A DNA stretch of 64,000 nucleotides from the NCBI GenBank assembly GCA_031278215.1, contig JAITKV010000029.1, positions 28,927-92,926 on the forward strand. The letters run 5' to 3'. Below are positions 1 to 64,000 of the stretch, piece by piece. The notes beneath the pieces are model-generated. The model was not told the origin of the DNA, made no database searches, and worked only from the letters and a program-made list of their open reading frames with translations. Each line of letters starts with the position of its first letter. Positions within the stretch are counted from its first letter, which is position 1. The position numbers and the translations under genes were made by a program. This stretch comes from Spirochaetaceae bacterium (GTDB taxonomy: Bacteria > Spirochaetota > Spirochaetia > Treponematales > Breznakiellaceae).

Positions 1-295
1 AAACCAGGCGCTTAAACCCGGCGCTTGTACAGTCGTCGTTGCGAAATCCGTCAAAAACCAGGGTGTATTTTCCCATGGAAAGATCGTATCCCGCCAGGCG
101 AAGCTGCTTTCGCAGTTCCACCAGGGCCCCCTTTACCTCCTGCAGCATCGCCGGGTTTGCCGGCGCCCTTTGGAGTTGGGCGCGGAGTATCGTTACCTGA
201 CGGGCAAAGCGGTTTTCCAGGGCGGTGCGGCACAGGAGCAGGGCGGTTTCGTCCAGAAGTCTCCAAACCTCATTGATTTTTTTGGCAATATCCAT
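1..295 (-). CDS. Partial CDS, unknown helical protein (runs off left edge)
   Basis: From an ATG at 295 the minus strand stays open for 98 codons to the window edge without a stop, so the gene is cut by the window. The first 70 residues (beginning MDIAKKINEVWRLLDETALL) are rich in Leu, Arg and Ala and look helical. They are followed by a more beta-like stretch (YDLSMGKYTLVFDGF). I recognise no domain. A TATACT box (311-316, minus strand) lies 15 bases upstream. The gene is divergent from the HMA protein at 330. It is probably real because the opposite strand offers nothing recognisable. Confidence 0.6.
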   Translation of the reverse strand, partial: MDIAKKINEVWRLLDETALLLCRTALENRFARQVTILRAQLQRAPANPAMLQEVKGALVELRKQLRLAGYDLSMGKYTLVFDGFRNDDCTSAGFKRLV

Positions 296-329
296 GTATA
301 TTCCATTAGCAGTATAACAGGGAGTACCC

Positions 330-530
330 ATGAAAACCACTCTTGCTATTAAAGGGATGAGCTGCGAGCACTGCGCAGCCCATATAAAAAAAGCCCTGGA
401 AGAGATCCCCGGGGTTGTGTCGGCGCTGGTAAGCCTAAAGGATGAAAACGCCCTGATTGAACACGGGGATGCGGTTTCTTTAGCGGCCTTTAAAAAAGCG
501 GTATCCGAAGCGGGCTACGAAACGGCATAA
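330..530 (+). CDS. Heavy-metal-associated (CopZ-like) protein
   Basis: A 66-residue single HMA domain. The family is a small ferredoxin-like fold that binds Cu(I) or another soft metal through two Cys and passes it to partners such as P-type ATPases. The metal loop GMSCEHC is at residues 9-15, close to the N terminus as usual, and the length is that of a free-standing metallochaperone. A good ribosome site (GGGAG) lies just before the ATG. The next gene starts one base after its stop, so it is the first gene of a compact operon with tRNA-modifying enzymes. No metal ATPase is visible, so the partner and the metal (Cu or Hg) are open. Confidence 0.85.
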   Translation: MKTTLAIKGMSCEHCAAHIKKALEEIPGVVSALVSLKDENALIEHGDAVSLAAFKKAVSEAGYETA

Positions 531-531
531 C

Positions 532-1374
532 TTGACCGGGACGGCGCAGCGGGGGACGGCACGGGCCCCCTTTCACAGACTGGAACTGCTTGTGGGCAAA
601 GAGGCCCTGGACATCCTGGAAGAAACGGCGGTATTTGTGGCCGGCCTGGGGGGCGTAGGGGGCTGGGCTGCGGAAGCGCTGGTCCGTTCCGGCCTTGGTA
701 AAATTACCATCGTCGATTCCGATTCGGTCTGCATAACCAACATTAACCGCCAGGTTCAGGCCCTGCCCGCCACGGTGGGGCTGCCCAAGGCCGCGGCCCT
801 GATGAAGCGGCTTTTGGATATTAACCCCCGCTGCGAAGTCCGGGCCTTTAACCGGGTTTTTTCCCGGGAAACCGCCCCGTTTTTTGAAATAGAAAAGGCC
901 GCCTATGTGATCGACGCCATTGACAGCCTTAGCTGCAAGCTGGATCTAATAGAATATACCGCGGCCCTGGCGGCGAAGGGGGCCGGGCCGCGGCTTTTCT
1001 CTTCCATGGGGATGGCATGCCGGCTTGATCCGGCCCGGCTTAAGACGGCGGACATCTGGGAAACCTCCGGCTGTCCTTTGGCCCGGCTGGTTAGGCAGGG
1101 GCTGCGCAAGCGGGGCTTTACCGGAGGCTTTACCGTGGTGTACAGTGACGAACAATGTATTTCCGGGGGGGCCGGAACCCTCTGCGGCGGCGGCCGGTGT
1201 CTTTGTTCAAACAAGGATACCGAATGGTGTTCGTCAAAAAAAGTTATTAACGGCAGTATTGTAACCGTAACCGCCGCGGCGGGAATGATCCTGGCCAGCC
1301 TGGTAATTCGGGATATATATTCCCGAACCGCCGGAACCGGGCAGAAAAGCCTTCCGGAGATCCGCCATGGCTAA
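532..1374 (+). CDS. tcdA: tRNA threonylcarbamoyladenosine dehydratase (TcdA/CsdL family)
   Basis: A ThiF/HesA/MoeB-type E1-like adenylating enzyme of 280 residues. TcdA uses ATP to cyclise t6A37 of tRNA to ct6A. The nucleotide-binding glycine motif GLGGVGGWAAEAL is near residue 40, followed by the conserved D-N-R segment (VDSDSVCITNINRQ). Length and the lack of a C-terminal rhodanese favour TcdA over MoeB/ThiF. The start is a TTG at 532, two bases after the HMA stop. A later start would lose the N-terminal helix. The last 8 bases overlap the start of the TtcA-like gene, suggesting translational coupling of two tRNA-modification enzymes. Confidence 0.85.
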   Translation: MTGTAQRGTARAPFHRLELLVGKEALDILEETAVFVAGLGGVGGWAAEALVRSGLGKITIVDSDSVCITNINRQVQALPATVGLPKAAALMKRLLDINPRCEVRAFNRVFSRETAPFFEIEKAAYVIDAIDSLSCKLDLIEYTAALAAKGAGPRLFSSMGMACRLDPARLKTADIWETSGCPLARLVRQGLRKRGFTGGFTVVYSDEQCISGGAGTLCGGGRCLCSNKDTEWCSSKKVINGSIVTVTAAAGMILASLVIRDIYSRTAGTGQKSLPEIRHG

Positions 1375-2095
1375 CCGGTTTCTGCGCCGGGCCGGGGCAA
1401 GCGAAATTGTCCGCAAGCTGGCGGCCAAGGCCGTGGTGGATCGGGGCCTTATTAAGCCCGGCGACCGCGTCCTTATCGCCGCATCCGGGGGCAAGGATTC
1501 CACCGTCATGGCCTGGGCCCTTTCGGCCCTGCGGCGGGCTCTGGGCCGGGGCGGCCCGGCCTATGAACTGGAGGCCCTGCACATTTCCAGTGATTTCTGC
1601 GCCTGCTGTAAAAAGTCCGCCCTGGCCCAAAGGCTTGCACGATGGAACATTCCCTTTACGGACCTTTTTGTACCGGTCCTGGGGCGGCTTAAGGCGGGAA
1701 AGAAAATGAACTGCTACTGGTGTTCCACCCAGCGCAGAACAGAACTACTTAAGTACGCGATAGAAGGGGGATACAACAAGATCGCCCTGGGGCACCACTT
1801 GGACGATATTCTTGAAACCTTTTTTATGAACCTCTGCGCCAAGGGGGAACTGAGCGCCATGCCCGTTAAACTCCGGTACCGCAAGTATCCGGTTACTCTT
1901 ATCCGCCCCCTGGCATATCTGGAAGAACGGCAGATCATTGCCTGTGCAAACGAGCAGGATATTCTTACGGGAACCTGCACCTGCCCCTACGGGGTTAATT
2001 CCACACGGCGGGATATGAGGGAAAAACTTGCCGCCCTGACCGGCAATTCGGGTCCGGTAAAACGGCGAATTCTGCGGGCCCTTCAAAACGCCTAA
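1367..2095 (+). CDS. TtcA-like tRNA thiolation ATP pyrophosphatase
   Basis: A 242-residue N-type ATP-PPase. The PP-loop SGGKDS is near residue 40. Two Cys pairs follow (CACC, then C-x2-C in NCYWCSTQRR), with LGHHLDDILETFFMN and a late C-x-C (GTCTCPYG). This is the pattern of the TtcA group, which thiolates C32 of tRNA using an Fe-S cluster. Whether C32 is the target here is inferred from family membership, since several related subfamilies exist. It begins inside the end of tcdA, in another frame. Confidence 0.8.
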   Translation: MANRFLRRAGASEIVRKLAAKAVVDRGLIKPGDRVLIAASGGKDSTVMAWALSALRRALGRGGPAYELEALHISSDFCACCKKSALAQRLARWNIPFTDLFVPVLGRLKAGKKMNCYWCSTQRRTELLKYAIEGGYNKIALGHHLDDILETFFMNLCAKGELSAMPVKLRYRKYPVTLIRPLAYLEERQIIACANEQDILTGTCTCPYGVNSTRRDMREKLAALTGNSGPVKRRILRALQNA

Positions 2096-2123
2096 GCTTT
2101 ACCGGCGCCCTGCGGGCCCCCCG

Positions 2124-2330
2124 GTGCGGATCTTTGGGCTTACCCTGGGGTTTATGATGGGGATAGAAATGGTTTCGGCAAATTGGGGGGGCCTGCTTAA
2201 CGCGCTTATCCAGCCTTCCATAGGCTGTATCAACCGGTACATGGGGGCCCCCTGGGGATCCCGCGGCGCCCTGGTGTTTTCTTTTGCCCTGGGGCTGATC
2301 TTGCTTTTGATCCGGCGGAAGCGGCGGTGA
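2124..2330 (+). CDS. Small membrane protein, unknown
   Basis: A 68-residue reading frame with a GTG start. It has a hydrophobic C-terminal helix (GALVFSFALGLILLLI) followed by a basic RRKRR tail, as in a single-pass protein with the tail inside the cell. The stop overlaps the GTG of the next gene (GTGA), a coupling arrangement seen repeatedly in this genome, and this is the main support. No obvious ribosome site and no recognisable family. Confidence 0.45.
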   Translation: MRIFGLTLGFMMGIEMVSANWGGLLNALIQPSIGCINRYMGAPWGSRGALVFSFALGLILLLIRRKRR

Positions 2331-3142
2331 AGATTAGGGTTCTTGGTTCAGGCACTTCCCAGGGTGTGCCGGTTGTCGGCTGCACCTGCCCGGTTTGCCT
2401 GTCCGCGGACAGCCGGGATAAACGCAGCCGCTGTTCCCTGTATATAAAGGGAAAGGACGGGGAACAGGCGGTAATTGATACGGGGCCGGAATTTCGCCTT
2501 CAGGCCCTGCAGGCGGGGATTAGCTCTTTGGACGCGGTACTTCTTACCCACGCCCATGCGGACCATATTCATGGCCTGGACGACATACGGCCCCTAAGCA
2601 AAGAAACGGCGATTCCCATTTACGGAAACAAAAAGACCCTGCGGGAATTTAAAGAACGGTTTTCGTATATTTTTAAACGGACCCAGCAGGGAGGAGGGAA
2701 GCCCCGGATTAAACCGGTCCTGGCCGCCGGACCGTTTAGAATCGGCGGCCTCTGCTTTGTCCCCATCCCGGTAAAGCACGGCGTCTTGGATATTCTGGGC
2801 TGGATGGGTTTTGAATACCACAGAAAAAATGAAACCAAATTTGTTTACATAACCGATTGTACCCGCATAGGCCGGGATTCCCTGAGCCGCATTACCGAAG
2901 GAGGCCCCCCGGAACTCTGTATTATCGGGGCCCTTCGGGTCCGGCCCCATAAAACCCACTTTAACTTTGAAGAGGCCCTGTCCGCAGCTGCCGAAACAGG
3001 GGCCCGCCGGATTTTTTTAACCCACATCTGCCATGAACATTCGCACCGGGAAATAGAAAGCTACTGCGCCGGCTTTGCGGAGGCCGGGAAAATTACCGCG
3101 AAAACCGGACCGGCCTGGGACGGAATGGAACTGGATTTATAG
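2327..3142 (+). CDS. MBL-fold metallohydrolase, PhnP-like
   Basis: A 271-residue metallo-beta-lactamase-fold phosphodiesterase. The N terminus GSGTSQGVPVVGCTCPVC is typical of the PhnP/LipB-associated branch, including the Cys group that binds a structural zinc. The catalytic HAHADH motif lies near residue 75, with later His/Asp ligands in VYITDCT and LTHICHEH. PhnP hydrolyses cyclic ribose phosphates in the C-P lyase pathway, but no phn genes are nearby, so a general cyclic phosphodiesterase is all I infer. GTG start inside the stop of the small membrane protein. Confidence 0.8.
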   Translation: MKIRVLGSGTSQGVPVVGCTCPVCLSADSRDKRSRCSLYIKGKDGEQAVIDTGPEFRLQALQAGISSLDAVLLTHAHADHIHGLDDIRPLSKETAIPIYGNKKTLREFKERFSYIFKRTQQGGGKPRIKPVLAAGPFRIGGLCFVPIPVKHGVLDILGWMGFEYHRKNETKFVYITDCTRIGRDSLSRITEGGPPELCIIGALRVRPHKTHFNFEEALSAAAETGARRIFLTHICHEHSHREIESYCAGFAEAGKITAKTGPAWDGMELDL

Positions 3143-3174
3143 ATTAGAACGCCGATTCGGGCTATACTGGTAGT

Positions 3175-3732
3175 ATGGCAAATCCCGAATTAGTTAGAAC
3201 CATGGACTATATCCTTAACCGCTGTGATGAAAAATCCATTGACGCGGTGGCCGCGGCGGTGGTACGCCGCCGGAGGGAGCTAGCCATGTTTGGCGGAACG
3301 GCAAATTTACCGGATCCCAAGAAAATGGCCAGGGAGGTTTCCGGCCAAATCAATGTGGGGGCCAGCATTGACGGACTTAGGGAAACGGTGCGGAATATGG
3401 CCCTCCGGATCATCCGCCAGGAGGCGCCGGAACTAAGCGAGGATCAAATCGCAGAGCTTGCCGCAACGTGGATACCCGGCGGCAGCAAGGACCGGGCCCT
3501 GCCCCCGGATCTGATTCGGGAAATGGCCGATCAGTTTGTATCGTTTTCGACCCGCCGCATGTCCGCGGCGGAGGAACAAAGACTGCGGAAAGAAATGGGC
3601 GATTGGCCGCAGCGGTATTGGAAAGCCCTGCCCGGGGTGGTCCGCCTGCTTATAACAGATTATTTAAACGGGGAAATCGGCGAAAAAGAATACCTGTCAA
3701 AGCTGGATTCCGCGCTGCTGGTAAGCGGATAA
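3175..3732 (+). CDS. Unknown helical protein, possibly from a leaderless mRNA
   Basis: A 185-residue protein, mostly charged and helical, with no signal peptide, membrane segment or domain I recognise. It starts MANPELVRTMDYILNRCDEK. A Tyr/Leu-rich C terminus (VRLLITDYLNGEIGEKEYL) could mediate oligomerisation. The ATG has no ribosome site. Instead TATACT (3163-3168) ends 6 bases before it, so the transcript may begin at or next to the start codon. Confidence 0.7.
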   Translation: MANPELVRTMDYILNRCDEKSIDAVAAAVVRRRRELAMFGGTANLPDPKKMAREVSGQINVGASIDGLRETVRNMALRIIRQEAPELSEDQIAELAATWIPGGSKDRALPPDLIREMADQFVSFSTRRMSAAEEQRLRKEMGDWPQRYWKALPGVVRLLITDYLNGEIGEKEYLSKLDSALLVSG

Positions 3733-3845
3733 ACCCCGGCCTGCGTAAGCGCCGGGCCTTTGCCACAGGGAACCGGCCCGTCCCTTGTCCGGCAGCCTTG
3801 CATCCGTGGCGCCTGCGGGCACGGACCCTGCCTATGCATAGACCC

Positions 3846-3882
3846 GGGCCGTCCGGAAAGTTTGCCGCCTTCCGGACGGCCC
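3846..3882. terminator. 13-bp hairpin between convergent genes
   Basis: GGGCCGTCCGGAA (3846-3858) pairs perfectly with TTCCGGACGGCCC (3870-3882) around an 11-base loop. It lies between the plus gene ending at 3732 and the minus gene ending at 3889. Neither flank has a strong T-tract, so it may act as a shared barrier or RNA stabiliser rather than a classical terminator. A weaker GC hairpin (CCGGC...GCCGG) lies just before, near 3736-3758. Confidence 0.5.
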
Positions 3883-3888
3883 CTCTGT

Positions 3889-4278
3889 CTATGATGCAAT
3901 TCTTTTGTTGTATGCATCCGCCAGGGCGTTTGTATTTTTTATTATGATATGCACGGCCATGAACGGACCTATGATGATCAAAATGCCCAGGATATACCAA
4001 AGTAAAACAAGGCTGCCGCCTTCCTTTATTGTTACATCGTATTTTTTTCCGTTATCCTGTAAACGTTCCCCCAGCATATAAAGCCACACCAGGTTATAAA
4101 TACCCAAAGTAACTATGCCCAGCAATAACCATTTAAGTAAACCGCCGGTTTTTTTCCCGTCCCCTTCACAAATGGTATTTACATCCTTTGCTAATTTATA
4201 AATCCAATAAAACCCGTAAAGCCCAAGGGTGATAATTGAAAATAAAATCAACCGGACCAGTCCCCGCTTCTTAATCAT
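3889..4278 (-). CDS. DUF4234-type membrane protein
   Basis: A 129-residue integral membrane protein with about three helices. Two repeats of the DUF4234 signature are visible: LFSIITLGLYGFYWIYKLAKD and LGIVTLGIYNLVWLYMLG, each an aliphatic helix ending in G-x-Y-x2-x-W. Function unknown in the family. The start is the ATG at 4278 (MIKKRG), because the ideal ribosome site GGAGG lies inside the 4 codons that follow the upstream in-frame ATG at 4290. Confidence 0.75.
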   Translation of the reverse strand: MIKKRGLVRLILFSIITLGLYGFYWIYKLAKDVNTICEGDGKKTGGLLKWLLLGIVTLGIYNLVWLYMLGERLQDNGKKYDVTIKEGGSLVLLWYILGILIIIGPFMAVHIIIKNTNALADAYNKRIAS

Positions 4279-4317
4279 TTTAGCCTCCATAAAATAAAAA
4301 TAAAAACAAAATAACCC

Positions 4318-4353
4318 GGCGTCGGCGGCGCCGGCGGCGTCGGCGGCGCCGGC
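4318..4353. repeat. 18-bp GC-rich tandem repeat (2 copies)
   Basis: Two exact copies of ggcgtcggcggcgccggc lie back to back upstream of the DUF4234 gene and downstream of the chemoreceptor. They are followed by GGCGG-AATTTTA-CCGCC inverted bits (4351-4382). Similar short GC repeats sit at 11710-11743 and 42829-42913. The role is unknown. Confidence 0.7.
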
Positions 4354-4389
4354 GGAATTTTACCGCCGCAATTTTACCGCCGGACCGTT

Positions 4390-6471
4390 TTAAGCCCGCA
4401 CCTTAAAGGGGCCGATGGATTCTTCCAGTTCCCGCGCCCCTGTCCCGGCGTGTTCCGCCGCCAAAACAACCAATTCGGAATTGACGCCGAGGGATTTAGC
4501 GCCCTCTTCGCACCGGGACACCTTGTCGTCCACGCTGCGGCTAAGGCCGGTAAGGCTCCGGCAGGCTTCCACCGCGCTGGCGGCGCTGGTTTTCATGGCC
4601 GCCGCGCCGGCTTCCACATCCCGGGTAATGGCGTTAAGCGCGGCGATGGAATCCAGAAACTGCCGGGATCCGCTGCCCTGTTCACCGGCGGCGTTTTTTA
4701 AATCCTCCGATATTTTTTCGATCCGGCGGATCATCTCAATCATGCCGTCAAAAGATTTTTCCACATGGGAAGAACCTTCGGCGATCTTTTGGATCCGCTT
4801 TTGTACCGACAACAGCGCTTCCTCGGAACTTTTTGCCTGCTGGGCGGTGGTTTCCGCCAGCTTGCGGATCTCCTGGGCTACCACGGCGAAGCCCTTCCCC
4901 GTTTCTCCCGCGTGGGCCGCCTCTATGGCGGCGTTCATCGAAAGCAGGTTTGTCTGGGTGGCCACATCGGAAATAACCTTGTTCATTTCCGCCAGGGCCT
5001 GGGACTCCTGTTCCACCATCCTGGTGGCCGCGGCGGTTTCGGAAAGCCGCTTTTTTTCTTCCATGGATAAGTTAACCAGTTCCTGAATATGGTTATTGGC
5101 GGTAACGGTATTGTTTTCAATGGAGTGGATGCTCGCCGCCAGTTCCTCTATGGCAGAAGAGGCCCCGCTGATTTGTCCGCTCTGTTCCCGGATTTTTTCG
5201 TTCAGCCGTTCAATTTCCGCCATCACCTGGGTTACCGAAGATTCGTTTTGGCTGATGGATTCGTTTTCCCGGCTAATATCCCGCCGGATCGATTCTACCG
5301 CGTCTTTTACCGCGGAGACCGTTTCTCTGGTTACCGAAATTGACCGGGAAAGATCTTCGGCCACCCCGCTAATGCGTTGGGAAGCATCCTTGATTCCTTT
5401 TATCAATACGCTGATCCCGGCGGCAAACCGGTTAAACCCCGCGGAAAGGGCCGAGGCCTCCCTGGAAGCATAGTCCGCGGCCTCGGCGCTTAAGTCCCCT
5501 CCGGCGATAAGGTTAAAGGAACTTACCAGTTTTTTAAAGGGCGCCGTCAGGGTGCGGCTAAAGATAATGGCGACGATACTGGCAAGGAGCACCAGGACCA
5601 ATACAATAAGGATCACCGTCCGCAGAAGCCGGACAGAGCCGTCGCGCAGGGTCTCCAGGGAACCTGTGGAAACCAAAAACCAGTTGGTTCCGCTTACCGG
5701 CGCGGAACAGATATAGCTGCTGCTGTTCAACAAAACGGTAGTTTCATCGGACAGGATATTCTCCTTGTTCAGATCGCCTGTATCATCAAAGATGCTTTTG
5801 GTCATGATGTATTCGGGGTTTGAATGAACAATATATAGGCCGTTCCCGTCAATAAGAACCGTATTGCCGTCTTCGGTTATTTTTCTCTGCGACACGATAT
5901 CGTTTAATACATCCACAAACACATCCACCGCTATAACGCCGGAGATGGTCCCCGCATCATCCCTCACGGTGCGGGTTACGGTAATGCAGAGCCTTCCGGT
6001 TTGGCTGTCCACATAGGGGGCGGTGATCACCGTGGTGTCGGGAAGCGCCATGGCGTCAATAAACCAGGGCCGTTCCGGCGGGTCCCAGTCCGGGCCGGGA
6101 ACCCAGCCGCTGGCAAACAGAAAGTACCCGCCCGGGGCGTACCGGGAAGCCGCCGTGCCGTAATACATTTCAAAGGCGCCGGGAACGGCGGCGATCATCC
6201 GCTCCATGACGGCCCGCCTTGTTTCCAGAGAAGGCAGGGCGTGGAAAATCGCCGCGCCGTTGCCGGCCATATCCAGAAACGGCGTCAGGGCGTGTTGTAT
6301 ATCCGCATTAAGATACCGCATGGTTATATCCGCCGTGGAACGGAGATTCCCGGCGGTGATCCTGCCAAGGTTTGACATAAAAAAGGCCGAAAGAACCACG
6401 GAAATAAGAATCACCAGGGTCAAACACAAAATAAGGATCTGAAACGCCAAGGACGCGTGCTTCTTCTTCAT
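4390..6471 (-). CDS. Methyl-accepting chemotaxis protein (dCache-type)
   Basis: A transmembrane chemoreceptor of 693 residues. Layout: N-terminal membrane helix (residues about 6-28), a large periplasmic dCache-like ligand domain (about 35-270, with [20 protein letters not shown] and a later VIAVDVFVD repeat), a second membrane helix ([18 protein letters not shown]), HAMP, and a long signalling coiled coil. The signalling tip is canonical ([20 protein letters not shown], about residue 520). The start is the ATG at 6471 with AAGGAGAAG 8 bases upstream. A GTG two codons earlier is too close to that site. The ligand is unknown. No CheA/CheW lie nearby, so it is an orphan receptor. Confidence 0.93.
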
Positions 6472-6635
6472 ATACACTTCTCCTTTGGAACGCCGGCCTT
6501 ATAGGCCTTTGCCAGGTGGACGCAGTTTAGTTCCTTTCCCCCCGCAATGCCGGTGATGCAGGACCTTTCCGCCGAGTTTTTCCTTATACTTGTTTGCAAG
6601 GCGGTTTACGGCGTGTTCCGGTCCAGGGCCCGTCC

Positions 6636-7184
6636 CTAGGGTATAAACGAAACCTTTACGGCGCTGATCATGTTCCGGGCCCGCGTATCATTTCCAAAGT
6701 ACCGGGGCTGAAGTTCCACGGGCCTCGCGGGGCTTCCCCACTGTACCGATGCGCTGTAGAGTACCCGGGTTTCATTGCGAAGGCTCCCTTCCACATACAC
6801 CCGGTACTCTCCCCGGGGAAGGGCCGCTCCGGTATGATCCGTCCCGTCCCAGCGGTAAACCAGGGCGCCGGCCGGGGGAGTGGCGCCGGTAAAGGCGTCT
6901 ACCTGGGCCCTGCTCATGCGGGCCAGGCCCGACTGTTCCACCCAGGTGGGAATCGACTGGGGCCGTTTGCTATAGCCGCCGGAAGCGGTAAACCGGGTCG
7001 CGTAGAGGGTCTTTACATAATTACCCCGGGCGTCTGTTATCCATACGGCAAACTGGTTGGAGCCGAAGCCCCCTTGACGGGTATAAACAAGGGAGATTTC
7101 CAGGGCGCCGGAAACCGGCTGGGCAAAGCCGCCCGTCCGGATCAGGGCCCCTAAAAGGACAAGCGCCACAAAAAATTTTTTCAT
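6636..7184 (-). CDS. Periplasmic DUF2271 protein
   Basis: A 182-residue exported protein with a clear signal peptide (MKKFFVALVLLGALIRTGGFA). The mature part matches the DUF2271 pattern: an early FAVWITDARGNYVKTLYATR segment, then a Trp/Pro-rich stretch, VDAFTGATPPAG, YRWDGTDHTG and a GEYRVYVEGSL strand. Homologues are often found with FMN-linked flavoproteins or iron-acquisition modules, but no such partner is next to it. The start is the ATG at 7184, with GGAG 7 bases upstream. Longer in-frame starts lack a ribosome site. Confidence 0.75.
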   Translation of the reverse strand: MKKFFVALVLLGALIRTGGFAQPVSGALEISLVYTRQGGFGSNQFAVWITDARGNYVKTLYATRFTASGGYSKRPQSIPTWVEQSGLARMSRAQVDAFTGATPPAGALVYRWDGTDHTGAALPRGEYRVYVEGSLRNETRVLYSASVQWGSPARPVELQPRYFGNDTRARNMISAVKVSFIP

Positions 7185-7350
7185 AGGTAACTCCATAACA
7201 CAGCATAACACAAAGCGTTTTCTTTTGCCATGCAAAAAATCAGGGCCCGGAAATCGCCGCGGTAAAATTCCCGCGCCCCTGGCCGCGGTCGCAGGCGGAC
7301 CCGTGGGCCCCCGGGTATTCCGGGACGCCCGGCGGCGGGAGCCTTGCGTC

Positions 7351-7713
7351 CTACTCCCCGATTACCGTCTTTATCTTTTCAAGCAGTATGTCTTTTTCGA
7401 TGGGCTTTTTTATATAGCCTTCTACCCCCAGGTTAAGGGCCTTGGAGACGGTCTTAAAATCCGATTCGGAAGACACAAAAATTACCGGGGTATTTTCGTA
7501 CCACACCTGCGTTTTTATGTATTTAAGGAATTCTATGCCGTTCATTCCGGGCATTAAAATGTCCAGTAAGATAAGGTCAAACTTGGTGCTGTGTAAAAGA
7601 GAGAATGCCTTGGTGGTGGTTTTGGCGGGATAAACCGCATACTTACCGCCAAGAAAGTCCGCAATAATATTGATAACCTCAGGCTGGTCATCCACGGTTA
7701 AAATTTTCTTCAT
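7351..7713 (-). CDS. Single-domain response regulator (CheY-like)
   Basis: A 120-residue stand-alone receiver. All key residues are present: acidic pair in VDDQP, phospho-acceptor Asp in LLDILMPGMNG (about residue 51), Ser in FVSSES and the KKP lysine. It has no output domain, so it acts by protein contact. Its ATG overlaps the TGA of the hybrid kinase (ATGA), which strongly suggests it is the cognate or phosphorelay target of that kinase. Confidence 0.9.
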   Translation of the reverse strand: MKKILTVDDQPEVINIIADFLGGKYAVYPAKTTTKAFSLLHSTKFDLILLDILMPGMNGIEFLKYIKTQVWYENTPVIFVSSESDFKTVSKALNLGVEGYIKKPIEKDILLEKIKTVIGE

Positions 7714-10589
7714 CCTATACCCCTCATGTGTTTAAACGCTTTTTCTAATTGGGTCCGTATCTTCCGGGCCTTTTCCGCCGCCTCGTCGTAGTCCAGGGAC
7801 CGGACAAGGCCAAGGATCTCTGCCAGGGCTTCCTCGAAGCCGGCCGCAGCGTCCGCCGCAGCGTCCGCCGTAGCGGATGCGGCCGGCGCATCGCCGGCGA
7901 GCCGCAGGCCCTCCAGTTCCCCTGCTGCGGCCTTGATCCGGCCCGCATGGCCTTCTTCACAGGCTTCGGCAAATGCGGCGAGTTTTAGCGCCATATCCGC
8001 CGCTCCGGTTTCAAGCTTCTCTTCCGCGTCCTCTTTCGCAAAAAGCGATGTGCCGCGAAGGGATGCGTTAAATTCCGCCAAGGCCGAACAATAGGCCTCT
8101 GTTTCCTCCAGGCAGGCCGATTTATCCTTCCCCTTGGAAACCTCTTCCAGTTTCTTGCCCCATTCGGAAAGGGTCTCTGCTCCGATGGTGGCGCAGATCC
8201 CCTTGTAGGCGTGGACCTGTACAGTGTAGGACTCCCAGTCTTCTGCGGCAAGGCTCCCGCGGATTATTTGCAGGCCCCTTTCTACACCGGCGGAGAATTG
8301 TTTTAGCGTGGACGCATAGGTATCAAAGCGCTCCCCCGCGTAATGGAGCCCCCGGTTGATCGCCAGTCCGTCGATTTTTGCCAGTTCCCTGCGGATCTTC
8401 AGTTCCCGAACGTCTTGTTCCTTTGGCCGGCCCTGGACATCCGCCGTTTTAGCCAGGGTGTATTTTCCCCGGGGCAGAAATTTCTTTAGCGCCGCGTTTA
8501 AGGCCGCCGGCTCTATGGGCTTAGAGACAAAGCCGTTCATGCCCGAGGAAAGAAAGAGTTCTTCGGAGCCCTGCACGGCGTTGGCGGAAAGGGCCACAAT
8601 GGGCATGGACCGGTAGGGAGAATCTTCCGCCGGTCCCAGGGAACGGATCCGCTTTGTCGTTTCGGCGCCGTCCAAATCGGGCATCATGTGATCCATAAAA
8701 ACTATATCATAGGGATGGTTTTCTCTTACGCTTTCCCGGATCTTCTTTATGGCCTCAAAACCCCCGGCCGCGGTTTCTGCATTAATGCCGTGTTTTGTAA
8801 GAAAACCCAGGGCCACCGTCAGGTTTACGGGGACATCGTCTACCACCAGCACCCGGACCCCTTTGCTGGCGGTTACGACGGGAATGTTGCCGGTTTTTTC
8901 AACCTTATTCGGGTCTCCTTCTATCAGGGGCAGATACACCGTAAACTCGGAACCGGCGCCGTATACGCTTGACACCGTAACCCGACCGTTCATCATGGTA
9001 ACCAGGTTTTTGGTAATGGCCAGCCCCAGCCCCGTTCCCATGATGCCCCGGTTTTTCCGGGTGTCCAACTGTTGAAAACTGCCAAAGAGTTTGGAAATAT
9101 CTTCTTTTTTTATGCCGATCCCCGAGTCTTTAATCCTTGCCACCAGGTATCCGTTTTCGTCAAAAAGGGTCCGCACCCCGTCGGCCTTTCGTTTTCCCCG
9201 GAAAAGGCCAAAGAAAACATAACCCTTTTTTGTGTATTTAACCGCGTTGTTCACAATGTTGGTAAAGATCTGCCTTACCCGGATTTCATCGCCGTAGAGG
9301 ATCTCCGGCACAGCCTGGTCAAAGACCCACCGGAATTCCAGGCTCTTTCCCCGGGCGATAAATTCGCACATGGAGGCGATATCGTCAAAGAGATTGCGCA
9401 TGTTGTAGTGGACCGGTACAAGCTCAAGTTTTCCCGCCTCGATTTTTGAAAAATCCAAAATATCATTGATGATCGTAAGAAGCGACTGGGACATATTTTT
9501 AATGCCCTCGAAATATCCCTTTTGCAGGGAAGAAAGATTTTCCGTGGGCATTAGATCGCTCATGCCGATGATAGCATTCATGGGGGTGCGGATTTCATGG
9601 CTCATGGTGGCCAGGAACCGGCTCTTTGCTATGGTGGCCTGTTCCGCGTCTATCCGGGCCCGGTCAATATAGGTAACATCGTCAAGGTAGATATAGCGGC
9701 CGGCGGCGTTGTTTCCCAGTTTGCTGCTGACGACGGAAAAATGCCGTACCTCTCCGTTTATTTCGATCTCCTTAAGCGACGACACCGATTCCTCCGAAAT
9801 AAGAATGTCCCCTATCATAAGCTTTACGTCCATATTGCGAAAAAGATCCATCACCGGACGGCCCAGGGTTAGGGAAGGATTATCAACGCGGGCAAATTCC
9901 GCCATGCTCTTGCTTATCTGGGTAATACAGTTAAGTTCGTCAAGGATAACTATCATCATCGGCGTTGCATTCATCAATGTCATAAAGGTTTCGGTGGTTC
10001 TAACCGCTTCGGATCCCTGGCGGCTCACAAAGCGGACGATCAGGTAAAGAAGAATAGAAGAAAAGATCATCACTACCCCGTGGACCTCAAGACTTGAATA
10101 CGGAGCGTACCGGCCCGCGGTCTCCAGGGGTATGCGGAAGTAAATAAAAACAAGATTGATGATATTGGTGATCACCAGGTACTGCGCCAGGCGCCGCCGG
10201 TTGTTGTAAACCGTGGCGATACAGCAGATTCCCAGGTAAACCGTAAAAAAGTAGGACCCCTCGTGGTTGATAAGAACCACCGCATTAAAGACTATGTACA
10301 AAAGGAAAGGACAAAAGAACGCCGCGTCCAGAATTTTCTTTAGGGGGCCCTGAATAATAAACAGGAGTATGAGGGTGCACACCCCCATGAATAAAACCAC
10401 CTGGAAATGAAAAATATTTTCTGTTTGCAGCGCATTCCGCATCCGGAAAAACACGTACAAAAAAGCGGCAAGAAAAACGGTAAAGTTTGCAGTCTTGTAG
10501 TACTGTGATTCCGAGGTCTCTGCGGTCCTGCCGATCCGCTTCGGTATAAATTTGCCCGCCGCCGGGCCCTCCTGCTTATTTTGCATCAT
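7710..10589 (-). CDS. Hybrid sensor histidine kinase (7TM-like/PAS/HK/REC/Hpt)
   Basis: About 959 residues. The N-terminal third has 6-7 hydrophobic helices, then a PAS-like domain (NATPMMIVILDELNCITQIS, about residue 205). A HisKA box follows with the phospho-His in [18 protein letters not shown] (about residue 329), then an HATPase domain ([13 protein letters not shown]), a receiver with Asp in FMDHMMPDLDG (about 632) and a C-terminal Hpt with VHAYKG (about 791). It is a complete phosphorelay in one chain. The start is uncertain: ATGs at 10589 and 10586 follow a GGGGG site and overlap the lipid-kinase stop by 11-14 bases. Confidence 0.9.
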   Translation of the reverse strand: MMQNKQEGPAAGKFIPKRIGRTAETSESQYYKTANFTVFLAAFLYVFFRMRNALQTENIFHFQVVLFMGVCTLILLFIIQGPLKKILDAAFFCPFLLYIVFNAVVLINHEGSYFFTVYLGICCIATVYNNRRRLAQYLVITNIINLVFIYFRIPLETAGRYAPYSSLEVHGVVMIFSSILLYLIVRFVSRQGSEAVRTTETFMTLMNATPMMIVILDELNCITQISKSMAEFARVDNPSLTLGRPVMDLFRNMDVKLMIGDILISEESVSSLKEIEINGEVRHFSVVSSKLGNNAAGRYIYLDDVTYIDRARIDAEQATIAKSRFLATMSHEIRTPMNAIIGMSDLMPTENLSSLQKGYFEGIKNMSQSLLTIINDILDFSKIEAGKLELVPVHYNMRNLFDDIASMCEFIARGKSLEFRWVFDQAVPEILYGDEIRVRQIFTNIVNNAVKYTKKGYVFFGLFRGKRKADGVRTLFDENGYLVARIKDSGIGIKKEDISKLFGSFQQLDTRKNRGIMGTGLGLAITKNLVTMMNGRVTVSSVYGAGSEFTVYLPLIEGDPNKVEKTGNIPVVTASKGVRVLVVDDVPVNLTVALGFLTKHGINAETAAGGFEAIKKIRESVRENHPYDIVFMDHMMPDLDGAETTKRIRSLGPAEDSPYRSMPIVALSANAVQGSEELFLSSGMNGFVSKPIEPAALNAALKKFLPRGKYTLAKTADVQGRPKEQDVRELKIRRELAKIDGLAINRGLHYAGERFDTYASTLKQFSAGVERGLQIIRGSLAAEDWESYTVQVHAYKGICATIGAETLSEWGKKLEEVSKGKDKSACLEETEAYCSALAEFNASLRGTSLFAKEDAEEKLETGAADMALKLAAFAEACEEGHAGRIKAAAGELEGLRLAGDAPAASATADAAADAAAGFEEALAEILGLVRSLDYDEAAEKARKIRTQLEKAFKHMRGIG

Positions 10590-11622
10590 AGGACCCCCAA
10601 TGTTTAAAGGGCATTCCGTCCACCGCCGCAATACGAACCGCCCGGGGCGCCACGCGGATATTAAAGGCGGTGTCAAAAAAAACCTCCCCGTCCAGGCTGA
10701 TGCACAGGGGCCGGTCCGAACTTATCGAGACAGACCGTACCCGCCGGTAAAGGTAGTTTTCGGGGAATTTTCCGTGCTGGCCCTTTAGGTAATAGGGCAT
10801 ACGGCGCAGGCTCTTTAGCAGGGAAGACTTCCGGTAAATTACCATGTCCAGAACGCCGTCGTCGGGCACGGCCTCGGGTATTACCCGCTTGTTTATGGGA
10901 TATCCGGGATTGTTGGCAATGTGGATAAGGCTCATGGGGCCTTCGAGTTTTTCGTCATCCATCTGTACCTGGTAGTACTGCCCCATGGTATCCGCGTCAA
11001 ACAGTTCCAGGACCCCGGCAATTCTGTAGATCCCTTCGGTTACCGCAGGAAAGCGGCGGCGGATACGCCAAAGCGTCTTAAACGCCGCATAGGACTTAAG
11101 CGTTGCCATCCCTTCAAATCCCAGGGCGCAGGCATTAAGCGCGTAGATGCCGCCGCAGTCGATAAGGTCCGTGGGGATTACCGGGGCGTCTATCTGTTTC
11201 TGGATGTTCCGCATCCGGGGAATAAGTTCCACCCCCCCAAAGGACTGGGTAAAATCGCTTCCGGTTCCGTAGGGAACAATGGCCAGTTCCGCATTGGGAA
11301 GCTCCGCAATCCCGTTCAGGCAGGAAAAAACCAAGCCGTCCCCGCCAATGGCGTAGATCCGGACCGGCGTTTTCATAAGGGCCATGTATTTTCGGATCAC
11401 GATAATCGGATCCCGGGGAAACCGGGAAATGTGAATGGCGTAGGGACTGGAAATCGAGTAGGGGTTTGGCAGAACCGGCACTACATCGCCGAAAAATTGA
11501 CGGGCCGCCAGGGGGCCGTCGAAACAGCGGACTATTTCGGCTATAACCCGGTTAATTTCTCTGAAACCTAAGAATGACCGGGGATTAATAATAAACAGAT
11601 GTTTTTTTGAAAAGATCGCCAC
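10576..11622 (-). CDS. Diacylglycerol kinase-family lipid kinase (YegS/DgkB-like)
   Basis: A 348-residue DAGK-catalytic-domain protein. The nucleotide motif reads YAIGGDGLV (usually GGDGT) near residue 95 and the second motif reads PYGTGSDF (usually P-x-GTGND). VIPEAVPDDGVLDMVIY and a C-terminal ISLDGE segment complete the family pattern. It probably phosphorylates diacylglycerol, a sphingoid base or a related lipid. The two substitutions fit a divergent subgroup. It starts at a GTG and is followed by the overlapping hybrid kinase, so lipid phosphorylation and signalling are co-expressed. Confidence 0.85.
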   Translation of the reverse strand: MAIFSKKHLFIINPRSFLGFREINRVIAEIVRCFDGPLAARQFFGDVVPVLPNPYSISSPYAIHISRFPRDPIIVIRKYMALMKTPVRIYAIGGDGLVFSCLNGIAELPNAELAIVPYGTGSDFTQSFGGVELIPRMRNIQKQIDAPVIPTDLIDCGGIYALNACALGFEGMATLKSYAAFKTLWRIRRRFPAVTEGIYRIAGVLELFDADTMGQYYQVQMDDEKLEGPMSLIHIANNPGYPINKRVIPEAVPDDGVLDMVIYRKSSLLKSLRRMPYYLKGQHGKFPENYLYRRVRSVSISSDRPLCISLDGEVFFDTAFNIRVAPRAVRIAAVDGMPFKHWGSYDAK

Positions 11623-11709
11623 CGCTTTCCAGCCTGGTATGTATTATGGGCGGAATAGATCGTCTTGTCAATTTATAATTGGCCCTATACCCGGCCCCGG
11701 CGGCGCCGG

Positions 11710-11743
11710 GGAGTCCCGGCGGCGCCGGAGTCCCGGCGGCGCC
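11710..11743. repeat. 17-bp GC-rich tandem repeat (2 copies)
   Basis: Two exact copies of ggagtcccggcggcgcc lie in the spacer between the lipid kinase and rlpA. A further partial copy lies to the left. Confidence 0.6.
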
Positions 11744-11746
11744 GGC

Positions 11747-11770
11747 GGCCTGTGGCCGCGGCCACAGGCC
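11747..11770. other. 24-bp perfect palindrome
   Basis: ggcctgtggccg is followed directly by its reverse complement, giving a 24-bp palindrome with no loop. Next to it, 11774-11806 holds another near-perfect inverted repeat (TTCCGGAAAC / GTTTCCGG). It lies downstream of rlpA and upstream of the lipid kinase gene (both minus strand). It could be a protein-binding site or a terminator-type structure. Confidence 0.5.
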
Positions 11771-11839
11771 GAAACTTCCGGAAACTCAAGCGGGGTTTCC
11801 GGAGGTTCCCTCAAGTTAATCAGCGGTTCCCTAAAGCCT

Positions 11840-12862
11840 CTAGGGCGCGGGGCTTTCTTCTTTTATAATCGCTTCCCGGAATCCCGCCTGTCCAAGCTTT
11901 TCCGCCACGGACCGGAGGTCGGCGTTTTTTATGCCGGAAAGCACAACCCGGTAATATTCGTTGTACTTTTCATAGGCCGGATTAAGGCCCGCGTTTTTAA
12001 GCTTTTCGAAGGCGTCCACGGCATTGCGGGGCTGGATATACGCCCCTACCTGGATGCGGTATAGCTTTGCGCCGTCCCCGCCGGGAATTGAACCCCTGAG
12101 CAGGGCCGGCGTTCCGCTTTGGGGAAGCGAAATTTCCGCGGCCCGAATATCCGGGGCGGCGGATCCCGGCGCCAGGTCTGAATAGGACTCCACCGGCGCA
12201 GGCCGAATTTGCAGCACTTCGCCGTTTTGGGCGGGCCATGGCGTTCCCTGCGCCGCCGAGGCCGGCGCCGCCGGGGCCGGCGCCGCCCCCTGGGCGGAGG
12301 CGGGCTGCGGCTGCGCTGCCGCCGCCGGGGCCGGGGCCGCCGGGGCTGCCGGGGCCGGGGCCGCGGGCTGCGCTGCCGGCGCCGGGGCCGGCGCCGCCGG
12401 GGCCAGGGCCGCGGGCTGCGGCGCCCCGCCGACCCCGGTTCCCGAAGAAAGGGTATTCCGGAGGGGCAGACTTAGCTCCTGAAGGCTTTCCACGATCACC
12501 GGGGCCGTTCCCGTGCGGATCATGTCAAGTTCCTGGGCCGCGGTCCGGGAAAGGTCCAGGATCCGTTCCGCCACAAAGGGCCCCCGGTCGTTTACCCGGA
12601 CGATCACCGATTTATTGTTGTGCCTGTTGGTAATTTTAAGCATGGTTCCGAAGGGCAGTATCGGATGGGCCGCGGTGAGCCGGGTATCGTCAAAGATCTC
12701 TCCCGAAGCGGTGGGCCGCCCGTTAAATTCCCCCCCATACCAGGATGCGATCCCTTCCTGGTAAAAAATTCCCCGGGTAATTTCCCCGGTTCTAACGGCG
12801 GGCTGGGCAAAAAGTATCAGCGCCGGCACATGCAGCGCCACTATAAGGCTTATTCTTTTCAT
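11840..12862 (-). CDS. rlpA: RlpA-like lytic transglycosylase with SPOR domain
   Basis: A 340-residue exported protein. Signal peptide MKRISLIVALHVPALILFA. The double-psi barrel RlpA domain spans about 30-130, with the hallmark ASWYGGEFNGRPTASGE, FGTMLKITN and VNDRGPF. A low-complexity Ala/Pro linker follows (about 145-210), and a C-terminal SPOR domain (RIQVGAYIQPRNAVDAFEKL) that binds denuded glycan at division sites. RlpA cleaves naked glycan strands in some bacteria. The start is the ATG at 12862 after GGGGG, 31 bases after the uvrB stop; longer frames would run into uvrB. Confidence 0.88.
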   Translation of the reverse strand: MKRISLIVALHVPALILFAQPAVRTGEITRGIFYQEGIASWYGGEFNGRPTASGEIFDDTRLTAAHPILPFGTMLKITNRHNNKSVIVRVNDRGPFVAERILDLSRTAAQELDMIRTGTAPVIVESLQELSLPLRNTLSSGTGVGGAPQPAALAPAAPAPAPAAQPAAPAPAAPAAPAPAAAAQPQPASAQGAAPAPAAPASAAQGTPWPAQNGEVLQIRPAPVESYSDLAPGSAAPDIRAAEISLPQSGTPALLRGSIPGGDGAKLYRIQVGAYIQPRNAVDAFEKLKNAGLNPAYEKYNEYYRVVLSGIKNADLRSVAEKLGQAGFREAIIKEESPAP

Positions 12863-12893
12863 ACCCCCAATATCGGCATTTATAAGCCCCGGG

Positions 12894-14930
12894 TTAATCG
12901 GGCGCCACGGACTTGATCCGCTGAATTTCGTCCCGAATAACCGCGGCTTCTTCAAATTCCAGCCTTTTGGCATGTTCCAGCATTTCGTCTTCCAGGGCCT
13001 TTACCAGTTGTTTTCGTTGGGCGGGAATTAGGACATTAAAGGAATTTTTAAGCACCCCCATCGAAGAGGACGCCGCGGCCGCGGCTTCTTCCGTGCGCCG
13101 TTCAAGGATATGGGCTACCGCCTTTTTTACCGTCGAGGGGGTAATACCGTGCCGGATGTTGTAGTTTTGCTGTACCTCCCGGCGCCGGTTTGTTTCCGCG
13201 ATGGCCGCTTCCATGGCGTCGCTGATCCTGTCGGCGTACATAATAACCTTTCCCGCGGCGTTCCGGGCGGCCCGGCCTATGATCTGGACCAGGCTGGTAA
13301 GGGACCGGAGGAAACCGAGCTTGTCGGCGTCCAGAATCGCAATAAAAGAAACCTCCGGCAGGTCAATGCCCTCTCTAAGCAGGTTAATTCCCACCAGAAC
13401 GTCAAAGTCCCCGGCCCTTAGGGCGGTAAGAATTTCCACCCGTTCAATGGTTTCCACTTCGCTGTGGATGTAGCGGATCCGCAGCCCCAGGCCGGAAAGG
13501 TAATCCGTTAAATCCTCGGCCATTTTCTTTGTCAGGGTTAAAATCAAGGATCGTTCCCCGGCCTTAACGCGTTTTTGCAGTTCCCGGTAGATGTCTTCCA
13601 TTTGCCCTTCGCTGGGCCGTACTTCGATTTCCGGATCCAAAAGTCCCGTGGGCCGGATAAGCTGTTCCACCACCCGCTGGGATTTTTCCAGTTCCGCCTT
13701 GCCCGGCGTGGCAGAGACAAAAACCGTGGGGCCCAGCCGTTCTTCGAATTCTTCGTAGCGCAGGGGCCTGTTGTCCAGGGCGCAGGGCAGACGAAAACCG
13801 TAATCCACCAGATTTTGCTTGCGGGACCGGTCCCCGGCGTACATGGCCCCTATTTGAGGCAGGGTAACATGGCTTTCGTCGATAAAGGTAAGATGCCCCG
13901 GAGAACCGCCGGGGGTTTTGGGCAGGTAGTCGATCAGGGTGTCCGGAGGTTCCCCGCTTTTGCGCCCCGCCAGGGGCGCCGAATAGTTTTCGATCCCCGG
14001 ACAGTACCCTATTTCGCTAAGCATTTCCAGATCGTATTCCACCCTGGTTTTTAACCGTTCCGCCTCCAGGTCCTTCCCCTCTTTTTTAAGCGCCCCGTAA
14101 CGCGCGGCCAGTTCGTTCTTGATGGACCCCAGGGCCCTTTGGACCATGTCGTCCGGCAAGACAAATTGTTTGGCGGGGTAGATTACCGCCCGCTCCAGGT
14201 CTTCCAGGATCTTTCCGGAAACCGGCTCAAAGCGGCGGATCCGCCTTATCCTGTCCCAGTCCAGGTCTACCCGGTAAGCTTCTTCCATGTACGCGGGGTA
14301 AATTTCCAGAATATCCCCCCGGCGGCGAAAGCGCCCCCGCTCCAGGACCGCGTCATTCCGCTCGTACTGAAGTTCCACAAAGCGGCGAAGCAGGGCGTCG
14401 GGATCCACCCTGTCCCCCAGGGCAAATTGGGCGGTCATCTCCCGGTATACCTCCGGGGTGGCCAGGCCGTAGATGCAGGAAACCGTGGCCACGATGATCA
14501 CGTCTTCCCGCTCCATAAGGCTTCTGGTGGCGCTAAGCCTAAGCCGCTCAATTTCGCCGTTAATCGAGGCGTCTTTTTCTATATAAATATCCCGGCTTAC
14601 CACATAGGCTTCGGGCTGGTAATAATCGTAGTACGAGACAAAATATTCCACCGCATTGCGGGGAAAAAAGCCCTTAAATTCCCTAAAAAGCTGGGCCGCG
14701 AGGGTCTTATTATGGCTAATCACCAGGGTGGGCTTCTGCACCGCCTCGATAATCTTGGCCATGATAAAGGTTTTTCCCGACCCCGTTACCCCCCGAAGGG
14801 TCTGGAAACGGCTGCCGGCGCTAATTCCTTCTGCCAATGCGGCAATGGCCTTTTCCTGGCCCCCCGCGGGGTTAAAGGAAGCGCTTACGGTAAAGGGATG
14901 CACGGGAACCTCCGGTAGTAGTATAGTCAT
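12894..14930 (-). CDS. uvrB: Excinuclease ABC subunit B
   Basis: A 678-residue DNA-damage-recognition helicase of nucleotide excision repair. Walker A is GVTGSGKTF, the beta-hairpin that clamps DNA is YYDYYQPEAYV, the DEAD-like motif is FIDESHVT, and motif VI is QIIGRAARN. The C-terminal UVR motif (LEDEMLEHAKRLEFEEAA) contacts UvrC. The ATG at 14930 (MTILLPEVPVHPF) gives normal family length. A longer in-frame extension to 15125 would overlap the divergent lipoprotein gene and adds unrelated sequence. Confidence 0.97.
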   Translation of the reverse strand: MTILLPEVPVHPFTVSASFNPAGGQEKAIAALAEGISAGSRFQTLRGVTGSGKTFIMAKIIEAVQKPTLVISHNKTLAAQLFREFKGFFPRNAVEYFVSYYDYYQPEAYVVSRDIYIEKDASINGEIERLRLSATRSLMEREDVIIVATVSCIYGLATPEVYREMTAQFALGDRVDPDALLRRFVELQYERNDAVLERGRFRRRGDILEIYPAYMEEAYRVDLDWDRIRRIRRFEPVSGKILEDLERAVIYPAKQFVLPDDMVQRALGSIKNELAARYGALKKEGKDLEAERLKTRVEYDLEMLSEIGYCPGIENYSAPLAGRKSGEPPDTLIDYLPKTPGGSPGHLTFIDESHVTLPQIGAMYAGDRSRKQNLVDYGFRLPCALDNRPLRYEEFEERLGPTVFVSATPGKAELEKSQRVVEQLIRPTGLLDPEIEVRPSEGQMEDIYRELQKRVKAGERSLILTLTKKMAEDLTDYLSGLGLRIRYIHSEVETIERVEILTALRAGDFDVLVGINLLREGIDLPEVSFIAILDADKLGFLRSLTSLVQIIGRAARNAAGKVIMYADRISDAMEAAIAETNRRREVQQNYNIRHGITPSTVKKAVAHILERRTEEAAAAASSSMGVLKNSFNVLIPAQRKQLVKALEDEMLEHAKRLEFEEAAVIRDEIQRIKSVAPD

Positions 14931-14969
14931 CCCCGGCCGCAAGAACAATGGCGGATCCGAAAACCCGCA

Positions 14970-14999
14970 TTGACAAGGGGTTTTTAGAGGGATTATAAT
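14970..14999 (+). promoter_or_regulatory. Consensus sigma-70 promoter
   Basis: TTGACA (14970-14975) and TATAAT (14994-14999), both perfect, with an 18-base spacer, lie 29 bases before the start of the lipoprotein gene at 15029. A strong AGGGAGGAG ribosome site follows. It probably drives the whole 15.0-20.4 kb lipoprotein/AAA operon. Confidence 0.9.
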
Positions 15000-15028
15000 T
15001 AGGAATATACATAGGGAGGAGTTTAGAC

Positions 15029-15607
15029 ATGAAAAAATTATGTATGGCATGGCTGGCCTTAGCGGTCTTGGCAGTCTTTGGATGCAAGTCAAAGCCGGAA
15101 TCCTACGAAAACGATCCCCGATCAAAGATTATCGGGGCCGAAGGTATTCCCCGGCCGGAATGGATGAACAAAACCCCCAAATCGGATGATATTTATTACG
15201 TGGTGGGTGACGGCCGGGACGCCACCACGGATACGGTAAAACGCAACCTGGCCCGGGCCGACGCCCTGGCAAAACTTTCACAGTGGAAAAGCGCGGTGGT
15301 GGCGGATACGATGAAAAACTACATCGAGGAAGGGGGAACCATCGGGAACACCCAAACCTTAATGCGCTTTGAACAGGCCACCGTTACCCGGTCTACGGCG
15401 AATGTGTCGGGCTTTGATCAGGAAGAATACTGGGTGGATCAAGCGGGGGTGTACCATATCCTGTATTCGTACCCCAAAGATAATTTGGCAGGCGACTTTA
15501 AGACCACCGTTTCTGAATTTCAACGGAACGAAGCCGCCGCCTTCGCGGAATTTAAGGCCGACGAAGCCTTCCGGTATCTGGAAGCGCAGCTGGATAAACA
15601 CGAATAA
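15029..15607 (+). CDS. Lipoprotein, first gene of LpoB/LPP20 cluster
   Basis: A 192-residue lipoprotein with a lipobox (VFGC, Cys19). The mature part holds IPRPEWM and YYVVGDGRDATTDTVKRNLARADALAKLSQW. This resembles the N-terminal pattern of LPP20-type lipoproteins (W-x, VGxG, then an Ala-rich helix), so a divergent LPP20-like fold is likely. It is expressed from a consensus promoter and followed by LpoB-like and COG3014-like genes. Role at the envelope inferred only from context. Confidence 0.75.
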   Translation: MKKLCMAWLALAVLAVFGCKSKPESYENDPRSKIIGAEGIPRPEWMNKTPKSDDIYYVVGDGRDATTDTVKRNLARADALAKLSQWKSAVVADTMKNYIEEGGTIGNTQTLMRFEQATVTRSTANVSGFDQEEYWVDQAGVYHILYSYPKDNLAGDFKTTVSEFQRNEAAAFAEFKADEAFRYLEAQLDKHE

Positions 15608-15654
15608 GCTCGCGCGTATATAGCCTGAGTCTGCAAGATAAAAGAGGAGTTGGT

Positions 15655-16260
15655 ATGAAAAAAAGGCTGTATCTGCTTTCTTGTCTGGCGGCGGTGTTCT
15701 TTTTAGCTTCCTGCAAACATTCGGTAAGCCGGGTTGATGCGGACACCCGCATAGATTTAAGCGGGTACTGGAACGATACGGACCTGCGGCTTGCCAGCGA
15801 CGCCCTTATTAAGGCGTGTCTTGAAACTCCCCGGTTAAATCAATTTGCCGCCGCCCGGGGCAGGCTGCCGGTGATTATCGTGGGAAACTTTAAGAACGCC
15901 AGCGATGAACATATGGATCCGTCCATCCTTTCCCAGCGCCTGGAGGCTTCTATTTTAAACAGCGGCAGGGCCGAATTTGCCGCCTCCGGGGATCTTCGCC
16001 AGCAAATCCGGGGGGAACGGGCGGATCAGCAGCAGGGTTATACAAGCGATGAAACCATAGCAAAGCTGGGCAAAGAAGTGGGGGCGGATTTTATTCTTAC
16101 GGGGTCGGTAAAAACCATTGTGGACCGCTACGACAAAACCGCCACCAGAAGCTACTTTATCACCGCGGAACTAACCGACATTACCACCAGCATCCGGGTT
16201 TGGATTGGCGAGTATAACGAGATAAAAAAAGTTATCAGGAACCCTTCGGTTAAACCCTAG
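15655..16260 (+). CDS. LpoB-like lipoprotein (penicillin-binding protein activator family)
   Basis: A 201-residue lipoprotein, lipobox FLASC (Cys20). The sequence VSRVDADTRIDLSGYWNDTDLRLASDALI, then PVIIVGNFKN, SDEHMDPSILSQRLEASIL and GADFILTGSVKTIVD, matches the LpoB/COG3417 family. In Enterobacteria LpoB activates PBP1b; in other bacteria the family is found with COG3014 and LPP20/CsgG-like lipoproteins, as here. Whether it touches a PBP in this organism is unknown. Good ribosome site (AGAGGAG) before the ATG. Confidence 0.85.
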   Translation: MKKRLYLLSCLAAVFFLASCKHSVSRVDADTRIDLSGYWNDTDLRLASDALIKACLETPRLNQFAAARGRLPVIIVGNFKNASDEHMDPSILSQRLEASILNSGRAEFAASGDLRQQIRGERADQQQGYTSDETIAKLGKEVGADFILTGSVKTIVDRYDKTATRSYFITAELTDITTSIRVWIGEYNEIKKVIRNPSVKP

Positions 16261-16274
16261 GGCGGGAATTTAAT

Positions 16275-17597
16275 GTGAAACCTCCCGCGTTAAGGGCCGC
16301 ATCGCCGCTTGCCGCTTTATTGCTTCAAGCGGCTTTGTTTGTTTCCTGTGTTACCACGGACCCCTTTATCCCGGTGGATGAATTTGCGGATACGGAAAAT
16401 TTTTCCCAGGCCGCAGCGGCCCTGGAAGAACGGCAAAAAACCATTTACCGGGATAAGGACAGGGTCCTGTACTGCCTGGACAAGGGTCTTTTGGCCCATT
16501 ATGCGGGAGACTACGAAGCCTCTTCGGCCCTTTTGGAAGAAGGGGAACGGGCCATAGAAGAAAATTTTGCCGTTAGCATAAGCCAGGAAATCGGGACAAT
16601 CCTGGTAAGCGACAGATCCAGGGAATATGACGGCGAAGATTACGAAGATATTTACCTTAACGCCTTTAACGCCCTAAACTACTACCGGCGGGGAAATATG
16701 GACGAGGCGCTGGTGGAGATCCGGCGGATGAACAACAAGCTTCGGAACCTTTCGGTTAAGTACGGGACCATTATGACCAATATGCAAAAGCTGGCCCTGG
16801 AAAACAATACGGAACTTCCGCAGAATTCCGGGGCGCCGCTTAAGTTTAACAATTCCGCCCTGGCCCGGTACCTGGGAATGCTCTTTTACCGGGGCGCGGG
16901 CCTGCCGGACGACGCCCGGATCGATCAGCAGCAGCTGCAGATAGCCATGGCCGGCGCCCCTTCGGTTTACCCCCACCCCCCGCCTTCTTCGGTGATGGAA
17001 GAACTTGCCGTTCCCCCGGATCTGGCCCGGCTTAATGTCATAGGCTTTGCCGGGCGCTCCCCGGTAAAAAAAGAAGAGGTTATCCGCGTACCCCTGGGAA
17101 TAAACTGGATTAAAATTGCCCTGCCGGTAATGAGCCCCCGGAATTCCCAGGTGGTTTCTATTAAGGTTGTCTTTGATTCGGGGGAAAGCTTTACCCTGGA
17201 ATTGCTTGAAAATATCGGCGCGGTAATTACCGCCACCTTTGAACAGAGAAAAAGCCTTATCTACACCCGGTCCATACTACGGGCGTCGGTAAAGGGCATT
17301 AGCGCCGCGGTATTTAACGCCCTGGAAGAAAGCTCCGACGAAAACGCGTGGGTCTTTTCCCTGCTAAGCCTGGGAACCCAGGTGTTCGCGGAGGCCAGTG
17401 AAAAGGCGGATCTGCGGGGGGGCCGGTATTTTCCGAACAAGGCCTATGTGGGGGGAATTACCCTAAGGCCGGGGGTCTATTCTTTTTCGATTATCTACTA
17501 CGACGGCCACGGACGGGTCCTGGCGGCCCGCCGGCATGAAAATATACCGCTTAGGGCGAATACCCTTAACTTAATGGAGGAAGTATGCTTAAAGTAA
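16275..17597 (+). CDS. COG3014-like exported lipoprotein
   Basis: A 440-residue protein starting at GTG 16275. It has a signal peptide with a lipobox-like VSC at residues 23-25. Residues about 35-180 are helical and TPR-like (YYRRGNMDEALVEIRRMNNKLR); the C-terminal half is beta-rich (ITLRPGVYSFSIIYYDGHGRVL). The order LpoB, this gene and an LPP20 gene recalls the LpoB/COG3014 gene clusters of proteobacteria, on which the family call rests. The last 13 bases overlap the next gene. Confidence 0.65.
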   Translation: MKPPALRAASPLAALLLQAALFVSCVTTDPFIPVDEFADTENFSQAAAALEERQKTIYRDKDRVLYCLDKGLLAHYAGDYEASSALLEEGERAIEENFAVSISQEIGTILVSDRSREYDGEDYEDIYLNAFNALNYYRRGNMDEALVEIRRMNNKLRNLSVKYGTIMTNMQKLALENNTELPQNSGAPLKFNNSALARYLGMLFYRGAGLPDDARIDQQQLQIAMAGAPSVYPHPPPSSVMEELAVPPDLARLNVIGFAGRSPVKKEEVIRVPLGINWIKIALPVMSPRNSQVVSIKVVFDSGESFTLELLENIGAVITATFEQRKSLIYTRSILRASVKGISAAVFNALEESSDENAWVFSLLSLGTQVFAEASEKADLRGGRYFPNKAYVGGITLRPGVYSFSIIYYDGHGRVLAARRHENIPLRANTLNLMEEVCLK

Positions 17598-18622
17598 AAA
17601 GACTAGCGCCGGTGATGGTCCTGGAAGTTTTTTTCTTTGCCTGTGGAAGTGTTCCAAGCGGCAGCAGCGCCGAACCCCCGTGGATAGCCGACCCCTATGC
17701 CGTATACAACAGGGCCGCCTATATTGCCGCGGTGGGATACGGCCCCCTTCGGGATACCGCGGAAAAAACAGCCCTAACAAATCTAAGCTCCATATTCGGC
17801 CAATCAATTACCAGCGAATCAAAGACCAACTATACCTATACCCAGGCGGTAGAAACCAGCAGCATGGCATGGGAAGAAAAATCCACCATGGCCCAGGCGG
17901 TTAAAACATCCGTGGCCATGGACACCCTTATCGGCGCGGAGATAAAAGATGTCTGGAAAAGCCCGGACGGAACCTGCTACGCCCTGGCCCTTATGGACAG
18001 GGCAAAGACCAGCCTTATCTATTTAGAGTTGATCCGGCAGAACCTGGAAGCCATCGAGGCCCTAACAAATTTGCCAGAGGCGGAAAAACAAAGCTTTGAG
18101 GGCTTTGTAAATTACTACCAGGCCGCGGCCCTGGCAGACGCCAACCAGGTCTTTGCCAATGTGCGGAATGTCATCAGTCCCGGCGCCATGGCGGGGGAAG
18201 ACCTAAAAACCGGAAACGATTACCGGATAGAAGCGGCCCGGATAGCAAGGGACATTCCCATCGCCATCACCGTAACGAATGACCGGCAAAACCGGATCCA
18301 GGGCGCTTTTGCCGCCGCCCTTAGCTCCACGGGCTTTCGTACCGGCGGCAAAGATTCCCGCTATGCCCTAAGGGTCAATTTTTCCATGGAAGAGATAAGT
18401 TTTCTTAATAACCCTTACCGCTGGGTCCGCTATGTGGTGGATGCCAGCCTGGTAGACGCCTCCACAGAAACGGTGCTCTTTCCCTATAGTATTACCGGCC
18501 GGGAAGGACACGCCAATATCCGGGAGGCGGAAAACAGCGCCCTGGGTTCCGTGGAAACGGCGATTAAAGACCGGTACATGAGGGATCTGGGAATTTTCCT
18601 AACCCGGGGTACAACGAACTAA
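17585..18622 (+). CDS. LPP20-family lipoprotein
   Basis: A 345-residue lipoprotein with lipobox FFAC (Cys20). The LPP20 pattern is seen in PPWIADPYAVYN, YIAAVGYGPLRDTAEKTALTNLSSIFGQ, and KDVWKSPDGTCYALALMDRAK. A second half (about 200-345) begins PIAITVTNDRQNRIQGAFAAAL and resembles the assembly-associated domain seen in longer LPP20 proteins. Probably an outer-membrane-anchored partner of the preceding two proteins. It overlaps its upstream neighbour by 13 bases and is followed 5 bases later by the AAA ATPase. Confidence 0.8.
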   Translation: MLKVKRLAPVMVLEVFFFACGSVPSGSSAEPPWIADPYAVYNRAAYIAAVGYGPLRDTAEKTALTNLSSIFGQSITSESKTNYTYTQAVETSSMAWEEKSTMAQAVKTSVAMDTLIGAEIKDVWKSPDGTCYALALMDRAKTSLIYLELIRQNLEAIEALTNLPEAEKQSFEGFVNYYQAAALADANQVFANVRNVISPGAMAGEDLKTGNDYRIEAARIARDIPIAITVTNDRQNRIQGAFAAALSSTGFRTGGKDSRYALRVNFSMEEISFLNNPYRWVRYVVDASLVDASTETVLFPYSITGREGHANIREAENSALGSVETAIKDRYMRDLGIFLTRGTTN

Positions 18623-18627
18623 CTACT

Positions 18628-20388
18628 ATGGGATATTACCGCGAAAATCAGGATTACATAGACACCCTGCCCGACTGGGCCAGGGAGTTTGCCTATAAAT
18701 ACGGATCCAAAACCGCAAACCTTTATATCCTGCACGGCAATATCCGGGATTACCTTCCCCATAAAAGCAACGCGGGGGAATTTACCTTTACCCGGATCCA
18801 GGATTACATTGCCGAGCGGATCTTCGGAAACCAAAACATCATCGTGTATTACGACCGTTCCAGCGGCGTTATGTTTCTTACCGAAGACATGGCCCTGGAA
18901 TATCAAAAGACCATGGAAAAAAAGTACCCGGACATAGAAGATCCTTCGGACTTTATGTCCCCGAACCCCGAAGAAAGTTTTTTTTATCTGGAAAAATATT
19001 TTCTTTCCCGAATTCCGGCGGACAAACATGAAAACTGCCGCATGGTGCTGATCATCGACTATGCAGAAACCATTGTGCCGCCGGGAGATCTGGGCCGTTA
19101 CAGCGAAGAGGACCGGTTTTGCCTTGTTACCTTGAATCGCTGGGCGGTAAACCCCCTCTTTACCTCGGGGGACATCTCCATTATCCTGCTTACCGAAAAC
19201 CTGGCGGATATTTCTCCCCGCTTGGCCGGTTCCCCCGCGGCGGTAAAAGTAAGCGTGCCCTTTCCCGGCGAAGGGGTGCGGAAAGATTTTCTTGATTTTA
19301 AGCTGCGGGACGGCCGGCTGATCCTTGACCGGGGGCTTAGCGCCATGCAGGTTGCGGCGGTTACTAACGGGCTTAACCTGATGAACCTAAACCGCCTGAT
19401 CTCGGAAAATTTTGAAACCTCCGAAGTGTTAACCATGGATTATCTGCGGCAGAAAAAAAAAGATATTATTGAAACCGAAGCCGCGGGACTTTTGGAATTT
19501 CTTGAAACCAGCTTTGATCTTTCCCATGTTTCCGGCCACAGTTTTGTAAAAAAACGCTTTAAAAACGCCGCCAGGGCCATTAAGATAGGCAGGCTGGACG
19601 TGCTCCCCATGGGCTACCTTATTGCGGGGCCCGTGGGGACGGGAAAAAGTTTTATTGTCAGCGCCTTTGCCGGCGAAATTGGCATTCCCATGGTAAAATT
19701 CCGGAATTTTCGCTCCAAATGGCAGGGCGATACGGAGTCCAACCTGGAACGGATCCTGAACATCCTTAAATCCATGGCCCCCGTGGCGGTGATGATCGAC
19801 GAGGCCGACGCATTCCTGGGGGACCGGGATCAGGAAGGAGATGCGGGAACCAGCAACCGGGTTTTTGCCCAGATCGCCAGCTTTATGGGAAACACCGAAT
19901 ACCGGGGGCGGATTATCTGGTTTCTTATTACCTGCCGGCCCGATCTTGTCCCCATAGACCTAAAACGCCAGGGCAGGGCCGAAGAACACTTAGCGCTTTT
20001 TTATCCAGACAGCGATGAAGAACGGGAGGACCTGTTTAAAACCCTGGTGCGAAAACTCGATCTTGATATACGGAATTTTCCGGTGCCGGAGCTTTTTAAA
20101 AAATACAAGCACGAGTATTCCGGGGCGGACCTAGAAGCCCTGTTAATCCGGGCCAAACTTTTGGCCGCCATGGATAACCGGGTTTTTATACGCCGGGATG
20201 ATATGGAAGAAGCCATGGCGGACTTTGTACCCGCGGCGTATCCCCACGAAATAGAACTACAGAACCTGGTGGCCACCGTGGAATGTACTTCCAAAGAGAT
20301 GCTTCCCGAACGGCTGCGAAAAAAACCCCGCTCGGAACTAAGCCGGGAAATCCAGGAAATTAAACTGCTGTTAGGCGAGCGGGGCTAG
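18628..20388 (+). CDS. AAA-family ATPase
   Basis: A 586-residue cytoplasmic protein. Residues 1-280 hold an unusual N-terminal domain with its own Rossmann-like strands (MVLIIDYAETIVPPGDLG, DISIILLTENLADI), resembling an inactive P-loop module. The C-terminal AAA domain has Walker A GPVGTGKSF (about residue 335), Walker B VMIDEADAF (about 390), sensor WFLITCRPDL and a helical lid (YSGADLEALLIRAK). The layout recalls Ycf46-like or FtsH-like AAA proteins but there is no protease or membrane segment. Its place directly after envelope lipoproteins is unexplained. Confidence 0.8.
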   Translation: MGYYRENQDYIDTLPDWAREFAYKYGSKTANLYILHGNIRDYLPHKSNAGEFTFTRIQDYIAERIFGNQNIIVYYDRSSGVMFLTEDMALEYQKTMEKKYPDIEDPSDFMSPNPEESFFYLEKYFLSRIPADKHENCRMVLIIDYAETIVPPGDLGRYSEEDRFCLVTLNRWAVNPLFTSGDISIILLTENLADISPRLAGSPAAVKVSVPFPGEGVRKDFLDFKLRDGRLILDRGLSAMQVAAVTNGLNLMNLNRLISENFETSEVLTMDYLRQKKKDIIETEAAGLLEFLETSFDLSHVSGHSFVKKRFKNAARAIKIGRLDVLPMGYLIAGPVGTGKSFIVSAFAGEIGIPMVKFRNFRSKWQGDTESNLERILNILKSMAPVAVMIDEADAFLGDRDQEGDAGTSNRVFAQIASFMGNTEYRGRIIWFLITCRPDLVPIDLKRQGRAEEHLALFYPDSDEEREDLFKTLVRKLDLDIRNFPVPELFKKYKHEYSGADLEALLIRAKLLAAMDNRVFIRRDDMEEAMADFVPAAYPHEIELQNLVATVECTSKEMLPERLRKKPRSELSREIQEIKLLLGERG

Positions 20389-20414
20389 GGCGCCCCGCCC
20401 GCGATCCCCGCCGC

Positions 20415-22256
20415 TTACTCCCTGCCCGCGGCCAGTTCCCTCTGCACCGCCTCCCTTATTTCCGCGGCCGCGGCATGAAGCGTCATAAGCCGCGGTTCTT
20501 TTTCGGTCCGGCGCTTTACTTCAACCCGGGGGCTGTCCGGGGCAAGGTTTTTGTCCCCCGCCACAATACGCCAGGGTATGCCCATAAGGTCCGCATCGTT
20601 GAATTTTACCCCCGCCCGCTCGTCCCTGTCGTCAAGCAGAACTTCCAGCCCCCCCGCTTCCAGTTCCCTTACCAGGGAGTCGCAGGCGTCCTTGACCGCC
20701 CCCTGGTACTTGATGGGGATAATGATTACATGGAACGGCGCCACCGATACGGGCCAGACGACGCCCTGTTCGTCGTGGTGTTCCTCGATAATCGAGGCCA
20801 GGGTGCGGTCAAGGCCAATGCCGTAACAGCCCATGATCGGAAAAGCGGTTTTGCCGTTTTCGTCCAGATACGAGACCCCCATGGATTTTGTGTACTTGTA
20901 GCCAAGCTTAAAAATATGCCCCAGTTCGTTTCCTTTTTTTTCGTAAAGTTCCCCGCCGCAGAGCGGGCAGCGGTCGCCGGCTTTTACCGTGCGGACATCG
21001 GCGCTAAGCCAGCCGGTAAAGTCCCTGCCATAGGCGGCGTGCCGGTAGTGTTTGTCCTTTTCCAGGGCCCCGGTAACGGCGTCACTCATTCCCGTTACGG
21101 TTTGGTCAAGCAGTACCGGCGCCGTGTCCAGGCCCACGGGACCGGCAAAACCCACCGGCGCCCCGGTAATGCGGATCACGTCGGCGTCCGCGGCCAGGGA
21201 AAGCTGCGAAGCCTTCAGCGCCGCGGCAAGTTTTGCTTCGTTTACGTCCAGGTCTCCCCGGATAGCCACGGCAAAAAAAGCCTCGTCCCAGACCTCCGGG
21301 GCGCCGGGGGCGGGACGGTGTTTTTTTAGGTCCTTACAGCCCGGGGCGCCGCTTAAATCAAGTTCCACATGCACCGCCCGGTAAATTAGGGTTTTAATAA
21401 AATTCTTTGCCTGGGTGTTTAGGAATTCGCAGAGCTCCTCTATGGTTTTAACATCCGGGGTGTCTATTTTTTCCAGGGCCGGGGTGCGGGCCGCCGCGCT
21501 CCGGGCCAGGTCTTCGGAAAACCGGGGGCTGTAATCAAGCTTACATTCCGCTTTTTCCACGTTGGCGGCATAATCGCAGCTTTTACAGAGCAGCAGGGTA
21601 TTGTCCCCTATCTCGCTTTCTACCATAAACTCTTCGGAGCCCGATCCCCCCATGGCCCCGGAATCGGCCCGGACGGGAATTACCGTAAGGCCGCAGCGTT
21701 TAAAGATCCGCCTATAGGCCCGGCCCTGGGCCCGGTAATGTTCGTCCAGACTTGCATCGCCGGCATGAAACGAATACGCGTCTTTCATAACAAATTCCCG
21801 GCTTCGCATAACTCCGTAGCGGGGCCGGATCTCGTCCCGGTATTTTGTGTTAATCTGATAAAGAAAAAGAGGAAGCTGGCGGTAACTGGAAAGCTCGTTT
21901 CTAACAAGGCTGGTAAAGGCTTCTTCGGCGGTGGGGGACACCACAAAGTCCGCCCCCAGCCGGTTTTTTACCCGCAGCAGGGCCTCGCCCATGGAGTCCC
22001 AGCGCCCCGATTCCTTCCATAGTTCGCCGGGGACCACCACCGGGGGCTTTATCTCTAAACTGCCGATGGCGTCCATTTCTTCCCGGATAATAGTTTCCAC
22101 CTTGCGAAAACTCCTAAGCCCCAGGGGAAGGTACGCAAAAAGGCCGTTGGAAAGCTTGCGGATCATCCCCGCCCGGAACATCAAGCGGTGGCTTGCAATA
22201 AGCGCATCGCCGGGAACTTCCCGCAGGGTGGGGATAAAGGTTTGAGAGTACTTCAT
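20415..22256 (-). CDS. proS: Prolyl-tRNA synthetase (bacterial type)
   Basis: A 613-residue class II synthetase. Motif 1 region is SNGLFAYLPLGLRSFRKVETIIREEM, motif 2 is the KYRDEIRPRYGVMRSREF segment, motif 3 is GCYGIGLDRTLASI. The long insertion between motifs 2 and 3 (about 230-400) is the INS editing domain that hydrolyses Ala-tRNA(Pro). The anticodon-binding domain is C-terminal (VAPFHVIIIPI...). It stands alone on the minus strand, convergent with the AAA gene. Confidence 0.96.
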   Translation of the reverse strand: MKYSQTFIPTLREVPGDALIASHRLMFRAGMIRKLSNGLFAYLPLGLRSFRKVETIIREEMDAIGSLEIKPPVVVPGELWKESGRWDSMGEALLRVKNRLGADFVVSPTAEEAFTSLVRNELSSYRQLPLFLYQINTKYRDEIRPRYGVMRSREFVMKDAYSFHAGDASLDEHYRAQGRAYRRIFKRCGLTVIPVRADSGAMGGSGSEEFMVESEIGDNTLLLCKSCDYAANVEKAECKLDYSPRFSEDLARSAAARTPALEKIDTPDVKTIEELCEFLNTQAKNFIKTLIYRAVHVELDLSGAPGCKDLKKHRPAPGAPEVWDEAFFAVAIRGDLDVNEAKLAAALKASQLSLAADADVIRITGAPVGFAGPVGLDTAPVLLDQTVTGMSDAVTGALEKDKHYRHAAYGRDFTGWLSADVRTVKAGDRCPLCGGELYEKKGNELGHIFKLGYKYTKSMGVSYLDENGKTAFPIMGCYGIGLDRTLASIIEEHHDEQGVVWPVSVAPFHVIIIPIKYQGAVKDACDSLVRELEAGGLEVLLDDRDERAGVKFNDADLMGIPWRIVAGDKNLAPDSPRVEVKRRTEKEPRLMTLHAAAAEIREAVQRELAAGRE

Positions 22257-22357
22257 GCTCCCATAATAGCCCGGCTAAAGCGGATTTTGGAAGCCCCGGA
22301 TTTTACGCTTCCTCGGGCGGCCCAGGGTCCGGTTTTAAAGCAGCCCCAAACCGGGCG

Positions 22358-23758
22358 TTACTTAATCCGTTTGTATTCTTTGATCTCCTGCCGGATCCGT
22401 TCCCCCAGGCCCGCCCGGGGAACCCGGACCTGTTCCATGGAATCCCGGAACCGGAGAGTTACGGTGCCGTCTTCCTTGGACCGGTAATCTACGGTAACGC
22501 AAAAGGGGGTGCCCGCTTCGTCCTGGCGGCGGTAGCGGCGGCCTATGGCCCCGGCTTGATCGTAATCGGTGGTAAAGTCTTCTTTTAGCCCGCCGCGTAT
22601 GTCTTCCGCCAGTTCCGCCAGGCCGTCCTTTTTCATTAGGGGAAGCACCGCCACAGTTACCGGCGCTATGGCGGGATGAAAGCGGAGCACGGTCCGCCAC
22701 TCCTCCGGGGAAGCGGCCCCTTCGGAGCCCCCGGAATCTTTTTCGGCAAGCACTTTTTCTTCGTCGTAAGAATCGCAGAGCAGCATAAGCAGGGTGCGGG
22801 TAAGGCCCGCGGAGGTTTCGATGATAAAGGGTATATACCGGTCGTTGTGGTGGTCTTGATCGATGTACTGTAGATCCTTCCCGGAAAATTCGGTGTGCCG
22901 GCTAAGGTCGTAGTCGGTTCTGTTGTGGACCCCCTCAAGTTCCCGCCAGCCCATGGGAAAAAGGTATTCTATGTCCCAGGCGTCCTTTGCATAGTGGGCA
23001 AGTTCCTCCGGGCCGTGGCGGCGCCAGCGAAGATGATCCATTTTAACCCCCAGCTTTTCGTAATACCCCCAGCGCTGTTCCCGCCAGGTATTGAACCATT
23101 CCTCGTCGGTTCCGGGCTTTACAAAAAACTGCATCTCCATCTGCTCAAATTCGCAGGTTCTAAAGATAAAGTTTTTGGTAACAATTTCGTTGCGAAAGGC
23201 CTTGCCTATCTGGGCAATGCCAAAGGGAATCTTTACCCGGCTGGACTGGATAATGTTTTTGTAGTTGACATAAATTCCCTGGGCGGTTTCGGGCCGCAGG
23301 TAGATAATGCTGGCGCTGTCTTCTGCCGGGCCGATGTGGGTCTTAAACATAAGGTTGAACTTTCTGGCGCCGGTAAGTTCGCCCCCGCATTCGGGGCATT
23401 GTTTTTCGGCAAGGTTTTTTGGGGGAAGATGATCCGCCCGGAACCGGGTTTTGCACTTTTTACAGTCCACCAGGGGATCGGTAAAATTTTCTACATGCCC
23501 CGAAGCCTCCCAGGTGCGGGGGTGCATTAGAATGGCCGCGTCAAGCCCCACGATGTTGTCGTGGCGCCGGGTCATCTCTTTCCACCAGGTTTGGGCAATG
23601 CGGTTTTTAAGCTCGATCCCCAGGGGGCCGTAGTCCCAGGCCCCGTTTTGCCCGCCGTAAATTTCTGAAGACTGAAAGACAAAACCCCGGCGTTTTGCCA
23701 GGGAGGTAATTTTTTCCATGGTGGCAGGACCCTGGTATTCTGTTAATTCTTTACTCAT
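22358..23758 (-). CDS. glyS: Glycyl-tRNA synthetase (homodimeric type)
   Basis: A 466-residue class II GlyRS of the alpha2 type. N terminus KITSLAKRRGFVFQSSEIYGGQNGAWDYGPLG is diagnostic, with a zinc-type insertion (CKKC...CPEC), the RPETAQG motif and a His/Arg-rich catalytic core. The C-terminal anticodon domain begins near APVTVAVLPL. Start at ATG 23758, preceded by AAGGAGAT; an in-frame extension to 23839 has no ribosome site and covers the leader hairpin. The leader has a stem-loop with T-run (see separate entry). Confidence 0.95.
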   Translation of the reverse strand: MSKELTEYQGPATMEKITSLAKRRGFVFQSSEIYGGQNGAWDYGPLGIELKNRIAQTWWKEMTRRHDNIVGLDAAILMHPRTWEASGHVENFTDPLVDCKKCKTRFRADHLPPKNLAEKQCPECGGELTGARKFNLMFKTHIGPAEDSASIIYLRPETAQGIYVNYKNIIQSSRVKIPFGIAQIGKAFRNEIVTKNFIFRTCEFEQMEMQFFVKPGTDEEWFNTWREQRWGYYEKLGVKMDHLRWRRHGPEELAHYAKDAWDIEYLFPMGWRELEGVHNRTDYDLSRHTEFSGKDLQYIDQDHHNDRYIPFIIETSAGLTRTLLMLLCDSYDEEKVLAEKDSGGSEGAASPEEWRTVLRFHPAIAPVTVAVLPLMKKDGLAELAEDIRGGLKEDFTTDYDQAGAIGRRYRRQDEAGTPFCVTVDYRSKEDGTVTLRFRDSMEQVRVPRAGLGERIRQEIKEYKRIK

Positions 23759-23810
23759 GCCGGATCTCCTTAGGTTAGAAATAGCAATGCCCCTGCGACA
23801 GAGGCTGCCA

Positions 23811-23857
23811 AAAAAGTAAAGGGAACCTTTAAAACTCACTGAGTTTTAAAGGTTCCC
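23811..23857 (-). terminator. Intrinsic-terminator-like hairpin in the glyS leader
   Basis: On the minus strand a 17-bp perfect stem (arms 23841-23857 and 23821-23837) with a 3-base loop is followed by TTTACTTTTTTGG. It lies 60 to 100 bases before the glyS start, in the same orientation. A TATACT box (minus strand, at 23859-23864) lies immediately upstream, so a transcript starting there would begin at the stem. It could be an attenuator or a terminator for a transcript from further upstream. No T-box Stem I or specifier could be identified. Confidence 0.65.
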
Positions 23858-24003
23858 CAGTATACAAGAAAATTCCCCCCAGGTCTACGGGCTTTGTATT
23901 AGGGGGTCTATGAACAAGAATCTGTACAAACCGGCAAAGATATGGTATCATGGAATTGGAAGCACGGATAAAACCCGAATATAAGTTTTTAGAGAGGAAA
24001 CCC

Positions 24004-24543
24004 ATGGAACTAAAAAATTCCAAAACCTGGCAGAACCTGCAGAGCGCCTTTGCCGGAGAGTCCCAGGCCCACACCAAGTACCTGTACTACGCGTCCAAGG
24101 CCGAAAAAGAAGGCTATGTCCAGATCGGCGCCCTGTTTAGGGAAACCGCCCTGAACGAAAAAGAGCACGCAAAGATCTGGTTTAAACACCTCCACGGCGA
24201 AGGCGTTCCGGCTCCCACCGAAAACCTTAAGGACGCCGCGGCGGGGGAAAACTACGAATGGACCAGCATGTATGCGGACTTTGCCAAGACCGCCCGGGAA
24301 GAGGGCTTTGCCGCCATAGCCGCCGAGATGGAAGGGGTCGCCAAAATCGAAAAGGAACACGAAGAGCGCTACAAAAAGCTCCTTGCCAACATCGACGGGG
24401 GCCTGGTGTTCAGCCGGGACGGGGACGAGGTCTGGCAGTGTTCCAACTGCGGCCACATCGTCATAGGAAAAAAAGCCCCGGAACTCTGCCCGGTATGCAG
24501 GCATCCCAAGGCCTATTTCCAGATCCGCGCGCAAAATTATTGA
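24004..24543 (+). CDS. Rubrerythrin
   Basis: A 179-residue peroxide-reducing di-iron protein. Ferritin-like part: [27 protein letters not shown] and [16 protein letters not shown] carry the Glu/His iron ligands. The C-terminal rubredoxin domain has CSNCGH...CPVCRHP binding one Fe. It detoxifies peroxide in anaerobes. The start is the ATG at 24004 with AGAGAGG upstream; a 54-base in-frame extension (to 23950) is unlikely. Ten bases after its stop comes an HD-domain gene. Confidence 0.95.
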
Positions 24544-24553
24544 CGGAAACTCC

Positions 24554-25144
24554 ATGTGCGCCTTACAATCCTCCATTAGCCGGGACGCGGCCTGGGAGCT
24601 TTTTAAAAAGCACAACAAGGATCCCTTTCACCTTCAGCACGCCCTGACGGTTGAAGGGGTTATGAAGTGGTACGCCGCCGACCTGGGTTACGGGGACGAG
24701 GCGGAGTACTGGGGGATTGTGGGCCTGCTCCACGACATCGACTTTGAAGAGTACCCCGGCCGGCACTGCCTTAAGGCCCCGGAACTGCTTAGGGCCGGCG
24801 GGGTAAGCGATGACATGATCCACGCCGTATGCAGCCACGGCTGGGGTATTGTGGAGGTGGACGCAAAGCCCGAACACGAAATGGAAAAAGTTCTTTTTGC
24901 CTCCGACGAGCTTACCGGCCTTGTCTGGGCCGCGGCGATTATCCGCCCCTCAAAGAGCGTTCAGGACATGGAAGTAAAATCCCTTAAAAAGAAATTCAAG
25001 GCCCCCGCCTTTGCCGCCGGTTGTTCCCGAGAGGTAATCGAACGGGGCGCGGCCCTCCTGGGCTGGGACATGGACAAGCTTTTTGAAAAAACGATCCTGG
25101 CCATGAGGAGCTGCGAGGCCGCGGTAAACAGCTTTATGGCCTAA
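24554..25144 (+). CDS. HD-domain phosphohydrolase-like protein
   Basis: A 196-residue protein of the HD superfamily. LLHDIDFEEYPGRH (about residues 60-73) is the central HD motif; HLQHALTVEGVMKWYAADLG before it supplies the first His and AVCSHGWG later resembles the third ligand site. Typical members are predicted nucleotide phosphohydrolases, but substrate and metal set cannot be read here. It lies 10 bases after rubrerythrin, probably as an operon. Confidence 0.75.
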   Translation: MCALQSSISRDAAWELFKKHNKDPFHLQHALTVEGVMKWYAADLGYGDEAEYWGIVGLLHDIDFEEYPGRHCLKAPELLRAGGVSDDMIHAVCSHGWGIVEVDAKPEHEMEKVLFASDELTGLVWAAAIIRPSKSVQDMEVKSLKKKFKAPAFAAGCSREVIERGAALLGWDMDKLFEKTILAMRSCEAAVNSFMA

Positions 25145-25295
25145 GGGCCCGCTGCATTAAACATACCGATATGGAAAATTACACGGATACAAGAAATTTA
25201 ACCACGGAGTTTTACGGAGTTGGGGAAGCCTGTGTTGTCTTTTTTCTTTCGTGTTACCCCGTGTACTCCCCGGTTTTTATTCCCGGGCGTCATAG

Positions 25296-26345
25296 GTGAA
25301 CCGGGCCCTTATCGCCATGTCCGGCGGAGTGGACAGCGCCGCGGCCGCGGCCCTTATGCTGGACCAGGGCTATAACTGCGTCGGGGCCACCATGAAGCTT
25401 ATTGCCGGCGGCGGAAGCAAATGCTGTTCCCTGGAAGACATTAACGACGCCCGTACGGCGGCCTGGAAACTCGGCATTCCCCATTATGTGCTTAACTATA
25501 CCAAAGACTTTGCCCGGTTTGTAATCGAACCCTTTATCGCCGCCTACGAAAACGGGGAAACCCCCAACCCCTGCATTGAATGTAACCGCCACCTTAAATT
25601 CCGCCTGCTGCTCCGCCGGGCCCGGGAACTGGAGGCAAAGGTTCTGGTTACCGGCCACTATGCCCGGATTGAAGAACAGGCCGGGCGGCGGCTTCTACGG
25701 AAGGGTCTGGACCCCCGCAAGGACCAAAGCTACGTGCTTTACATGATGAGCCAGGAAGAGCTGGCCCTTACCCGTTTTCCGCTGGGGGGAATGACCAAGG
25801 GGGAAGTCCGAAAATTCGCGGAAAAGCGGGGCCTTGCCAACGCGGGAAAGCGGGAAAGCCAGGACATCTGCTTTGTTCCCGGCGGGGACTACGGCGCCTT
25901 TATGGAAGCCTATACGGGAAAACGCTACGCCCCCGGGGACATTACCGACGAAGGGGGCAGGGTTCTGGGCCGCCACCGGGGCCTGGTCCGGTATACCCTG
26001 GGGCAGCGCCGGGGCCTGGGGGCGCCCTGCAACGAACCGGTGTACGTAACGGCAAAAAACAGGGAAACCAACACCCTGGTGGTGGGGCCGGAACCGGTCC
26101 TCTATTCAAAATGCCTTAGCGCGGACCGGATAAACCTTATCGCCTGCCCGTCCATACCCCGCCCCCTCCGGCTTAAGGTAAAAACCCGGTACCTTCAGGC
26201 CGAACAATGGGCGCTGGTGGAACAGACCGGCCCCGACGCGGTCCACGTGGAATTCGAGGAAGCCCAGCGGGCCATTACCCCCGGCCAGGCCGCGGTATTT
26301 TATGACGGCGACATTGTGGCCGGCGGCGGAACAATACGGGCTTAA
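25296..26345 (+). CDS. mnmA: tRNA-specific 2-thiouridylase
   Basis: A 349-residue MnmA, which thiolates U34 of Lys/Glu/Gln tRNA using ATP. The PP-loop is MSGGVDS at residues 6-12 (GTG start at 25296). The two catalytic Cys are in NPCIECNRHLKF and SQDICFVPGGDYG. The central tRNA-binding domain and C-terminal beta barrel (RAITPGQAAVFYDGDIVAGGG) are intact. It is convergent with the ABC operon, with only 10 bases between stops. Confidence 0.96.
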   Translation: MNRALIAMSGGVDSAAAAALMLDQGYNCVGATMKLIAGGGSKCCSLEDINDARTAAWKLGIPHYVLNYTKDFARFVIEPFIAAYENGETPNPCIECNRHLKFRLLLRRARELEAKVLVTGHYARIEEQAGRRLLRKGLDPRKDQSYVLYMMSQEELALTRFPLGGMTKGEVRKFAEKRGLANAGKRESQDICFVPGGDYGAFMEAYTGKRYAPGDITDEGGRVLGRHRGLVRYTLGQRRGLGAPCNEPVYVTAKNRETNTLVVGPEPVLYSKCLSADRINLIACPSIPRPLRLKVKTRYLQAEQWALVEQTGPDAVHVEFEEAQRAITPGQAAVFYDGDIVAGGGTIRA

Positions 26346-26355
26346 AGCGCGGGGC

Positions 26356-27174
26356 TTAACCCAGAAGCATTTTGTCGTTGGCCAGTTCCTTTTTTTTAAT
26401 ATCCCTAAACCGCTGAATAATATCCTGGGGGCTTAGTTTTGATTTTTCGGCCTGGTTAATATCCAGAATAATTTCCCCGCCGTCCATCATCAAAAGACGG
26501 TTTCCGGTTTCCAAAGCGTCCTTCATATTGTGGGTTATCATCATTACCGTAAGTTTGTACTCCTCCGCAAAGCGCAGGGTAAGCTGCATCACCAGTTCGG
26601 CGTTCCGGGGGTCCAGGGCCGCGGTATGTTCGTCCAGGAGCAGCAGATTCGGGCGGCTTAGGACCGTCATAAGCAGGGTCAGGGCCTGCCGCTGGCCGCC
26701 GGAAAAAAGCTCCACATTATCTTCCAGCCGGTTTTCCAGGCCCATCCCCAGGACGGCGAGCTCCGAGCGAAAGTATTCCCGCATCTGCCGGGTCAGGCTT
26801 ATCCGCAGGGCCCGGTATCCTTTTTTATAGCAGACCATCATATTGTCCGCCAGGGTCATACGGCCCGCGGTGCCCAGCAGGGGGTTCTGGAAAATCCGGC
26901 CGATGTACCGGGCCCGCCGGTATTCCGGTTCCCGGGTAATTTCCCATTCCCCGGGCCCGGAGGCCCCGGCGCCGGGGCGGATAAAGATCCGTCCCAAGCT
27001 TAGGGGGCAGGTTCCGGCCACGGCGTTGTACAAACTTGTTTTTCCCGCGCCGTTGGACCCGATGATGGTAATAAAATCGCCGTTTTTTACCGTAAGGTTT
27101 ATATTTTTAAGGGCTTCGTTTTCGTCCGGGGTTCCCAGGCCGAATATTACGGATACGCCGTCAAGCCGGATCAC
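26356..27174 (-). CDS. ABC transporter ATP-binding protein (TrpXYZ-like importer)
   Basis: A 272-residue ATPase subunit (COG1101-type). Walker A SNGAGKTS, signature LFSGGQRQAL, Walker B LLLLDEHTAALDP, H-loop MMITHN. It is the last gene of a three-gene importer: substrate-binding lipoprotein, permease and ATPase. Overlaps the permease by 4 bases (ATGA). Systems of this family import aromatic amino acids or related compounds; the substrate here is not shown. Confidence 0.9.
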   Translation of the reverse strand: MIRLDGVSVIFGLGTPDENEALKNINLTVKNGDFITIIGSNGAGKTSLYNAVAGTCPLSLGRIFIRPGAGASGPGEWEITREPEYRRARYIGRIFQNPLLGTAGRMTLADNMMVCYKKGYRALRISLTRQMREYFRSELAVLGMGLENRLEDNVELFSGGQRQALTLLMTVLSRPNLLLLDEHTAALDPRNAELVMQLTLRFAEEYKLTVMMITHNMKDALETGNRLLMMDGGEIILDINQAEKSKLSPQDIIQRFRDIKKKELANDKMLLG

Positions 27175-28079
27175 GGACTTTCCCTCCGGGATTTCCGCCG
27201 CCGGGGGACAAAGAGCCGGTTTTTAGAAGCCAGGATGCAAAAAATGATAAGCAGGCCGGTGATCAGCTTAAAATCGTTGGGGGTCATGTTAATATGGTAC
27301 CCGTAATCCCGGGCAAAATACATAAGGCCCCGGTAAATTATGGAACCGGCAAGCACCCGCAGGGTCTGAAGGCTTATTTTATTGGAGTGAATAATCAGTT
27401 CCCCCAGCATCAGGGAGGCCAGCCCCGAAACGATGATCCCCGTGCCCAGGCCCACGTCTGCAAAGCCCTGGTATAGGGCGCAGAGGGCCCCGGCCACCGC
27501 CACCAGGCCGTTGGCCAGGCAAATTCCGCTTATCTTAATGATGTCGGGGTTCATTCCCTGGGAGATTACCAACTGGGGATTTGCCCCCAGGGCGCCCATG
27601 GTAAGGCCGTAGTCGGTATGAAAAAAAATATCCAGGGCGAGTTTTATCAGCAGCGTAATAAGGGCGCAAAAGATCACCACCCCCCAAAGGCCCCCCAGGG
27701 TTTGACCGGTAAAATCGGTGATCCGGGTAAAGAGGGTTGTAACCCGGAGCAGGGACATATTCGCCCTGTTGGACATGATCCGCAGGTTAATCGAATACAG
27801 CATGGTCATGGTAAGGATCCCCGAAAGGAGATCCGGCACCTTAAGCCGGGTGTGGATAAGGGAGGTAATAAGCCCCGCGGAGCAGCCGCTTATAAAGACC
27901 AGTAAAAAGCACAGGGGCGCCGGAAAACCCCGGAGCAGAGTTACCACCATTACCGCCGAGCCCATGGGGAAGGATCCGTCCACGGTCATGTCGGCGAAAT
28001 TCAGCACCCGGAAGGTGATAAACACCCCCAGCACCATGATGCCGTAGACGAGCCCTTCTATAAAGATCCCTTCGATCAC
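27171..28079 (-). CDS. ABC transporter permease (TrpXYZ-like importer)
   Basis: A 302-residue integral membrane permease (COG4120-type, branched-chain/ribose family fold) with about eight hydrophobic helices. The N terminus has MIEGIFIEGLVYGIMVLGVFITFRVLNFADMTVDGSFPMG, typical of the group, and GANPQLVISQGM is the cytoplasmic coupling loop. It lies between the binding protein and the ATPase. Confidence 0.9.
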   Translation of the reverse strand: MIEGIFIEGLVYGIMVLGVFITFRVLNFADMTVDGSFPMGSAVMVVTLLRGFPAPLCFLLVFISGCSAGLITSLIHTRLKVPDLLSGILTMTMLYSINLRIMSNRANMSLLRVTTLFTRITDFTGQTLGGLWGVVIFCALITLLIKLALDIFFHTDYGLTMGALGANPQLVISQGMNPDIIKISGICLANGLVAVAGALCALYQGFADVGLGTGIIVSGLASLMLGELIIHSNKISLQTLRVLAGSIIYRGLMYFARDYGYHINMTPNDFKLITGLLIIFCILASKNRLFVPRRRKSRRESP

Positions 28080-28115
28080 CTAAGACGTCCTTGATTGGAA
28101 GGCGCGGTCCGGACC

Positions 28116-29114
28116 TTACTGCATCTGGATCAGCGCGCCTTCCTGGAAGATATAATTGGCCTGGCTTAGGTATTCTTCCGGAATGGTAATGCCGCAGTTT
28201 GCCGCCGCGTCCAAATCAAAGAGCAGATCCGATTCGGAAGGATCGGTAAGGAATTTTACCGGAATATCCGCGGGGTTTTTCCCCTCCAGAACATCCGCCA
28301 CTATATTCCCCGTGGCAAGCCCCGCCTTGTAGTAGTTGAACCCGCTGGCAATAAGGCAGCCCCCGTTCATCGCGCCGGTAACATCCCCGGAAAAAATGGG
28401 CTTCTTTGCCCTTTGGAAGACCTGTATCAGCGCCGGCAGGGCCGAAAACACCGTATTATCCGTGGTAAGGTATATGCCCTCTACCCGGTTAACGACAGCC
28501 TGGGCCGCGGCCTGAAGTTCCGCGGAACCGGTAATCGCCTGGGTTACCAGGGTAATGCCGTATTTTTTACAACCCTCTTCCACCAGGGTTAGGGCGGAAA
28601 GTGAATTGTCCTCTGAACTGGTATAGATGTATCCCAGGGTTTTAATGCCCGCAATCTTTTGAAACATTCCGATATGGTCCACCGTGGGAATGGCGTCGGA
28701 AAGCCCCGTAACGTTTCCCTCTCCCCGGTCCAGGGATGTAACCAGCCGGGCCGTTACAGGGTCGGTAACCGCGGAAAAAATCACCGGCGTATCGGTCATG
28801 GCGTTGGCCAGGGCTTCGGCCATGGGCGTGGCAATGCCTACCGCCACCCTTACCCGGTCGCTTTTAAATTTGTTGGCGATCTGCGCGGCGGTGTTGGGGT
28901 CTCCGTTGGCATTTTGCAGGTCGAAGATCGGATTATAACCCCGTAAGATAAGGGCGTCCTGGATGCCGTTTTCGCACGCGTCCAGGGCCTCGTGCTGAAG
29001 ATATTTTGCAATTCCGATGTTTATGTCTTCTACAGCCCCCTGCTGCCCCCCATCCCTGTTCGAACAAGCCAGAAGGCCCAGGGCGCATGCCAGCGCCATA
29101 CATACCTTTTTCAT
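28116..29114 (-). CDS. ABC substrate-binding lipoprotein (COG2984-type)
   Basis: A 332-residue lipoprotein with lipobox LLAC (Cys17). The mature protein is a two-lobe type I binding fold: INIGIAKYLQHEALDACENGIQDAL, then VRVAVGIATPMAEALANAMTDTPVIFSAVTDPVTARLV and GVSEDN-like TSSEDNSLSALTLVEEG. This is the TrpX-like family. Start ATG 29114 (GGAGAAAT before it), not the upstream in-frame ATG. Followed by the permease after 36 bases. Confidence 0.9.
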   Translation of the reverse strand: MKKVCMALACALGLLACSNRDGGQQGAVEDINIGIAKYLQHEALDACENGIQDALILRGYNPIFDLQNANGDPNTAAQIANKFKSDRVRVAVGIATPMAEALANAMTDTPVIFSAVTDPVTARLVTSLDRGEGNVTGLSDAIPTVDHIGMFQKIAGIKTLGYIYTSSEDNSLSALTLVEEGCKKYGITLVTQAITGSAELQAAAQAVVNRVEGIYLTTDNTVFSALPALIQVFQRAKKPIFSGDVTGAMNGGCLIASGFNYYKAGLATGNIVADVLEGKNPADIPVKFLTDPSESDLLFDLDAAANCGITIPEEYLSQANYIFQEGALIQMQ

Positions 29115-29149
29115 AGATTTCTCCTTTTTTGTGTGAAAGTCCGGCAGCC

Positions 29150-29168
29150 CCGCAGCGGGAAGCTGCGG
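29150..29168 (-). promoter_or_regulatory. Leader hairpin upstream of importer operon
   Basis: CCGCAGC and GCTGCGG arms (7 bp, 5-base loop) on the 5' leader of the importer mRNA, which is about 130 bases long from the promoter at 29254-29282. Leader also has two CAGAAAC-type direct repeats (29216-29239). Function unknown; could be cis-regulatory. Confidence 0.4.
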
Positions 29169-29253
29169 CCCGCTCCTCCTTCCTTTGATTTTGCCGCTTT
29201 TACCATATCCGTTGTTTTCGTTTCTGTTAGTTTCTGTTAAAAGAAGCATCCAC

Positions 29254-29282
29254 AGCATACTATCGCCCCCGGTTTTTGTCAA
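29254..29282 (-). promoter_or_regulatory. Sigma-70 promoter of the ABC importer
   Basis: Minus strand TTGACA (29277-29282) and TATGCT (29254-29259) with an ideal 17-base spacer, 140 bases upstream of the binding-protein start. Confidence 0.8.
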
Positions 29283-29343
29283 TGCCCGGGTTTCCGGGGC
29301 CGGTAAGCTGCCGGAAGGCCGCCGGAAGGCCGCCGGGTGATTT

Positions 29344-29372
29344 TTGCTAAAAAAATCCGGATGCCCTAGTAT
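29344..29372 (+). promoter_or_regulatory. Promoter of first duplicated lipoprotein
   Basis: TTGCTA (29344-29349), 17-base spacer, TAGTAT (29367-29372). The same layout and flanking sequence recurs before the second copy. A TATAAT at 29399-29404 is a second -10 candidate. Confidence 0.6.
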
Positions 29373-29440
29373 ATATAAAGGGAGCGTATAAGTTCCCGTA
29401 TAATGGTCTGTGTGCAGACGCTATCTAGGAGACTCTTATT

Positions 29441-29941
29441 ATGAAAAAAAAATCGTTGCGTAAACAATGTATTCCGGCGCTGCTTGCCTTGGCAGCATTG
29501 GCCGGATGCAAAAACCCCTCTTCGGGCACGGCTTCGGGCACGCCTGCGAGCGCGTCGTTTACTATTACCGGCGCCCCCGAGGGGCTCTTTTATTCGTTGT
29601 CGGTGTTCGACCAGGACGCCACCATCATGTACAATCCCAAAGCCTCCCTTACCCAGTTGACAGGATACCGGGCCCAGGGGATCGGGGCGGGGAATTCCAC
29701 CAGCTTTACAATCAAGGTTTCTTCCGAGATCTCCGCGGGAAACTATGTGCTGGTCCTGGGCGTTTCTACGGATATGTCAACCGGCAAGATGTACATTACC
29801 GGTAATCCGGGGTCTCCGGCAAAGCGTAAAGCAATTCCCGTTACCCCCGGGGGTACTATTGTATACGGCGCCGCCGGTTTCATCCCCAGCACCGGCGGTT
29901 ATACAGCCCATGAGATTGTTGACCTTTTTGGCACGCCCTAG
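29441..29941 (+). CDS. Lipoprotein, tandem copy 1
   Basis: A 166-residue lipoprotein: signal ending in ALAALAGC (Cys23), then a Ser/Thr/Gly-rich linker and a beta-sandwich-like domain (FTITGAPEGLFYSLSVF, STSFTIKVSSEISAGNYVLVLGVS, TGKMYITG). It closely matches the next gene along the length, so the two arose by duplication. Function unknown; surface or periplasmic. AGGAG ribosome site is shared. Confidence 0.85.
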   Translation: MKKKSLRKQCIPALLALAALAGCKNPSSGTASGTPASASFTITGAPEGLFYSLSVFDQDATIMYNPKASLTQLTGYRAQGIGAGNSTSFTIKVSSEISAGNYVLVLGVSTDMSTGKMYITGNPGSPAKRKAIPVTPGGTIVYGAAGFIPSTGGYTAHEIVDLFGTP

Positions 29942-30017
29942 CAGTTTGTTGCGCTTCGCGCATAAATCTAAAATTTTACCCCGCAAACTGCAAGGAAAAC
30001 GAAGTTTCCGCGGCGGT

Positions 30018-30070
30018 CCGGCGGCCCGGCGGCCCGGCCGCCGAGGCTGCCGAGGCTGCCGGGCCGCCGG
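30018..30070. repeat. GC-rich inverted repeat between duplicated lipoproteins
   Basis: Arms CCGGCGGCCCGG (30018-30029) and CCGGGCCGCCGG (30059-30070), 12 bp perfect, around a GC-rich loop. Lies between copy 1 and the promoter of copy 2. Could serve as a transcription barrier; no T-run. Confidence 0.55.
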
Positions 30071-30077
30071 ATGATCC

Positions 30078-30106
30078 TTGCTAAAAAAGCCCGGATACCG
30101 TAATAT
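30078..30106 (+). promoter_or_regulatory. Promoter of second duplicated lipoprotein
   Basis: TTGCTA (30078-30083), 17 bases, TAATAT (30101-30106), matching the promoter of copy 1 and supporting duplication of gene plus promoter. Confidence 0.6.
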
Positions 30107-30161
30107 AGTAAAGGGACCGTATAAGGGTCTTTGTACAGGCACTATTTAGGAGACTAACATA

Positions 30162-30641
30162 ATGAAAAGAAAACCGTTGATTAAACAATGTATCCCGGCG
30201 CTGCTTGCCTTGGCGGCATTGGCCGGATGCGGAAACCCTTCTTCGAGCACGCCGAGCACGGAGCTTGTTATTACCGGCGCCCCCTCGGGGGCCTATTATT
30301 CGTTGTCGGTGTTCGCGGAAAACGCTACTATTAGTAACGATACGAATGGTCTGACCAAATTGGGAGGATACCTTGCCCAGGGGATCGGGGCGGGGAATTC
30401 CACCAGCTTTACAATCAAGGTTTCTCCCGAGATCTCCGCGGGAAACTATGTGCTGGTCCTGGGCGTTTCTAATGATATGTCAACCGGCAAGATGTATATT
30501 ACCGGTACTGATTCGCCGAAAGCGCGTAAAGCAATTGCCGTTACCCCCGGGGGTACTATTGCATACAACACCACCGACTTCACAAGCACCCCTTATGAAG
30601 CCTCTGTTATTGCTAGTGATTTCGGCACTCCCTCCCCTTAA
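30162..30641 (+). CDS. Lipoprotein, tandem copy 2
   Basis: A 159-residue paralogue of the gene at 29441. Nearly identical N terminus (KQCIPALLALAALAGC) and second half (AQGIGAGNSTSFTIKVSPEI). Differences cluster in the linker after the Cys and in residues 65-80 (ENATISNDTNGLTKLGG), and at the C-terminal tail. The unchanged beta-sandwich and altered surface segments suggest drift or selection on exposed parts. Function unknown. Confidence 0.85.
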   Translation: MKRKPLIKQCIPALLALAALAGCGNPSSSTPSTELVITGAPSGAYYSLSVFAENATISNDTNGLTKLGGYLAQGIGAGNSTSFTIKVSPEISAGNYVLVLGVSNDMSTGKMYITGTDSPKARKAIAVTPGGTIAYNTTDFTSTPYEASVIASDFGTPSP

Positions 30642-30696
30642 GCCCCGGGGGTTTGCCGGCGGAAGGCCCGCGAAGGGCCCCGCCGCCCCGGCTTAG

Positions 30697-31476
30697 TTAG
30701 AAAAAGCGGTACCCCAGGGCCACCCGGAGTTCCGGTCCGTGGGTCAGGCCCGAGATCCGGGGGTTTCCAAAGAGGGTGGGCCGGGAAATGCCGAAGCGGT
30801 TTTCCACATAGTCAATACCTTCCTGTTCCGCGGAAGTTTTAAGCCGAAAGCGGTACACCAGCTCGGCCCGCAGAAAAAAGGGGCTCTTAATCATAAAATC
30901 CAGCCCCGCCCCCGCGTCCACCAAGAACGAATTCCACATGGAAAGGGAGAAGTTCCGGGAACCGTCCAGTTCCGTCTTTCCATCGGCCCTGGGCTGATCT
31001 TTTTCCCCGCGGGGCCTGCGTTTTTCGACCAGGGCAATTTGATACTCGATCCCCAGCAGGGGGTAGATTAAAAGCCCCCTCCGCAGGGTAAAGGGGTACT
31101 TGCCCACCAGGGTAAAGCCCAGCACGGTTTCCGCCCCGGTCCCTTCCAGGGGAATGTCGTTAAAATAGGTACCCTGCCCAATGCCCCCAAGGGTTTCCCG
31201 GTACCGGTTAAGGCCCCGCTGGATTTCCACGGTAAATTCCCCGTAGGTTGCGTCAAAGAAGAGGTAGCCCCCGTAATTAAACTGATCCATGGACTGCTTC
31301 ATTTCCAGGTCCGTCGGGCCGAATTTAGTGTTTTCGTCTGCGGTAAGGGTATAGCGGCTAAAAAGCCCCCCCGCCAAAAAACCGCCGCCGGCGCTTAAGG
31401 TAAACTCCGGCAGTTCCCCCATGACGGAAGAAGCCGGCCCCAGGGCCGCTAAAAAAAACAGGATGTATCTCTTCAA
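30697..31476 (-). CDS. Outer-membrane beta-barrel protein
   Basis: A 259-residue exported protein. TTG start at 31476 with a cleavable signal (MKRYILFFLAALGPASSVMG). Mature part alternates short hydrophobic strands and charged turns, and ends in LRVALGYRFF, the C-terminal aromatic signature used by the BAM machinery. Unrelated in sequence to the two large surface proteins downstream. A promoter lies 82-110 bases upstream. Confidence 0.8.
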   Translation of the reverse strand: MKRYILFFLAALGPASSVMGELPEFTLSAGGGFLAGGLFSRYTLTADENTKFGPTDLEMKQSMDQFNYGGYLFFDATYGEFTVEIQRGLNRYRETLGGIGQGTYFNDIPLEGTGAETVLGFTLVGKYPFTLRRGLLIYPLLGIEYQIALVEKRRPRGEKDQPRADGKTELDGSRNFSLSMWNSFLVDAGAGLDFMIKSPFFLRAELVYRFRLKTSAEQEGIDYVENRFGISRPTLFGNPRISGLTHGPELRVALGYRFF

Positions 31477-31557
31477 CTTTATTACCTCGCCTTGTAAATT
31501 TTTCGTGCAACGCGCTGCATCCGGGGCTTTGGACAGCTCCAGATCCCCATATACTTG

Positions 31558-31586
31558 ATGATAAAGTTTATCGACGGAAATTACAA
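31558..31586 (-). promoter_or_regulatory. Promoter of beta-barrel gene
   Basis: Minus strand TTGTAA (31581-31586), 17-base spacer, TATCAT (31558-31563). The remaining spacer 31587-31847 holds no gene I can support; it has a short run of hairpins and no recognisable element before the terminator at 31848. Confidence 0.6.
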
Positions 31587-31847
31587 TGGAATTGTTCTAC
31601 AATCCGGCCGGCTGTTGTCGGGGCTGCGTTTAGCCTGCAAGCTGCCGGCAAGACGTTTCGGGGCGGCAGGATGATATAAGAGAAAAGAGTTTTACCACGG
31701 AGGGTCAACCCAAAAACCGGGACGGTTTAGCCCCCGTTTGATGGTGATTTCTCGTATATTTGCCGGACTGAACAGCGGCGTATTGTTTTCACGGGCTATA
31801 TACGGGAGCGCTTTTTCCGGCCCGTTCCGGCGGCGGCCGGTAGGTAC

Positions 31848-31881
31848 AAAAAAAGCCCGGCCGTCCAGGACCGCCGGGCTT
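31848..31881 (-). terminator. Terminator of left surface-protein copy
   Basis: Minus strand: AAGCCCGGC (31873-31881) pairs with GCCGGGCTT (31853-31861), then a run of T. It is nearly the same as the terminator after the right copy, so homology of the two genes extends past the stop codon. Confidence 0.85.
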
Positions 31882-31905
31882 GTACCGCGTTAGGCGGTTT
31901 TTGCT

Positions 31906-33066
31906 TTAGAAGCTCCACACAAAGTCTACATACACCTTCTGGGCAAGAATGGTGGGTGATACACTGTCGCTTGAAACCTTGCCCCATCCAAGATCATAGG
32001 CCGCCACAATCTTGGCGCCTTCCGCTATATTCCAGGTGATGCTGGGCTTGCCGCCGATATATATCAGGGTAACATCCTCACCATGCGCTGTTATATCCTC
32101 ACTGGCGCCGCCGTAGCCGCCGTAGACTTCAAGTTTGGGAACAAAGGTTCCCCCGGCCAGGGCATAGGAGGCCCAGATGTTCCCCTTAAGACCCAGGTTG
32201 AATTCCTTTGAAGTAGCAGGCGAAGGAAGATATCGAGTACCCGCCAACGGGCCGAAGTTGGGCAGGTTAATGAACTGCCAGAAGGTGGCGCCCACATCAA
32301 GGTCCCCAAGATCGTAGGAAACCACTTCGTCAATGGTAAAGCCCTTGTCTTCCGCATCCAGAGTCTTGCTCCAGATTTCCGCCGCCAGGGACAGGTTGGG
32401 AATGGCCGAAACTTCTACGCCCGCAAAGATGCTCCTCATAACCAGGTCCGAGGTTCTTCCGCTTATCACCACCTTAAACAGATCGGGGTAGGCATAGGCC
32501 GCGCCGTAGGTAAAGGTGTTGTTAAGAAGGCTGTCCTGTCCGCTGAAGCCGGCCGGGAGCCCGTCATATACCCCAAAGCCCACATTAAGGCCTTCGATGG
32601 GGCGGATCTGTACCAGGCCCCCCAGGCCTTCTCCCACGTCGTCGGCTTCATCGCCGGCGGTGGCCCACGCGCCGTTGTCTACCACGCCGCCGTAAATGTC
32701 GACGATGTTAAATACCGTGGCGCTGACATAGGCGTATTCAGCGTAGATAGAGGGCAATTCCTTTACAGTGTTGGTTTCGCCGCCCTGGGCCCGCAGCTTA
32801 ATATGGGCCCCGATGTTGTCGTAGGTAAAGTCGACGTTCAGGTCGGCCCGGGCAAGAGGCACATCCGCATCCTGGGCATAGGCGCCAAAATCCCAACTCG
32901 TTTCAGTATCGGAGCCGGAGACATCGGGATCAAGCGATTCAGCCGTTCCCTGAAGACCGGAATTCAAAGACCCGGAAATCTTGAGTTCCTGAGCAAATAC
33001 TCCCCCTGCTACCGCAAGGATCAAAAGAAGGTTTATTTCCGGCGAATTTCCGGGTGTTTTTTCCAC
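31906..33066 (-). CDS. Outer-membrane surface protein, left copy (start-less, predicted OFF)
   Basis: Very similar to the gene at 34019 and oriented away from it. From base 33029 inward it encodes LLLILAVAGGVFAQELKISG (the same signal peptide end) and about 370 residues of the same beta-barrel, ending VYVDFVWSF. Upstream of 33029 the homology stops abruptly: the ATG, first codons, ribosome site and promoter are missing. The only start candidate is a GTG at 33066, giving VEKTPGNSPEIN before the signal hydrophobic core and no ribosome site. It is thus predicted silent until the adjacent 1,008-bp segment inverts. Differences from the right copy cluster in five or six segments. The frame is intact and no stop is present. 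Confidence 0.85.
   Translation of the reverse strand: MEKTPGNSPEINLLLILAVAGGVFAQELKISGSLNSGLQGTAESLDPDVSGSDTETSWDFGAYAQDADVPLARADLNVDFTYDNIGAHIKLRAQGGETNTVKELPSIYAEYAYVSATVFNIVDIYGGVVDNGAWATAGDEADDVGEGLGGLVQIRPIEGLNVGFGVYDGLPAGFSGQDSLLNNTFTYGAAYAYPDLFKVVISGRTSDLVMRSIFAGVEVSAIPNLSLAAEIWSKTLDAEDKGFTIDEVVSYDLGDLDVGATFWQFINLPNFGPLAGTRYLPSPATSKEFNLGLKGNIWASYALAGGTFVPKLEVYGGYGGASEDITAHGEDVTLIYIGGKPSITWNIAEGAKIVAAYDLGWGKVSSDSVSPTILAQKVYVDFVWSF
32928..33029 (-). repeat. Inverted repeat, left arm (102 bp)
   Basis: Perfect 102-bp match, in inverted orientation, to 34038-34139. The repeat encodes the second half of the signal peptide and the start of the mature surface protein, so recombination anywhere in it keeps reading frame. 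The left edge of the match is at a C/T difference. Confidence 0.95.
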
Positions 33067-33094
33067 CGGATATACACATATTTTGCACAGATTA

Positions 33095-33718
33095 TCAACA
33101 GCCCTGGGGGGCTGAACACGGCGGATTTTGCAGCCGGGAATTGATGAAAATCCGGACCGTATTCCGGTTGGTTCCCAGACGGCGGCCAATTTCGGCTTTA
33201 GACAGGCCCTGGCTAAGCATGACTTTGATTTCTTCTTCGCGGCCGCTTAGTTTTAGGTGTTTCGATTTGCCGAAGGGTCTGCCAAGTTTTTGGCCTTCGG
33301 CCCGGCGGCGGGCCAGGGCTTCTTTGGTGCGCTGGCTGATAAGATTTCGCTCGATTTCCGCCGAAAGGCCGAAGGCAAAGGCTAAAACCTTAGATTGGAT
33401 GTCATTGCCCAGGCGGTAGCCGTCTTTTATGGTCCAAATTTCGGCGCCCATGTTCATACAATGGGAAAGAATCGACATAATCATAAAAAGACTGCGTCCA
33501 AGCCGGGAAAGTTCAGAGCAAATAATAAGGTCCCCCGGTTTAATGGCGTTTAAAAGGGTCCCCAAAAGGCGTTTTTCGGGAATTTTTGTTCCGCTGATGG
33601 TTTCTTCTATCCATTGGTCGATATAAATGTGGCTGGTTTGGCAAAAATGCCGTATTTCGAAGCGCTGGTTTTCCACGGTTTGCTTATCCGTACTTACCCG
33701 GATATACCCATAGGTCAT
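33095..33718 (-). CDS. Serine DNA invertase (Mpi-type)
   Basis: A 207-residue resolvase/invertase-family serine recombinase. The N terminus MTYGYIRVSTDKQTVENQRF has the catalytic Ser9, and ETISGTK, LIICSELSRLGRS and KVLAFAFGLSAEIERNLIS cover the rest of the catalytic domain (Arg residues in SELSRLGR and QRTKEALARRRAEGQ). The C terminus holds a helix-turn-helix (LSKAEIGRRLGTNRNTVRIFI). The pattern resembles the Bacteroides master invertase Mpi from memory. Start at ATG 33718, preceded by GGAGG. It lies inside the segment it would invert, and its stop is 66 bases before the left repeat, reading toward the OFF copy. Confidence 0.9.
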   Translation of the reverse strand: MTYGYIRVSTDKQTVENQRFEIRHFCQTSHIYIDQWIEETISGTKIPEKRLLGTLLNAIKPGDLIICSELSRLGRSLFMIMSILSHCMNMGAEIWTIKDGYRLGNDIQSKVLAFAFGLSAEIERNLISQRTKEALARRRAEGQKLGRPFGKSKHLKLSGREEEIKVMLSQGLSKAEIGRRLGTNRNTVRIFINSRLQNPPCSAPQGC

Positions 33719-33802
33719 AAGGTCCTCCAAAGTGAATGATTGTATTCCGCAGGGAATAGTTGAATTTGGACCCCGGAATTTGGTTTTATGGCATAAGCGG
33801 CG

Positions 33803-33816
33803 CCCCATATATGGGG
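33803..33816. promoter_or_regulatory. 14-bp palindrome CCCCATATATGGGG
   Basis: Perfect palindrome in the invertase upstream region, 85-98 bases before its ATG and between the invertase and the surface-gene promoter. Candidate binding site for a dimeric regulator or accessory factor. No direct proof. Confidence 0.4.
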
Positions 33817-33917
33817 GCAAAAATTGCTAAAACAACCCTATTTTTCGGACAAAAAATAAAAATTCGGCAAAATTTAACTTTTTTTTATAAAAATTCTTAA
33901 AAATTAATAACAACGGC

Positions 33918-34018
33918 TTGACAAAATTAAAACTTATTGTGTACCCTAAGAAAGATAAAGAGGTGTCAGGTGATCGTTGATTACTTCCTCTTGTCAATCC
34001 TAGGAGGATTAGTAAGTT
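33918..34018 (+). promoter_or_regulatory. Surface-gene promoter and leader
   Basis: TTGACA at 33918-33923 behind long A/T tracts; the -10 is weak (TACCCT, 33942-33947, 18-base spacer). The 5' leader of about 65 bases ends in AATCCT-AGG-AGGATT (33996-34010), a hairpin that overlaps the AGGAGG ribosome site, 8 bases before ATG 34019. Confidence 0.65.
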
Positions 34019-35170
34019 ATGAAGAAAACGTTAATTGTTCTTTTGATCCTTGCGGTAGCAGGGGGAGTATTTGCTCAGGAACTCAAGATTTCCGGGTCTT
34101 TGAATTCCGGTCTTCAGGGAACGGCTGAATCGCTTGATCTCGATGCCCCCGGCACCGATACTCTAGAGGGCTGGAGTTTTGACGCCTATGCCCAGGATGC
34201 GGATGTGCCTTATGCCCGGGCCGACCTGAACGTCGACTTTACCTACGACAACATCGGGGCCCATATTAAGCTGCGGGCCCAGGGCGGCGAAACCGGTGTA
34301 AAGGGATTGCCCTCTATCTACGCTGAATACGCCTATGTCAGCGCCACGGTATTTAACATCGTTGACATTTACGGCGGCGCGGTAGACAACGGCGCGTGGG
34401 CCACCGCCGGCGATAAAGCCGACGACGTGGGAGAAGGCCTGGGGGGCCTGGTACAGATCCGCCCCATCGAAGGCCTTAATGTGGGCTTTGGGGTATATGA
34501 CGACCTCCCGGGCGACTTCGACCGCACCGGAATGGACAGCCTTCTTAACAACACCTTTACCTACGGCGCGGCCTATGCCTACCCCGATCTGTTTAAGGTG
34601 GTGGTAAGCGGAAGAACCTCGAACCTGGTTATGCGCAAGATCTTTGCGGGCGTAGAAGTTTCGGCCATTCCCAACCTGTCCCTGGCGGCGGAAATCTGGA
34701 GCGAGACCCTGGATGCGGAAGACAAGGGCTTTACCATTGACGAAGTGGTTTCCTACGATCTTGGGGACCTTGACGTGGGCGCCACCTTCTGGCAGTTCAT
34801 TAACCTGCTCAACTCCGGCCCGTTCGGCGACGTGGCGAAGCTGTACACAGGAATGACGTTTGGTGAGACTTCAAAGGAGTACGACCTGGGTCTTAAGGGA
34901 AACATCTGGGCCTCCTATGCCCTGGCCGGGGGAACCTTTGTTCCCAAACTTGAAGTTTACGTCGGCTACGGCGGCATTAGCAAAAAACTAGTGCCCGAGG
35001 ATTCAACCATCTTCTATATCGGCGGCAAGCCCAGCATCACCTGGAATATAGCGGAAGGCGCCAAGATTGTGGCGGCCTATGACCTCGGATGGGGCAAGGT
35101 TTCAGCCGACAGTGTAACGCCCACCATTGTTGCCCAGAAGGTGTATGTAGACTTTGTGTGGAGCTTCTAA
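34019..35170 (+). CDS. Outer-membrane surface protein, right copy (predicted ON)
   Basis: A 383-residue exported protein. Signal peptide MKKTLIVLLILAVAGGVFAQ, then a large beta-barrel (ELKISGSLNSG, ADLNVDFTYDNIGAHIKLRAQGGE, NIVDIYGGAVDNGAWA, LGGLVQIRPIEGLNVGFGVYDD, and C-terminal VYVDFVWSF with final Phe). It resembles treponemal porin-like or surface-antigen repeats in style, though I cannot place it in a named family. Relative to the left copy, constant strands alternate with variable blocks (after GTAESLD, after GVYD, at INLLN...TSKE, and GYGGISKK). Driven by the promoter at 33918 inside the invertible segment. Terminator at 35197. Confidence 0.9.
   Translation: MKKTLIVLLILAVAGGVFAQELKISGSLNSGLQGTAESLDLDAPGTDTLEGWSFDAYAQDADVPYARADLNVDFTYDNIGAHIKLRAQGGETGVKGLPSIYAEYAYVSATVFNIVDIYGGAVDNGAWATAGDKADDVGEGLGGLVQIRPIEGLNVGFGVYDDLPGDFDRTGMDSLLNNTFTYGAAYAYPDLFKVVVSGRTSNLVMRKIFAGVEVSAIPNLSLAAEIWSETLDAEDKGFTIDEVVSYDLGDLDVGATFWQFINLLNSGPFGDVAKLYTGMTFGETSKEYDLGLKGNIWASYALAGGTFVPKLEVYVGYGGISKKLVPEDSTIFYIGGKPSITWNIAEGAKIVAAYDLGWGKVSADSVTPTIVAQKVYVDFVWSF
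34038..34139 (+). repeat. Inverted repeat, right arm (102 bp)
   Basis: Perfect inverted match of 32928-33029. Starts after the sixth codon of the surface gene and ends at the first C/T difference from the left copy. Candidate crossover site for the invertase. Confidence 0.95.
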
Positions 35171-35196
35171 AGCAAAAACCGCCTAACGCGCGGTAC

Positions 35197-35233
35197 AAGC
35201 CCGGCGGTCCTCTGGACGGCCGGGCTTTTTTTT
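35197..35233 (+). terminator. Rho-independent terminator of right surface gene
   Basis: AAGCCCGGC (35197-35205) and GCCGGGCTT (35219-35227), 9-bp perfect stem, 13-base loop, followed by 7-8 T. Homologous to the terminator after the left copy. Confidence 0.92.
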
Positions 35234-35284
35234 CGATACAGGAACGGCGCGAATAACCACGAACGGCGCAAAGGGAAAAGGCTG

Positions 35285-36589
35285 TTAAAGCAGGGTTTCG
35301 CGCGGCTCCGGATCGGGCACGGTAACACAGCCGTCCGGCAGAATAAGGATTTTCGGCCTAAAGTTACCCGCGGCCAGGGCTTTGGCCAGGGCCTTGTCCA
35401 GGGCTTGTTGGGGGCTTTCGGATTTTTCTATAAACATAGAGGCAAGCCGTTCCGCAGGCAGTTCCGACACCGCCATGATTCCCGCCCTGCCGGAGACTTC
35501 CGCCATTTTTGCGGCCTTGTGGTACCCCAGCTTGTAGCCCCCCCGGATCCGCTCTATGGCTTCCGCGGGAGAAGCCGAGGCCGCCAGCAATGCGGCGTAG
35601 GCCTCGTCCCCGATTCCGTCCCGGCAGCTCGAAACCAAAATAAGGGTTCCGCCGTCTTTAAGGGCGAGGGCGCCGTTGTCGATGGCTTTCTGGGACTGGT
35701 ACAGATCTATATCCATGGGGAACTTCGCGACGGAAACGACAATATCGGCCCTGGAAGGAACGGCTACGCAGAAAATTTTCCGGGCAATGTCCGTTGCGCT
35801 GTAAAACGAAGCCATTAGATCTCCGGCGCTAACGGCGGCCACTCCCTGTTCCCTGTCCAGAACCGTCATCACCGAAAACACCGGGGCCTTGATAAGGGGA
35901 AGGGCGTCCATCATGTCTTCGTGTACCGGGTTTCCTTCCAGGGCCAGGGAGCGGGCCCGGGGGGAAAGGGCCAGCTTGTGGTTTGCCTGGATGGTTTTGT
36001 ACGAGGCAATGCCGGGAAGAAAGGCTTTGCGTCCGCCGGTAAAGCCCGCAAAATAATGGGGCTCCACGCTGCCGGTGGCGATAATCCGGTCCGCCGCGAA
36101 AAGCTGCCGGTTAAGCAGCATGGGCGTACCGTTCCGGGTGGTTCCGATGTCAACCATGTCCTGTTCATTCCGGGCGTCGTGATAAAGGCACCGGGAACGA
36201 AGCCGGGGGTACAGATTCCCCAGAATCTGCCTGTACTCTTCTTCGGTGGGGCCCCGGTGCGCGCCGGTGGCCGTTAACAGGGTAAGGCCGCCGTCCGGAA
36301 CGCCCGCCTGTTCTATAAGCGGTAAAAGCCCTTCCAGGATCAGCGCCGTGGGGGTGGGCCGTGTGGCGTCGTTGATAATAATAAGAACCCTGCTTCCTCC
36401 GTAAAGAAAGCGTCCAAGCCCCTCCCCCTCCCCGCCGGCGGGCCCGCAGGGTTTTGCCAGCGCCGCGGCGAGTAGTTCTTTCGCCGAACCCTTCGCGGTG
36501 TATTCATTTGGTTCCGCAACGGCCAAAAGGTTTTCATCGGGGAATTCCAGGGGCAGGGTTTTATCCAGATAGGGCAGCACTATGTTCAT
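35285..36589 (-). CDS. LarA-family (DUF2088) nickel-dependent racemase-like
   Basis: A 434-residue LarA-like protein. The N-terminal domain has NDATRPTP and a TGAHRGPTEEE segment; the cofactor and catalytic region is VEPHYFAGFTGGRKAFLPG with the conserved His and Lys of the nickel-pincer pyridinium cofactor site, then ANHKLAL. LarA interconverts L- and D-lactate; relatives act on other 2-hydroxy acids. No LarB/C/E cofactor genes lie nearby, so the substrate and activity are open. Confidence 0.85.
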   Translation of the reverse strand: MNIVLPYLDKTLPLEFPDENLLAVAEPNEYTAKGSAKELLAAALAKPCGPAGGEGEGLGRFLYGGSRVLIIINDATRPTPTALILEGLLPLIEQAGVPDGGLTLLTATGAHRGPTEEEYRQILGNLYPRLRSRCLYHDARNEQDMVDIGTTRNGTPMLLNRQLFAADRIIATGSVEPHYFAGFTGGRKAFLPGIASYKTIQANHKLALSPRARSLALEGNPVHEDMMDALPLIKAPVFSVMTVLDREQGVAAVSAGDLMASFYSATDIARKIFCVAVPSRADIVVSVAKFPMDIDLYQSQKAIDNGALALKDGGTLILVSSCRDGIGDEAYAALLAASASPAEAIERIRGGYKLGYHKAAKMAEVSGRAGIMAVSELPAERLASMFIEKSESPQQALDKALAKALAAGNFRPKILILPDGCVTVPDPEPRETLL

Positions 36590-36677
36590 GGCATTTTACT
36601 AAAGTCTCGAAATAACCATAATCATTTTTCTTTGATTGGTCAATTATTCCCTTGCAACCCAAAATCTATTGTGTATA

Positions 36678-37916
36678 TCAAAACCCGGGAACCGGGCCCT
36701 GCCAGCCTTCTACTCCCAGGGTAATAAACCGGTACAGTTTTCGGACGCTCCTGTCGTCCATTCCCGCCGCGGGGGCTTCTTCGGTTTCCGCGGCGGGCTG
36801 GCGGCGTAAACACCGCATTAAAAGGGCCACCAGCAAAAACAAAACCCACTGCGCCGCATTTTCTTGAAGGCTTTCGGAAGCCGGGGTTTTAAAATTAAGG
36901 CCCGCGAAAATGCCGTTCAGGACCTCGGGGACAAACAGTTTAATCTTTAGGCGGCGGATCCGCAGCCAGTCCAGCAGGATAAGGATCTCGGGTCTAAGGT
37001 TTAGGTAGTCCACAATAGAAAGGAGCGTTAAATAAAGCCGTTCTTCCTGTTTTGCCGATAGGCTGGACCGGGCGGTAACAATGGCGGCGATCCGCTCGAA
37101 TTCTGTCATGATAAGCTGGGCAAACATATCTTCTTTGCTTTTAAAATGAAAGTAAAGGCCGCTTTTGGAAAGCCCGGAACATTTTGCTACGGTTTCCATG
37201 GAAACTTTCCAGATCCCCGCCTCCGCTATCGCTTTGGCCGCCGCGGCCAGCAGGGGGTCTCCGGGGGCAAAGCGCCGGCGATCCGGTCCTCCCAGGGCTT
37301 CAAGCCGGTCGTAAAGCAGGGAATCGACTATCTCCCTGTCAAAGCCCAGGCCCCGGCGGATCTTTTCTCCTGTCGATTCTACCAGGGATAGAATCTCCTC
37401 TTCCGCCGGCGGGGAAAAGGATCCGGCGTAACGGCGCTTACAGAACAAAGCGGCTTCAAAGATCGAAGTTATGCTCACCATGACCAATACGGAAGGGTAC
37501 GACTGATCCGGGGGGAACATCGACACAAATTCGGTAAAAAACGGTTCCTGCCGTTCCACGGTTTCCATATCCAGGGTGTATCGTTTTTTGTTGCCGTGGA
37601 GCCGTACCAGGCAATAGACGAGGTAGTCGAAATGCCGGGCAAAATAACCGGTAAGGGCCCGGGAGGCAAGGAACAGCCGGTCCTGCCAGGTTTCCAGGCG
37701 CCGAATCTCTTCTATGCGGGGCTTAAACCATGCGGTATAGTCTTTTAGAAAGCGGCTTTCCATGGCCTTTAGGAGGCTTGTCTTGCCGGGAAAATGGCGG
37801 TACAGCGCCGCTTTAGTAACCCCCAGGGCTTTTGCAAGCTTGGAAAGGTCTGTGGTTCTGTACAGATCTTCTCCCCATACGGTAAAGGCGGCGCGTATAA
37901 TATCATCCTGTGTCAT
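36678..37916 (-). CDS. Double TetR-type transcriptional regulator
   Basis: A 412-residue protein, about twice the length of a normal TetR. Two TetR DNA-binding regions are visible: residues 1-60 (LSKLAKALGVTKAALYRHFPGKTSLL) and about 215-275 (METVAKCSGLSKSGLYFHFKSKEDMF), each followed by a helical ligand-binding-like domain. It therefore looks like two TetR units fused head to tail, able to act as an intrachain dimer. It is divergent from an MFS transporter with a 36-bp inverted repeat in between, so it very likely represses that exporter. Confidence 0.85.
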   Translation of the reverse strand: MTQDDIIRAAFTVWGEDLYRTTDLSKLAKALGVTKAALYRHFPGKTSLLKAMESRFLKDYTAWFKPRIEEIRRLETWQDRLFLASRALTGYFARHFDYLVYCLVRLHGNKKRYTLDMETVERQEPFFTEFVSMFPPDQSYPSVLVMVSITSIFEAALFCKRRYAGSFSPPAEEEILSLVESTGEKIRRGLGFDREIVDSLLYDRLEALGGPDRRRFAPGDPLLAAAAKAIAEAGIWKVSMETVAKCSGLSKSGLYFHFKSKEDMFAQLIMTEFERIAAIVTARSSLSAKQEERLYLTLLSIVDYLNLRPEILILLDWLRIRRLKIKLFVPEVLNGIFAGLNFKTPASESLQENAAQWVLFLLVALLMRCLRRQPAAETEEAPAAGMDDRSVRKLYRFITLGVEGWQGPVPGF

Positions 37917-37950
37917 GAAAACCTCGTGTTAACGACCGGACGGTAATAAA

Positions 37951-37986
37951 AGGATACCATACTTTTGCCAAAAAATATAGTATCCT
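37951..37986. promoter_or_regulatory. Candidate operator between TetR and MFS genes
   Basis: Arms AGGATACCATA (37951-37961) and TATAGTATCCT (37976-37986), 10 of 11 bases match, 14-base spacer. It overlaps the TATAGT box of the MFS gene, so binding would block that promoter. Typical of TetR operators. Confidence 0.7.
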
Positions 37987-37995
37987 GGGAAGATT

Positions 37996-39150
37996 ATGAT
38001 TCCTTCGTACATTCTGTCATTTGTGGTGTTTGGCACGATTACCCCCTACCTGTCTATTTTGATACGGGATCTGGGGTACAGTCCCGGCCTGGTGGGCGTC
38101 CTGCTGGGGGTCTTTGAGGGGGCCGGTATCGCAGGGCCCTTTGTATTCGGGGCCTGGGCCGATAAAAACGGAAGCTACCGGATCCCGCTTATCATTACAA
38201 CCCTGCTTCCGGTATTGGCGGCGCCCCTGGCGCTGTTTATTCACCCGCTGATCAGCGCCGTATTTTTGGCGCTGATGGCTTTTGGGTTCCGCTCCACTAC
38301 CTCCCTTCTGGACGCCGTTACCACGATCCGGCTTGGCAAGACCGGGGATTACGGAAAGATCCGGGCCGCGGGATCCATAAGCTTTATTGTCCTGGTTCTG
38401 TTTTTGCAGTGGACTCCGGTCCTAAAACCCCAGAACAGCGAAAACATAGCCGCCTGGATCACCCTTAGTTCCCTGGCCGCGGTTTTTCCTATTATCCTTT
38501 TACCCCGGACCATGACCGGCAGTCCCCGGGGAAGGGGGCGTTCCGGTTCCCCTTCCAAGGGGCCGGTCCACCTGCTTTCAATTTATTTTCTTACGGGCTT
38601 TGCCATTATTTTTTTATGCCGCCTTGCCATGTCGGTGGTGTACTCGTACTTTCCCCTGTACCTGACGGAAGAACTGGACTGGAACGTGGTGGGGGCCATG
38701 TTTGCCCTGGCGTCCATGGCGGAAGTTCCCTGCATGTTTATCTCTGCCCGGCTTTTGCGGCGCTTTGGGCCCCTGCCGCTGCTGGCCCTGGCCGCTGCGG
38801 GGATCAGCGTGCGGCTGCTTATCTGGGCGGCCTTCCCCGGCAGGGGCTTTATCGCCGGCGCCCAGCTGCTCCATTCCCTGTGTTTTGGGATCTACCATCC
38901 CGCGGCGGTTAATTTTATCTCTACCAGCTTTCCCCCGGAAAAACGGGCCCTGGGAATGTCCGTGTACCTTGCCCTGGGATCGGGGCTTCCCTCTTTGCTG
39001 GGAAACATCCTGGGGGGCTTCCTGGTGGAAGATCTGGGATTTAGGCCCCTCTTTGCCTGCTTTTCGGGCTTCACGGTCCTGGCCCTTCTTATCTACGGGG
39101 CCTGGTATATTTTGGGCAGGAGCGCCGCGCGTAACTTGCGGTCCGGTTAA
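37996..39150 (+). CDS. MFS transporter (NNP/LacY-like efflux or sugar permease)
   Basis: A 384-residue 12-helix major facilitator. Motif G-x3-D-x-G-like segment is GAWADKNGSYRIPLI after helix 2; an internal repeat occurs at LARGAL-like ARLLRRFGPLPLL. The family fits the PPP/nucleoside- or maltose-transporter-type MFS_1 group. Divergent TetR regulator suggests export of an inducing compound. Weak ribosome site (GGGAAG) 8 bases before ATG. Confidence 0.8.
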   Translation: MIPSYILSFVVFGTITPYLSILIRDLGYSPGLVGVLLGVFEGAGIAGPFVFGAWADKNGSYRIPLIITTLLPVLAAPLALFIHPLISAVFLALMAFGFRSTTSLLDAVTTIRLGKTGDYGKIRAAGSISFIVLVLFLQWTPVLKPQNSENIAAWITLSSLAAVFPIILLPRTMTGSPRGRGRSGSPSKGPVHLLSIYFLTGFAIIFLCRLAMSVVYSYFPLYLTEELDWNVVGAMFALASMAEVPCMFISARLLRRFGPLPLLALAAAGISVRLLIWAAFPGRGFIAGAQLLHSLCFGIYHPAAVNFISTSFPPEKRALGMSVYLALGSGLPSLLGNILGGFLVEDLGFRPLFACFSGFTVLALLIYGAWYILGRSAARNLRSG

Positions 39151-39173
39151 TCCTGAACTATACTGGCAATACC

Positions 39174-40340
39174 ATGTTTACCGACTGCATCATCATGGCC
39201 GGGGGAAGCGGCTCCAGGCTTTGGCCTGCCAGCAGCAGCCGCAATCCCAAACAGTTCCTGCCCATGCCCTCCATAAGCGACACCCCGGAACCTTTTGTAA
39301 GGGGAAGTTTTTTAAACGCGGCCATAGAGCGGGCCCTGGCGCTGATAGACCGGCAAAGGGACGGCAGGGTGATTATCATCGCCGGCCATTCCCATGTGGC
39401 CCGCATAGTTAAGGACTGCGAAAAATATTCTTCCAAAGAACTGCAGCACCTGGTGCTGATCCCCGAGCCGGCGGCAAAAAGTACCGCCCCGGCCATTGCC
39501 TGCGCGGCCACCTTTATAGACTGGGCCTCCGGCGAGGAACGGAAAATTCTGGTGCTGACAAGCGATCACATTATTACCCCCATGGAAAAATTTCTGGTAG
39601 ACGCCGCCGCGGCAGAAGCCTTTGTCCAGGCGGATAAGCTGGTGATCTTTGGCATCACGCCCCAGGGTCCCGAAACGGGCTACGGGTACATCGAAGCGGG
39701 GATCCCCCTTTCTCAGGTGGCGGAAGAACCGGATGTTTTTAAGGTGCTGTCTTTTCGGGAAAAGCCGGATCAAAAAACCGCCGAGACCTTTTTACAGGCG
39801 GGAAATTTTTATTGGAATTCGGGGATGTTTGCTTTTTCTTCTACCTTTATTCTTAAGGAATTCCGGCGGTCCGCGGCGGAACTTATCTTTCCCTTTGGAA
39901 AGCTCCGGGCGCCGGACCAGAGGTCCTTTAGAACCGAGGGGGGGCTGCGCATACTGTGGAACTGGCTCGACTTGGACAAGGCGTACCGGCATACCCGGGC
40001 TATTTCCTTCGACTATGCCATCGCAGAAAAATGTTCCGGCGCCGTGATGGTTAAAGCGGGATTTAAATGGATCGACGTGGGTAGCTGGGACGAATACGCT
40101 CTCTTAATAAAGCGCAGCGGCCTAAGCCGCTCCGAGGTTTATCAATGCGAATCCCGGGAATGTTTTGTAGATTCGGACATTCCCGTGGCCCTGGTGGGGG
40201 TGGAGGATCTTATCATCACGGTTCGATCGGGAAAAGACGGCGGCCCCGGAAGCGTCCTGGTGGCCAAACGGGGGCAGACCCAAAAGGTCCGGGAAATTGT
40301 AGAACAGATCAAGGCCAATGGCCGCAATGAACTGCTCTAG
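39174..40340 (+). CDS. manC: Mannose-1-phosphate guanylyltransferase
   Basis: A 388-residue GDP-mannose pyrophosphorylase: nucleotide motif MAGGSGSRLWPAS with SRNPKQFL, and EKPDQKTAETFL. It lacks a C-terminal phosphomannose-isomerase domain found in bifunctional enzymes, so it is the monofunctional type. Supplies GDP-mannose for polysaccharide or glycolipid. A TATACT box ends 9 bases before ATG with no ribosome site between, so translation may be leaderless. Confidence 0.9.
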   Translation: MFTDCIIMAGGSGSRLWPASSSRNPKQFLPMPSISDTPEPFVRGSFLNAAIERALALIDRQRDGRVIIIAGHSHVARIVKDCEKYSSKELQHLVLIPEPAAKSTAPAIACAATFIDWASGEERKILVLTSDHIITPMEKFLVDAAAAEAFVQADKLVIFGITPQGPETGYGYIEAGIPLSQVAEEPDVFKVLSFREKPDQKTAETFLQAGNFYWNSGMFAFSSTFILKEFRRSAAELIFPFGKLRAPDQRSFRTEGGLRILWNWLDLDKAYRHTRAISFDYAIAEKCSGAVMVKAGFKWIDVGSWDEYALLIKRSGLSRSEVYQCESRECFVDSDIPVALVGVEDLIITVRSGKDGGPGSVLVAKRGQTQKVREIVEQIKANGRNELL

Positions 40341-40456
40341 GGAAAATCTTATTTAAAAGCCGCAACCGTAGTTTGCGCACCGGCTTTGTGGACAGACGCT
40401 AAATAACCTTAATCGCGTTTTTCTAATAGAGATTTTAGTATAAGGAGGAATAGGAA

Positions 40457-41812
40457 ATGGTAATTTTAACGCTTAACTGCGGCTCTTCGTCCGCGAAGTA
40501 TCAGGTTTACGACTGGGACGCCGGGGACGTACTGGCCGTGGGGGTGGTGGAAAAAGTAACCCTGGGGGGGTCTTTTATTAACCACAAGGTAAAGGGAAAA
40601 GAAGAAATCACCTGTAACCACGATTGTCCCAGCCATGTGGATGCGGTGAATCTTATAATCAAGTTTTTAACGGACAAAGAAAGGGGCTGCATCAGCGACA
40701 TGCAGGTTATCGGGGCCCTGGGGCACCGGGTGGTCCACGGGGGGGACAAATTTACAAAAAGCGTTATTGTGGACGACGCGGCCATGAGGGCCTTTAAAGA
40801 TATGCAGGACATGAGCCCCCTGCATAATCCCGCCAACATTATGGGAATCGAGGCGGCTAAAAAGGTTCTGCCCCATATTCCCCACTGCGCGATCATGGAT
40901 ACCGCCTGGCATCAGACCATGCCCCCGGAATCGTTTCTTTACGCGGTTCCCTATGAGTGGTACGAAAAATATTCCGTCCGGCGTTACGGTTTCCACGGCA
41001 CCAGCTTCCTGTATACCGCCAAGCGGGCCGCGGCGCTTCTTGGAAAGGACCCCTTTGCGGTGAACCTGATTATCTGCCACCTGGGAAACGGCGCTTCGGT
41101 GAACGCCGTTAAGAACGGCTGCTCCTTCGACACTTCCATGGGCATCTCTCCCCTGGAGGGGCTTATCATGGGAACCCGCTCCGGGGACGTGGATCCGGCC
41201 CTGCCCTTTTATATGATGCGGAAGACCGGCATGAGCCCCCAGGAGGCAGAGGCGGCGCTGAACAAAAAATCCGGCCTTTTGGGAATTACGGGAACCTACA
41301 CCGACCGCCGGGATATTCAGAAGGCAAAGCTCCAGGGAGATACAAAGGCCCTGCTGGCTCAGGACATGGAGGCCCACCGGGTAAAAAAATACATCGGGGC
41401 ATACCAGGCGGTTCTGGGCCGGGTAGACGCGCTGGTGTTTACCGCGGGGGTGGGGGAATTTGCATTCTTTATGCGGGAAAAAATACTCCGGGGCCTTGAA
41501 GAAACCGGCATAGTGTACGATCCCCAAAAGAACGAATTAAGCCATACCCGGAACGCGGAGACCATCATCTCCAAGGCCGAATCGAAGATACCTATTTACG
41601 TTATTCCCACGGACGAAGAACTGGTGATGACCGAAGACGCCCACGCCCTAATGGCCGGAAGCTACGACATCCATACCAATTTTACCTATTCGTTCCAGGA
41701 CCCAAAATACGTAAACAAGAGCCGTGCCGAGGGCCTGGCGGCGGAACTGGAAAAAACCCCCCTGCTTAGGTCCATAGTGGCGGCGCCGTCCCCGGCGGCG
41801 CCGGGGGCGTAA
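40457..41812 (+). CDS. ackA: Acetate kinase
   Basis: A 451-residue ASKHA kinase that makes acetate and ATP from acetyl phosphate. Motifs NCGSSSAKY (residues 7-15), RYGFHGTSF, and [13 protein letters not shown]. It is about 50 residues longer than usual, with an extra C-terminal tail ([20 protein letters not shown]...) of unknown role. Strong ribosome site AAGGAGGAA. Fits an acetate-forming fermentation. Confidence 0.96.
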
Positions 41813-41841
41813 TACGCGTTGAATATACCCTGCGCCCTTTG

Positions 41842-42828
41842 ATGATTGACCTTTTCTGTATCGGCAATCCCCTGGTTGACGTGTTTGCCGAAGTTCCCGG
41901 CTCCTTCTGCGCCCGCTTTGGCCTGAACGCGCCGGTACAGCATGTTTCCCCGCGGCGGGCCGCGGCGATCCTCCGGGAATTGGAGGAAGGAAGGGCGGCG
42001 GGAACGCCCCCGCCGGTGCGCCGGGCCGGGGGCGGAGCGGCCACGGCGGCAAGGATCGCCGCGGGCCTGGGGCTGCGGACCGCCTTTGCCGGGGCCCTGG
42101 GAGGGACTTCCGAAGGGCCGGATCCCCCGGGGCGGTTTTTTGAAGCGGAACTGGGCCGGGCGTCTACGGCCCTCCACCTGGTCTGCCGGACCGCCCCCAC
42201 GGGGCTGTGTATTACCCTTAAAACAGGGTCCGCCCGGCGCATTGCCGCCGCCCCCGGCGCGGCTTTGGAATTTACCGCGGAAGACATTCCTAAAGAACCG
42301 GCCCGGCGGGCCCGGCTGCTGCTGCTGGACGGCTATATGCTGGATCGAAAGGAATTGGTTCAGCGGTTTTTTGCCCTGGCCCGTACCGCGGCTTTGGACG
42401 CGGGATCGGTTTTTATGGTCCGGGCCGGCGCCGGGGATATTGCCGCGTATATTAAACGCAAGCCCCTGCTCCTTTTTATGAACGAAGCAGAGGGGGCCGC
42501 CCTGCACCGGGCCCTGGGGGAAAACCCCGGCCCCGGAGTCCCGGAAAAAGAGACGGAAAATTTTCTGCGGGATCTCTGCCGCGGCGCCCCCCGCTCCTGC
42601 GTCGTCCTTAAGCGGGGAAGCCGGGGGGCCCTGGTTTTTAAGGGAAACACCCTCCTAAGGGCCGAAACAGAGGTCCTGCACCCGGAACACAGCGCCGGCG
42701 CCGGAGACGCCTTTGCCGGCGGCTTTCTTGCCGGCTTTTTACAGCGCCGGACCCTGGAAGAATGCGCCGCCCTGGGAAACCGGACCGCAGGTGCATTCCT
42801 CGCGGGGCTGCCGGAAAACCGCCCCTAG
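41842..42828 (+). CDS. PfkB-family sugar/nucleoside kinase
   Basis: A 328-residue ribokinase-family protein. N-terminal CIGNPLVDVFAEVPG and C-terminal anion-hole motif HSAGAGDAFAGGF with catalytic Asp. The Gly-rich substrate region is RRAGGGAATAARIAAGLGL. Substrate (adenosine, sugar) not clear. Start chosen as ATG 41842, one codon after a TTG. High Ala/Arg content reflects strong GC. Confidence 0.85.
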   Translation: MIDLFCIGNPLVDVFAEVPGSFCARFGLNAPVQHVSPRRAAAILRELEEGRAAGTPPPVRRAGGGAATAARIAAGLGLRTAFAGALGGTSEGPDPPGRFFEAELGRASTALHLVCRTAPTGLCITLKTGSARRIAAAPGAALEFTAEDIPKEPARRARLLLLDGYMLDRKELVQRFFALARTAALDAGSVFMVRAGAGDIAAYIKRKPLLLFMNEAEGAALHRALGENPGPGVPEKETENFLRDLCRGAPRSCVVLKRGSRGALVFKGNTLLRAETEVLHPEHSAGAGDAFAGGFLAGFLQRRTLEECAALGNRTAGAFLAGLPENRP

Positions 42829-42913
42829 GCCGCCGGCTAAGCCCGGCGCCGCCGGCTGGTCCGGCGCCGCCGGCTGGTCCGGCGCCGCCGGCTAAGTCCG
42901 GCACCGCCGGCTA
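42829..42913. repeat. 18-19 bp GC-rich tandem repeat (about 4.5 copies)
   Basis: Units of gccgccggctggtccggc (42848-42865 and 42866-42883 exact) flanked by variants ending aagcccggc or aagtccggc. It lies between the convergent PfkB and DJ-1 genes, so may form a shared transcript-end structure. Confidence 0.75.
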
Positions 42914-43480
42914 CAGCAGGACCTCTTCTTTAAGCTTCTTTGCCGCTTCCGCCCCGGCAAGTTTTTCGATGAGGGCCAGGGCGAATTCGGCGGCGGTTCC
43001 CGCGGCCCGGCTGGTAACAAGATTACCGTCCCGTACTACCCTCTGGGACAGCCAGGTTCCGTCCTTTACCTGTTTTTCCGTGCCCGGAAAGCAGGTAAAG
43101 CGCTTGTCTTTTAACAGTCCCAGGGGGGCTAAAAACACCGCCGGCGAAGCACAGATGGCCGCCACAAGCTTTCCCGCCCCGGCCATTTCCCGGTAAAATT
43201 CCCCCGCCGCGGAGCAGGCCGCCAAATTAGAAGCCCCGGGCAGGCCGCCGGGGACAAAAACCCCGTCCCAGGAAGCGGGGGTAAATTTACCCTGTTCCTG
43301 CAGATCCGGTATGGAGGTATCGGCGGTAAAGGGAATTCCGTGGGCCCCCGTAACCTTTCGTTCTTTGCTTATGGCGGCGCTTACCACTTCTATCCCCGCC
43401 CGGCGCAGATAATCTATGGGGCTTACCGCCTCCACTTCTTCAAACCCCTCTGCCAAAAAAACCAATGCTTTTTTTCCCAT
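42911..43480 (-). CDS. DJ-1/PfpI-family protein (YajL/ThiJ-like)
   Basis: A 189-residue class I glutaminase-like protein. The nucleophile elbow is AAICASPAVF (Cys near residue 105), preceded by VFVPGGLPGASNL; the Glu in LAEGFEEVEAV (about residue 15) is the partner. Members act as protein or nucleotide deglycases or chaperones. The ATG at 43480 has AAGGAG at good distance; a longer in-frame start is rejected. Confidence 0.88.
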   Translation of the reverse strand: MGKKALVFLAEGFEEVEAVSPIDYLRRAGIEVVSAAISKERKVTGAHGIPFTADTSIPDLQEQGKFTPASWDGVFVPGGLPGASNLAACSAAGEFYREMAGAGKLVAAICASPAVFLAPLGLLKDKRFTCFPGTEKQVKDGTWLSQRVVRDGNLVTSRAAGTAAEFALALIEKLAGAEAAKKLKEEVLL

Positions 43481-43598
43481 ATATACTCCTTTGGATCCCC
43501 GCATTAAACCAAACCGGCGCTCCGGATTGGCCGCAAGGAAAATCAGTAGAGCCTGTTCCAAAACTAAAGTTTCCGGACAATTCCAGTATACAAAAATA

Positions 43599-43628
43599 TT
43601 GAATCTTCCGCCAGATATATCTTATACT
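43599..43628 (+). promoter_or_regulatory. Promoter giving a leaderless mRNA
   Basis: TTGAAT (43599-43604), 18-base spacer, TATACT (43623-43628), with the GTG start codon at 43637, 8 bases on. The transcript would begin at, or 1-2 bases before, the start codon, matching the lack of a ribosome site. Confidence 0.6.
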
Positions 43629-43636
43629 AAACAACA

Positions 43637-44890
43637 GTGAAGCAAGTTGTAATTATCGACGAGGCGCCTTTTTTTCGGGAATACTTGCGGCTTAAACTTT
43701 CCGCCAATGGTATAGACGCGGAGGCGGCGGTTAACGCCCTGGACGGAATTACCAAAATTAGAAACCTCCTGCCGGACCTGGCAATCATGAACTACCATTT
43801 GGGCAGGCAGAACGCCATAGAGGTGCTTAAGCAAAAGCAGGCCTCTCCCCATACCGCTAAAATTCCGGTTATTATTATCACTCCCCCCATGGATCAAAAA
43901 AAAATCATCGAGCTTTTACCCTACAATGTAAAAAAAGTTTTTACCAAGCCCGTTAAAACAGAATCCCTTTTTGCCACCCTTTCGCAGATGCTGGACGTTC
44001 CCTTTGAAATTGACGAAAGTCCGGGGGTGGTGGAAATCCATGTTAACGACGACATTGTCTTTGTGGAAATTACCATGGGCCTTAACCGGGACAAACTGGA
44101 CCTTTTGCAGTTTAAAATTATGGAACTGCTTAATCTGTACCAAATCAAGGTTCCCAAGCTTATTGTTATGATTAGCGGCTTTACCCTGGGTTTTGCCGAC
44201 GGCCCGAATGTCCAAAAACTTTTAGAAGTACTGCAGTCTTCCCGGATACAGCAAAAAAACATCCGGATCCTTACCAGAGATGAGTTTATAAAAACCTTTA
44301 TTACCGGACAGAAGCAGTACGAAAATATTGAAGTGTTAGACAACCTGCAATATGCCCTGGACGGCCTGATCAAAGAACTGGATACCACCGAAGACGCGGA
44401 AAAACAGGCGGCCCTTATCGAAAAACGGGTGCTGGCCGCCGAAGGCGAGCTAACCGAAACAATGGAGCTGCGCTTTAACCAGGAAGCCAAATTCAACCCC
44501 GAAGAAGTTAAAGAAGCCCTCCGGAACCTTCGGATCGCGGTGGTAGACGACGACGCGGTAATCCGGGAACTTGTGGTCTCCGTGTTTGCCGAATTCCCGG
44601 CCCCCGTAAAAACCTATTCCAACGGCGTAGAATTTATTTCTTCCCTGGCGGGCCAGAAATTCGATCTTATTTTTTTGGATCTGATAATGCCCCGGATGGA
44701 CGGCTTTGCGGTCCTGCAGGAACTACGGGATAAAAATATCACCGCCCCGGTAATTATTCTTTCCGCGATAAACCAGAAAGAAACGGTTATCCGGGCCTTC
44801 CGGCTGGGGACCAAAAGCTACCTAATGAAGCCCTTTAAGCCGGTGGATATTTTTAAAAAAACCCTTGAAATACTCCGGGGGAGTTTTTAG
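43637..44890 (+). CDS. Dual-receiver response regulator (first receiver degenerate)
   Basis: A 417-residue protein. Receiver 1 (1-120) keeps the acidic pair (IDEAP) and the Lys (TKPVK), but the phospho-Asp is Asn in IMNYHLG (about residue 51), so it should not be phosphorylated. The middle (130-235) is a STAS-like alpha/beta region (VVEIHVNDDIVFVEITMG), followed by a helical linker. Receiver 2 (295-417) is complete (VVDDDAVI, Asp in LIFLDLIMPRMDG, KPFKP). No DNA-binding domain. Directly followed by a hybrid kinase. Confidence 0.85.
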   Translation: MKQVVIIDEAPFFREYLRLKLSANGIDAEAAVNALDGITKIRNLLPDLAIMNYHLGRQNAIEVLKQKQASPHTAKIPVIIITPPMDQKKIIELLPYNVKKVFTKPVKTESLFATLSQMLDVPFEIDESPGVVEIHVNDDIVFVEITMGLNRDKLDLLQFKIMELLNLYQIKVPKLIVMISGFTLGFADGPNVQKLLEVLQSSRIQQKNIRILTRDEFIKTFITGQKQYENIEVLDNLQYALDGLIKELDTTEDAEKQAALIEKRVLAAEGELTETMELRFNQEAKFNPEEVKEALRNLRIAVVDDDAVIRELVVSVFAEFPAPVKTYSNGVEFISSLAGQKFDLIFLDLIMPRMDGFAVLQELRDKNITAPVIILSAINQKETVIRAFRLGTKSYLMKPFKPVDIFKKTLEILRGSF

Positions 44891-44892
44891 CC

Positions 44893-47049
44893 ATGACCGG
44901 ATTAGAGGACCGCAGGCCCCCCGGGGATATTTCTCCGGCATACAGGGAATCCCGGGGAACCTACTACCGGTTTTTTAGTCAGGCCGGATCCGCCATGGCC
45001 ATCGCGGACAAGAGCGGCGTCCTGGTTGCCAGTAATGATAAATTTAACGAGTTTATCCTGTCCCTTTCGGGAACCACCGTGGAACTGAACAACGACACCG
45101 CCCGGCTGGGGGCTTCCCTTGATTTTTTGCCCATCCACGACGCGGTACGGTTTTCCAACCTTCTTTCAAAACTTGCCAACGGGGACGAAGAACGGATGGA
45201 CTTTAAAACGCCCTACCACGACAAGCTAAGCAAGGTCCACTGGTTTAAGATCCATGCATGGAAAATTCGCCTGGACCCCCGGGTGGATCTTTCGGACCGG
45301 GGGCCCTTTATCGGTTTTATTTTAAACGACGAGACCGTGGAAACGGAGGCGGAAGAAAAACTCCAGGAGGACATGCGGATCGCCGAAAAAGCCATGGAGG
45401 CAAAAAGCCGGTTTCTGGCGGCCATGAGCCACGAAATCCGCACGCCGATTCAAACGATCATCGGCATGACCGAACTGCTGGAAACTTCGGCCCTAACCGC
45501 AGACCAGGCCGAATACGCCCGGCAGATACAGTTTTCTGCGGAATTGCTCCTTTCTCTGGTTAATAACATCTTGGATTATTCAAAATTAGAGGCGGGCAGG
45601 ATGAGCCTGGAATCCATTCCCTTTTCTCCCGGCGGCTTGATCCGGGAGACGGTGGAAATGCTTTCCCCGGAGGCCGCCAAAAAAGGATTGGAGCTGATTC
45701 TAGACCTTCCCCCGGAAGGGCGGCAGATGGTCCGCGGGGACCCCTACAAGTTCCGGCAGGTGTTGATCAACCTGGTAAAAAACGCCGTTAAATTTACCCC
45801 CCGGGGAAAAATCACCATCGGGGCCCTCATTACCCACAAGGCGGATTACCGCGGCAAAACCATCGCCGTAACGGTGGAGGATACGGGAATCGGGATCCCC
45901 GAAGAGGTTAGAGAAAAACTCTTTACCACATTTATGCAGGCCGATTCTTCCCATACCCGGCGCTTTGGGGGAACCGGCCTGGGATTGGCGATTTCCCGGA
46001 ACCTGGTAGAACTGATGGGGGGGAGCATTGAAATGGTTCCCCGGGAAGGAGGGGGGTCCATATTCCGTTTTACCGTCCCCCTTACGGACGCCGAAGCGGC
46101 GCTTTCAAAAGCGGCGGAACAGGGGCTTTCCCCGCCGCCGGACGCTGCAGCGCCGCTTCTGGAAGCGCCGCCGGACGCGGAAGCGCCGCTTTTGGAAGCG
46201 CCGCTTCTAGAAGCGCCGCTTCCTCCGGGCTTTGTGGTCGAGGCCGCCTCCGTCCAAACGAGTTCCCCGGGGTTTGGCTTTTTTCCTCCCCTGGCGCTTG
46301 TGGTGGAGGATCAAGAGGTAAACCAGCGGCTTTTTGTGATGTTTCTGGAAAAAGCCGGAATCCCGGTCATTTGCGCCAACGACGGCATAGAGGCCCTGGA
46401 GCAGGCGGAAAAAACTTCCGTGGATCTTGTCTTCATGGACATCCAGATGCCCAGGATGAACGGCTGCGAGGCGGCGCTGGAATTGCGAAAGCGGGGATTC
46501 ACCAAGCCCCTGATAGCCATTACCGCCGGGGTATTTTCCGGGGAACGGGAACAGTGCCTGCGATCAGGTTTTAACGACGTCCTGTTAAAGCCCTTTAAAA
46601 AACAGGACATCGAAGCGATGTGCCGCAAATGGACGGGGGCGGAACCCCTGGGCCCCGCAAAAACGGAACCTTCCGGCGGGGCGGATTCCGGCGGGGCGGC
46701 GCCGGGAAGCCCGGCGGTTTTTAACGGGGCGGAGTTGCTGGACGCCTTCCTCCACAACGAAGGGGCCGCAAAAAATACTCTGGCCGGTTTTATCAGCCGT
46801 ACCGGGGAACAGTTGGAAGCCCTGCCCTCCCTGGTCCGGGAAAAAAACTGGGAAGAGGCATTCCGGATCGCCCATACAATTAAAGGAAGCGCCAGAACCC
46901 TGTCGGGCATGGAACTGGGAGAGGCCGCTTTTATTTTGGAGCGGGCCTATAAAACCGCCGATACCGGGGCTATGTCCGGGGCCCTGGCGGGGCTCCGCGG
47001 GGCCTTTGAGCGCTTTACCCGCGCCGCGACGGACTGGAGGATCCTATGA
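44893..47049 (+). CDS. Cytoplasmic hybrid histidine kinase (PAS/HK/REC/Hpt)
   Basis: A 718-residue soluble kinase without membrane segments. PAS-like N terminus ([21 protein letters not shown]), HisKA with His in [12 protein letters not shown] (about residue 180), ATPase domain ([13 protein letters not shown]), a short low-complexity linker with EAPLLEAP repeats (about 415-440), receiver (Asp in [11 protein letters not shown], about 515) and Hpt ([12 protein letters not shown], about 660). Begins 2 bases after the dual receiver and overlaps the next gene by ATGA. Confidence 0.92.
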
Positions 47050-47945
47050 TATATTCCTGCATGCATACCCACACCACCTTTTGCGACGGAGAAGCGGACG
47101 CCCATACCATGTGCGCGGCCGCCTGGTCCAGGGGCTTTACATCCATAGGCTTTAGCTCCCATGCCCCGGTAACTAAAAAGACGGGCCTTAAAACCGGCTG
47201 GCACCTTCCCGATGAACGGCTGGAAGAATACATCGCCGCGATCCGCCGGGAGCAGAAACTCTGGGAAGGAAAGCTTGAAGTTTATCTGGGGCTGGAAGTG
47301 GATTTTATCCGGGGCCTCTGCGGTCCCGCAGACCGGGATATCCAGGATCTGCCCCTGGACTACATTATCGGGGCGGTTCATTATGTGGCTTCTCCCAAAA
47401 ACGGCGAACTCTTTACGGTAGATTCCCCCCCGGAAGAATTTGAACATGGGCTGGAGGATCTTTTTGACCGCGACGGCAGGGCCCTGTACGACGCGTATTA
47501 CGACGCCTACGGCGCCATGATCAGCGCCGGGGGCTGCGATATATTGGCCCACTTGGATCTGATAAAGAAAAACAACCGCGGCTTTGCCTTTTTTTCCCCG
47601 GACGCCCCGGAGTACCTGAACCGGCTGGAAAGAATTGCAGACCTGGCCGCCGAAGCCCGGACCGCCGGGGCCCAAGCAGGGGGCCGCATCCCCGTGGTAG
47701 AGGTAAACACCGGCGGCATTATCCGGGGCCGGACCGCCGAGCCTTATCCTTCCCCGGCCATGCAGGGGCGCCTTTACCGGCGCCATGTTCCCCTGACCAT
47801 AAACGCCGACGCCCACGGGCCGGATCAGCTGGGGGGGGCCTACGAAATCGCCAGGGAAACCATGATCAGCGCCGGGTATGGGGGCATGCTGATTTTTAAA
47901 GGCCGGAAGGACGGCAGGGCCCTTTGGAGGGAAGAAGCGTTATAG
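47046..47945 (+). CDS. PHP-domain phosphatase (HisK-type)
   Basis: A 299-residue PHP-superfamily enzyme with three-metal site. N-terminal HTHTTFCDGEADAHTM gives the first ligands, VDFIRGL and HADAHGPDQLG complete the site, with LAHLDLIKKN in the middle. Family members include histidinol-phosphatase; no his genes are close, so the real substrate is unsure. Translationally coupled to a kinase gene. Confidence 0.8.
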   Translation: MIYSCMHTHTTFCDGEADAHTMCAAAWSRGFTSIGFSSHAPVTKKTGLKTGWHLPDERLEEYIAAIRREQKLWEGKLEVYLGLEVDFIRGLCGPADRDIQDLPLDYIIGAVHYVASPKNGELFTVDSPPEEFEHGLEDLFDRDGRALYDAYYDAYGAMISAGGCDILAHLDLIKKNNRGFAFFSPDAPEYLNRLERIADLAAEARTAGAQAGGRIPVVEVNTGGIIRGRTAEPYPSPAMQGRLYRRHVPLTINADAHGPDQLGGAYEIARETMISAGYGGMLIFKGRKDGRALWREEAL

Positions 47946-47977
47946 GCTCGCCGGTCTCCCTTAAAGGGAAGGGGCCT

Positions 47978-49339
47978 TTAATTACGAAAGCTGTGAATCG
48001 GCGGGGGGATATGACCGCCCCGGGCGATAAAGATATCGCTTTTTGCGGGGTTCACCGGCATAATGGGCGCTCCCCCCAAAAGGCCGCCGAATTCCGCCCA
48101 TTCACCGGCCTTTTTTCCCGGCACGGGGATGATCCGGACGGCGGTGGTTTTACCGTTTACCATTCCTATGGCCATTTCGTCGGCGATGATCGCCGATACC
48201 GTGGCCGCGGAGGTATCGCCGGGAAGGGCTATCATATCAAGCCCCACCGAACATACGCTGGTCATGGCTTCCAGCTTGTCAAGGCCAATGGCCCCCTTCT
48301 GTACCGCCGCCGCCATTCCTTCGTCTTCGGAAACGGGGATAAAGGCGCCGGAAAAGCCGCCGACCCTGGCGCCGGCCATGACTCCCCCTTTTTTTATCAG
48401 GTCCGTAAGCAGGGCCAGGGCCGCGGTGGTACCGTGGGCGCCGGCGGCTTCAAGGCCCATTTCTTCCAGGATCCGGGCCACCGAATCGCCCACCTCCGGG
48501 GTCGGCGCCAGGGACAGATCCAGGATGCCAAAGGGAACTCCCAGCCGTTTTGCCGCCTCCATGCCCACCAACTGGCCCATCCGGGTAATTTTAAAGGCGG
48601 TCTTTTTGATAATCTCGGCGATTTCGTCAAAACTGGCGTCCCGCTGATTTTCCAGGGCCGCCTTAACGACCCCGGGGCCGGAAACCCCCACATTAAGGCA
48701 GCTTTCCCCCTCTCCGGGGCCGTGGAAGGCCCCCGCCATAAAGGGATTGTCTTCCGGGGCGTTGCAGAACACCACAAGCTTTGCGCAGCCTATGCCGCTG
48801 GCCGCGGCGGTTTTTTCTGCGGTGGCCTTGATTACCTCTCCCATGCGGCGCACCACATCCATGTTTATGCCGCTTTTGGTGCCCGCGGCATTTACCGACG
48901 CGCAGACCCTGTCGGTTACGGAAAGGGCCTCGGGTATTGAATCGATAAGCGTCCTGTCGCCGTTGGAACAATCCTTTTGCACCAGGGCAGAAAATCCCCC
49001 CACAAAGTCTATGTCCAGTTCCTTGGCGATGTCGTCCAGGAGCCGGGCATAGGGGGTGTAGTCGGCGTCCTCCGAAGCCGCCGCCACCAGGGCCAGGGGG
49101 GTTACGGAAACCCGCTTGTTAATAATGGGAATGCCGAATTCCACTTCGATATCCCGGCCCATCTGTACCAGGGGGCCGGCCAGGCGAAGAAGTTTATCCC
49201 GAATCCTGCGGCGGGTTTCGGTTCCCACGGCCGCGGCGCAGTCCAGCAGGGAAACCCCCAGGGTAATGGCCCTAATGTCAAGTTTGTACCTAAGAAACAT
49301 GTCCACCGTTTCTTTTATTTCCACCGGCGTAAAAAGCAT
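47978..49339 (-). CDS. UPF0210/DUF711-family protein (PFL-like)
   Basis: A 453-residue protein of the UPF0210 family. The N terminus ([24 protein letters not shown]) and C terminus ([28 protein letters not shown]) carry typical blocks. No known activity; the fold is related to glycyl-radical-type proteins but the radical loop is absent. Follows the ACT-domain gene directly, a pairing known from many bacteria. Confidence 0.85.
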
Positions 49340-49348
49340 GGAACCCCT

Positions 49349-49618
49349 TTATATGCGATGCATGGCGCTAAAGACTTTCTCGTGCATCAGGCTGATGGAA
49401 ACTTCCATGGAATTTCCCATTTCGGTTAGTTCCTTTTTAACCGCATCCAGATCCTTGCTGCTTTTGGAAAGATCCACCATCATCATCATAACAAAATTTC
49501 CCGACAATACGGTTTGGCTTATATCTTCAATATTGATATTCCGGTCCGCCAGAAACGCGCTGACCTTTGCTATGATCCCGACCTTGTCGGTTCCCACCAC
49601 GGTAATAATTGCGTTCAT
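49349..49618 (-). CDS. ACT-domain protein (UPF0237)
   Basis: A single ACT domain of 89 residues (IITVVGTDKVGIIAKVSAFLADRNINIEDISQ). ACT domains bind amino acids, and the UPF0237 group is usually next to UPF0210 as here, suggesting a ligand-sensing pair. The ATG at 49618 follows AGGGG; an extended frame to 49633 lacks a site. Confidence 0.9.
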   Translation of the reverse strand: MNAIITVVGTDKVGIIAKVSAFLADRNINIEDISQTVLSGNFVMMMMVDLSKSSKDLDAVKKELTEMGNSMEVSISLMHEKVFSAMHRI

Positions 49619-49619
49619 G

Positions 49620-50711
49620 TTACCCCTGTTCAATTTTATGTTCCGTAAGAAATAGATCCAGTACCGTCAAAAACAAGATTACCACCATGGGCCCCATGAT
49701 AATTCCGTTAAACCCAAAAACGCTTATGCCCCCCAGGATCGCGAAGAAGATAATCAGGGGATGAAGCTGTATCCGGTCCCGCAAAAAAATGGGCCGCAGA
49801 AAATTATCCAGCGTAGAAATGGCAAGCCCCGAAACGGCCAAGAATAAAATACCCGCCCAAAGATCCCCGTTTAGTATCTTAATAAGCCCCAGGGGAACCC
49901 AGATAATCCCGGCCCCGAAAATCGGGATAAAGGCGCAAAAAAGGGTAAGGGCCGCAAAAACCAGGGAACCGGTAACTCCAAAGGCAGAAAAGATGATAAA
50001 GGCCAGCAGCGCCTGGACCAGGGCCACCATGATATACCCCAGTACCAGGTTCCTGATGATCTCTTTAAATTTTATCACCAGGGTTTTACTGTATTCCCGG
50101 CGGATGGGAATAACATGAAGGACCAGCTTGGACAGGTAGGCTCCGTCCATAAAAAAGAAAAACAGGCTAAACACCATAAAAACAAATCCCGCTACAAAGG
50201 AGCCCACATTCCGGGCTATGCCGCTGGAAAACTGCAGCAGGTTCTGGATCTGGGAGCTTAGGTACAGGGTAATTCGGTACCGCAGCTCTTCCACGCTGAT
50301 CACGATCTGATCCGAGGTAAAATCCGCGATAAACCGGGAAATGTTGTTTAGAGAAGAATCGTCCTGCAGGGAATGAACGGAAAGATAATCCCGAAGCTGC
50401 CGCATCAGCTCCATAACCTGATGGAAGATCTGGAACCCCACGAAAGAAAGGGGCAGAAGGATCAGGATCGTTACCCCCAGGGAAAAAACCGCCGCCCAGA
50501 TGTTGAACCATATTTTCCCCTTTAGGCTGGTGCGATCCAAAGACGCGGTTAGCTTAAGGTGCAGAGGGTTTATAAGTATATAAAACAGGATAGACCAAAG
50601 CAGGGCCGTAAAGAACGGGGCAAAGAGCCGGCACACAAGCAAAAAAAGAAGCACCAATATGGCCCCAAAAACAATGGTCTGTATATTCCGGGAATTAGGA
50701 GACGTGTTCAT
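49620..50711 (-). CDS. AI-2E family (PerM-like) transporter
   Basis: A 363-residue membrane protein with about eight helices in the pattern of the AI-2E/UPF0118 family (SILFYILINPLHL, then GFVFMVFSLFFFFMDG, VALVQALLAFIIF, and PIFGAGIIWVPLGLI). Proposed as exporters or ion antiporters; substrate unknown. Overlaps the TPR gene by ATGA and its stop touches the ACT start. Confidence 0.85.
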   Translation of the reverse strand: MNTSPNSRNIQTIVFGAILVLLFLLVCRLFAPFFTALLWSILFYILINPLHLKLTASLDRTSLKGKIWFNIWAAVFSLGVTILILLPLSFVGFQIFHQVMELMRQLRDYLSVHSLQDDSSLNNISRFIADFTSDQIVISVEELRYRITLYLSSQIQNLLQFSSGIARNVGSFVAGFVFMVFSLFFFFMDGAYLSKLVLHVIPIRREYSKTLVIKFKEIIRNLVLGYIMVALVQALLAFIIFSAFGVTGSLVFAALTLFCAFIPIFGAGIIWVPLGLIKILNGDLWAGILFLAVSGLAISTLDNFLRPIFLRDRIQLHPLIIFFAILGGISVFGFNGIIMGPMVVILFLTVLDLFLTEHKIEQG

Positions 50712-52687
50712 AGGCTTGCAAGGATCTTTTGGGCTTCTGCCTTTCCGCTGTACGAGGGGCTCTTTTCCAAAAGCGCGGCTAAATACCGCCGGGCAGATTC
50801 CGCGTCGCCCATGCCCGCGCAGGTTTTTCCAAGTTCAAACAAGGCGTCGTCGTTGTTTGGCGCCAGCCGTACTACTTCCAGGTATGCGTCTTTGGCCCGG
50901 GGAAGGTTCTGGGCCCCCACGTAGGCCCGGGCTAAATTCATCCGGGCGGTGATGTTTCCCGGTTGTACCGCCAGGGCCGTTTCGTACCGTTCTATGGCCT
51001 CTCTCCAGTTTTCAATCCGGGCGTATACATTGCCCAGGTTGTTGTTTACTTCAAAGGACTCCGGTTCCACCCGGTAGGCTTCCATTAGATAACTTAAGGC
51101 CTCGGTGGGAGACCCCTTGTTCAGGTACAGAAGCCCCAGGTTTATCCGGGGCCGTACATACCGGGGGTTTTTATCCGCCGACGCCTTGTACGCGGCAATG
51201 GCCCCTTCAATGTCCCCCGCCCGTTCACGGGCCAGCCCCAGGGTATAGGTATACCGCTCGTTATTGCCCCCGGCGGCGGCTTTTTCCGCATAGGCCACCG
51301 CTTCTTTGTAGCTTTGCAGGGCAATTTTTACCAGGGCCATATTGTCGTTGGTTTGGGGGTCCTGGGGATCCAGGGCCAGGGCCTGGGTAAAGGACGCCTC
51401 CGCGGCCTGGTTCCGGCCCAGTTGGCCTTGGGCGTAGCCCATATCCCGCAGGGAGCTTATGTCCCGGGGATTGTACTGCAGGGCCTTGGTATAATTTTCT
51501 ACCGCCCGGGCATAATCTTCCCGGGCCAGGTAGATCCGGCCAATTTCCCGCCACGCCGCGGCATAGCCGGGCTTTATGGCCACCGCCTTTTGGTACGCGT
51601 TCAACGCGTCGTTGGTCCGCCGAAGGGCCCCGTAGGTTCCCCCCAAATTATACCATGCCGGCTCAAACTGGGGATTAAGTTTTACCGCCGCTTCAAAGGA
51701 ACTGCGGGCCTCGATAAACTGGCTCATTCTAAACTGGCCCCGCCCCAGTTCGTAGGAGTACAGGTAATTATTCGGATCCAGCCGGGAAGCTTCTTTAAAG
51801 GCGCTTACGGCATTGGGCCAGTTTCCCCGGTCCCGGTTTATCCTGCCCAGAGTGTATTGGGCCAGGGCCAAGGAAGGATCTTTTCTAATGGACTCCTGGG
51901 CGCTCTGGACGGCGTTTTGGGCGGCCTCGTTCCCCGGGGCCGTATTACCGTTCCGGGAAAATCCTTCGTACCATGCGTCGGATATGTCGGCCAGTTTCTG
52001 GGCCTCGAAGCGGCTTTCTCCCTTGGGTATCTTTGACAGGGCGTCCCTGAATAATTCACCGGCGCCCCGGAGATCGTTGCGGCCTATGGCGGCCCGGCCC
52101 CGGGAAATAATTTCGTTAACCTCCCGCATCTGCTCCTGGACCGCCGCAGAGGCCCGGGCCAACTCTTCCGCCTCCGCCTTTTTCCGGGCCGCTTCGGATT
52201 CCGCCAAGGCCCGGGCTTCCGCGTCCGAGGCGTCTTCTTCCGCCTGCCGGTCTTCCTGGCCCTTTTGGGCGGAACCCGGGGCGCCCCGTAAAGCCCCGCC
52301 CTGGGCGGCGAGGATCCGTTCTACATCGGCCAGGGACAGGGTCCCCCGGTTTGCCCGGAATTCTTCCAGCAGCCGGGCTATGTCCTGGGCCGTCAGGGCG
52401 CTGCCGTCCGCCCGGCGCATTTCGGCCAGGCGCTTTCCTTCTATGGCGTCGTCCCGCAGGGCCCGGGCTTCTTCGTCATCGGGGTTGTCAATTAAAAGCC
52501 GGTCCAGCAGGTCCATGGCCCGCTGGTATTCCCCCTGCTCTATGTATTCCCGGGCCAGGCGAAGGGTATTGCCGCGCCGGGCCGGATCTCCGTTCCTGCC
52601 CTGCTGAAAAAGGAGAAAACCCAGGGTAAAAAGCAGTATCGCCCCCAGAATTCCTCCCCCCAGTATCAATAACTTCTTTTTGTCCAT
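50708..52687 (-). CDS. Membrane-anchored TPR protein
   Basis: A 659-residue protein. N-terminal membrane helix (LLILGGGILGAILLFTLGFLLF), an Ala/Glu-rich coiled region (residues 140-220) and then 10 or more TPR motifs (for example AWYNLGGTYGALRRTNDALNA, AWREIGRIYLAREDYARAVEN). Scaffold role inferred. First gene of a five-member minus-strand unit. Confidence 0.85.
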   Translation of the reverse strand: MDKKKLLILGGGILGAILLFTLGFLLFQQGRNGDPARRGNTLRLAREYIEQGEYQRAMDLLDRLLIDNPDDEEARALRDDAIEGKRLAEMRRADGSALTAQDIARLLEEFRANRGTLSLADVERILAAQGGALRGAPGSAQKGQEDRQAEEDASDAEARALAESEAARKKAEAEELARASAAVQEQMREVNEIISRGRAAIGRNDLRGAGELFRDALSKIPKGESRFEAQKLADISDAWYEGFSRNGNTAPGNEAAQNAVQSAQESIRKDPSLALAQYTLGRINRDRGNWPNAVSAFKEASRLDPNNYLYSYELGRGQFRMSQFIEARSSFEAAVKLNPQFEPAWYNLGGTYGALRRTNDALNAYQKAVAIKPGYAAAWREIGRIYLAREDYARAVENYTKALQYNPRDISSLRDMGYAQGQLGRNQAAEASFTQALALDPQDPQTNDNMALVKIALQSYKEAVAYAEKAAAGGNNERYTYTLGLARERAGDIEGAIAAYKASADKNPRYVRPRINLGLLYLNKGSPTEALSYLMEAYRVEPESFEVNNNLGNVYARIENWREAIERYETALAVQPGNITARMNLARAYVGAQNLPRAKDAYLEVVRLAPNNDDALFELGKTCAGMGDAESARRYLAALLEKSPSYSGKAEAQKILASL

Positions 52688-52770
52688 GTACGCCGCTCCT
52701 TATTTTATTCGTGTGAAGGGTTTAATAGGGGCTGCCCGGAACGCAACAAAGTTTCCGGACGCTTCCCGGT

Positions 52771-53505
52771 TCATTCCAGCTCAAATTCCCCTTCGTAGCC
52801 GGAAATATCTTCTGCGGTGGCCGAAACTCCTTCGGCTTCATCCGCCTGGGCCTGCAAGGAGGCGGAAACTTCGTCCATAAGCCGCTGCCGCCGTTCCGCC
52901 TCCGCCAGGGCCGCTTCTTCCGCCATAAGCCGGCGGATCTCTTCCGCGGCAAATTCCTCCCGGATCAGGGCCACCAGTTTTTCTATCTGGGGCCGTTTGG
53001 AAGACTCTGGCGCCAGCGCCAGGTACCGTTCGTAATCGGGCAGCGCGTCCCGCAGGGCCCCGGTTTTTATCCGGGTATTGGCCCGGTTTAAGTATGCGGA
53101 GGCATAGGAAGGATCGGAACGGATCGCCTGGGTATAGTACTGTTCGGCGGAACTGGCGCTTCCTTTACGGTAATATACGTTCCCCAGGTTAAAGGCGATC
53201 CGGGCGCTTTCCGCACCCCCCAGGGAAAGGATCCGCCGGTACACGGTAATGGCTTCGTCCAGCCTGTCCAGCTGTTCATAGCACATGGCCAGGTACAGGG
53301 CGGTGTTTACGTTGCTTTGATCCGCCACAAAGGCCTTTTCCAGGTATGGCAGGGCTTCGGCGGGCTTGTTACGGATAAAAAGTTCCTCGCCGGCCGTAAA
53401 ATCCGGCCCCGGGGCCCCGGGAACTTCGGGGGCCCCCGTTTCCTGGGCCCCTAAAAAACAGGCCGGCCACAAGGAGGCCATAACTAAAAGGGTGAAAAAT
53501 TTCAT
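52771..53505 (-). CDS. Exported TPR protein
   Basis: A 244-residue protein with signal peptide (MKFFTLLVMASLWPACFLGAQ) and about four TPRs (NTALYLAMCYEQLDRLDEA, AFNLGNVYYRKGSASSAEQYY). Charged, helical C terminus (EEIRRLMAEEAALAEAERRQR). Start ATG 53505 after GGAGGGGG. Divergent from a second TPR protein over a short promoter region. Confidence 0.85.
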   Translation of the reverse strand: MKFFTLLVMASLWPACFLGAQETGAPEVPGAPGPDFTAGEELFIRNKPAEALPYLEKAFVADQSNVNTALYLAMCYEQLDRLDEAITVYRRILSLGGAESARIAFNLGNVYYRKGSASSAEQYYTQAIRSDPSYASAYLNRANTRIKTGALRDALPDYERYLALAPESSKRPQIEKLVALIREEFAAEEIRRLMAEEAALAEAERRQRLMDEVSASLQAQADEAEGVSATAEDISGYEGEFELE

Positions 53506-53520
53506 ACCCCCTCCCATAGT

Positions 53521-53549
53521 TTGACAGAACTGCAAAAACCTAGTATAAC
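53521..53549 (+). promoter_or_regulatory. Sigma-70 promoter
   Basis: TTGACA (53521-53526), 17 bases, TATAAC (53544-53549), 33 bases before the ATG at 53583. Confidence 0.85.
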
Positions 53550-53582
53550 ATACTAATAATAGCATAACGCATCGGAAAAATC

Positions 53583-54956
53583 ATGAGTCTTGCAATAATA
53601 CTTATCTTCTTCGCAGTGGGCATAGGATTTCTTATTTTCTTTATCGTCAAATCTATTGCCATACCTAAGAGGGCGGATCAGATTGCGGACATGATAAAGC
53701 GGGGAAAAAGCCAGGTTGCCATTAAAGCCTCCCGGGCCATACTTTCCCGGGATCCTAAAAATCCGGACGCCCATTACTTTTTAGGAAAGGCATACCTGGC
53801 GGAACACAAAGAGGACCTGGCCTTTGAGGAATTTAAAAACTTAAGCCTTTCCGGGGCCCTGGGGGAATTTATACCGGAAGAGGATTTTCGGGGGGAACTG
53901 GCCCAGCTTTTTGTAAAAAACAAGCAGCTTGAAGAGGCCCTAAAAGAATACATCCTGCTGATTAAGCTGGCGCCGGACCGGGCGGAATACTACTACTGGG
54001 CGGGAAAGCTCTTTACCGAACGGAACCGCCCCGATATGGCCCAAAACTACCTGCGCAAGGCCGCGGAACTGGCGCCCCGGGACCCCAAAATTCACTATGA
54101 ATTAGGGGTTATGCTCTACAAAAACAAGAATACCGTGGAAGCCAAAGACGCCCTGGAACGGTCCTTAAAATTAAAGGCGGACAATGCCCAGGCCTACTAT
54201 TACCTGGGAAAACTCCAAAAGGACGCCAAGGACTATACCGGCGCCATTGCCTCCCTGGAAAAGGCCGCCCGGGACCCCCAGTTTAGGCTTCGGGCCATGC
54301 TGGAACGGGGCGGCTGTTATATGGTCCTTAACGCGGTGGACAAGGCCATTCCCGATCTGGAACGGGCCGTTAAGTCCATTACCGAGGAGGGGGCCCAGGA
54401 AAGCCTGTACGCCCGGTATTTTCTGGCAATGTGCTACGAAAAGACCCATAATATGGTACAGGCCATTGAACAGTGGGATAAAATCCACGGCCTAAAGGCG
54501 AACTTTAAGGACGTGGAAGCGAAACTTGCCCAGTACCAGGACCTAAAGAACGACGACATCATAAAGGATTTTCTAAGCGCCGGGAACCAGGAATTTATGG
54601 AAATGTGCAGGCAGATGGCAAGCACCGCCCTGCTGCTTCAGGTTAAAACCACTAAAAACATCCCCGAGGGGGTGGAATTTATTGCCATAGAAAACAATTC
54701 CGGCAAATGGAGGAACGCCCGTAAACAGCCCCGGCTTATCCGGATTTACCGGTCCCCGGAAATGATAGACGACAGCAAGGTCAGGGCCATCCTGGACGAT
54801 GCCAAGGCCCAAAATATAGTCCGGACCATGATCATGACCAGTACGGGTTTTACCGGCTCTGCCATAAGTTACGCGGAATCACGATCCATAGAATTATTTA
54901 ATAAAGATAAACTTCAGGGACTGCTTAAACAAAGTTTTACCCGGACCGGGGGGTAG
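53583..54956 (+). CDS. Membrane-anchored TPR protein with C-terminal nuclease-like domain
   Basis: A 457-residue protein. Helix at residues 1-28, then eight or more TPRs (residues 45-330; NAQAYYYLGKLQKDAKDYTGA). The last 120 residues (MCRQMASTALLLQVKTT... MIMTSTGFTGSAISYAESRSIELFNKDKL) resemble the Mrr-type PD-(D/E)xK fold, in which GFT and Glu/Ile-Glu-Leu positions are usual; the catalytic acids are not all clear. If real, this is a restriction-nuclease-like fold used for another purpose, possibly interaction. Confidence 0.78.
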   Translation: MSLAIILIFFAVGIGFLIFFIVKSIAIPKRADQIADMIKRGKSQVAIKASRAILSRDPKNPDAHYFLGKAYLAEHKEDLAFEEFKNLSLSGALGEFIPEEDFRGELAQLFVKNKQLEEALKEYILLIKLAPDRAEYYYWAGKLFTERNRPDMAQNYLRKAAELAPRDPKIHYELGVMLYKNKNTVEAKDALERSLKLKADNAQAYYYLGKLQKDAKDYTGAIASLEKAARDPQFRLRAMLERGGCYMVLNAVDKAIPDLERAVKSITEEGAQESLYARYFLAMCYEKTHNMVQAIEQWDKIHGLKANFKDVEAKLAQYQDLKNDDIIKDFLSAGNQEFMEMCRQMASTALLLQVKTTKNIPEGVEFIAIENNSGKWRNARKQPRLIRIYRSPEMIDDSKVRAILDDAKAQNIVRTMIMTSTGFTGSAISYAESRSIELFNKDKLQGLLKQSFTRTGG

Positions 54957-55682
54957 ATGAAGATACTATGCATCGCCGATCAAATCGATCCGTTGGTGTA
55001 TACAGATACCATAAAAAGCCGGTTCCGAAATGTGGACCTGATCCTTTCTGCCGGCGACCTGCCCTTTGATTACCTTGACTTTGTGGTTTCGAGCCTTAAC
55101 CGGCCCCTGCTGTTTGTATTTGGCAACCACCACCTGGACAAGTACGAATCCTACCGGATCAAGGATCCCCCCCCGGACTTCGGAAAGGCCGGCGCTTTTT
55201 CCGCGGGCCTTACCCACATCGGATCCTCGGTCTGCTCCGAGGGGGGGCTTCTTATCGCCGGCCTGGGCGGCTCCATGCGGTACAACCGGGGGCCCAATCA
55301 ATACACCGAGGGCCAGATGCTGTTTGAAATATGGAAGCTTTTTCCCCGGCTGCTCTTTAACCGCATCGTCCGGGGGCGCTGGCTGGATATACTGCTTACC
55401 CACGCGGCCCCCTGGGGAATCCACGATAAGGCCGATCCCTGCCACCGGGGGTTTAAGTGTTTTTTGTGGTTCATGAAGACCTTTAAGCCCCGGTACCTTA
55501 TTCACGGCCACATCCATCTGTACGATCTGGCGGATATACGGACCACCCGGTACGAAAAAACCACGGTGATTAACGCGTACAGTCAGTATCTTATCACCGT
55601 AGAACACGATCCCGACCACGACGCCAAAGAAAAAAATACCGGAAAAAAAGACGCCAGGAGGGGAACCCATGGACAGGATTAA
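54957..55682 (+). CDS. Metallophosphoesterase
   Basis: A 241-residue calcineurin-like phosphoesterase. SAGDLPFDYLDFVVS, FGNHHLDKYESYR, LLTHAAPWG and HGHIHLYD give the binuclear metal site, although the first DxH box is changed to IADQID. Starts directly at the stop of the TPR gene; overlaps the next gene by 14 bases. Substrate unknown. Confidence 0.85.
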   Translation: MKILCIADQIDPLVYTDTIKSRFRNVDLILSAGDLPFDYLDFVVSSLNRPLLFVFGNHHLDKYESYRIKDPPPDFGKAGAFSAGLTHIGSSVCSEGGLLIAGLGGSMRYNRGPNQYTEGQMLFEIWKLFPRLLFNRIVRGRWLDILLTHAAPWGIHDKADPCHRGFKCFLWFMKTFKPRYLIHGHIHLYDLADIRTTRYEKTTVINAYSQYLITVEHDPDHDAKEKNTGKKDARRGTHGQD

Positions 55683-56583
55683 ACGCCAGGCCTCGGACGA
55701 TTTTTCCAAGGCCCGGGCAAAAGAAATATTTTCCCGCATTAAACATTTTCTTCATGCCGGCAGAAATACGCTGCTTTCCCTGGAGGATGTAAAAAAAATT
55801 TTACGGCCCGAAAACGAAACCTACGCGGGCATTCGGGCGGTGCCCGTTGAGCTTATCGTGGGCAGCGAGGGCCGTTACCGGGATTTTAACAAGTACTTTC
55901 TTCCACGGTCGGAACACCTTCGCTTCCGGTGGGAACGGGTGGACGAAGCCCGGCTAAGCGATATTATTCTGCCCCCCATACAGCTTTACGAAATCGGGGG
56001 GGTGTACTTTGTCCGGGACGGAAACCACCGGGTATCGGTGGCCATGATGCAGGGAGTGGAAATGGTGGACGCGGAGGTTATAAGCCTTTCCACGGAAATT
56101 CAAATTTCTCCCCACATGACCATCGACGAATTGCGGGCCGCCCTGCTGGCCTATGAAAAATCGATCTTTTACACAAAAACAAATTTCGAAAAACTTACCG
56201 GCTGCGGCAGCCTGGACTTTACCATGCCCGGCCGCTACGATGTGATCTTTGAACATATCCTGGTTCACAAGTACTATCTTAACCTGCCCCAATCCGGGGA
56301 GGTTCCCTTTTCCGATGCGTTAATTTCCTGGTACAACACGGTGTACCTGCCCATCATTGCCATTATTACCGAAGAAAATCTGTGTTCCCATTTTCCCCAG
56401 CGGACCCCCAGCGATCTGTATGTCTGGATTGTAAAGCACTGGGACGAACTAAAAAAACAATACGGCATCCATTATGCCCTTTCCGAAGCGGTTCGGGATT
56501 TTAACGCCCGGTACGGCAAACCCCCGGGATCGGCCCTGTCCTTGATTAAAGCGCTGTTATCCGGTATCTTAAGCAAGAGGTAA
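55669..56583 (+). CDS. ParB/sulfiredoxin-like protein
   Basis: A 304-residue protein. The core PIQLYEIGGVYFVRDGNHRVSVAMMQG (about 100-130) is the ParB/Srx-type nucleotide motif (DGNHR). The rest is helical and unassigned. Probably a regulator or nucleotide-binding protein; co-transcribed with the phosphoesterase and pdxY. Confidence 0.65.
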   Translation: MDRIKRQASDDFSKARAKEIFSRIKHFLHAGRNTLLSLEDVKKILRPENETYAGIRAVPVELIVGSEGRYRDFNKYFLPRSEHLRFRWERVDEARLSDIILPPIQLYEIGGVYFVRDGNHRVSVAMMQGVEMVDAEVISLSTEIQISPHMTIDELRAALLAYEKSIFYTKTNFEKLTGCGSLDFTMPGRYDVIFEHILVHKYYLNLPQSGEVPFSDALISWYNTVYLPIIAIITEENLCSHFPQRTPSDLYVWIVKHWDELKKQYGIHYALSEAVRDFNARYGKPPGSALSLIKALLSGILSKR

Positions 56584-56584
56584 T

Positions 56585-57442
56585 ATGGCGGTTCTATCGA
56601 TACAATCCCACGTGGTATACGGCCATGCGGGAAACAGCGCGGCGGTTTTTCCCCTCCAGCGCCTGGGCCGGGAAGTGTGGGCAATTAATACGGTGGAGTT
56701 TTCCAACCACACAGGCTACAGGGCCTGGCGGGGAGAAGCCCTAAGCTCCACCCTTATAGAAGATCTGGCGCTGGGGCTGGAGGACCGGGGAGTTCTGGAA
56801 CGCTGCGAAGGGGTGCTTTCCGGCTACCTGGGGGATCCCGCCACGGGCAGGGCGATTATCCGGGCGGTGCAGAAGGTTCGTTCCCACGCCCCCGGGGCCC
56901 TTTACTGCTGCGATCCGGTCATGGGGGATGTGGGCCGGGGTTTTTATGTTAAACCCGAAATTCCCGAAATCTTCCGGCGGGAGGTAATTCCCCTGGCGGA
57001 TATTGTAAGTCCCAATCAGTTTGAGCTGGACGCCCTTACGGGAATAACCGCCAAAGATCTTCCCGGCGCCATAGAGGCGGTAGAAAAACTCCACGAGGCG
57101 GGGCCCAGGATCGTCCTGGTTACCAGCCTTAAAGAAAAAGAAACCATCAACGAAATAGGAATGCTGGTTTCCGACAAAAAAAACCGGTACCGGATCCGGA
57201 CCCCGGAACTGTACTTTGAAAACAGCGCCTCCATGGCCGGTTCCGGGGATCTAACCACATCGGTATTTTTGTCCCGGTACCTTGAAACGGGGGATATAAA
57301 ACGATCCCTGGAACTTACCGCCGCTTCGGTCTACGGAATTATAGAAGCAACTTACCGGGCCAAAAGCAAAGAGCTGCTTTTAATCGCCGCCCAGAATGAG
57401 TTGACAAACCCCGGTGTTCTTTTCACCGCAAAAGAGTGTTAG
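56585..57442 (+). CDS. pdxY: Pyridoxal kinase
   Basis: A 285-residue PdxY. N terminus VLSIQSHVVYGHAGNSAAVFPLQRLG is diagnostic; PVMGDVGRGFYV, IVSPNQFELDALTG and the anion-hole region GSGDLTTSVFLSRYL follow. It phosphorylates pyridoxal in the B6 salvage pathway. Starts 1 base after the preceding stop region. Confidence 0.95.
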   Translation: MAVLSIQSHVVYGHAGNSAAVFPLQRLGREVWAINTVEFSNHTGYRAWRGEALSSTLIEDLALGLEDRGVLERCEGVLSGYLGDPATGRAIIRAVQKVRSHAPGALYCCDPVMGDVGRGFYVKPEIPEIFRREVIPLADIVSPNQFELDALTGITAKDLPGAIEAVEKLHEAGPRIVLVTSLKEKETINEIGMLVSDKKNRYRIRTPELYFENSASMAGSGDLTTSVFLSRYLETGDIKRSLELTAASVYGIIEATYRAKSKELLLIAAQNELTNPGVLFTAKEC

Positions 57443-58364
57443 GCAAAATGCCGGGACCGATCCGTTGACGGGGGATGAAGTATTCCGCAGGGTTCCCTAT
57501 AACCGTTTTAAAAAATTTATTTCTCCCGGCTCGGATCGCTTTGCCCTGATCTGCTCGATCCTGGGGGAACTTTCCCTGCCCCACCGGATCATACGCCTGG
57601 GAAAGAAGCGGCATATTGCCGTGTCCCCCGGAGGAGGGTCCGGTTCTTTTTCCGGCGCCCCCGGACCGGGAACGATCTTTACCGCCCATTACGACCGGGT
57701 TCCCCGGAGTTCCGGGGCCAACGACAACGGCGCCGCGGTTTTTCAGCTTTTGGAAACCGCCGCCGCCCCCAGGGCGCCCCGGGCCCTGTTTATTTTTACC
57801 GACGGAGAGGAACTTGCGCCGGGGGAACCGCTGCGAAACCAGGGGGCCTACGGCCTGGGACTGTTTTTAAAAGAAGCGGGCCTGGGGGCCTTGAGGATCT
57901 TTACCTTCGACGCCTGCGGCGCCGGGGACACCCTTATTATCTCCACCGCGGCGGAGTATCTTTTAAAGGACGAAGCGGGGACCGGCGCCGAAGCGGTCCG
58001 GCAGCGGGTTAAGGCTCTGCGCAGCGCCGCCCTGGACGCGGCCCGGGAAGCCCGGCTGGAAAAGATCCTGCTCCTGCCCACTCCCTTCTCGGAGGACGCG
58101 GGATTTCTCCTTTCCGGCCTTGCCGCCCAAACCGTAACGATGCTGCCCGAAACCGAGGCCGCGGAATTTGCGTCCCTGGTCCGGGCCAAACATAAAGCCG
58201 CCGGGATCCTGTTTTCAAGCGCCGCCCCCCGGCCCGCGGACCGCCGGTTTATCCCCGAAACCTGGCGCAGCCTTAACAGCCCCTCGGACAGCCCCCTGCG
58301 GCTAACCCCCGGACACTGGAAGCACGTGGTGGCCTTTGCCTTGGCCCTGGCGGAACAGCGCTAG
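57414..58364 (+). CDS. M28-like metallopeptidase family protein
   Basis: A 316-residue protein. FTAHYDRVPRSSGANDNGAAVFQLLE (His/Asp ligands), TDGEELAPG (catalytic Glu pair) and TFDACGAGDTL match the M28 zinc aminopeptidase core. The usual second-metal His is not obvious. No signal peptide. The GTG start at 57414 overlaps pdxY by 29 bases; a TTG at 57465 is an alternative. Confidence 0.7.
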   Translation: MFFSPQKSVRQNAGTDPLTGDEVFRRVPYNRFKKFISPGSDRFALICSILGELSLPHRIIRLGKKRHIAVSPGGGSGSFSGAPGPGTIFTAHYDRVPRSSGANDNGAAVFQLLETAAAPRAPRALFIFTDGEELAPGEPLRNQGAYGLGLFLKEAGLGALRIFTFDACGAGDTLIISTAAEYLLKDEAGTGAEAVRQRVKALRSAALDAAREARLEKILLLPTPFSEDAGFLLSGLAAQTVTMLPETEAAEFASLVRAKHKAAGILFSSAAPRPADRRFIPETWRSLNSPSDSPLRLTPGHWKHVVAFALALAEQR

Positions 58365-58424
58365 GCCGGGGGAATTAGTGGAAAGCCCGGGAATGTGCGG
58401 ATGCGCCGCAAAGGATTTATTTTT

Positions 58425-58550
58425 AGGGAAACGCCGATTAACTTGATGCCAATCAGCGTTTCCCTGTGTATTTGCTCGTTTCATTGCGCAAATACCGCGT
58501 TAAAGCAGCACTGATTGCGCCAACGCAGTTGGCCGCCAACTGCGTTGGCG
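58425..58550. repeat. Cluster of three hairpins (MITE- or REP-like)
   Basis: Arms: AGGGAAACGCCGATT (58425-58439) with AATCAGCGTTTCCCT (58451-58465), one mismatch; TATTTGC (58469-58475) with GCAAATA (58488-58494); CGCCAACGCAGTTGG (58518-58532) with CCAACTGCGTTGGCG (58536-58550), perfect with a 3-base loop. AATCAGCG is repeated at 58568. No gene is visible at 58365-58585. It could be a non-autonomous mobile element or RNA structure. Confidence 0.55.
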
Positions 58551-58585
58551 AATTCTCGATTGAATAAATCAGCGCTTCCATAGCT

Positions 58586-59146
58586 TTATTTTCTTCCCGG
58601 ACGAAAGAAGCCGAAAAGACTGCCGCAGAAACCGCCGGCAATGTGGGCAAATTCAGAAATGTTGTCCCTGGAAAACGAATTAAAGAGTTCCCTGCCCAGG
58701 TAGATAAACAAAACCAGTATAAAGGTCAAGGGTATTTCTCCCCGGGAAAAATTTGTAAACGAGGCAAGAAGGATCATCATAAAAACAATTCCGCTGGCCC
58801 CCAGAAGGCCCGAGGAAAACAGCAGGACGTTGAGAAGCCCCGTTACCAGGGCCGTCAGGAACATCATTATTACAAGCGAAGGGGATCCGTAGTTTGCTTC
58901 CAGGATGGGGCCCAGCAGCAGAATAAACGAAAAATTTGAAAACAGATGATTCCAATCGCCGTGACCAATTACATGGGTCACAAGGGTAACCCAGCAGCGC
59001 AGGGATCCAAAATCAAAACTTCCCCGGCCCCGGACCATAAACCATTTGGGGATAAGGCCCCGCATAAGAGTCTGGGAAAGCAGCAACACCAGGATGCTGA
59101 TGATTGTAAAGGACAGCACCGCCGGGGCATTGTATTTTAGCTTCAT
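58586..59146 (-). CDS. Rhomboid-family intramembrane protease
   Basis: A 186-residue six-helix protein. Catalytic Ser in GASGIVFMM (about residue 120), catalytic His in AHIAGGFCG, and the HGDWNHLFSNFSFILLLG box of helix 2. The compact length is that of the basic bacterial rhomboid. ATG at 59146 overlaps the xth stop (ATGA) and has AAGGAAAA. Confidence 0.88.
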   Translation of the reverse strand: MKLKYNAPAVLSFTIISILVLLLSQTLMRGLIPKWFMVRGRGSFDFGSLRCWVTLVTHVIGHGDWNHLFSNFSFILLLGPILEANYGSPSLVIMMFLTALVTGLLNVLLFSSGLLGASGIVFMMILLASFTNFSRGEIPLTFILVLFIYLGRELFNSFSRDNISEFAHIAGGFCGSLFGFFRPGRK

Positions 59147-59937
59147 GGTTTTTCCTTGGCATCCCTGATTTCTATTTCCACCGGACAATGATCCGATCCC
59201 TGCACATCCTTTCGGATGATCGAATTTTTTATCCGCGGAAGAAAGGCCGGATCAACGCAGTGGTAGTCCAGCCGCCATCCCACATTCCGGGCCCGGGCAT
59301 TGGCCCGGTACGACCACCAACTGTAATGGCCCCCCTGGCCGGGGTGAAGATGCCTAAAGGTGTCCACAAACCCCGCGCTGGTAAAGCTATCCATCCAGGC
59401 CCGCTCTTCCGGAAGATACCCCGCGCTGTCCTCGTTTTCTTTAGGCCGGGCTATGTCCAGGGGGGTATGGGCGATGTTGTAGTCCCCGCAAAGAATAAAG
59501 GACCTTTCCTTCTTTACCAATTTCTTGCAGTGCTCAAGGATCGCGGCGCAGAACGCCAGCTTATAGGGCAGCCGCGCCCGGGCGTCCTGGGAATTAGGAA
59601 AATACGCCGAAATAAGTACAAAGTCCCGGTAAAGCGCCTGGAGCACCCGGCCTTCGCCGTCAAAATCATCGACGCCCAGGGGCTGTAATTCCAGCGGTTC
59701 TTCCCGGCTGTAAATTGCCACCCCCGAATACCCCGGCTTTTTGGCGCTGGCCCAGTAGGAATGATAGGGCCTGCCCCGTTTGTCCCGGGGGTTCCGTAGT
59801 TCTTCGCTCAACTGATCCGGCCGGGCCTTGGTCTCCTGAATACAGAGGGCGTCGGGAGATTCACGGCTAAGCCATCCGGTAAAATCCCGTTTTTCCACCG
59901 CCCGGATGCCGTTTACATTCCATGATATGATGCGCAT
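59143..59937 (-). CDS. xth: Exodeoxyribonuclease III
   Basis: A 264-residue EEP-family AP endonuclease. ISWNVNGIRA, IQETKARPD (metal Glu), GVAIYSREEP, GDYNIAHTPLDIARP and the C-terminal GSDHCPVEIEI give the full active site. Start at ATG 59937; a TTG two codons up is possible. Confidence 0.96.
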   Translation of the reverse strand: MRIISWNVNGIRAVEKRDFTGWLSRESPDALCIQETKARPDQLSEELRNPRDKRGRPYHSYWASAKKPGYSGVAIYSREEPLELQPLGVDDFDGEGRVLQALYRDFVLISAYFPNSQDARARLPYKLAFCAAILEHCKKLVKKERSFILCGDYNIAHTPLDIARPKENEDSAGYLPEERAWMDSFTSAGFVDTFRHLHPGQGGHYSWWSYRANARARNVGWRLDYHCVDPAFLPRIKNSIIRKDVQGSDHCPVEIEIRDAKEKP

Positions 59938-59951
59938 TACCAAACAGTATA

Positions 59952-60545
59952 TGCCGTTACGGCAAAAAAAAGAAGGGGCTGGTCTTTGCCCTGTCCTGCG
60001 GCGGACGCGCGCAGGAGGAAGGGGGCGAGGTGTTACGGACCTTGTACGACGGGAAAAGCTTTGAAGTGATCCGGGAAGGCCCCAGCTACAGGGACGGGCA
60101 GCCCGCCACGGCGCGGTTTACCACGGTGGACCCGGTAAACTACGTGGATCCCTGGGGGCTACAATGCAGTGCAAATGATGAAAGAAACAATAACCCACCT
60201 CCGTCATTTTATGGAAATGGCGCCAGTTGGCATCTTATGCCGGAAGATAAAGATGTATACCATGAACAAGATCAACCGTATAATGGTATTGATCCAAAAA
60301 ATAATAACAAATATGTTTCAACAGACGGCCATCAGGAAGGTGTCTATGACCAAAACGGAAACCTGGTAACCGATCCTGTCAATATGGGTACATATAATAT
60401 AAGCGATCCCAATACAAACACAATAGGACACTTTTTCAATGACGTACTTCCATATTGGGTGAATGGTAATTCATCTGACGATCCGACAAAATGGTATGAA
60501 AGGATATTCGGCACATATAATGGTCCTGTTCCAGGATACGAATAA
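59952..60545 (+). pseudogene. Rhs remnant with intact C-terminal tip
   Basis: From about 59952 the plus frame reads KKKGLVFALSCGGRAQEEGG, EVLRTLYDGKSFEVIREG, then RFTTVDPVNYVDPWGLQ, the Rhs core end. These are typical treponemal Rhs segments joined by an internal deletion; there is no upstream start or signal, so the gene is 5'-truncated. After the DPWGL boundary come about 115 residues of a different composition (HLMPEDKDVYHEQDQPYNGI, YDQNGNLVTDPVNMGTYNI) ending at 60545, which is the position of a toxin tip in Rhs proteins. A GTG at 60030 (171 codons) could allow expression. Function of the tip not identified. Confidence 0.7.
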
Positions 60546-60651
60546 ACATGACGCAAATAGGAAGCTTTGTATGCAATTTCTTCCAAAATTGAATATTATT
60601 ACGATATGTTTGGCTGTTGTGTTGTGGTTGTAATACAATTTGTTTTTATGA

Positions 60652-60729
60652 AACCACAGCGCCCGGAGAATATGACAGCCCCGCCGGTCTCGTGGCCGTG
60701 CACCTGTTCCGGGCACAGGCGCTGTGGTT
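60652..60729. repeat. 12-bp inverted repeat
   Basis: AACCACAGCGCC (60652-60663) and GGCGCTGTGGTT (60718-60729), perfect arms 54 bases apart, in the Rhs-relic zone. Could be ends of a small element or a stem. Confidence 0.5.
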
Positions 60730-60732
60730 CCG

Positions 60733-60930
60733 GGGCGTCCCGCGTGCAAGGGAATGCGCTCTCCCTACCGGTGGATAAGTGAGGGACGGGAAGGCCGGAC
60801 CCAAAGTGCGGGGACCTGCGGCGGCAGTGTATACCTGGGGGCGGACATTCTGGGGAGCGTGCGCGCAAGTACCAACGAGTTGAGGTTCTGGAAGACCGGT
60901 ACGAGTACGGTATACGCCATTGTGTTTTGA
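60733..60930 (+). pseudogene. Second Rhs remnant, frameshifted
   Basis: The plus strand encodes CKGMRSPYRW.. then GGSVYLGADILGSVRASTNE, a known Rhs core pattern; after STNE the frame breaks and the expected LEDRYEY motif is read in another frame (EVLEDRYEYG, about 60884-60913). Debris left by Rhs tip exchange. Confidence 0.65.
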
Positions 60931-61003
60931 ATATGTATAAAAAAACATACACTTGTATAACTATTTAAAAGAATGTATAACCACTACAAAGGCAGGTGTT
61001 TTA

Positions 61004-61546
61004 ATGAAATATAGTCCAATAAGCCCTAGTTTCCCATGTAAAGTTTTTGTCTTCCCAATCGGTAAAATGAAGAGAGAGAATATTAAAGAAGAAACAAGAA
61101 AATACTGGAACATTACAAAGAAATATCAAGATACTACAGAATATGAATATGCAGTAGGTGTTGAAAAAGGATATTCTGTAAGTGCATATAAATTAACAAA
61201 ATGGAAGCTTACAAAAGATGTAAGATATGTAGGGAAATATGAATTTGAAGGTGATGAGTTTCCTGATTTCAAAGGTTTTTCATGGAAAAAGCAAATTGAA
61301 ACAACTGGGTATTGGAATCATGGAAATCATCTAGTTGTTGAATTTGATGGAAATGGAAAATTTAAGCTGGAACGTCCAGATAAACCAATATGGTTTGATT
61401 GTTGTTACCAAGATAATATCCAATCATCATCTCCCTTGGATTCATATGATGATGAAAAATTAGCTCAAAAACGTGAAACTGGAATTATTGTAAAAAAAAA
61501 TTCTCAGAAGGACATCAATACAGTCAGAGAAGAAACTAAAAAATGA
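61004..61546 (+). CDS. AT-rich hypothetical protein
   Basis: A 180-residue protein; very AT-rich, in contrast with the left 60 kb. It starts MKYSPISPSFPCKVFVFPIG and contains KYQDTTEYEYAVGVEKGYSV and VVEFDGNGKFKLERPD. No family recognised; perhaps an alpha/beta soluble protein. The ATG at 61004 has AGGCAGG upstream; a longer frame to 60953 has no site. It directly precedes a small Cys-rich frame with an ATGA overlap. Confidence 0.7.
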   Translation: MKYSPISPSFPCKVFVFPIGKMKRENIKEETRKYWNITKKYQDTTEYEYAVGVEKGYSVSAYKLTKWKLTKDVRYVGKYEFEGDEFPDFKGFSWKKQIETTGYWNHGNHLVVEFDGNGKFKLERPDKPIWFDCCYQDNIQSSSPLDSYDDEKLAQKRETGIIVKKNSQKDINTVREETKK

Positions 61547-61689
61547 AAAGCGGTATGACAAATTCGCAAAAAACAAAAGACCTTAAGCGTCTTGCTTATC
61601 AATGTACTGAACGTAAATATAACGGGTGTAATAATGATTGTGCAAAATGTCCACTTAATATTTCTCTTTACTATAGAAGATCCTCGTGA
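61543..61689 (+). CDS. Small Cys-rich protein, probably frameshifted
   Basis: A 48-codon frame starting at an ATG overlapping the previous stop (ATGA). Cys at 21, 29, 33 and 36 (CTERKYNGCNNDCAKCP) resemble a zinc knuckle. Right after the last Cys region the same strand, one frame over, continues EDPREAVLIQTNAELDYQKED to 61770. A one-base change near 61670 would join them into a roughly 75-residue protein, so this may be a broken gene. Confidence 0.5.
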   Translation: MKSGMTNSQKTKDLKRLAYQCTERKYNGCNNDCAKCPLNISLYYRRSS

Positions 61690-61743
61690 AGCCGTTCTTA
61701 TACAAACAAATGCAGAACTTGATTACCAAAAAGAGGATTATAA

Positions 61744-62226
61744 ATGGAAAAAGATATTGAAGATAAATTAAATGTTCAAATAAATTCTTTACCTTTGAGT
61801 GAACAGGAAAAAAGCATATTAAAAATGCGTTTTGGCATAGGTGTAGAAAATAGTTATACGGTTGAAAAATTAATGTATACATTTAACCTGACGAAAGATA
61901 GAATACGGCAAATAGAACTGCGTTTATTATGGAGTTTGAGACACCAAAAGCCGAGACACCGAAAGCTAAAGGACTATTTAGACAAACCAGAGAACGAAGA
62001 GAACGAAATTGAACTTTTTTATAGAAAACTGGATAAAGAAATAATTATAGAAAAGAAATACACAGAAAAAGAAATCAATGAAATTATAAAAAAATGCTGT
62101 GTATCTCAGGACCATATATCATTCAGAAGAGAGCTAATAGAAAAAGGATATTTATCCAGAACAAATGATTGTAGAGAATATTGGAGAAATATTAAATATA
62201 ATGGAACAAAGCACAAGGGCACATAG
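61744..62226 (+). CDS. Sigma-region-4-like/DUF2087 fusion protein
   Basis: A 160-residue protein. N-terminal half looks like sigma-70 region 4 (LPLSEQEKSILKMRFGIG, then LTKDRIRQIELRLLWSLRHQ, the recognition helix), the C-terminal half matches DUF2087 (KYTEKEINEIIKKCCVSQDH, RRELIEKGYLSRTNDCREYW). DUF2087 is common in small regulators. Probably a DNA-binding regulator. The stop codon lies in the left end of the first attC-like site, typical of cassette genes. Confidence 0.8.
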   Translation: MEKDIEDKLNVQINSLPLSEQEKSILKMRFGIGVENSYTVEKLMYTFNLTKDRIRQIELRLLWSLRHQKPRHRKLKDYLDKPENEENEIELFYRKLDKEIIIEKKYTEKEINEIIKKCCVSQDHISFRRELIEKGYLSRTNDCREYWRNIKYNGTKHKGT

Positions 62227-62444
62227 CAGGCCTGTATGCGCTTCGCCGCAGTAGCCCCTCGGCCTCCGCAACAGCCAGGTCATTCCACGCCCAGCATAGC
62301 TGGGGAACGCGCCCCGGCTTCGCCGGGGAGCATTCCCGCGCCACACTCCGCCACATTGCAAGCCGCCGCAATGCTACGCATTGTTTTATGGGCGGCTTGC
62401 AACGTCATCGAACCGCAGGTTGCTGCAGCCGGAACGTTATGTGC
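62219..62444 (+). other. attC-like recombination site 1
   Basis: Left end GCACATAGC (62219-62227), right end GTTATGTGC (62436-62444), imperfectly complementary. Inside are nested hairpins: CCCAGC-ATA-GCTGGG, CCCCGGC-TTC-GCCGGGG, and TTGCAAGCCGCC...GGCGGCTTGCAA (12 bp). The right end shares more than 20 bases, including CCGGAACGTTATGTGCAATA, with site 2. At 226 bases it is longer than usual for attC, and its left core has AGC rather than AAC. Confidence 0.65.
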
Positions 62445-62473
62445 AATACACCCTAAACACTATTTAAAAAATA

Positions 62474-62502
62474 TTGACAGAAAAAGTATTATTGGTTAAA
62501 AT
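62474..62502 (+). promoter_or_regulatory. Cassette-borne promoter
   Basis: TTGACA (62474-62479), 17 bases, TAAAAT (62497-62502), 41 bases before the ferredoxin ATG. Confidence 0.8.
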
Positions 62503-62543
62503 ATTTTTCTAATTTATTTGTCTATATAGATAAGGGGAAAAAT

Positions 62544-62822
62544 ATGAATGTGATCTATGTTATTGTTGGTGTGATAATTCTTTTTTGGATATTTGGCGGA
62601 ATTTATCGACACTTGCGAGGTAGAAATAAGATTTTACATATTATTGAAGAAAATTGTACTGGATGTAAACGTTGTTTAAAAATGTGTAAACATAAAGCAT
62701 TGAATATAATAAATGATGAAAATGAAACACACATTGTGGTGAATACTGATAGATGTACTAGTTGTGGAGATTGTATTAGTGTATGTAAATTCAATGCCTT
62801 GGAATTGGTTGGGAAAATATAA
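62544..62822 (+). CDS. Membrane-anchored 2[4Fe-4S] ferredoxin-like protein
   Basis: A 92-residue protein. N-terminal helix (VIYVIVGVIILFWIFGGIY) then two Cys clusters, CTGCKRCLKMC and CTSCGDCISVC, each with the C-x2-C-x2-C-x3-C pattern. Electron carrier for a membrane or regulatory oxidoreductase; its partner is not in the window. AAGGGG ribosome site. Lies alone between two attC-like sites, so it looks like one integron cassette. The AT-rich stretch after it (62823-63075) holds no gene I can support. Confidence 0.88.
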   Translation: MNVIYVIVGVIILFWIFGGIYRHLRGRNKILHIIEENCTGCKRCLKMCKHKALNIINDENETHIVVNTDRCTSCGDCISVCKFNALELVGKI

Positions 62823-63075
62823 TATATGACATAAAAGTCAATAGTATTTTTGTAAAAAATTATTATGTGTCACATTTTTTATATTTATCTTCGTTGATAT
62901 TATTAATTTAATTTAAGTTAAAGCTAATTGTATAATAAAAACATTTCAGAATATATTCACTCATAGAAATATTTATTTAAAAAATAATTATATTCATTCG
63001 ACTTACCGTTAAAAAGTGATAAAATATATCAAAGATATAGTTAAAATAAATATATTATATAAAAACGGGTGTACT

Positions 63076-63248
63076 GCGCATAACAGGACTGTATGCGTTC
63101 CGGGCCTTCGGCCCTCCAGGGTTCCATTCGCCTAGGTCGGCTACGCCTCCCACGGCTCATTCCACCCACAGTTTGCCGGCCCTGCAAAACCTACGGTTTT
63201 GCTTATTCGGGCCGCCAAACCGTCGCATACAGCCGGAACGTTATGTGC
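63076..63248 (+). other. attC-like recombination site 2
   Basis: Left GCGCATAAC (63076-63084), right GTTATGTGC (63240-63248); inner boxes CTGTATGCG (63089-63097) and CGCATACAG (63223-63231). Internal stems include GGGCC-TTC-GGCCC and GCAAAACC-TAC-GGTTTTGC. This is the architecture of an attC site: cores, extra bases at the right arm (GGAA) and a variable loop. The core differs slightly from the GTTRRRY consensus. Confidence 0.75.
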
Positions 63249-63257
63249 AATAGCCCC

Positions 63258-63287
63258 TTGACGTTATTGTAAAAAATATTGTATAAA
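63258..63287 (+). promoter_or_regulatory. Cassette-borne promoter
   Basis: TTGACG (63258-63263), 18 bases, TATAAA (63282-63287), 20 bases before the methyltransferase ATG. Confidence 0.7.
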
Positions 63288-63307
63288 ATTTTATATGGAG
63301 GAAAATT

Positions 63308-63988
63308 ATGAATATAAATAAAATTAAGGAACAATTTAACATTATCGCCCAAAAATACGACGACCATAGAAAATGTTTTATCCCTTGTTTTGACGATTTT
63401 TATAAAAAATCAGTTTCGTTATTAAAATGTTATAAAAATAATTTCCGGAATGTTGTAGATTTAGGTGCCGGAACAGGTTTGCTGACAATGGAAATATATA
63501 GATTATATAATAACGCCCATTATACGTTGGTTGATATTTCAAATGATATGCTGGAAATAGCAAAAGAAAGATTTAACGGATTAAACAATTTTGAATTTAT
63601 TGAAAAAAATTATGTGGAAAACATACCGGTAAAAAATTGTGATTTAATATGTTCGGCATTGTCAATACATCATTTGGAAAATAAAGACAAAATAAAATTG
63701 TATAAAAATATTTATAAGACATTAGGTGATGGAGGGTGTTTTATAAACCTGGATCAATTTATTGGAATATCCGAAAAAATAAATAATTTGTATAATGAAT
63801 GGTGGTATAATTTTATAGATAATAGCGGGATAAACGCCGAAGAAAAAACGGCTTGGATTGAACGGAAAAAATTGGATAACGAAAATACAATAAAAGAAAC
63901 AATGGAATTGTTGAAAGGTAGTGGATTTGGAAATATTGAATGTATATACAATTTTATGAAATTTGGTGTAATAATGGCAATAAAATAA
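63308..63988 (+). CDS. SAM-dependent methyltransferase
   Basis: A 226-residue class I methyltransferase. Motif I VVDLGAGTGLL (residues 47-57), acidic residue at the end of strand 2 (YTLVDISNDMLEIA), motif III-like CDLICSALSIHHLE. Substrate unknown; similar to small-molecule methyltransferases. Strong GGAGG site. Third cassette of the array; its attC would lie beyond the window. Confidence 0.9.
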   Translation: MNINKIKEQFNIIAQKYDDHRKCFIPCFDDFYKKSVSLLKCYKNNFRNVVDLGAGTGLLTMEIYRLYNNAHYTLVDISNDMLEIAKERFNGLNNFEFIEKNYVENIPVKNCDLICSALSIHHLENKDKIKLYKNIYKTLGDGGCFINLDQFIGISEKINNLYNEWWYNFIDNSGINAEEKTAWIERKKLDNENTIKETMELLKGSGFGNIECIYNFMKFGVIMAIK

Positions 63989-64000
63989 AACCTGAAAAAA

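What the first reader, a model, noticed from the sequence alone, without database searches (positions are those of the whole stretch)
31848..35233. Self-contained invertible switch that alternates two surface-protein genes
Seen: two highly similar outer-membrane protein genes in divergent orientation share a perfect 102-bp inverted repeat (32928-33029 and 34038-34139). Their similarity ends exactly at those edges. Between them, 1,008 bp hold a serine invertase and one promoter, ribosome site and start codon that feed only the right gene; the left gene has no start. Known: serine invertases flip promoter segments to switch surface structures (Hin, Mpi). Inference: inversion moves promoter, ATG and first codons, in frame, to the left gene. 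The switch unit carries its own invertase and its own start codon, which I have not seen described for this kind of bacterium.
Basis: partly seen in the sequence, partly recalled or inferred. Interest (0 to 1): 0.95.

Follow-up and report, generated by a model that had tools for sequence, protein, structure and literature searches.

The report
Flipping start-codon switch between porin genes
In this spirochete genome, two very similar genes for predicted outer-membrane barrel proteins point away from a 1-kb DNA segment that carries a gene of a DNA-flipping enzyme family together with a likely promoter, a ribosome-binding site and the only ATG start ahead of either gene; the enzyme is predicted to flip the segment, so that the cell would make one surface variant or the other.

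Summary
Two outer-membrane-type genes (84-86% aa identity) lie head to head around a 1,008-bp segment holding an Mpi-family serine invertase, a likely promoter, a hairpin leader, SD, ATG and six codons. Only the right gene has that start; inverted in silico, the left gene reads as an intact 380-aa protein. Correction: the 102-bp repeat is not the site. Both genes and terminators form the inverted repeat (92%); what matters is its inner edge, a TT in codon 7. A site matrix from two other genomes ranks the edges 3rd and 5th of 63,982 positions (permuted matrices do so in 2 of 3000). Start-less relatives break at the same TT in two other genomes. All four coding indels are in frame; differences lie mostly in predicted loops. 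Related switches recur in the order: L175 has the same topology with non-orthologous barrel-type genes but breaks at the SD, so there the ATG stays put. Inversion was not observed (no reads). Known analogues move a promoter alone (Mpi) or promoter plus gene start (M. pulmonis vsa). A new variant of a known kind.

The parts
31848..31889 (-). Hairpin and T-run at the end of the left cassette (terminator-like); outer limit of the repeat
31906..33030 (-). Left outer-membrane-type gene from codon 7 to stop: open frame (374 codons), no ATG and no SD ahead of it in the present orientation
   Evidence: gene-caller version P0122
33020..33037 (-). Left predicted crossover site, read on minus AATAAACC-TT-CTTTTGAT; centre TT at 33029-33028
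33030..34037 (.). 1,008-bp segment predicted to invert
33095..33718 (-). Mpi-family serine invertase, 207 aa: PF00239 plus HTH, Ser9 and SRLGRS present
33918..33947 (+). Likely promoter: TTGACA, 18 nt, TACCCT
   Evidence: comparison with relatives; not flagged by the consensus scan
33954..33995 (+). Conserved leader hairpin (17 pairs, 7 with a change on both sides in 10 sequences)
34002..34007 (+). Shine-Dalgarno AGGAGG
34019..34036 (+). ATG and first six codons (MKKTLI), inside the segment
34030..34047 (+). Right predicted crossover site GTTAATTG-TT-CTTTTGAT; centre TT at 34038-34039
34019..35170 (+). Right outer-membrane-type gene, 383 aa: signal-peptide-like start plus predicted barrel (19 strands in the model)
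35189..35232 (+). Hairpin and T-run at the end of the right cassette (terminator-like); outer limit of the repeat

Best explanation
This is likely a two-state DNA-inversion switch: an Mpi-family serine invertase encoded inside a 1,008-bp segment is predicted to recombine two short sites whose central TT is the exact inner edge of the inverted repeat, and this would move the likely promoter, hairpin leader, SD, ATG and first six codons from one outer-membrane-type gene to the other. Shown by sequence: the layout, the single ATG start, two open gene bodies, the edge in codon 7, and that in-silico inversion joins MKKTLIV in frame to the left gene (380 aa) and takes the start from the right gene. 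Inferred: that the invertase acts at these sites, that the promoter works, and that both states occur in cells. In each state one gene would be made and the other would lie promoter- and start-less downstream of the invertase. The two copies differ mostly in predicted long loops, so the likely gain is a change of exposed surface.
For: Layout and edge. In-silico inversion. Invertase: NF009949 'master DNA invertase Mpi family', 303 bits against a cut-off of 272, PF00239, catalytic residues present. Site: a matrix from the intergenic repeats flanking two related invertases (L086, L098) ranks the left and right edges 3 and 5 of 63,982, offset 0 being the best of 110 paired offsets; 2 of 3000 permuted matrices do as well. 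Of 60 further invertase loci fetched, 16 have an inverted repeat of 16 bp or more within 3 kb; in 8 of those 16 the same matrix has the best hit of the fetched stretch in at least one arm, against a mean of 0.35 and a maximum of 3 for 300 permuted matrices. Same TT break in start-less copies of G001 and G101. Frame kept: all 4 coding indels are multiples of 3, the two 2-nt gaps lie beyond the stop codon. Differences, insertions counted: 43 at 142 loop and 16 at 221 strand positions. Recurrence: L175, L197, L208 pair a promoter-bearing and a promoter-less barrel-type gene at an edge on the SD; the promoter-less edges rank 4, 1 and 1 with the same matrix.
Against: No reads, so neither state was counted. 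G001, G002 and G101 show no PF00239 gene in their assemblies (68-82% complete), so the start-less cassettes of G001 and G101 cannot be tied to an invertase. The two edges share one half-site, so their ranks are not independent; with 10-nt half-sites the right and left edges rank 27 and 52, with 12-nt 22 and 238, and with six methylase-locus half-sites added to the 8-nt matrix 48 and 14. The centre was chosen after seeing the window. The matrix gave no clear site in a Prevotella relative; the promoter-side edges of L175, L197, L208 rank only 171, 51, 50. Both arms within rank 12 in 5 of 16 loci is reached by 12 of 300 permuted matrices. 44 of 60 relatives show no such local repeat. Poor -10 box. 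The left copy might be read from GTG 33066.
Confidence: 0.85

Rival explanations
1. Frozen switch or bystander: an inverted duplication with an invertase between, no longer flipping; the left copy is a silent remnant or a gene-conversion donor.
For: Only one state seen; dN/dS 0.85 between copies is compatible with weak constraint; no invertase found in the assemblies of relatives that hold start-less copies.
Against: Invertase frame and catalytic residues intact; left cassette without stop or frameshift over 374 codons, 4 of 4 coding indels in frame; differences enriched in predicted loops.
Confidence: 0.1
2. The segment inverts by ordinary homologous recombination in the long repeat, not by the invertase.
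For: About 1.2 kb of 92% inverted repeat is ample for it.
Against: Edge at one dinucleotide here and, on contigs where no second copy was found, in two other genomes; site motif at the edge.
Confidence: 0.03
3. Both genes are always expressed: the right from its promoter, the left from the invertase transcript through GTG 33066.
For: Left gene is co-directional with and about 65 bp downstream of the invertase; in-frame GTG used by a gene caller.
Against: No SD at the GTG and acidic residues before the signal core (by eye); the G001 and G101 cassettes have in-frame stops 20 and 4 codons upstream with no ATG between, nor GTG or TTG by eye.
Confidence: 0.02

Closest known systems
Mpi of Bacteroides fragilis (promoter inversions; PMC4747536, passages read)
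   Same: Same invertase family by NCBIfam model; inverted segments carry promoters of surface genes.
   Different: Mpi is reported to invert 13 regions, seven of them polysaccharide promoters; here the invertase lies inside its likely target and the ATG and first codons move too.
Mycoplasma pulmonis vsa and Ureaplasma UU172/mba (PMC3047005, passages read)
   Different: Different bacteria and proteins; recalled: the vsa recombinase is a tyrosine recombinase. Here a serine invertase inside the segment.
Dichelobacter nodosus omp1 (Moses 1995; only its title in a reference list seen; paper not held; details recalled)
   Same: Outer-membrane protein genes switched by site-specific inversion.
   Different: Multi-gene system (recalled); invertase and site could not be compared.
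Salmonella Hin / H segment (recalled)
   Same: About 1-kb segment carrying its own serine invertase and a promoter.
   Different: Hin moves a promoter only and switches flagellin through a repressor.
   Same: Mpi-type invertase beside or between paired barrel-type genes, one with promoter and leader, one without; L175 has the window's topology.
   Different: Edge at the SD, so the ATG stays with each gene; L175 protein shows no clear similarity to the window's.

Membership tests
Mpi-family serine invertase (NF009949) | Profile score above curated cut-off | tested here: met
   303 bits, cut-off 272
Mpi-family serine invertase (NF009949) | Catalytic serine and arginine motif intact | tested here: met
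   Ser9 and SRLGRS align with PDB DNA-invertase chains; that these are Gin and the residues' role are recalled
Mpi-family serine invertase (NF009949) | Sites of the type AAACG-NN-CGTTT at inverted repeats (motif derived here) | tested here: inconclusive
   Edges rank 3 and 5 in the window; 8 of 16 repeat-bearing relatives in at least one arm, permuted maximum 3; not in Prevotella; 44 of 60 relatives without local repeat
Mpi-family serine invertase (NF009949) | Inverts DNA | not testable with these tools
   no reads, no bench
Invertible-promoter phase switch | Inverted sites bound a segment with an outward promoter facing one of two genes | tested here: met
   promoter by comparison only
Invertible-promoter phase switch | Both orientations present in a population | not testable with these tools
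   assembled contig only
vsa-type switch (gene start moved) | Promoter, RBS and 5' codons moved in frame to a start-less body | tested here: met
   layout, and in silico
vsa-type switch (gene start moved) | Tyrosine recombinase (recalled) | tested here: not met
   serine family; hence an analogue, not a member
Hin-type invertase system | Fis-bound enhancer (recalled) | not tested
   -

The most novel reading that the evidence does not exclude
Spirochetes of this order use a so far undescribed class of surface switch in which an Mpi-family invertase shuttles a promoter-plus-leader-RNA module between porin-like genes; in this lineage the crossover site lies inside the signal peptide, so the start codon itself is mobile and start-less cassettes can be stored elsewhere in the genome (as in G001 and G101) as an archive of surface variants.
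Probability: 0.45. Interest if true: 0.75.

Novelty: new variant of a known kind. Interest (0 to 1): 0.62.

Why it matters
If it flips, it gives these treponeme relatives a heritable either/or choice of an outer-membrane protein, a route to surface variation that my literature searches did not list for spirochetes. It supplies a testable site motif, a set of loci in which to count orientations, and an explanation for gene callers mis-starting surface genes (P0122; perhaps P0126).

Tried and rejected
The 102-bp repeat as the recombination site: rejected, as the repeat continues over 1.2 kb and other perfect runs are 87 and 82 bp. Conservation of the signal-peptide DNA as evidence of a site: rejected, because the same core occurs in outer-membrane-type genes with normal starts across the family (16 of 19 such rows; 3 of its 22 rows were chance hits and were dropped). 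A first motif guess (ACCTT near invertases) was too loose and was replaced by the half-site matrix; its centre and the 8-nt length were chosen after looking at the window, hence the permutation controls. L075's repeat looked like an intergenic palindrome and was not used. Mobile-element origin: no record in the phage or plasmid collections covers 80% of the unit; only the invertase part matched, at 67-78% identity. Hoped-for invertase in G001, G002, G101: none found. A strict scan for paired SD+ATG starts found 2 of 99 oriented loci (L175, L197); L208 and L155 were seen only through their repeats, and L155's right side looks like a rearranged remnant (by eye). An earlier count said 18 of 60 loci have repeats; searches give 16.
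Full report
What is there. The window lies in a 2.1-Mb, 62-contig draft genome, 80% complete. A contig of a same-genus genome has the length and match of a public record titled Spirochaetaceae bacterium, and the best-scoring hit with an organism name is from Treponema primitia ZAS-2 (P0129). Two outer-membrane-type genes lie head to head around 1,008 bp. The proteins are 84-86% identical; the DNA repeat covers both gene bodies and both terminator-like hairpins, 1077 of 1173 ungapped columns identical. Inward, identity stops at one base: 5 of 20 bases match beyond it. The edge is a TT that forms the second and third bases of codon 7.

The segment. On the minus strand it holds an intact 207-aa serine recombinase: PF00239, NF009949 'master DNA invertase Mpi family' at 303 bits against a cut-off of 272, Ser9 and SRLGRS aligned with solved DNA invertases. 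Towards the right gene lie TTGACA-18-TACCCT, a hairpin leader, AGGAGG and ATG plus six codons. The -10 is weak and the scan did not flag it; two relatives have TATACT at the same place. The leader folds alike in 10 genes of this family: 17 pairs, 7 with a change on both sides that keeps the pair (10 of the 11 family leaders).

What inversion would do. Inverting 33030-34037 in silico joins MKKTLIV in frame to the left body, giving a 380-aa protein without internal stop, and puts the right body behind the former left junction without ATG or SD. In the present state the left body has no ATG or SD; a GTG 12 codons upstream is in frame and a gene caller used it.

Is the edge a site? Two related invertases in other genomes are flanked by short intergenic repeats (L086, L098). 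A matrix from their 8-nt half-sites alone ranks the window's left and right edges 3 and 5 of 63,982 positions, and offset 0 is the best of 110 paired offsets. Of 3000 permuted matrices 2 do as well. Limits: the edges share one half-site; with 10-nt half-sites right and left rank 27 and 52, with 12-nt 22 and 238, and with six methylase-locus half-sites added 48 and 14; I fixed the centre after seeing the window. As a fresh test I fetched 60 invertase loci from the list (111 of 390 genomes had a match at E <= 1e-40): 16 have a repeat of 16 bp or more within 3 kb, and in 8 of these (L156, L158, L161, L165, L173, L197, L198, L208) the matrix puts the best hit of the stretch in at least one arm; in L156 and L158 in both. 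For 300 permuted matrices that number has mean 0.35 and maximum 3. The weaker criterion, both arms within rank 12, gives 5 of 16 and is reached by 12 of 300 permuted matrices. A Prevotella relative gave no clear site, and 44 of the 60 loci have no such repeat.

Same break elsewhere. Among 19 signal-peptide cores of this gene type in the loci then held, 16 have an ATG start and 3 do not: the window's left gene, G001 and G101. All three break at the same TT, preceded by CC, into unrelated DNA; G001 and G101 have in-frame stops 20 and 4 codons upstream. G001, G002 and G101 show no PF00239 gene in their assemblies, so the link to an invertase there is open.

Is the left copy kept for use? Both bodies are open; all four coding indels are multiples of 3, while both 2-nt gaps lie beyond the stop codon. 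dN/dS is 0.85, which alone would also fit weak constraint. The predicted structure (13-sequence alignment, mean pLDDT 81, pTM 0.74) has 19 strands; the best PDB match is Campylobacter jejuni MOMP, 5ldt, E 6.8e-11, TM 0.59. Differences, insertions counted, number 43 at 142 loop and 16 at 221 strand positions (Fisher p 1.1e-8). From the third turn on they alternate: odd-numbered turns 3 to 17 have none, even-numbered 4 to 18 have 38. That the variable side is the outside is inferred from barrel topology.

Recurrence. Invertase relatives at E <= 1e-40 occur in 31 of 195 family genomes, at E <= 0.001 in 42, some of these partial or only HTH-like. In another family of the order, L175 has the window's topology: the invertase lies between divergent genes of 425 and 381 aa (37% identical over 180 aa), 1,023 bp between the ATGs, promoter and hairpin leader on one side only; homology starts at GGAGG of the SD. 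L197 and L208 show the same edge at GGAGG, with the gene bodies inside the segment that would flip. The promoter-less edges of L175, L197, L208 rank 4, 1 and 1 with the same matrix, the promoter-side edges 171, 51 and 50. The L175 and L197 proteins have no Pfam match, and L175's is no clear relative of the window's (E 0.02 over 22 residues). So the window's own peculiarity is that the site sits in the signal peptide and the ATG moves.

Known systems. Promoter inversion by Mpi (PMC4747536, passages) and placement of promoter, RBS and gene start before silent bodies in M. pulmonis vsa (PMC3047005, passages) cover the two halves of the idea; D. nodosus omp1 is close but unread. PMC5903667 (passages) reports inversion signatures in 1 of 8 spirochaete species; the genus names I searched in it (Treponema, Brachyspira, Sphaerochaeta, Leptospira, Spirochaeta, Borrelia) do not occur in its main text. 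Searches listed no description of a spirochete outer-membrane switch of this kind in the held library (listings seen, not every paper opened); most subscription papers are not held.

Verdict. Layout shown; mechanism likely (0.85); inversion itself unobserved. New variant of a known kind.

Noticed in passing
window 33954-33995; L070, L071, L130, L135, L137-L140, L142: Conserved hairpin leader of outer-membrane-type genes: 17 pairs, 7 with a change on both sides in 10 sequences; Rfam search of 31700-35400 gave one weak hit elsewhere. The f3 leaders (L175, L155, L197, L208) also fold into a hairpin with a GTT loop closed by C-G.
   Followed up: partly
L007:1502; L131 (G101 C1, about 1270, minus strand): Start-less cassettes in two other genomes, the second directly after the stop codon of an upstream gene.
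   Followed up: partly
L081, L084, L090, L092, L103: Contigs end inside the signal-peptide-like start of a gene divergent from an Mpi-type invertase, with a TTTAAA(A)GG-G site-like sequence between: perhaps assembly breaks at switching genes.
   Followed up: partly
L087, L091, L093, L187, L198; L146: Related invertases near inverted repeats in methylase-type genes (RPILRGRDI or NPPY-type motifs, names recalled; L146 annotated Eco57I-type).
   Followed up: partly
L086, L098: Invertase alone between two 26-bp repeats, next to a lipoprotein-like gene or a contig end; promoter-like sequence near one end by eye.
   Followed up: partly
L141:6469: Outer-membrane-type gene copy in G185 with ATG but without the SD that its sister copy has.
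   Followed up: no
L134:42-105 and 2654-2591: Two identical leader-plus-start modules in inverted orientation about 2.5 kb apart in G020.
   Followed up: no
window 30697-31476: Neighbouring gene with a weak match to NF049866, TDE1717 family outer membrane barrel (52 bits, cut-off 135).
   Followed up: no
window 29441-29941 and 30162-30641: Tandem pair of similar small lipoprotein-like genes (166 and 159 aa).
   Followed up: no
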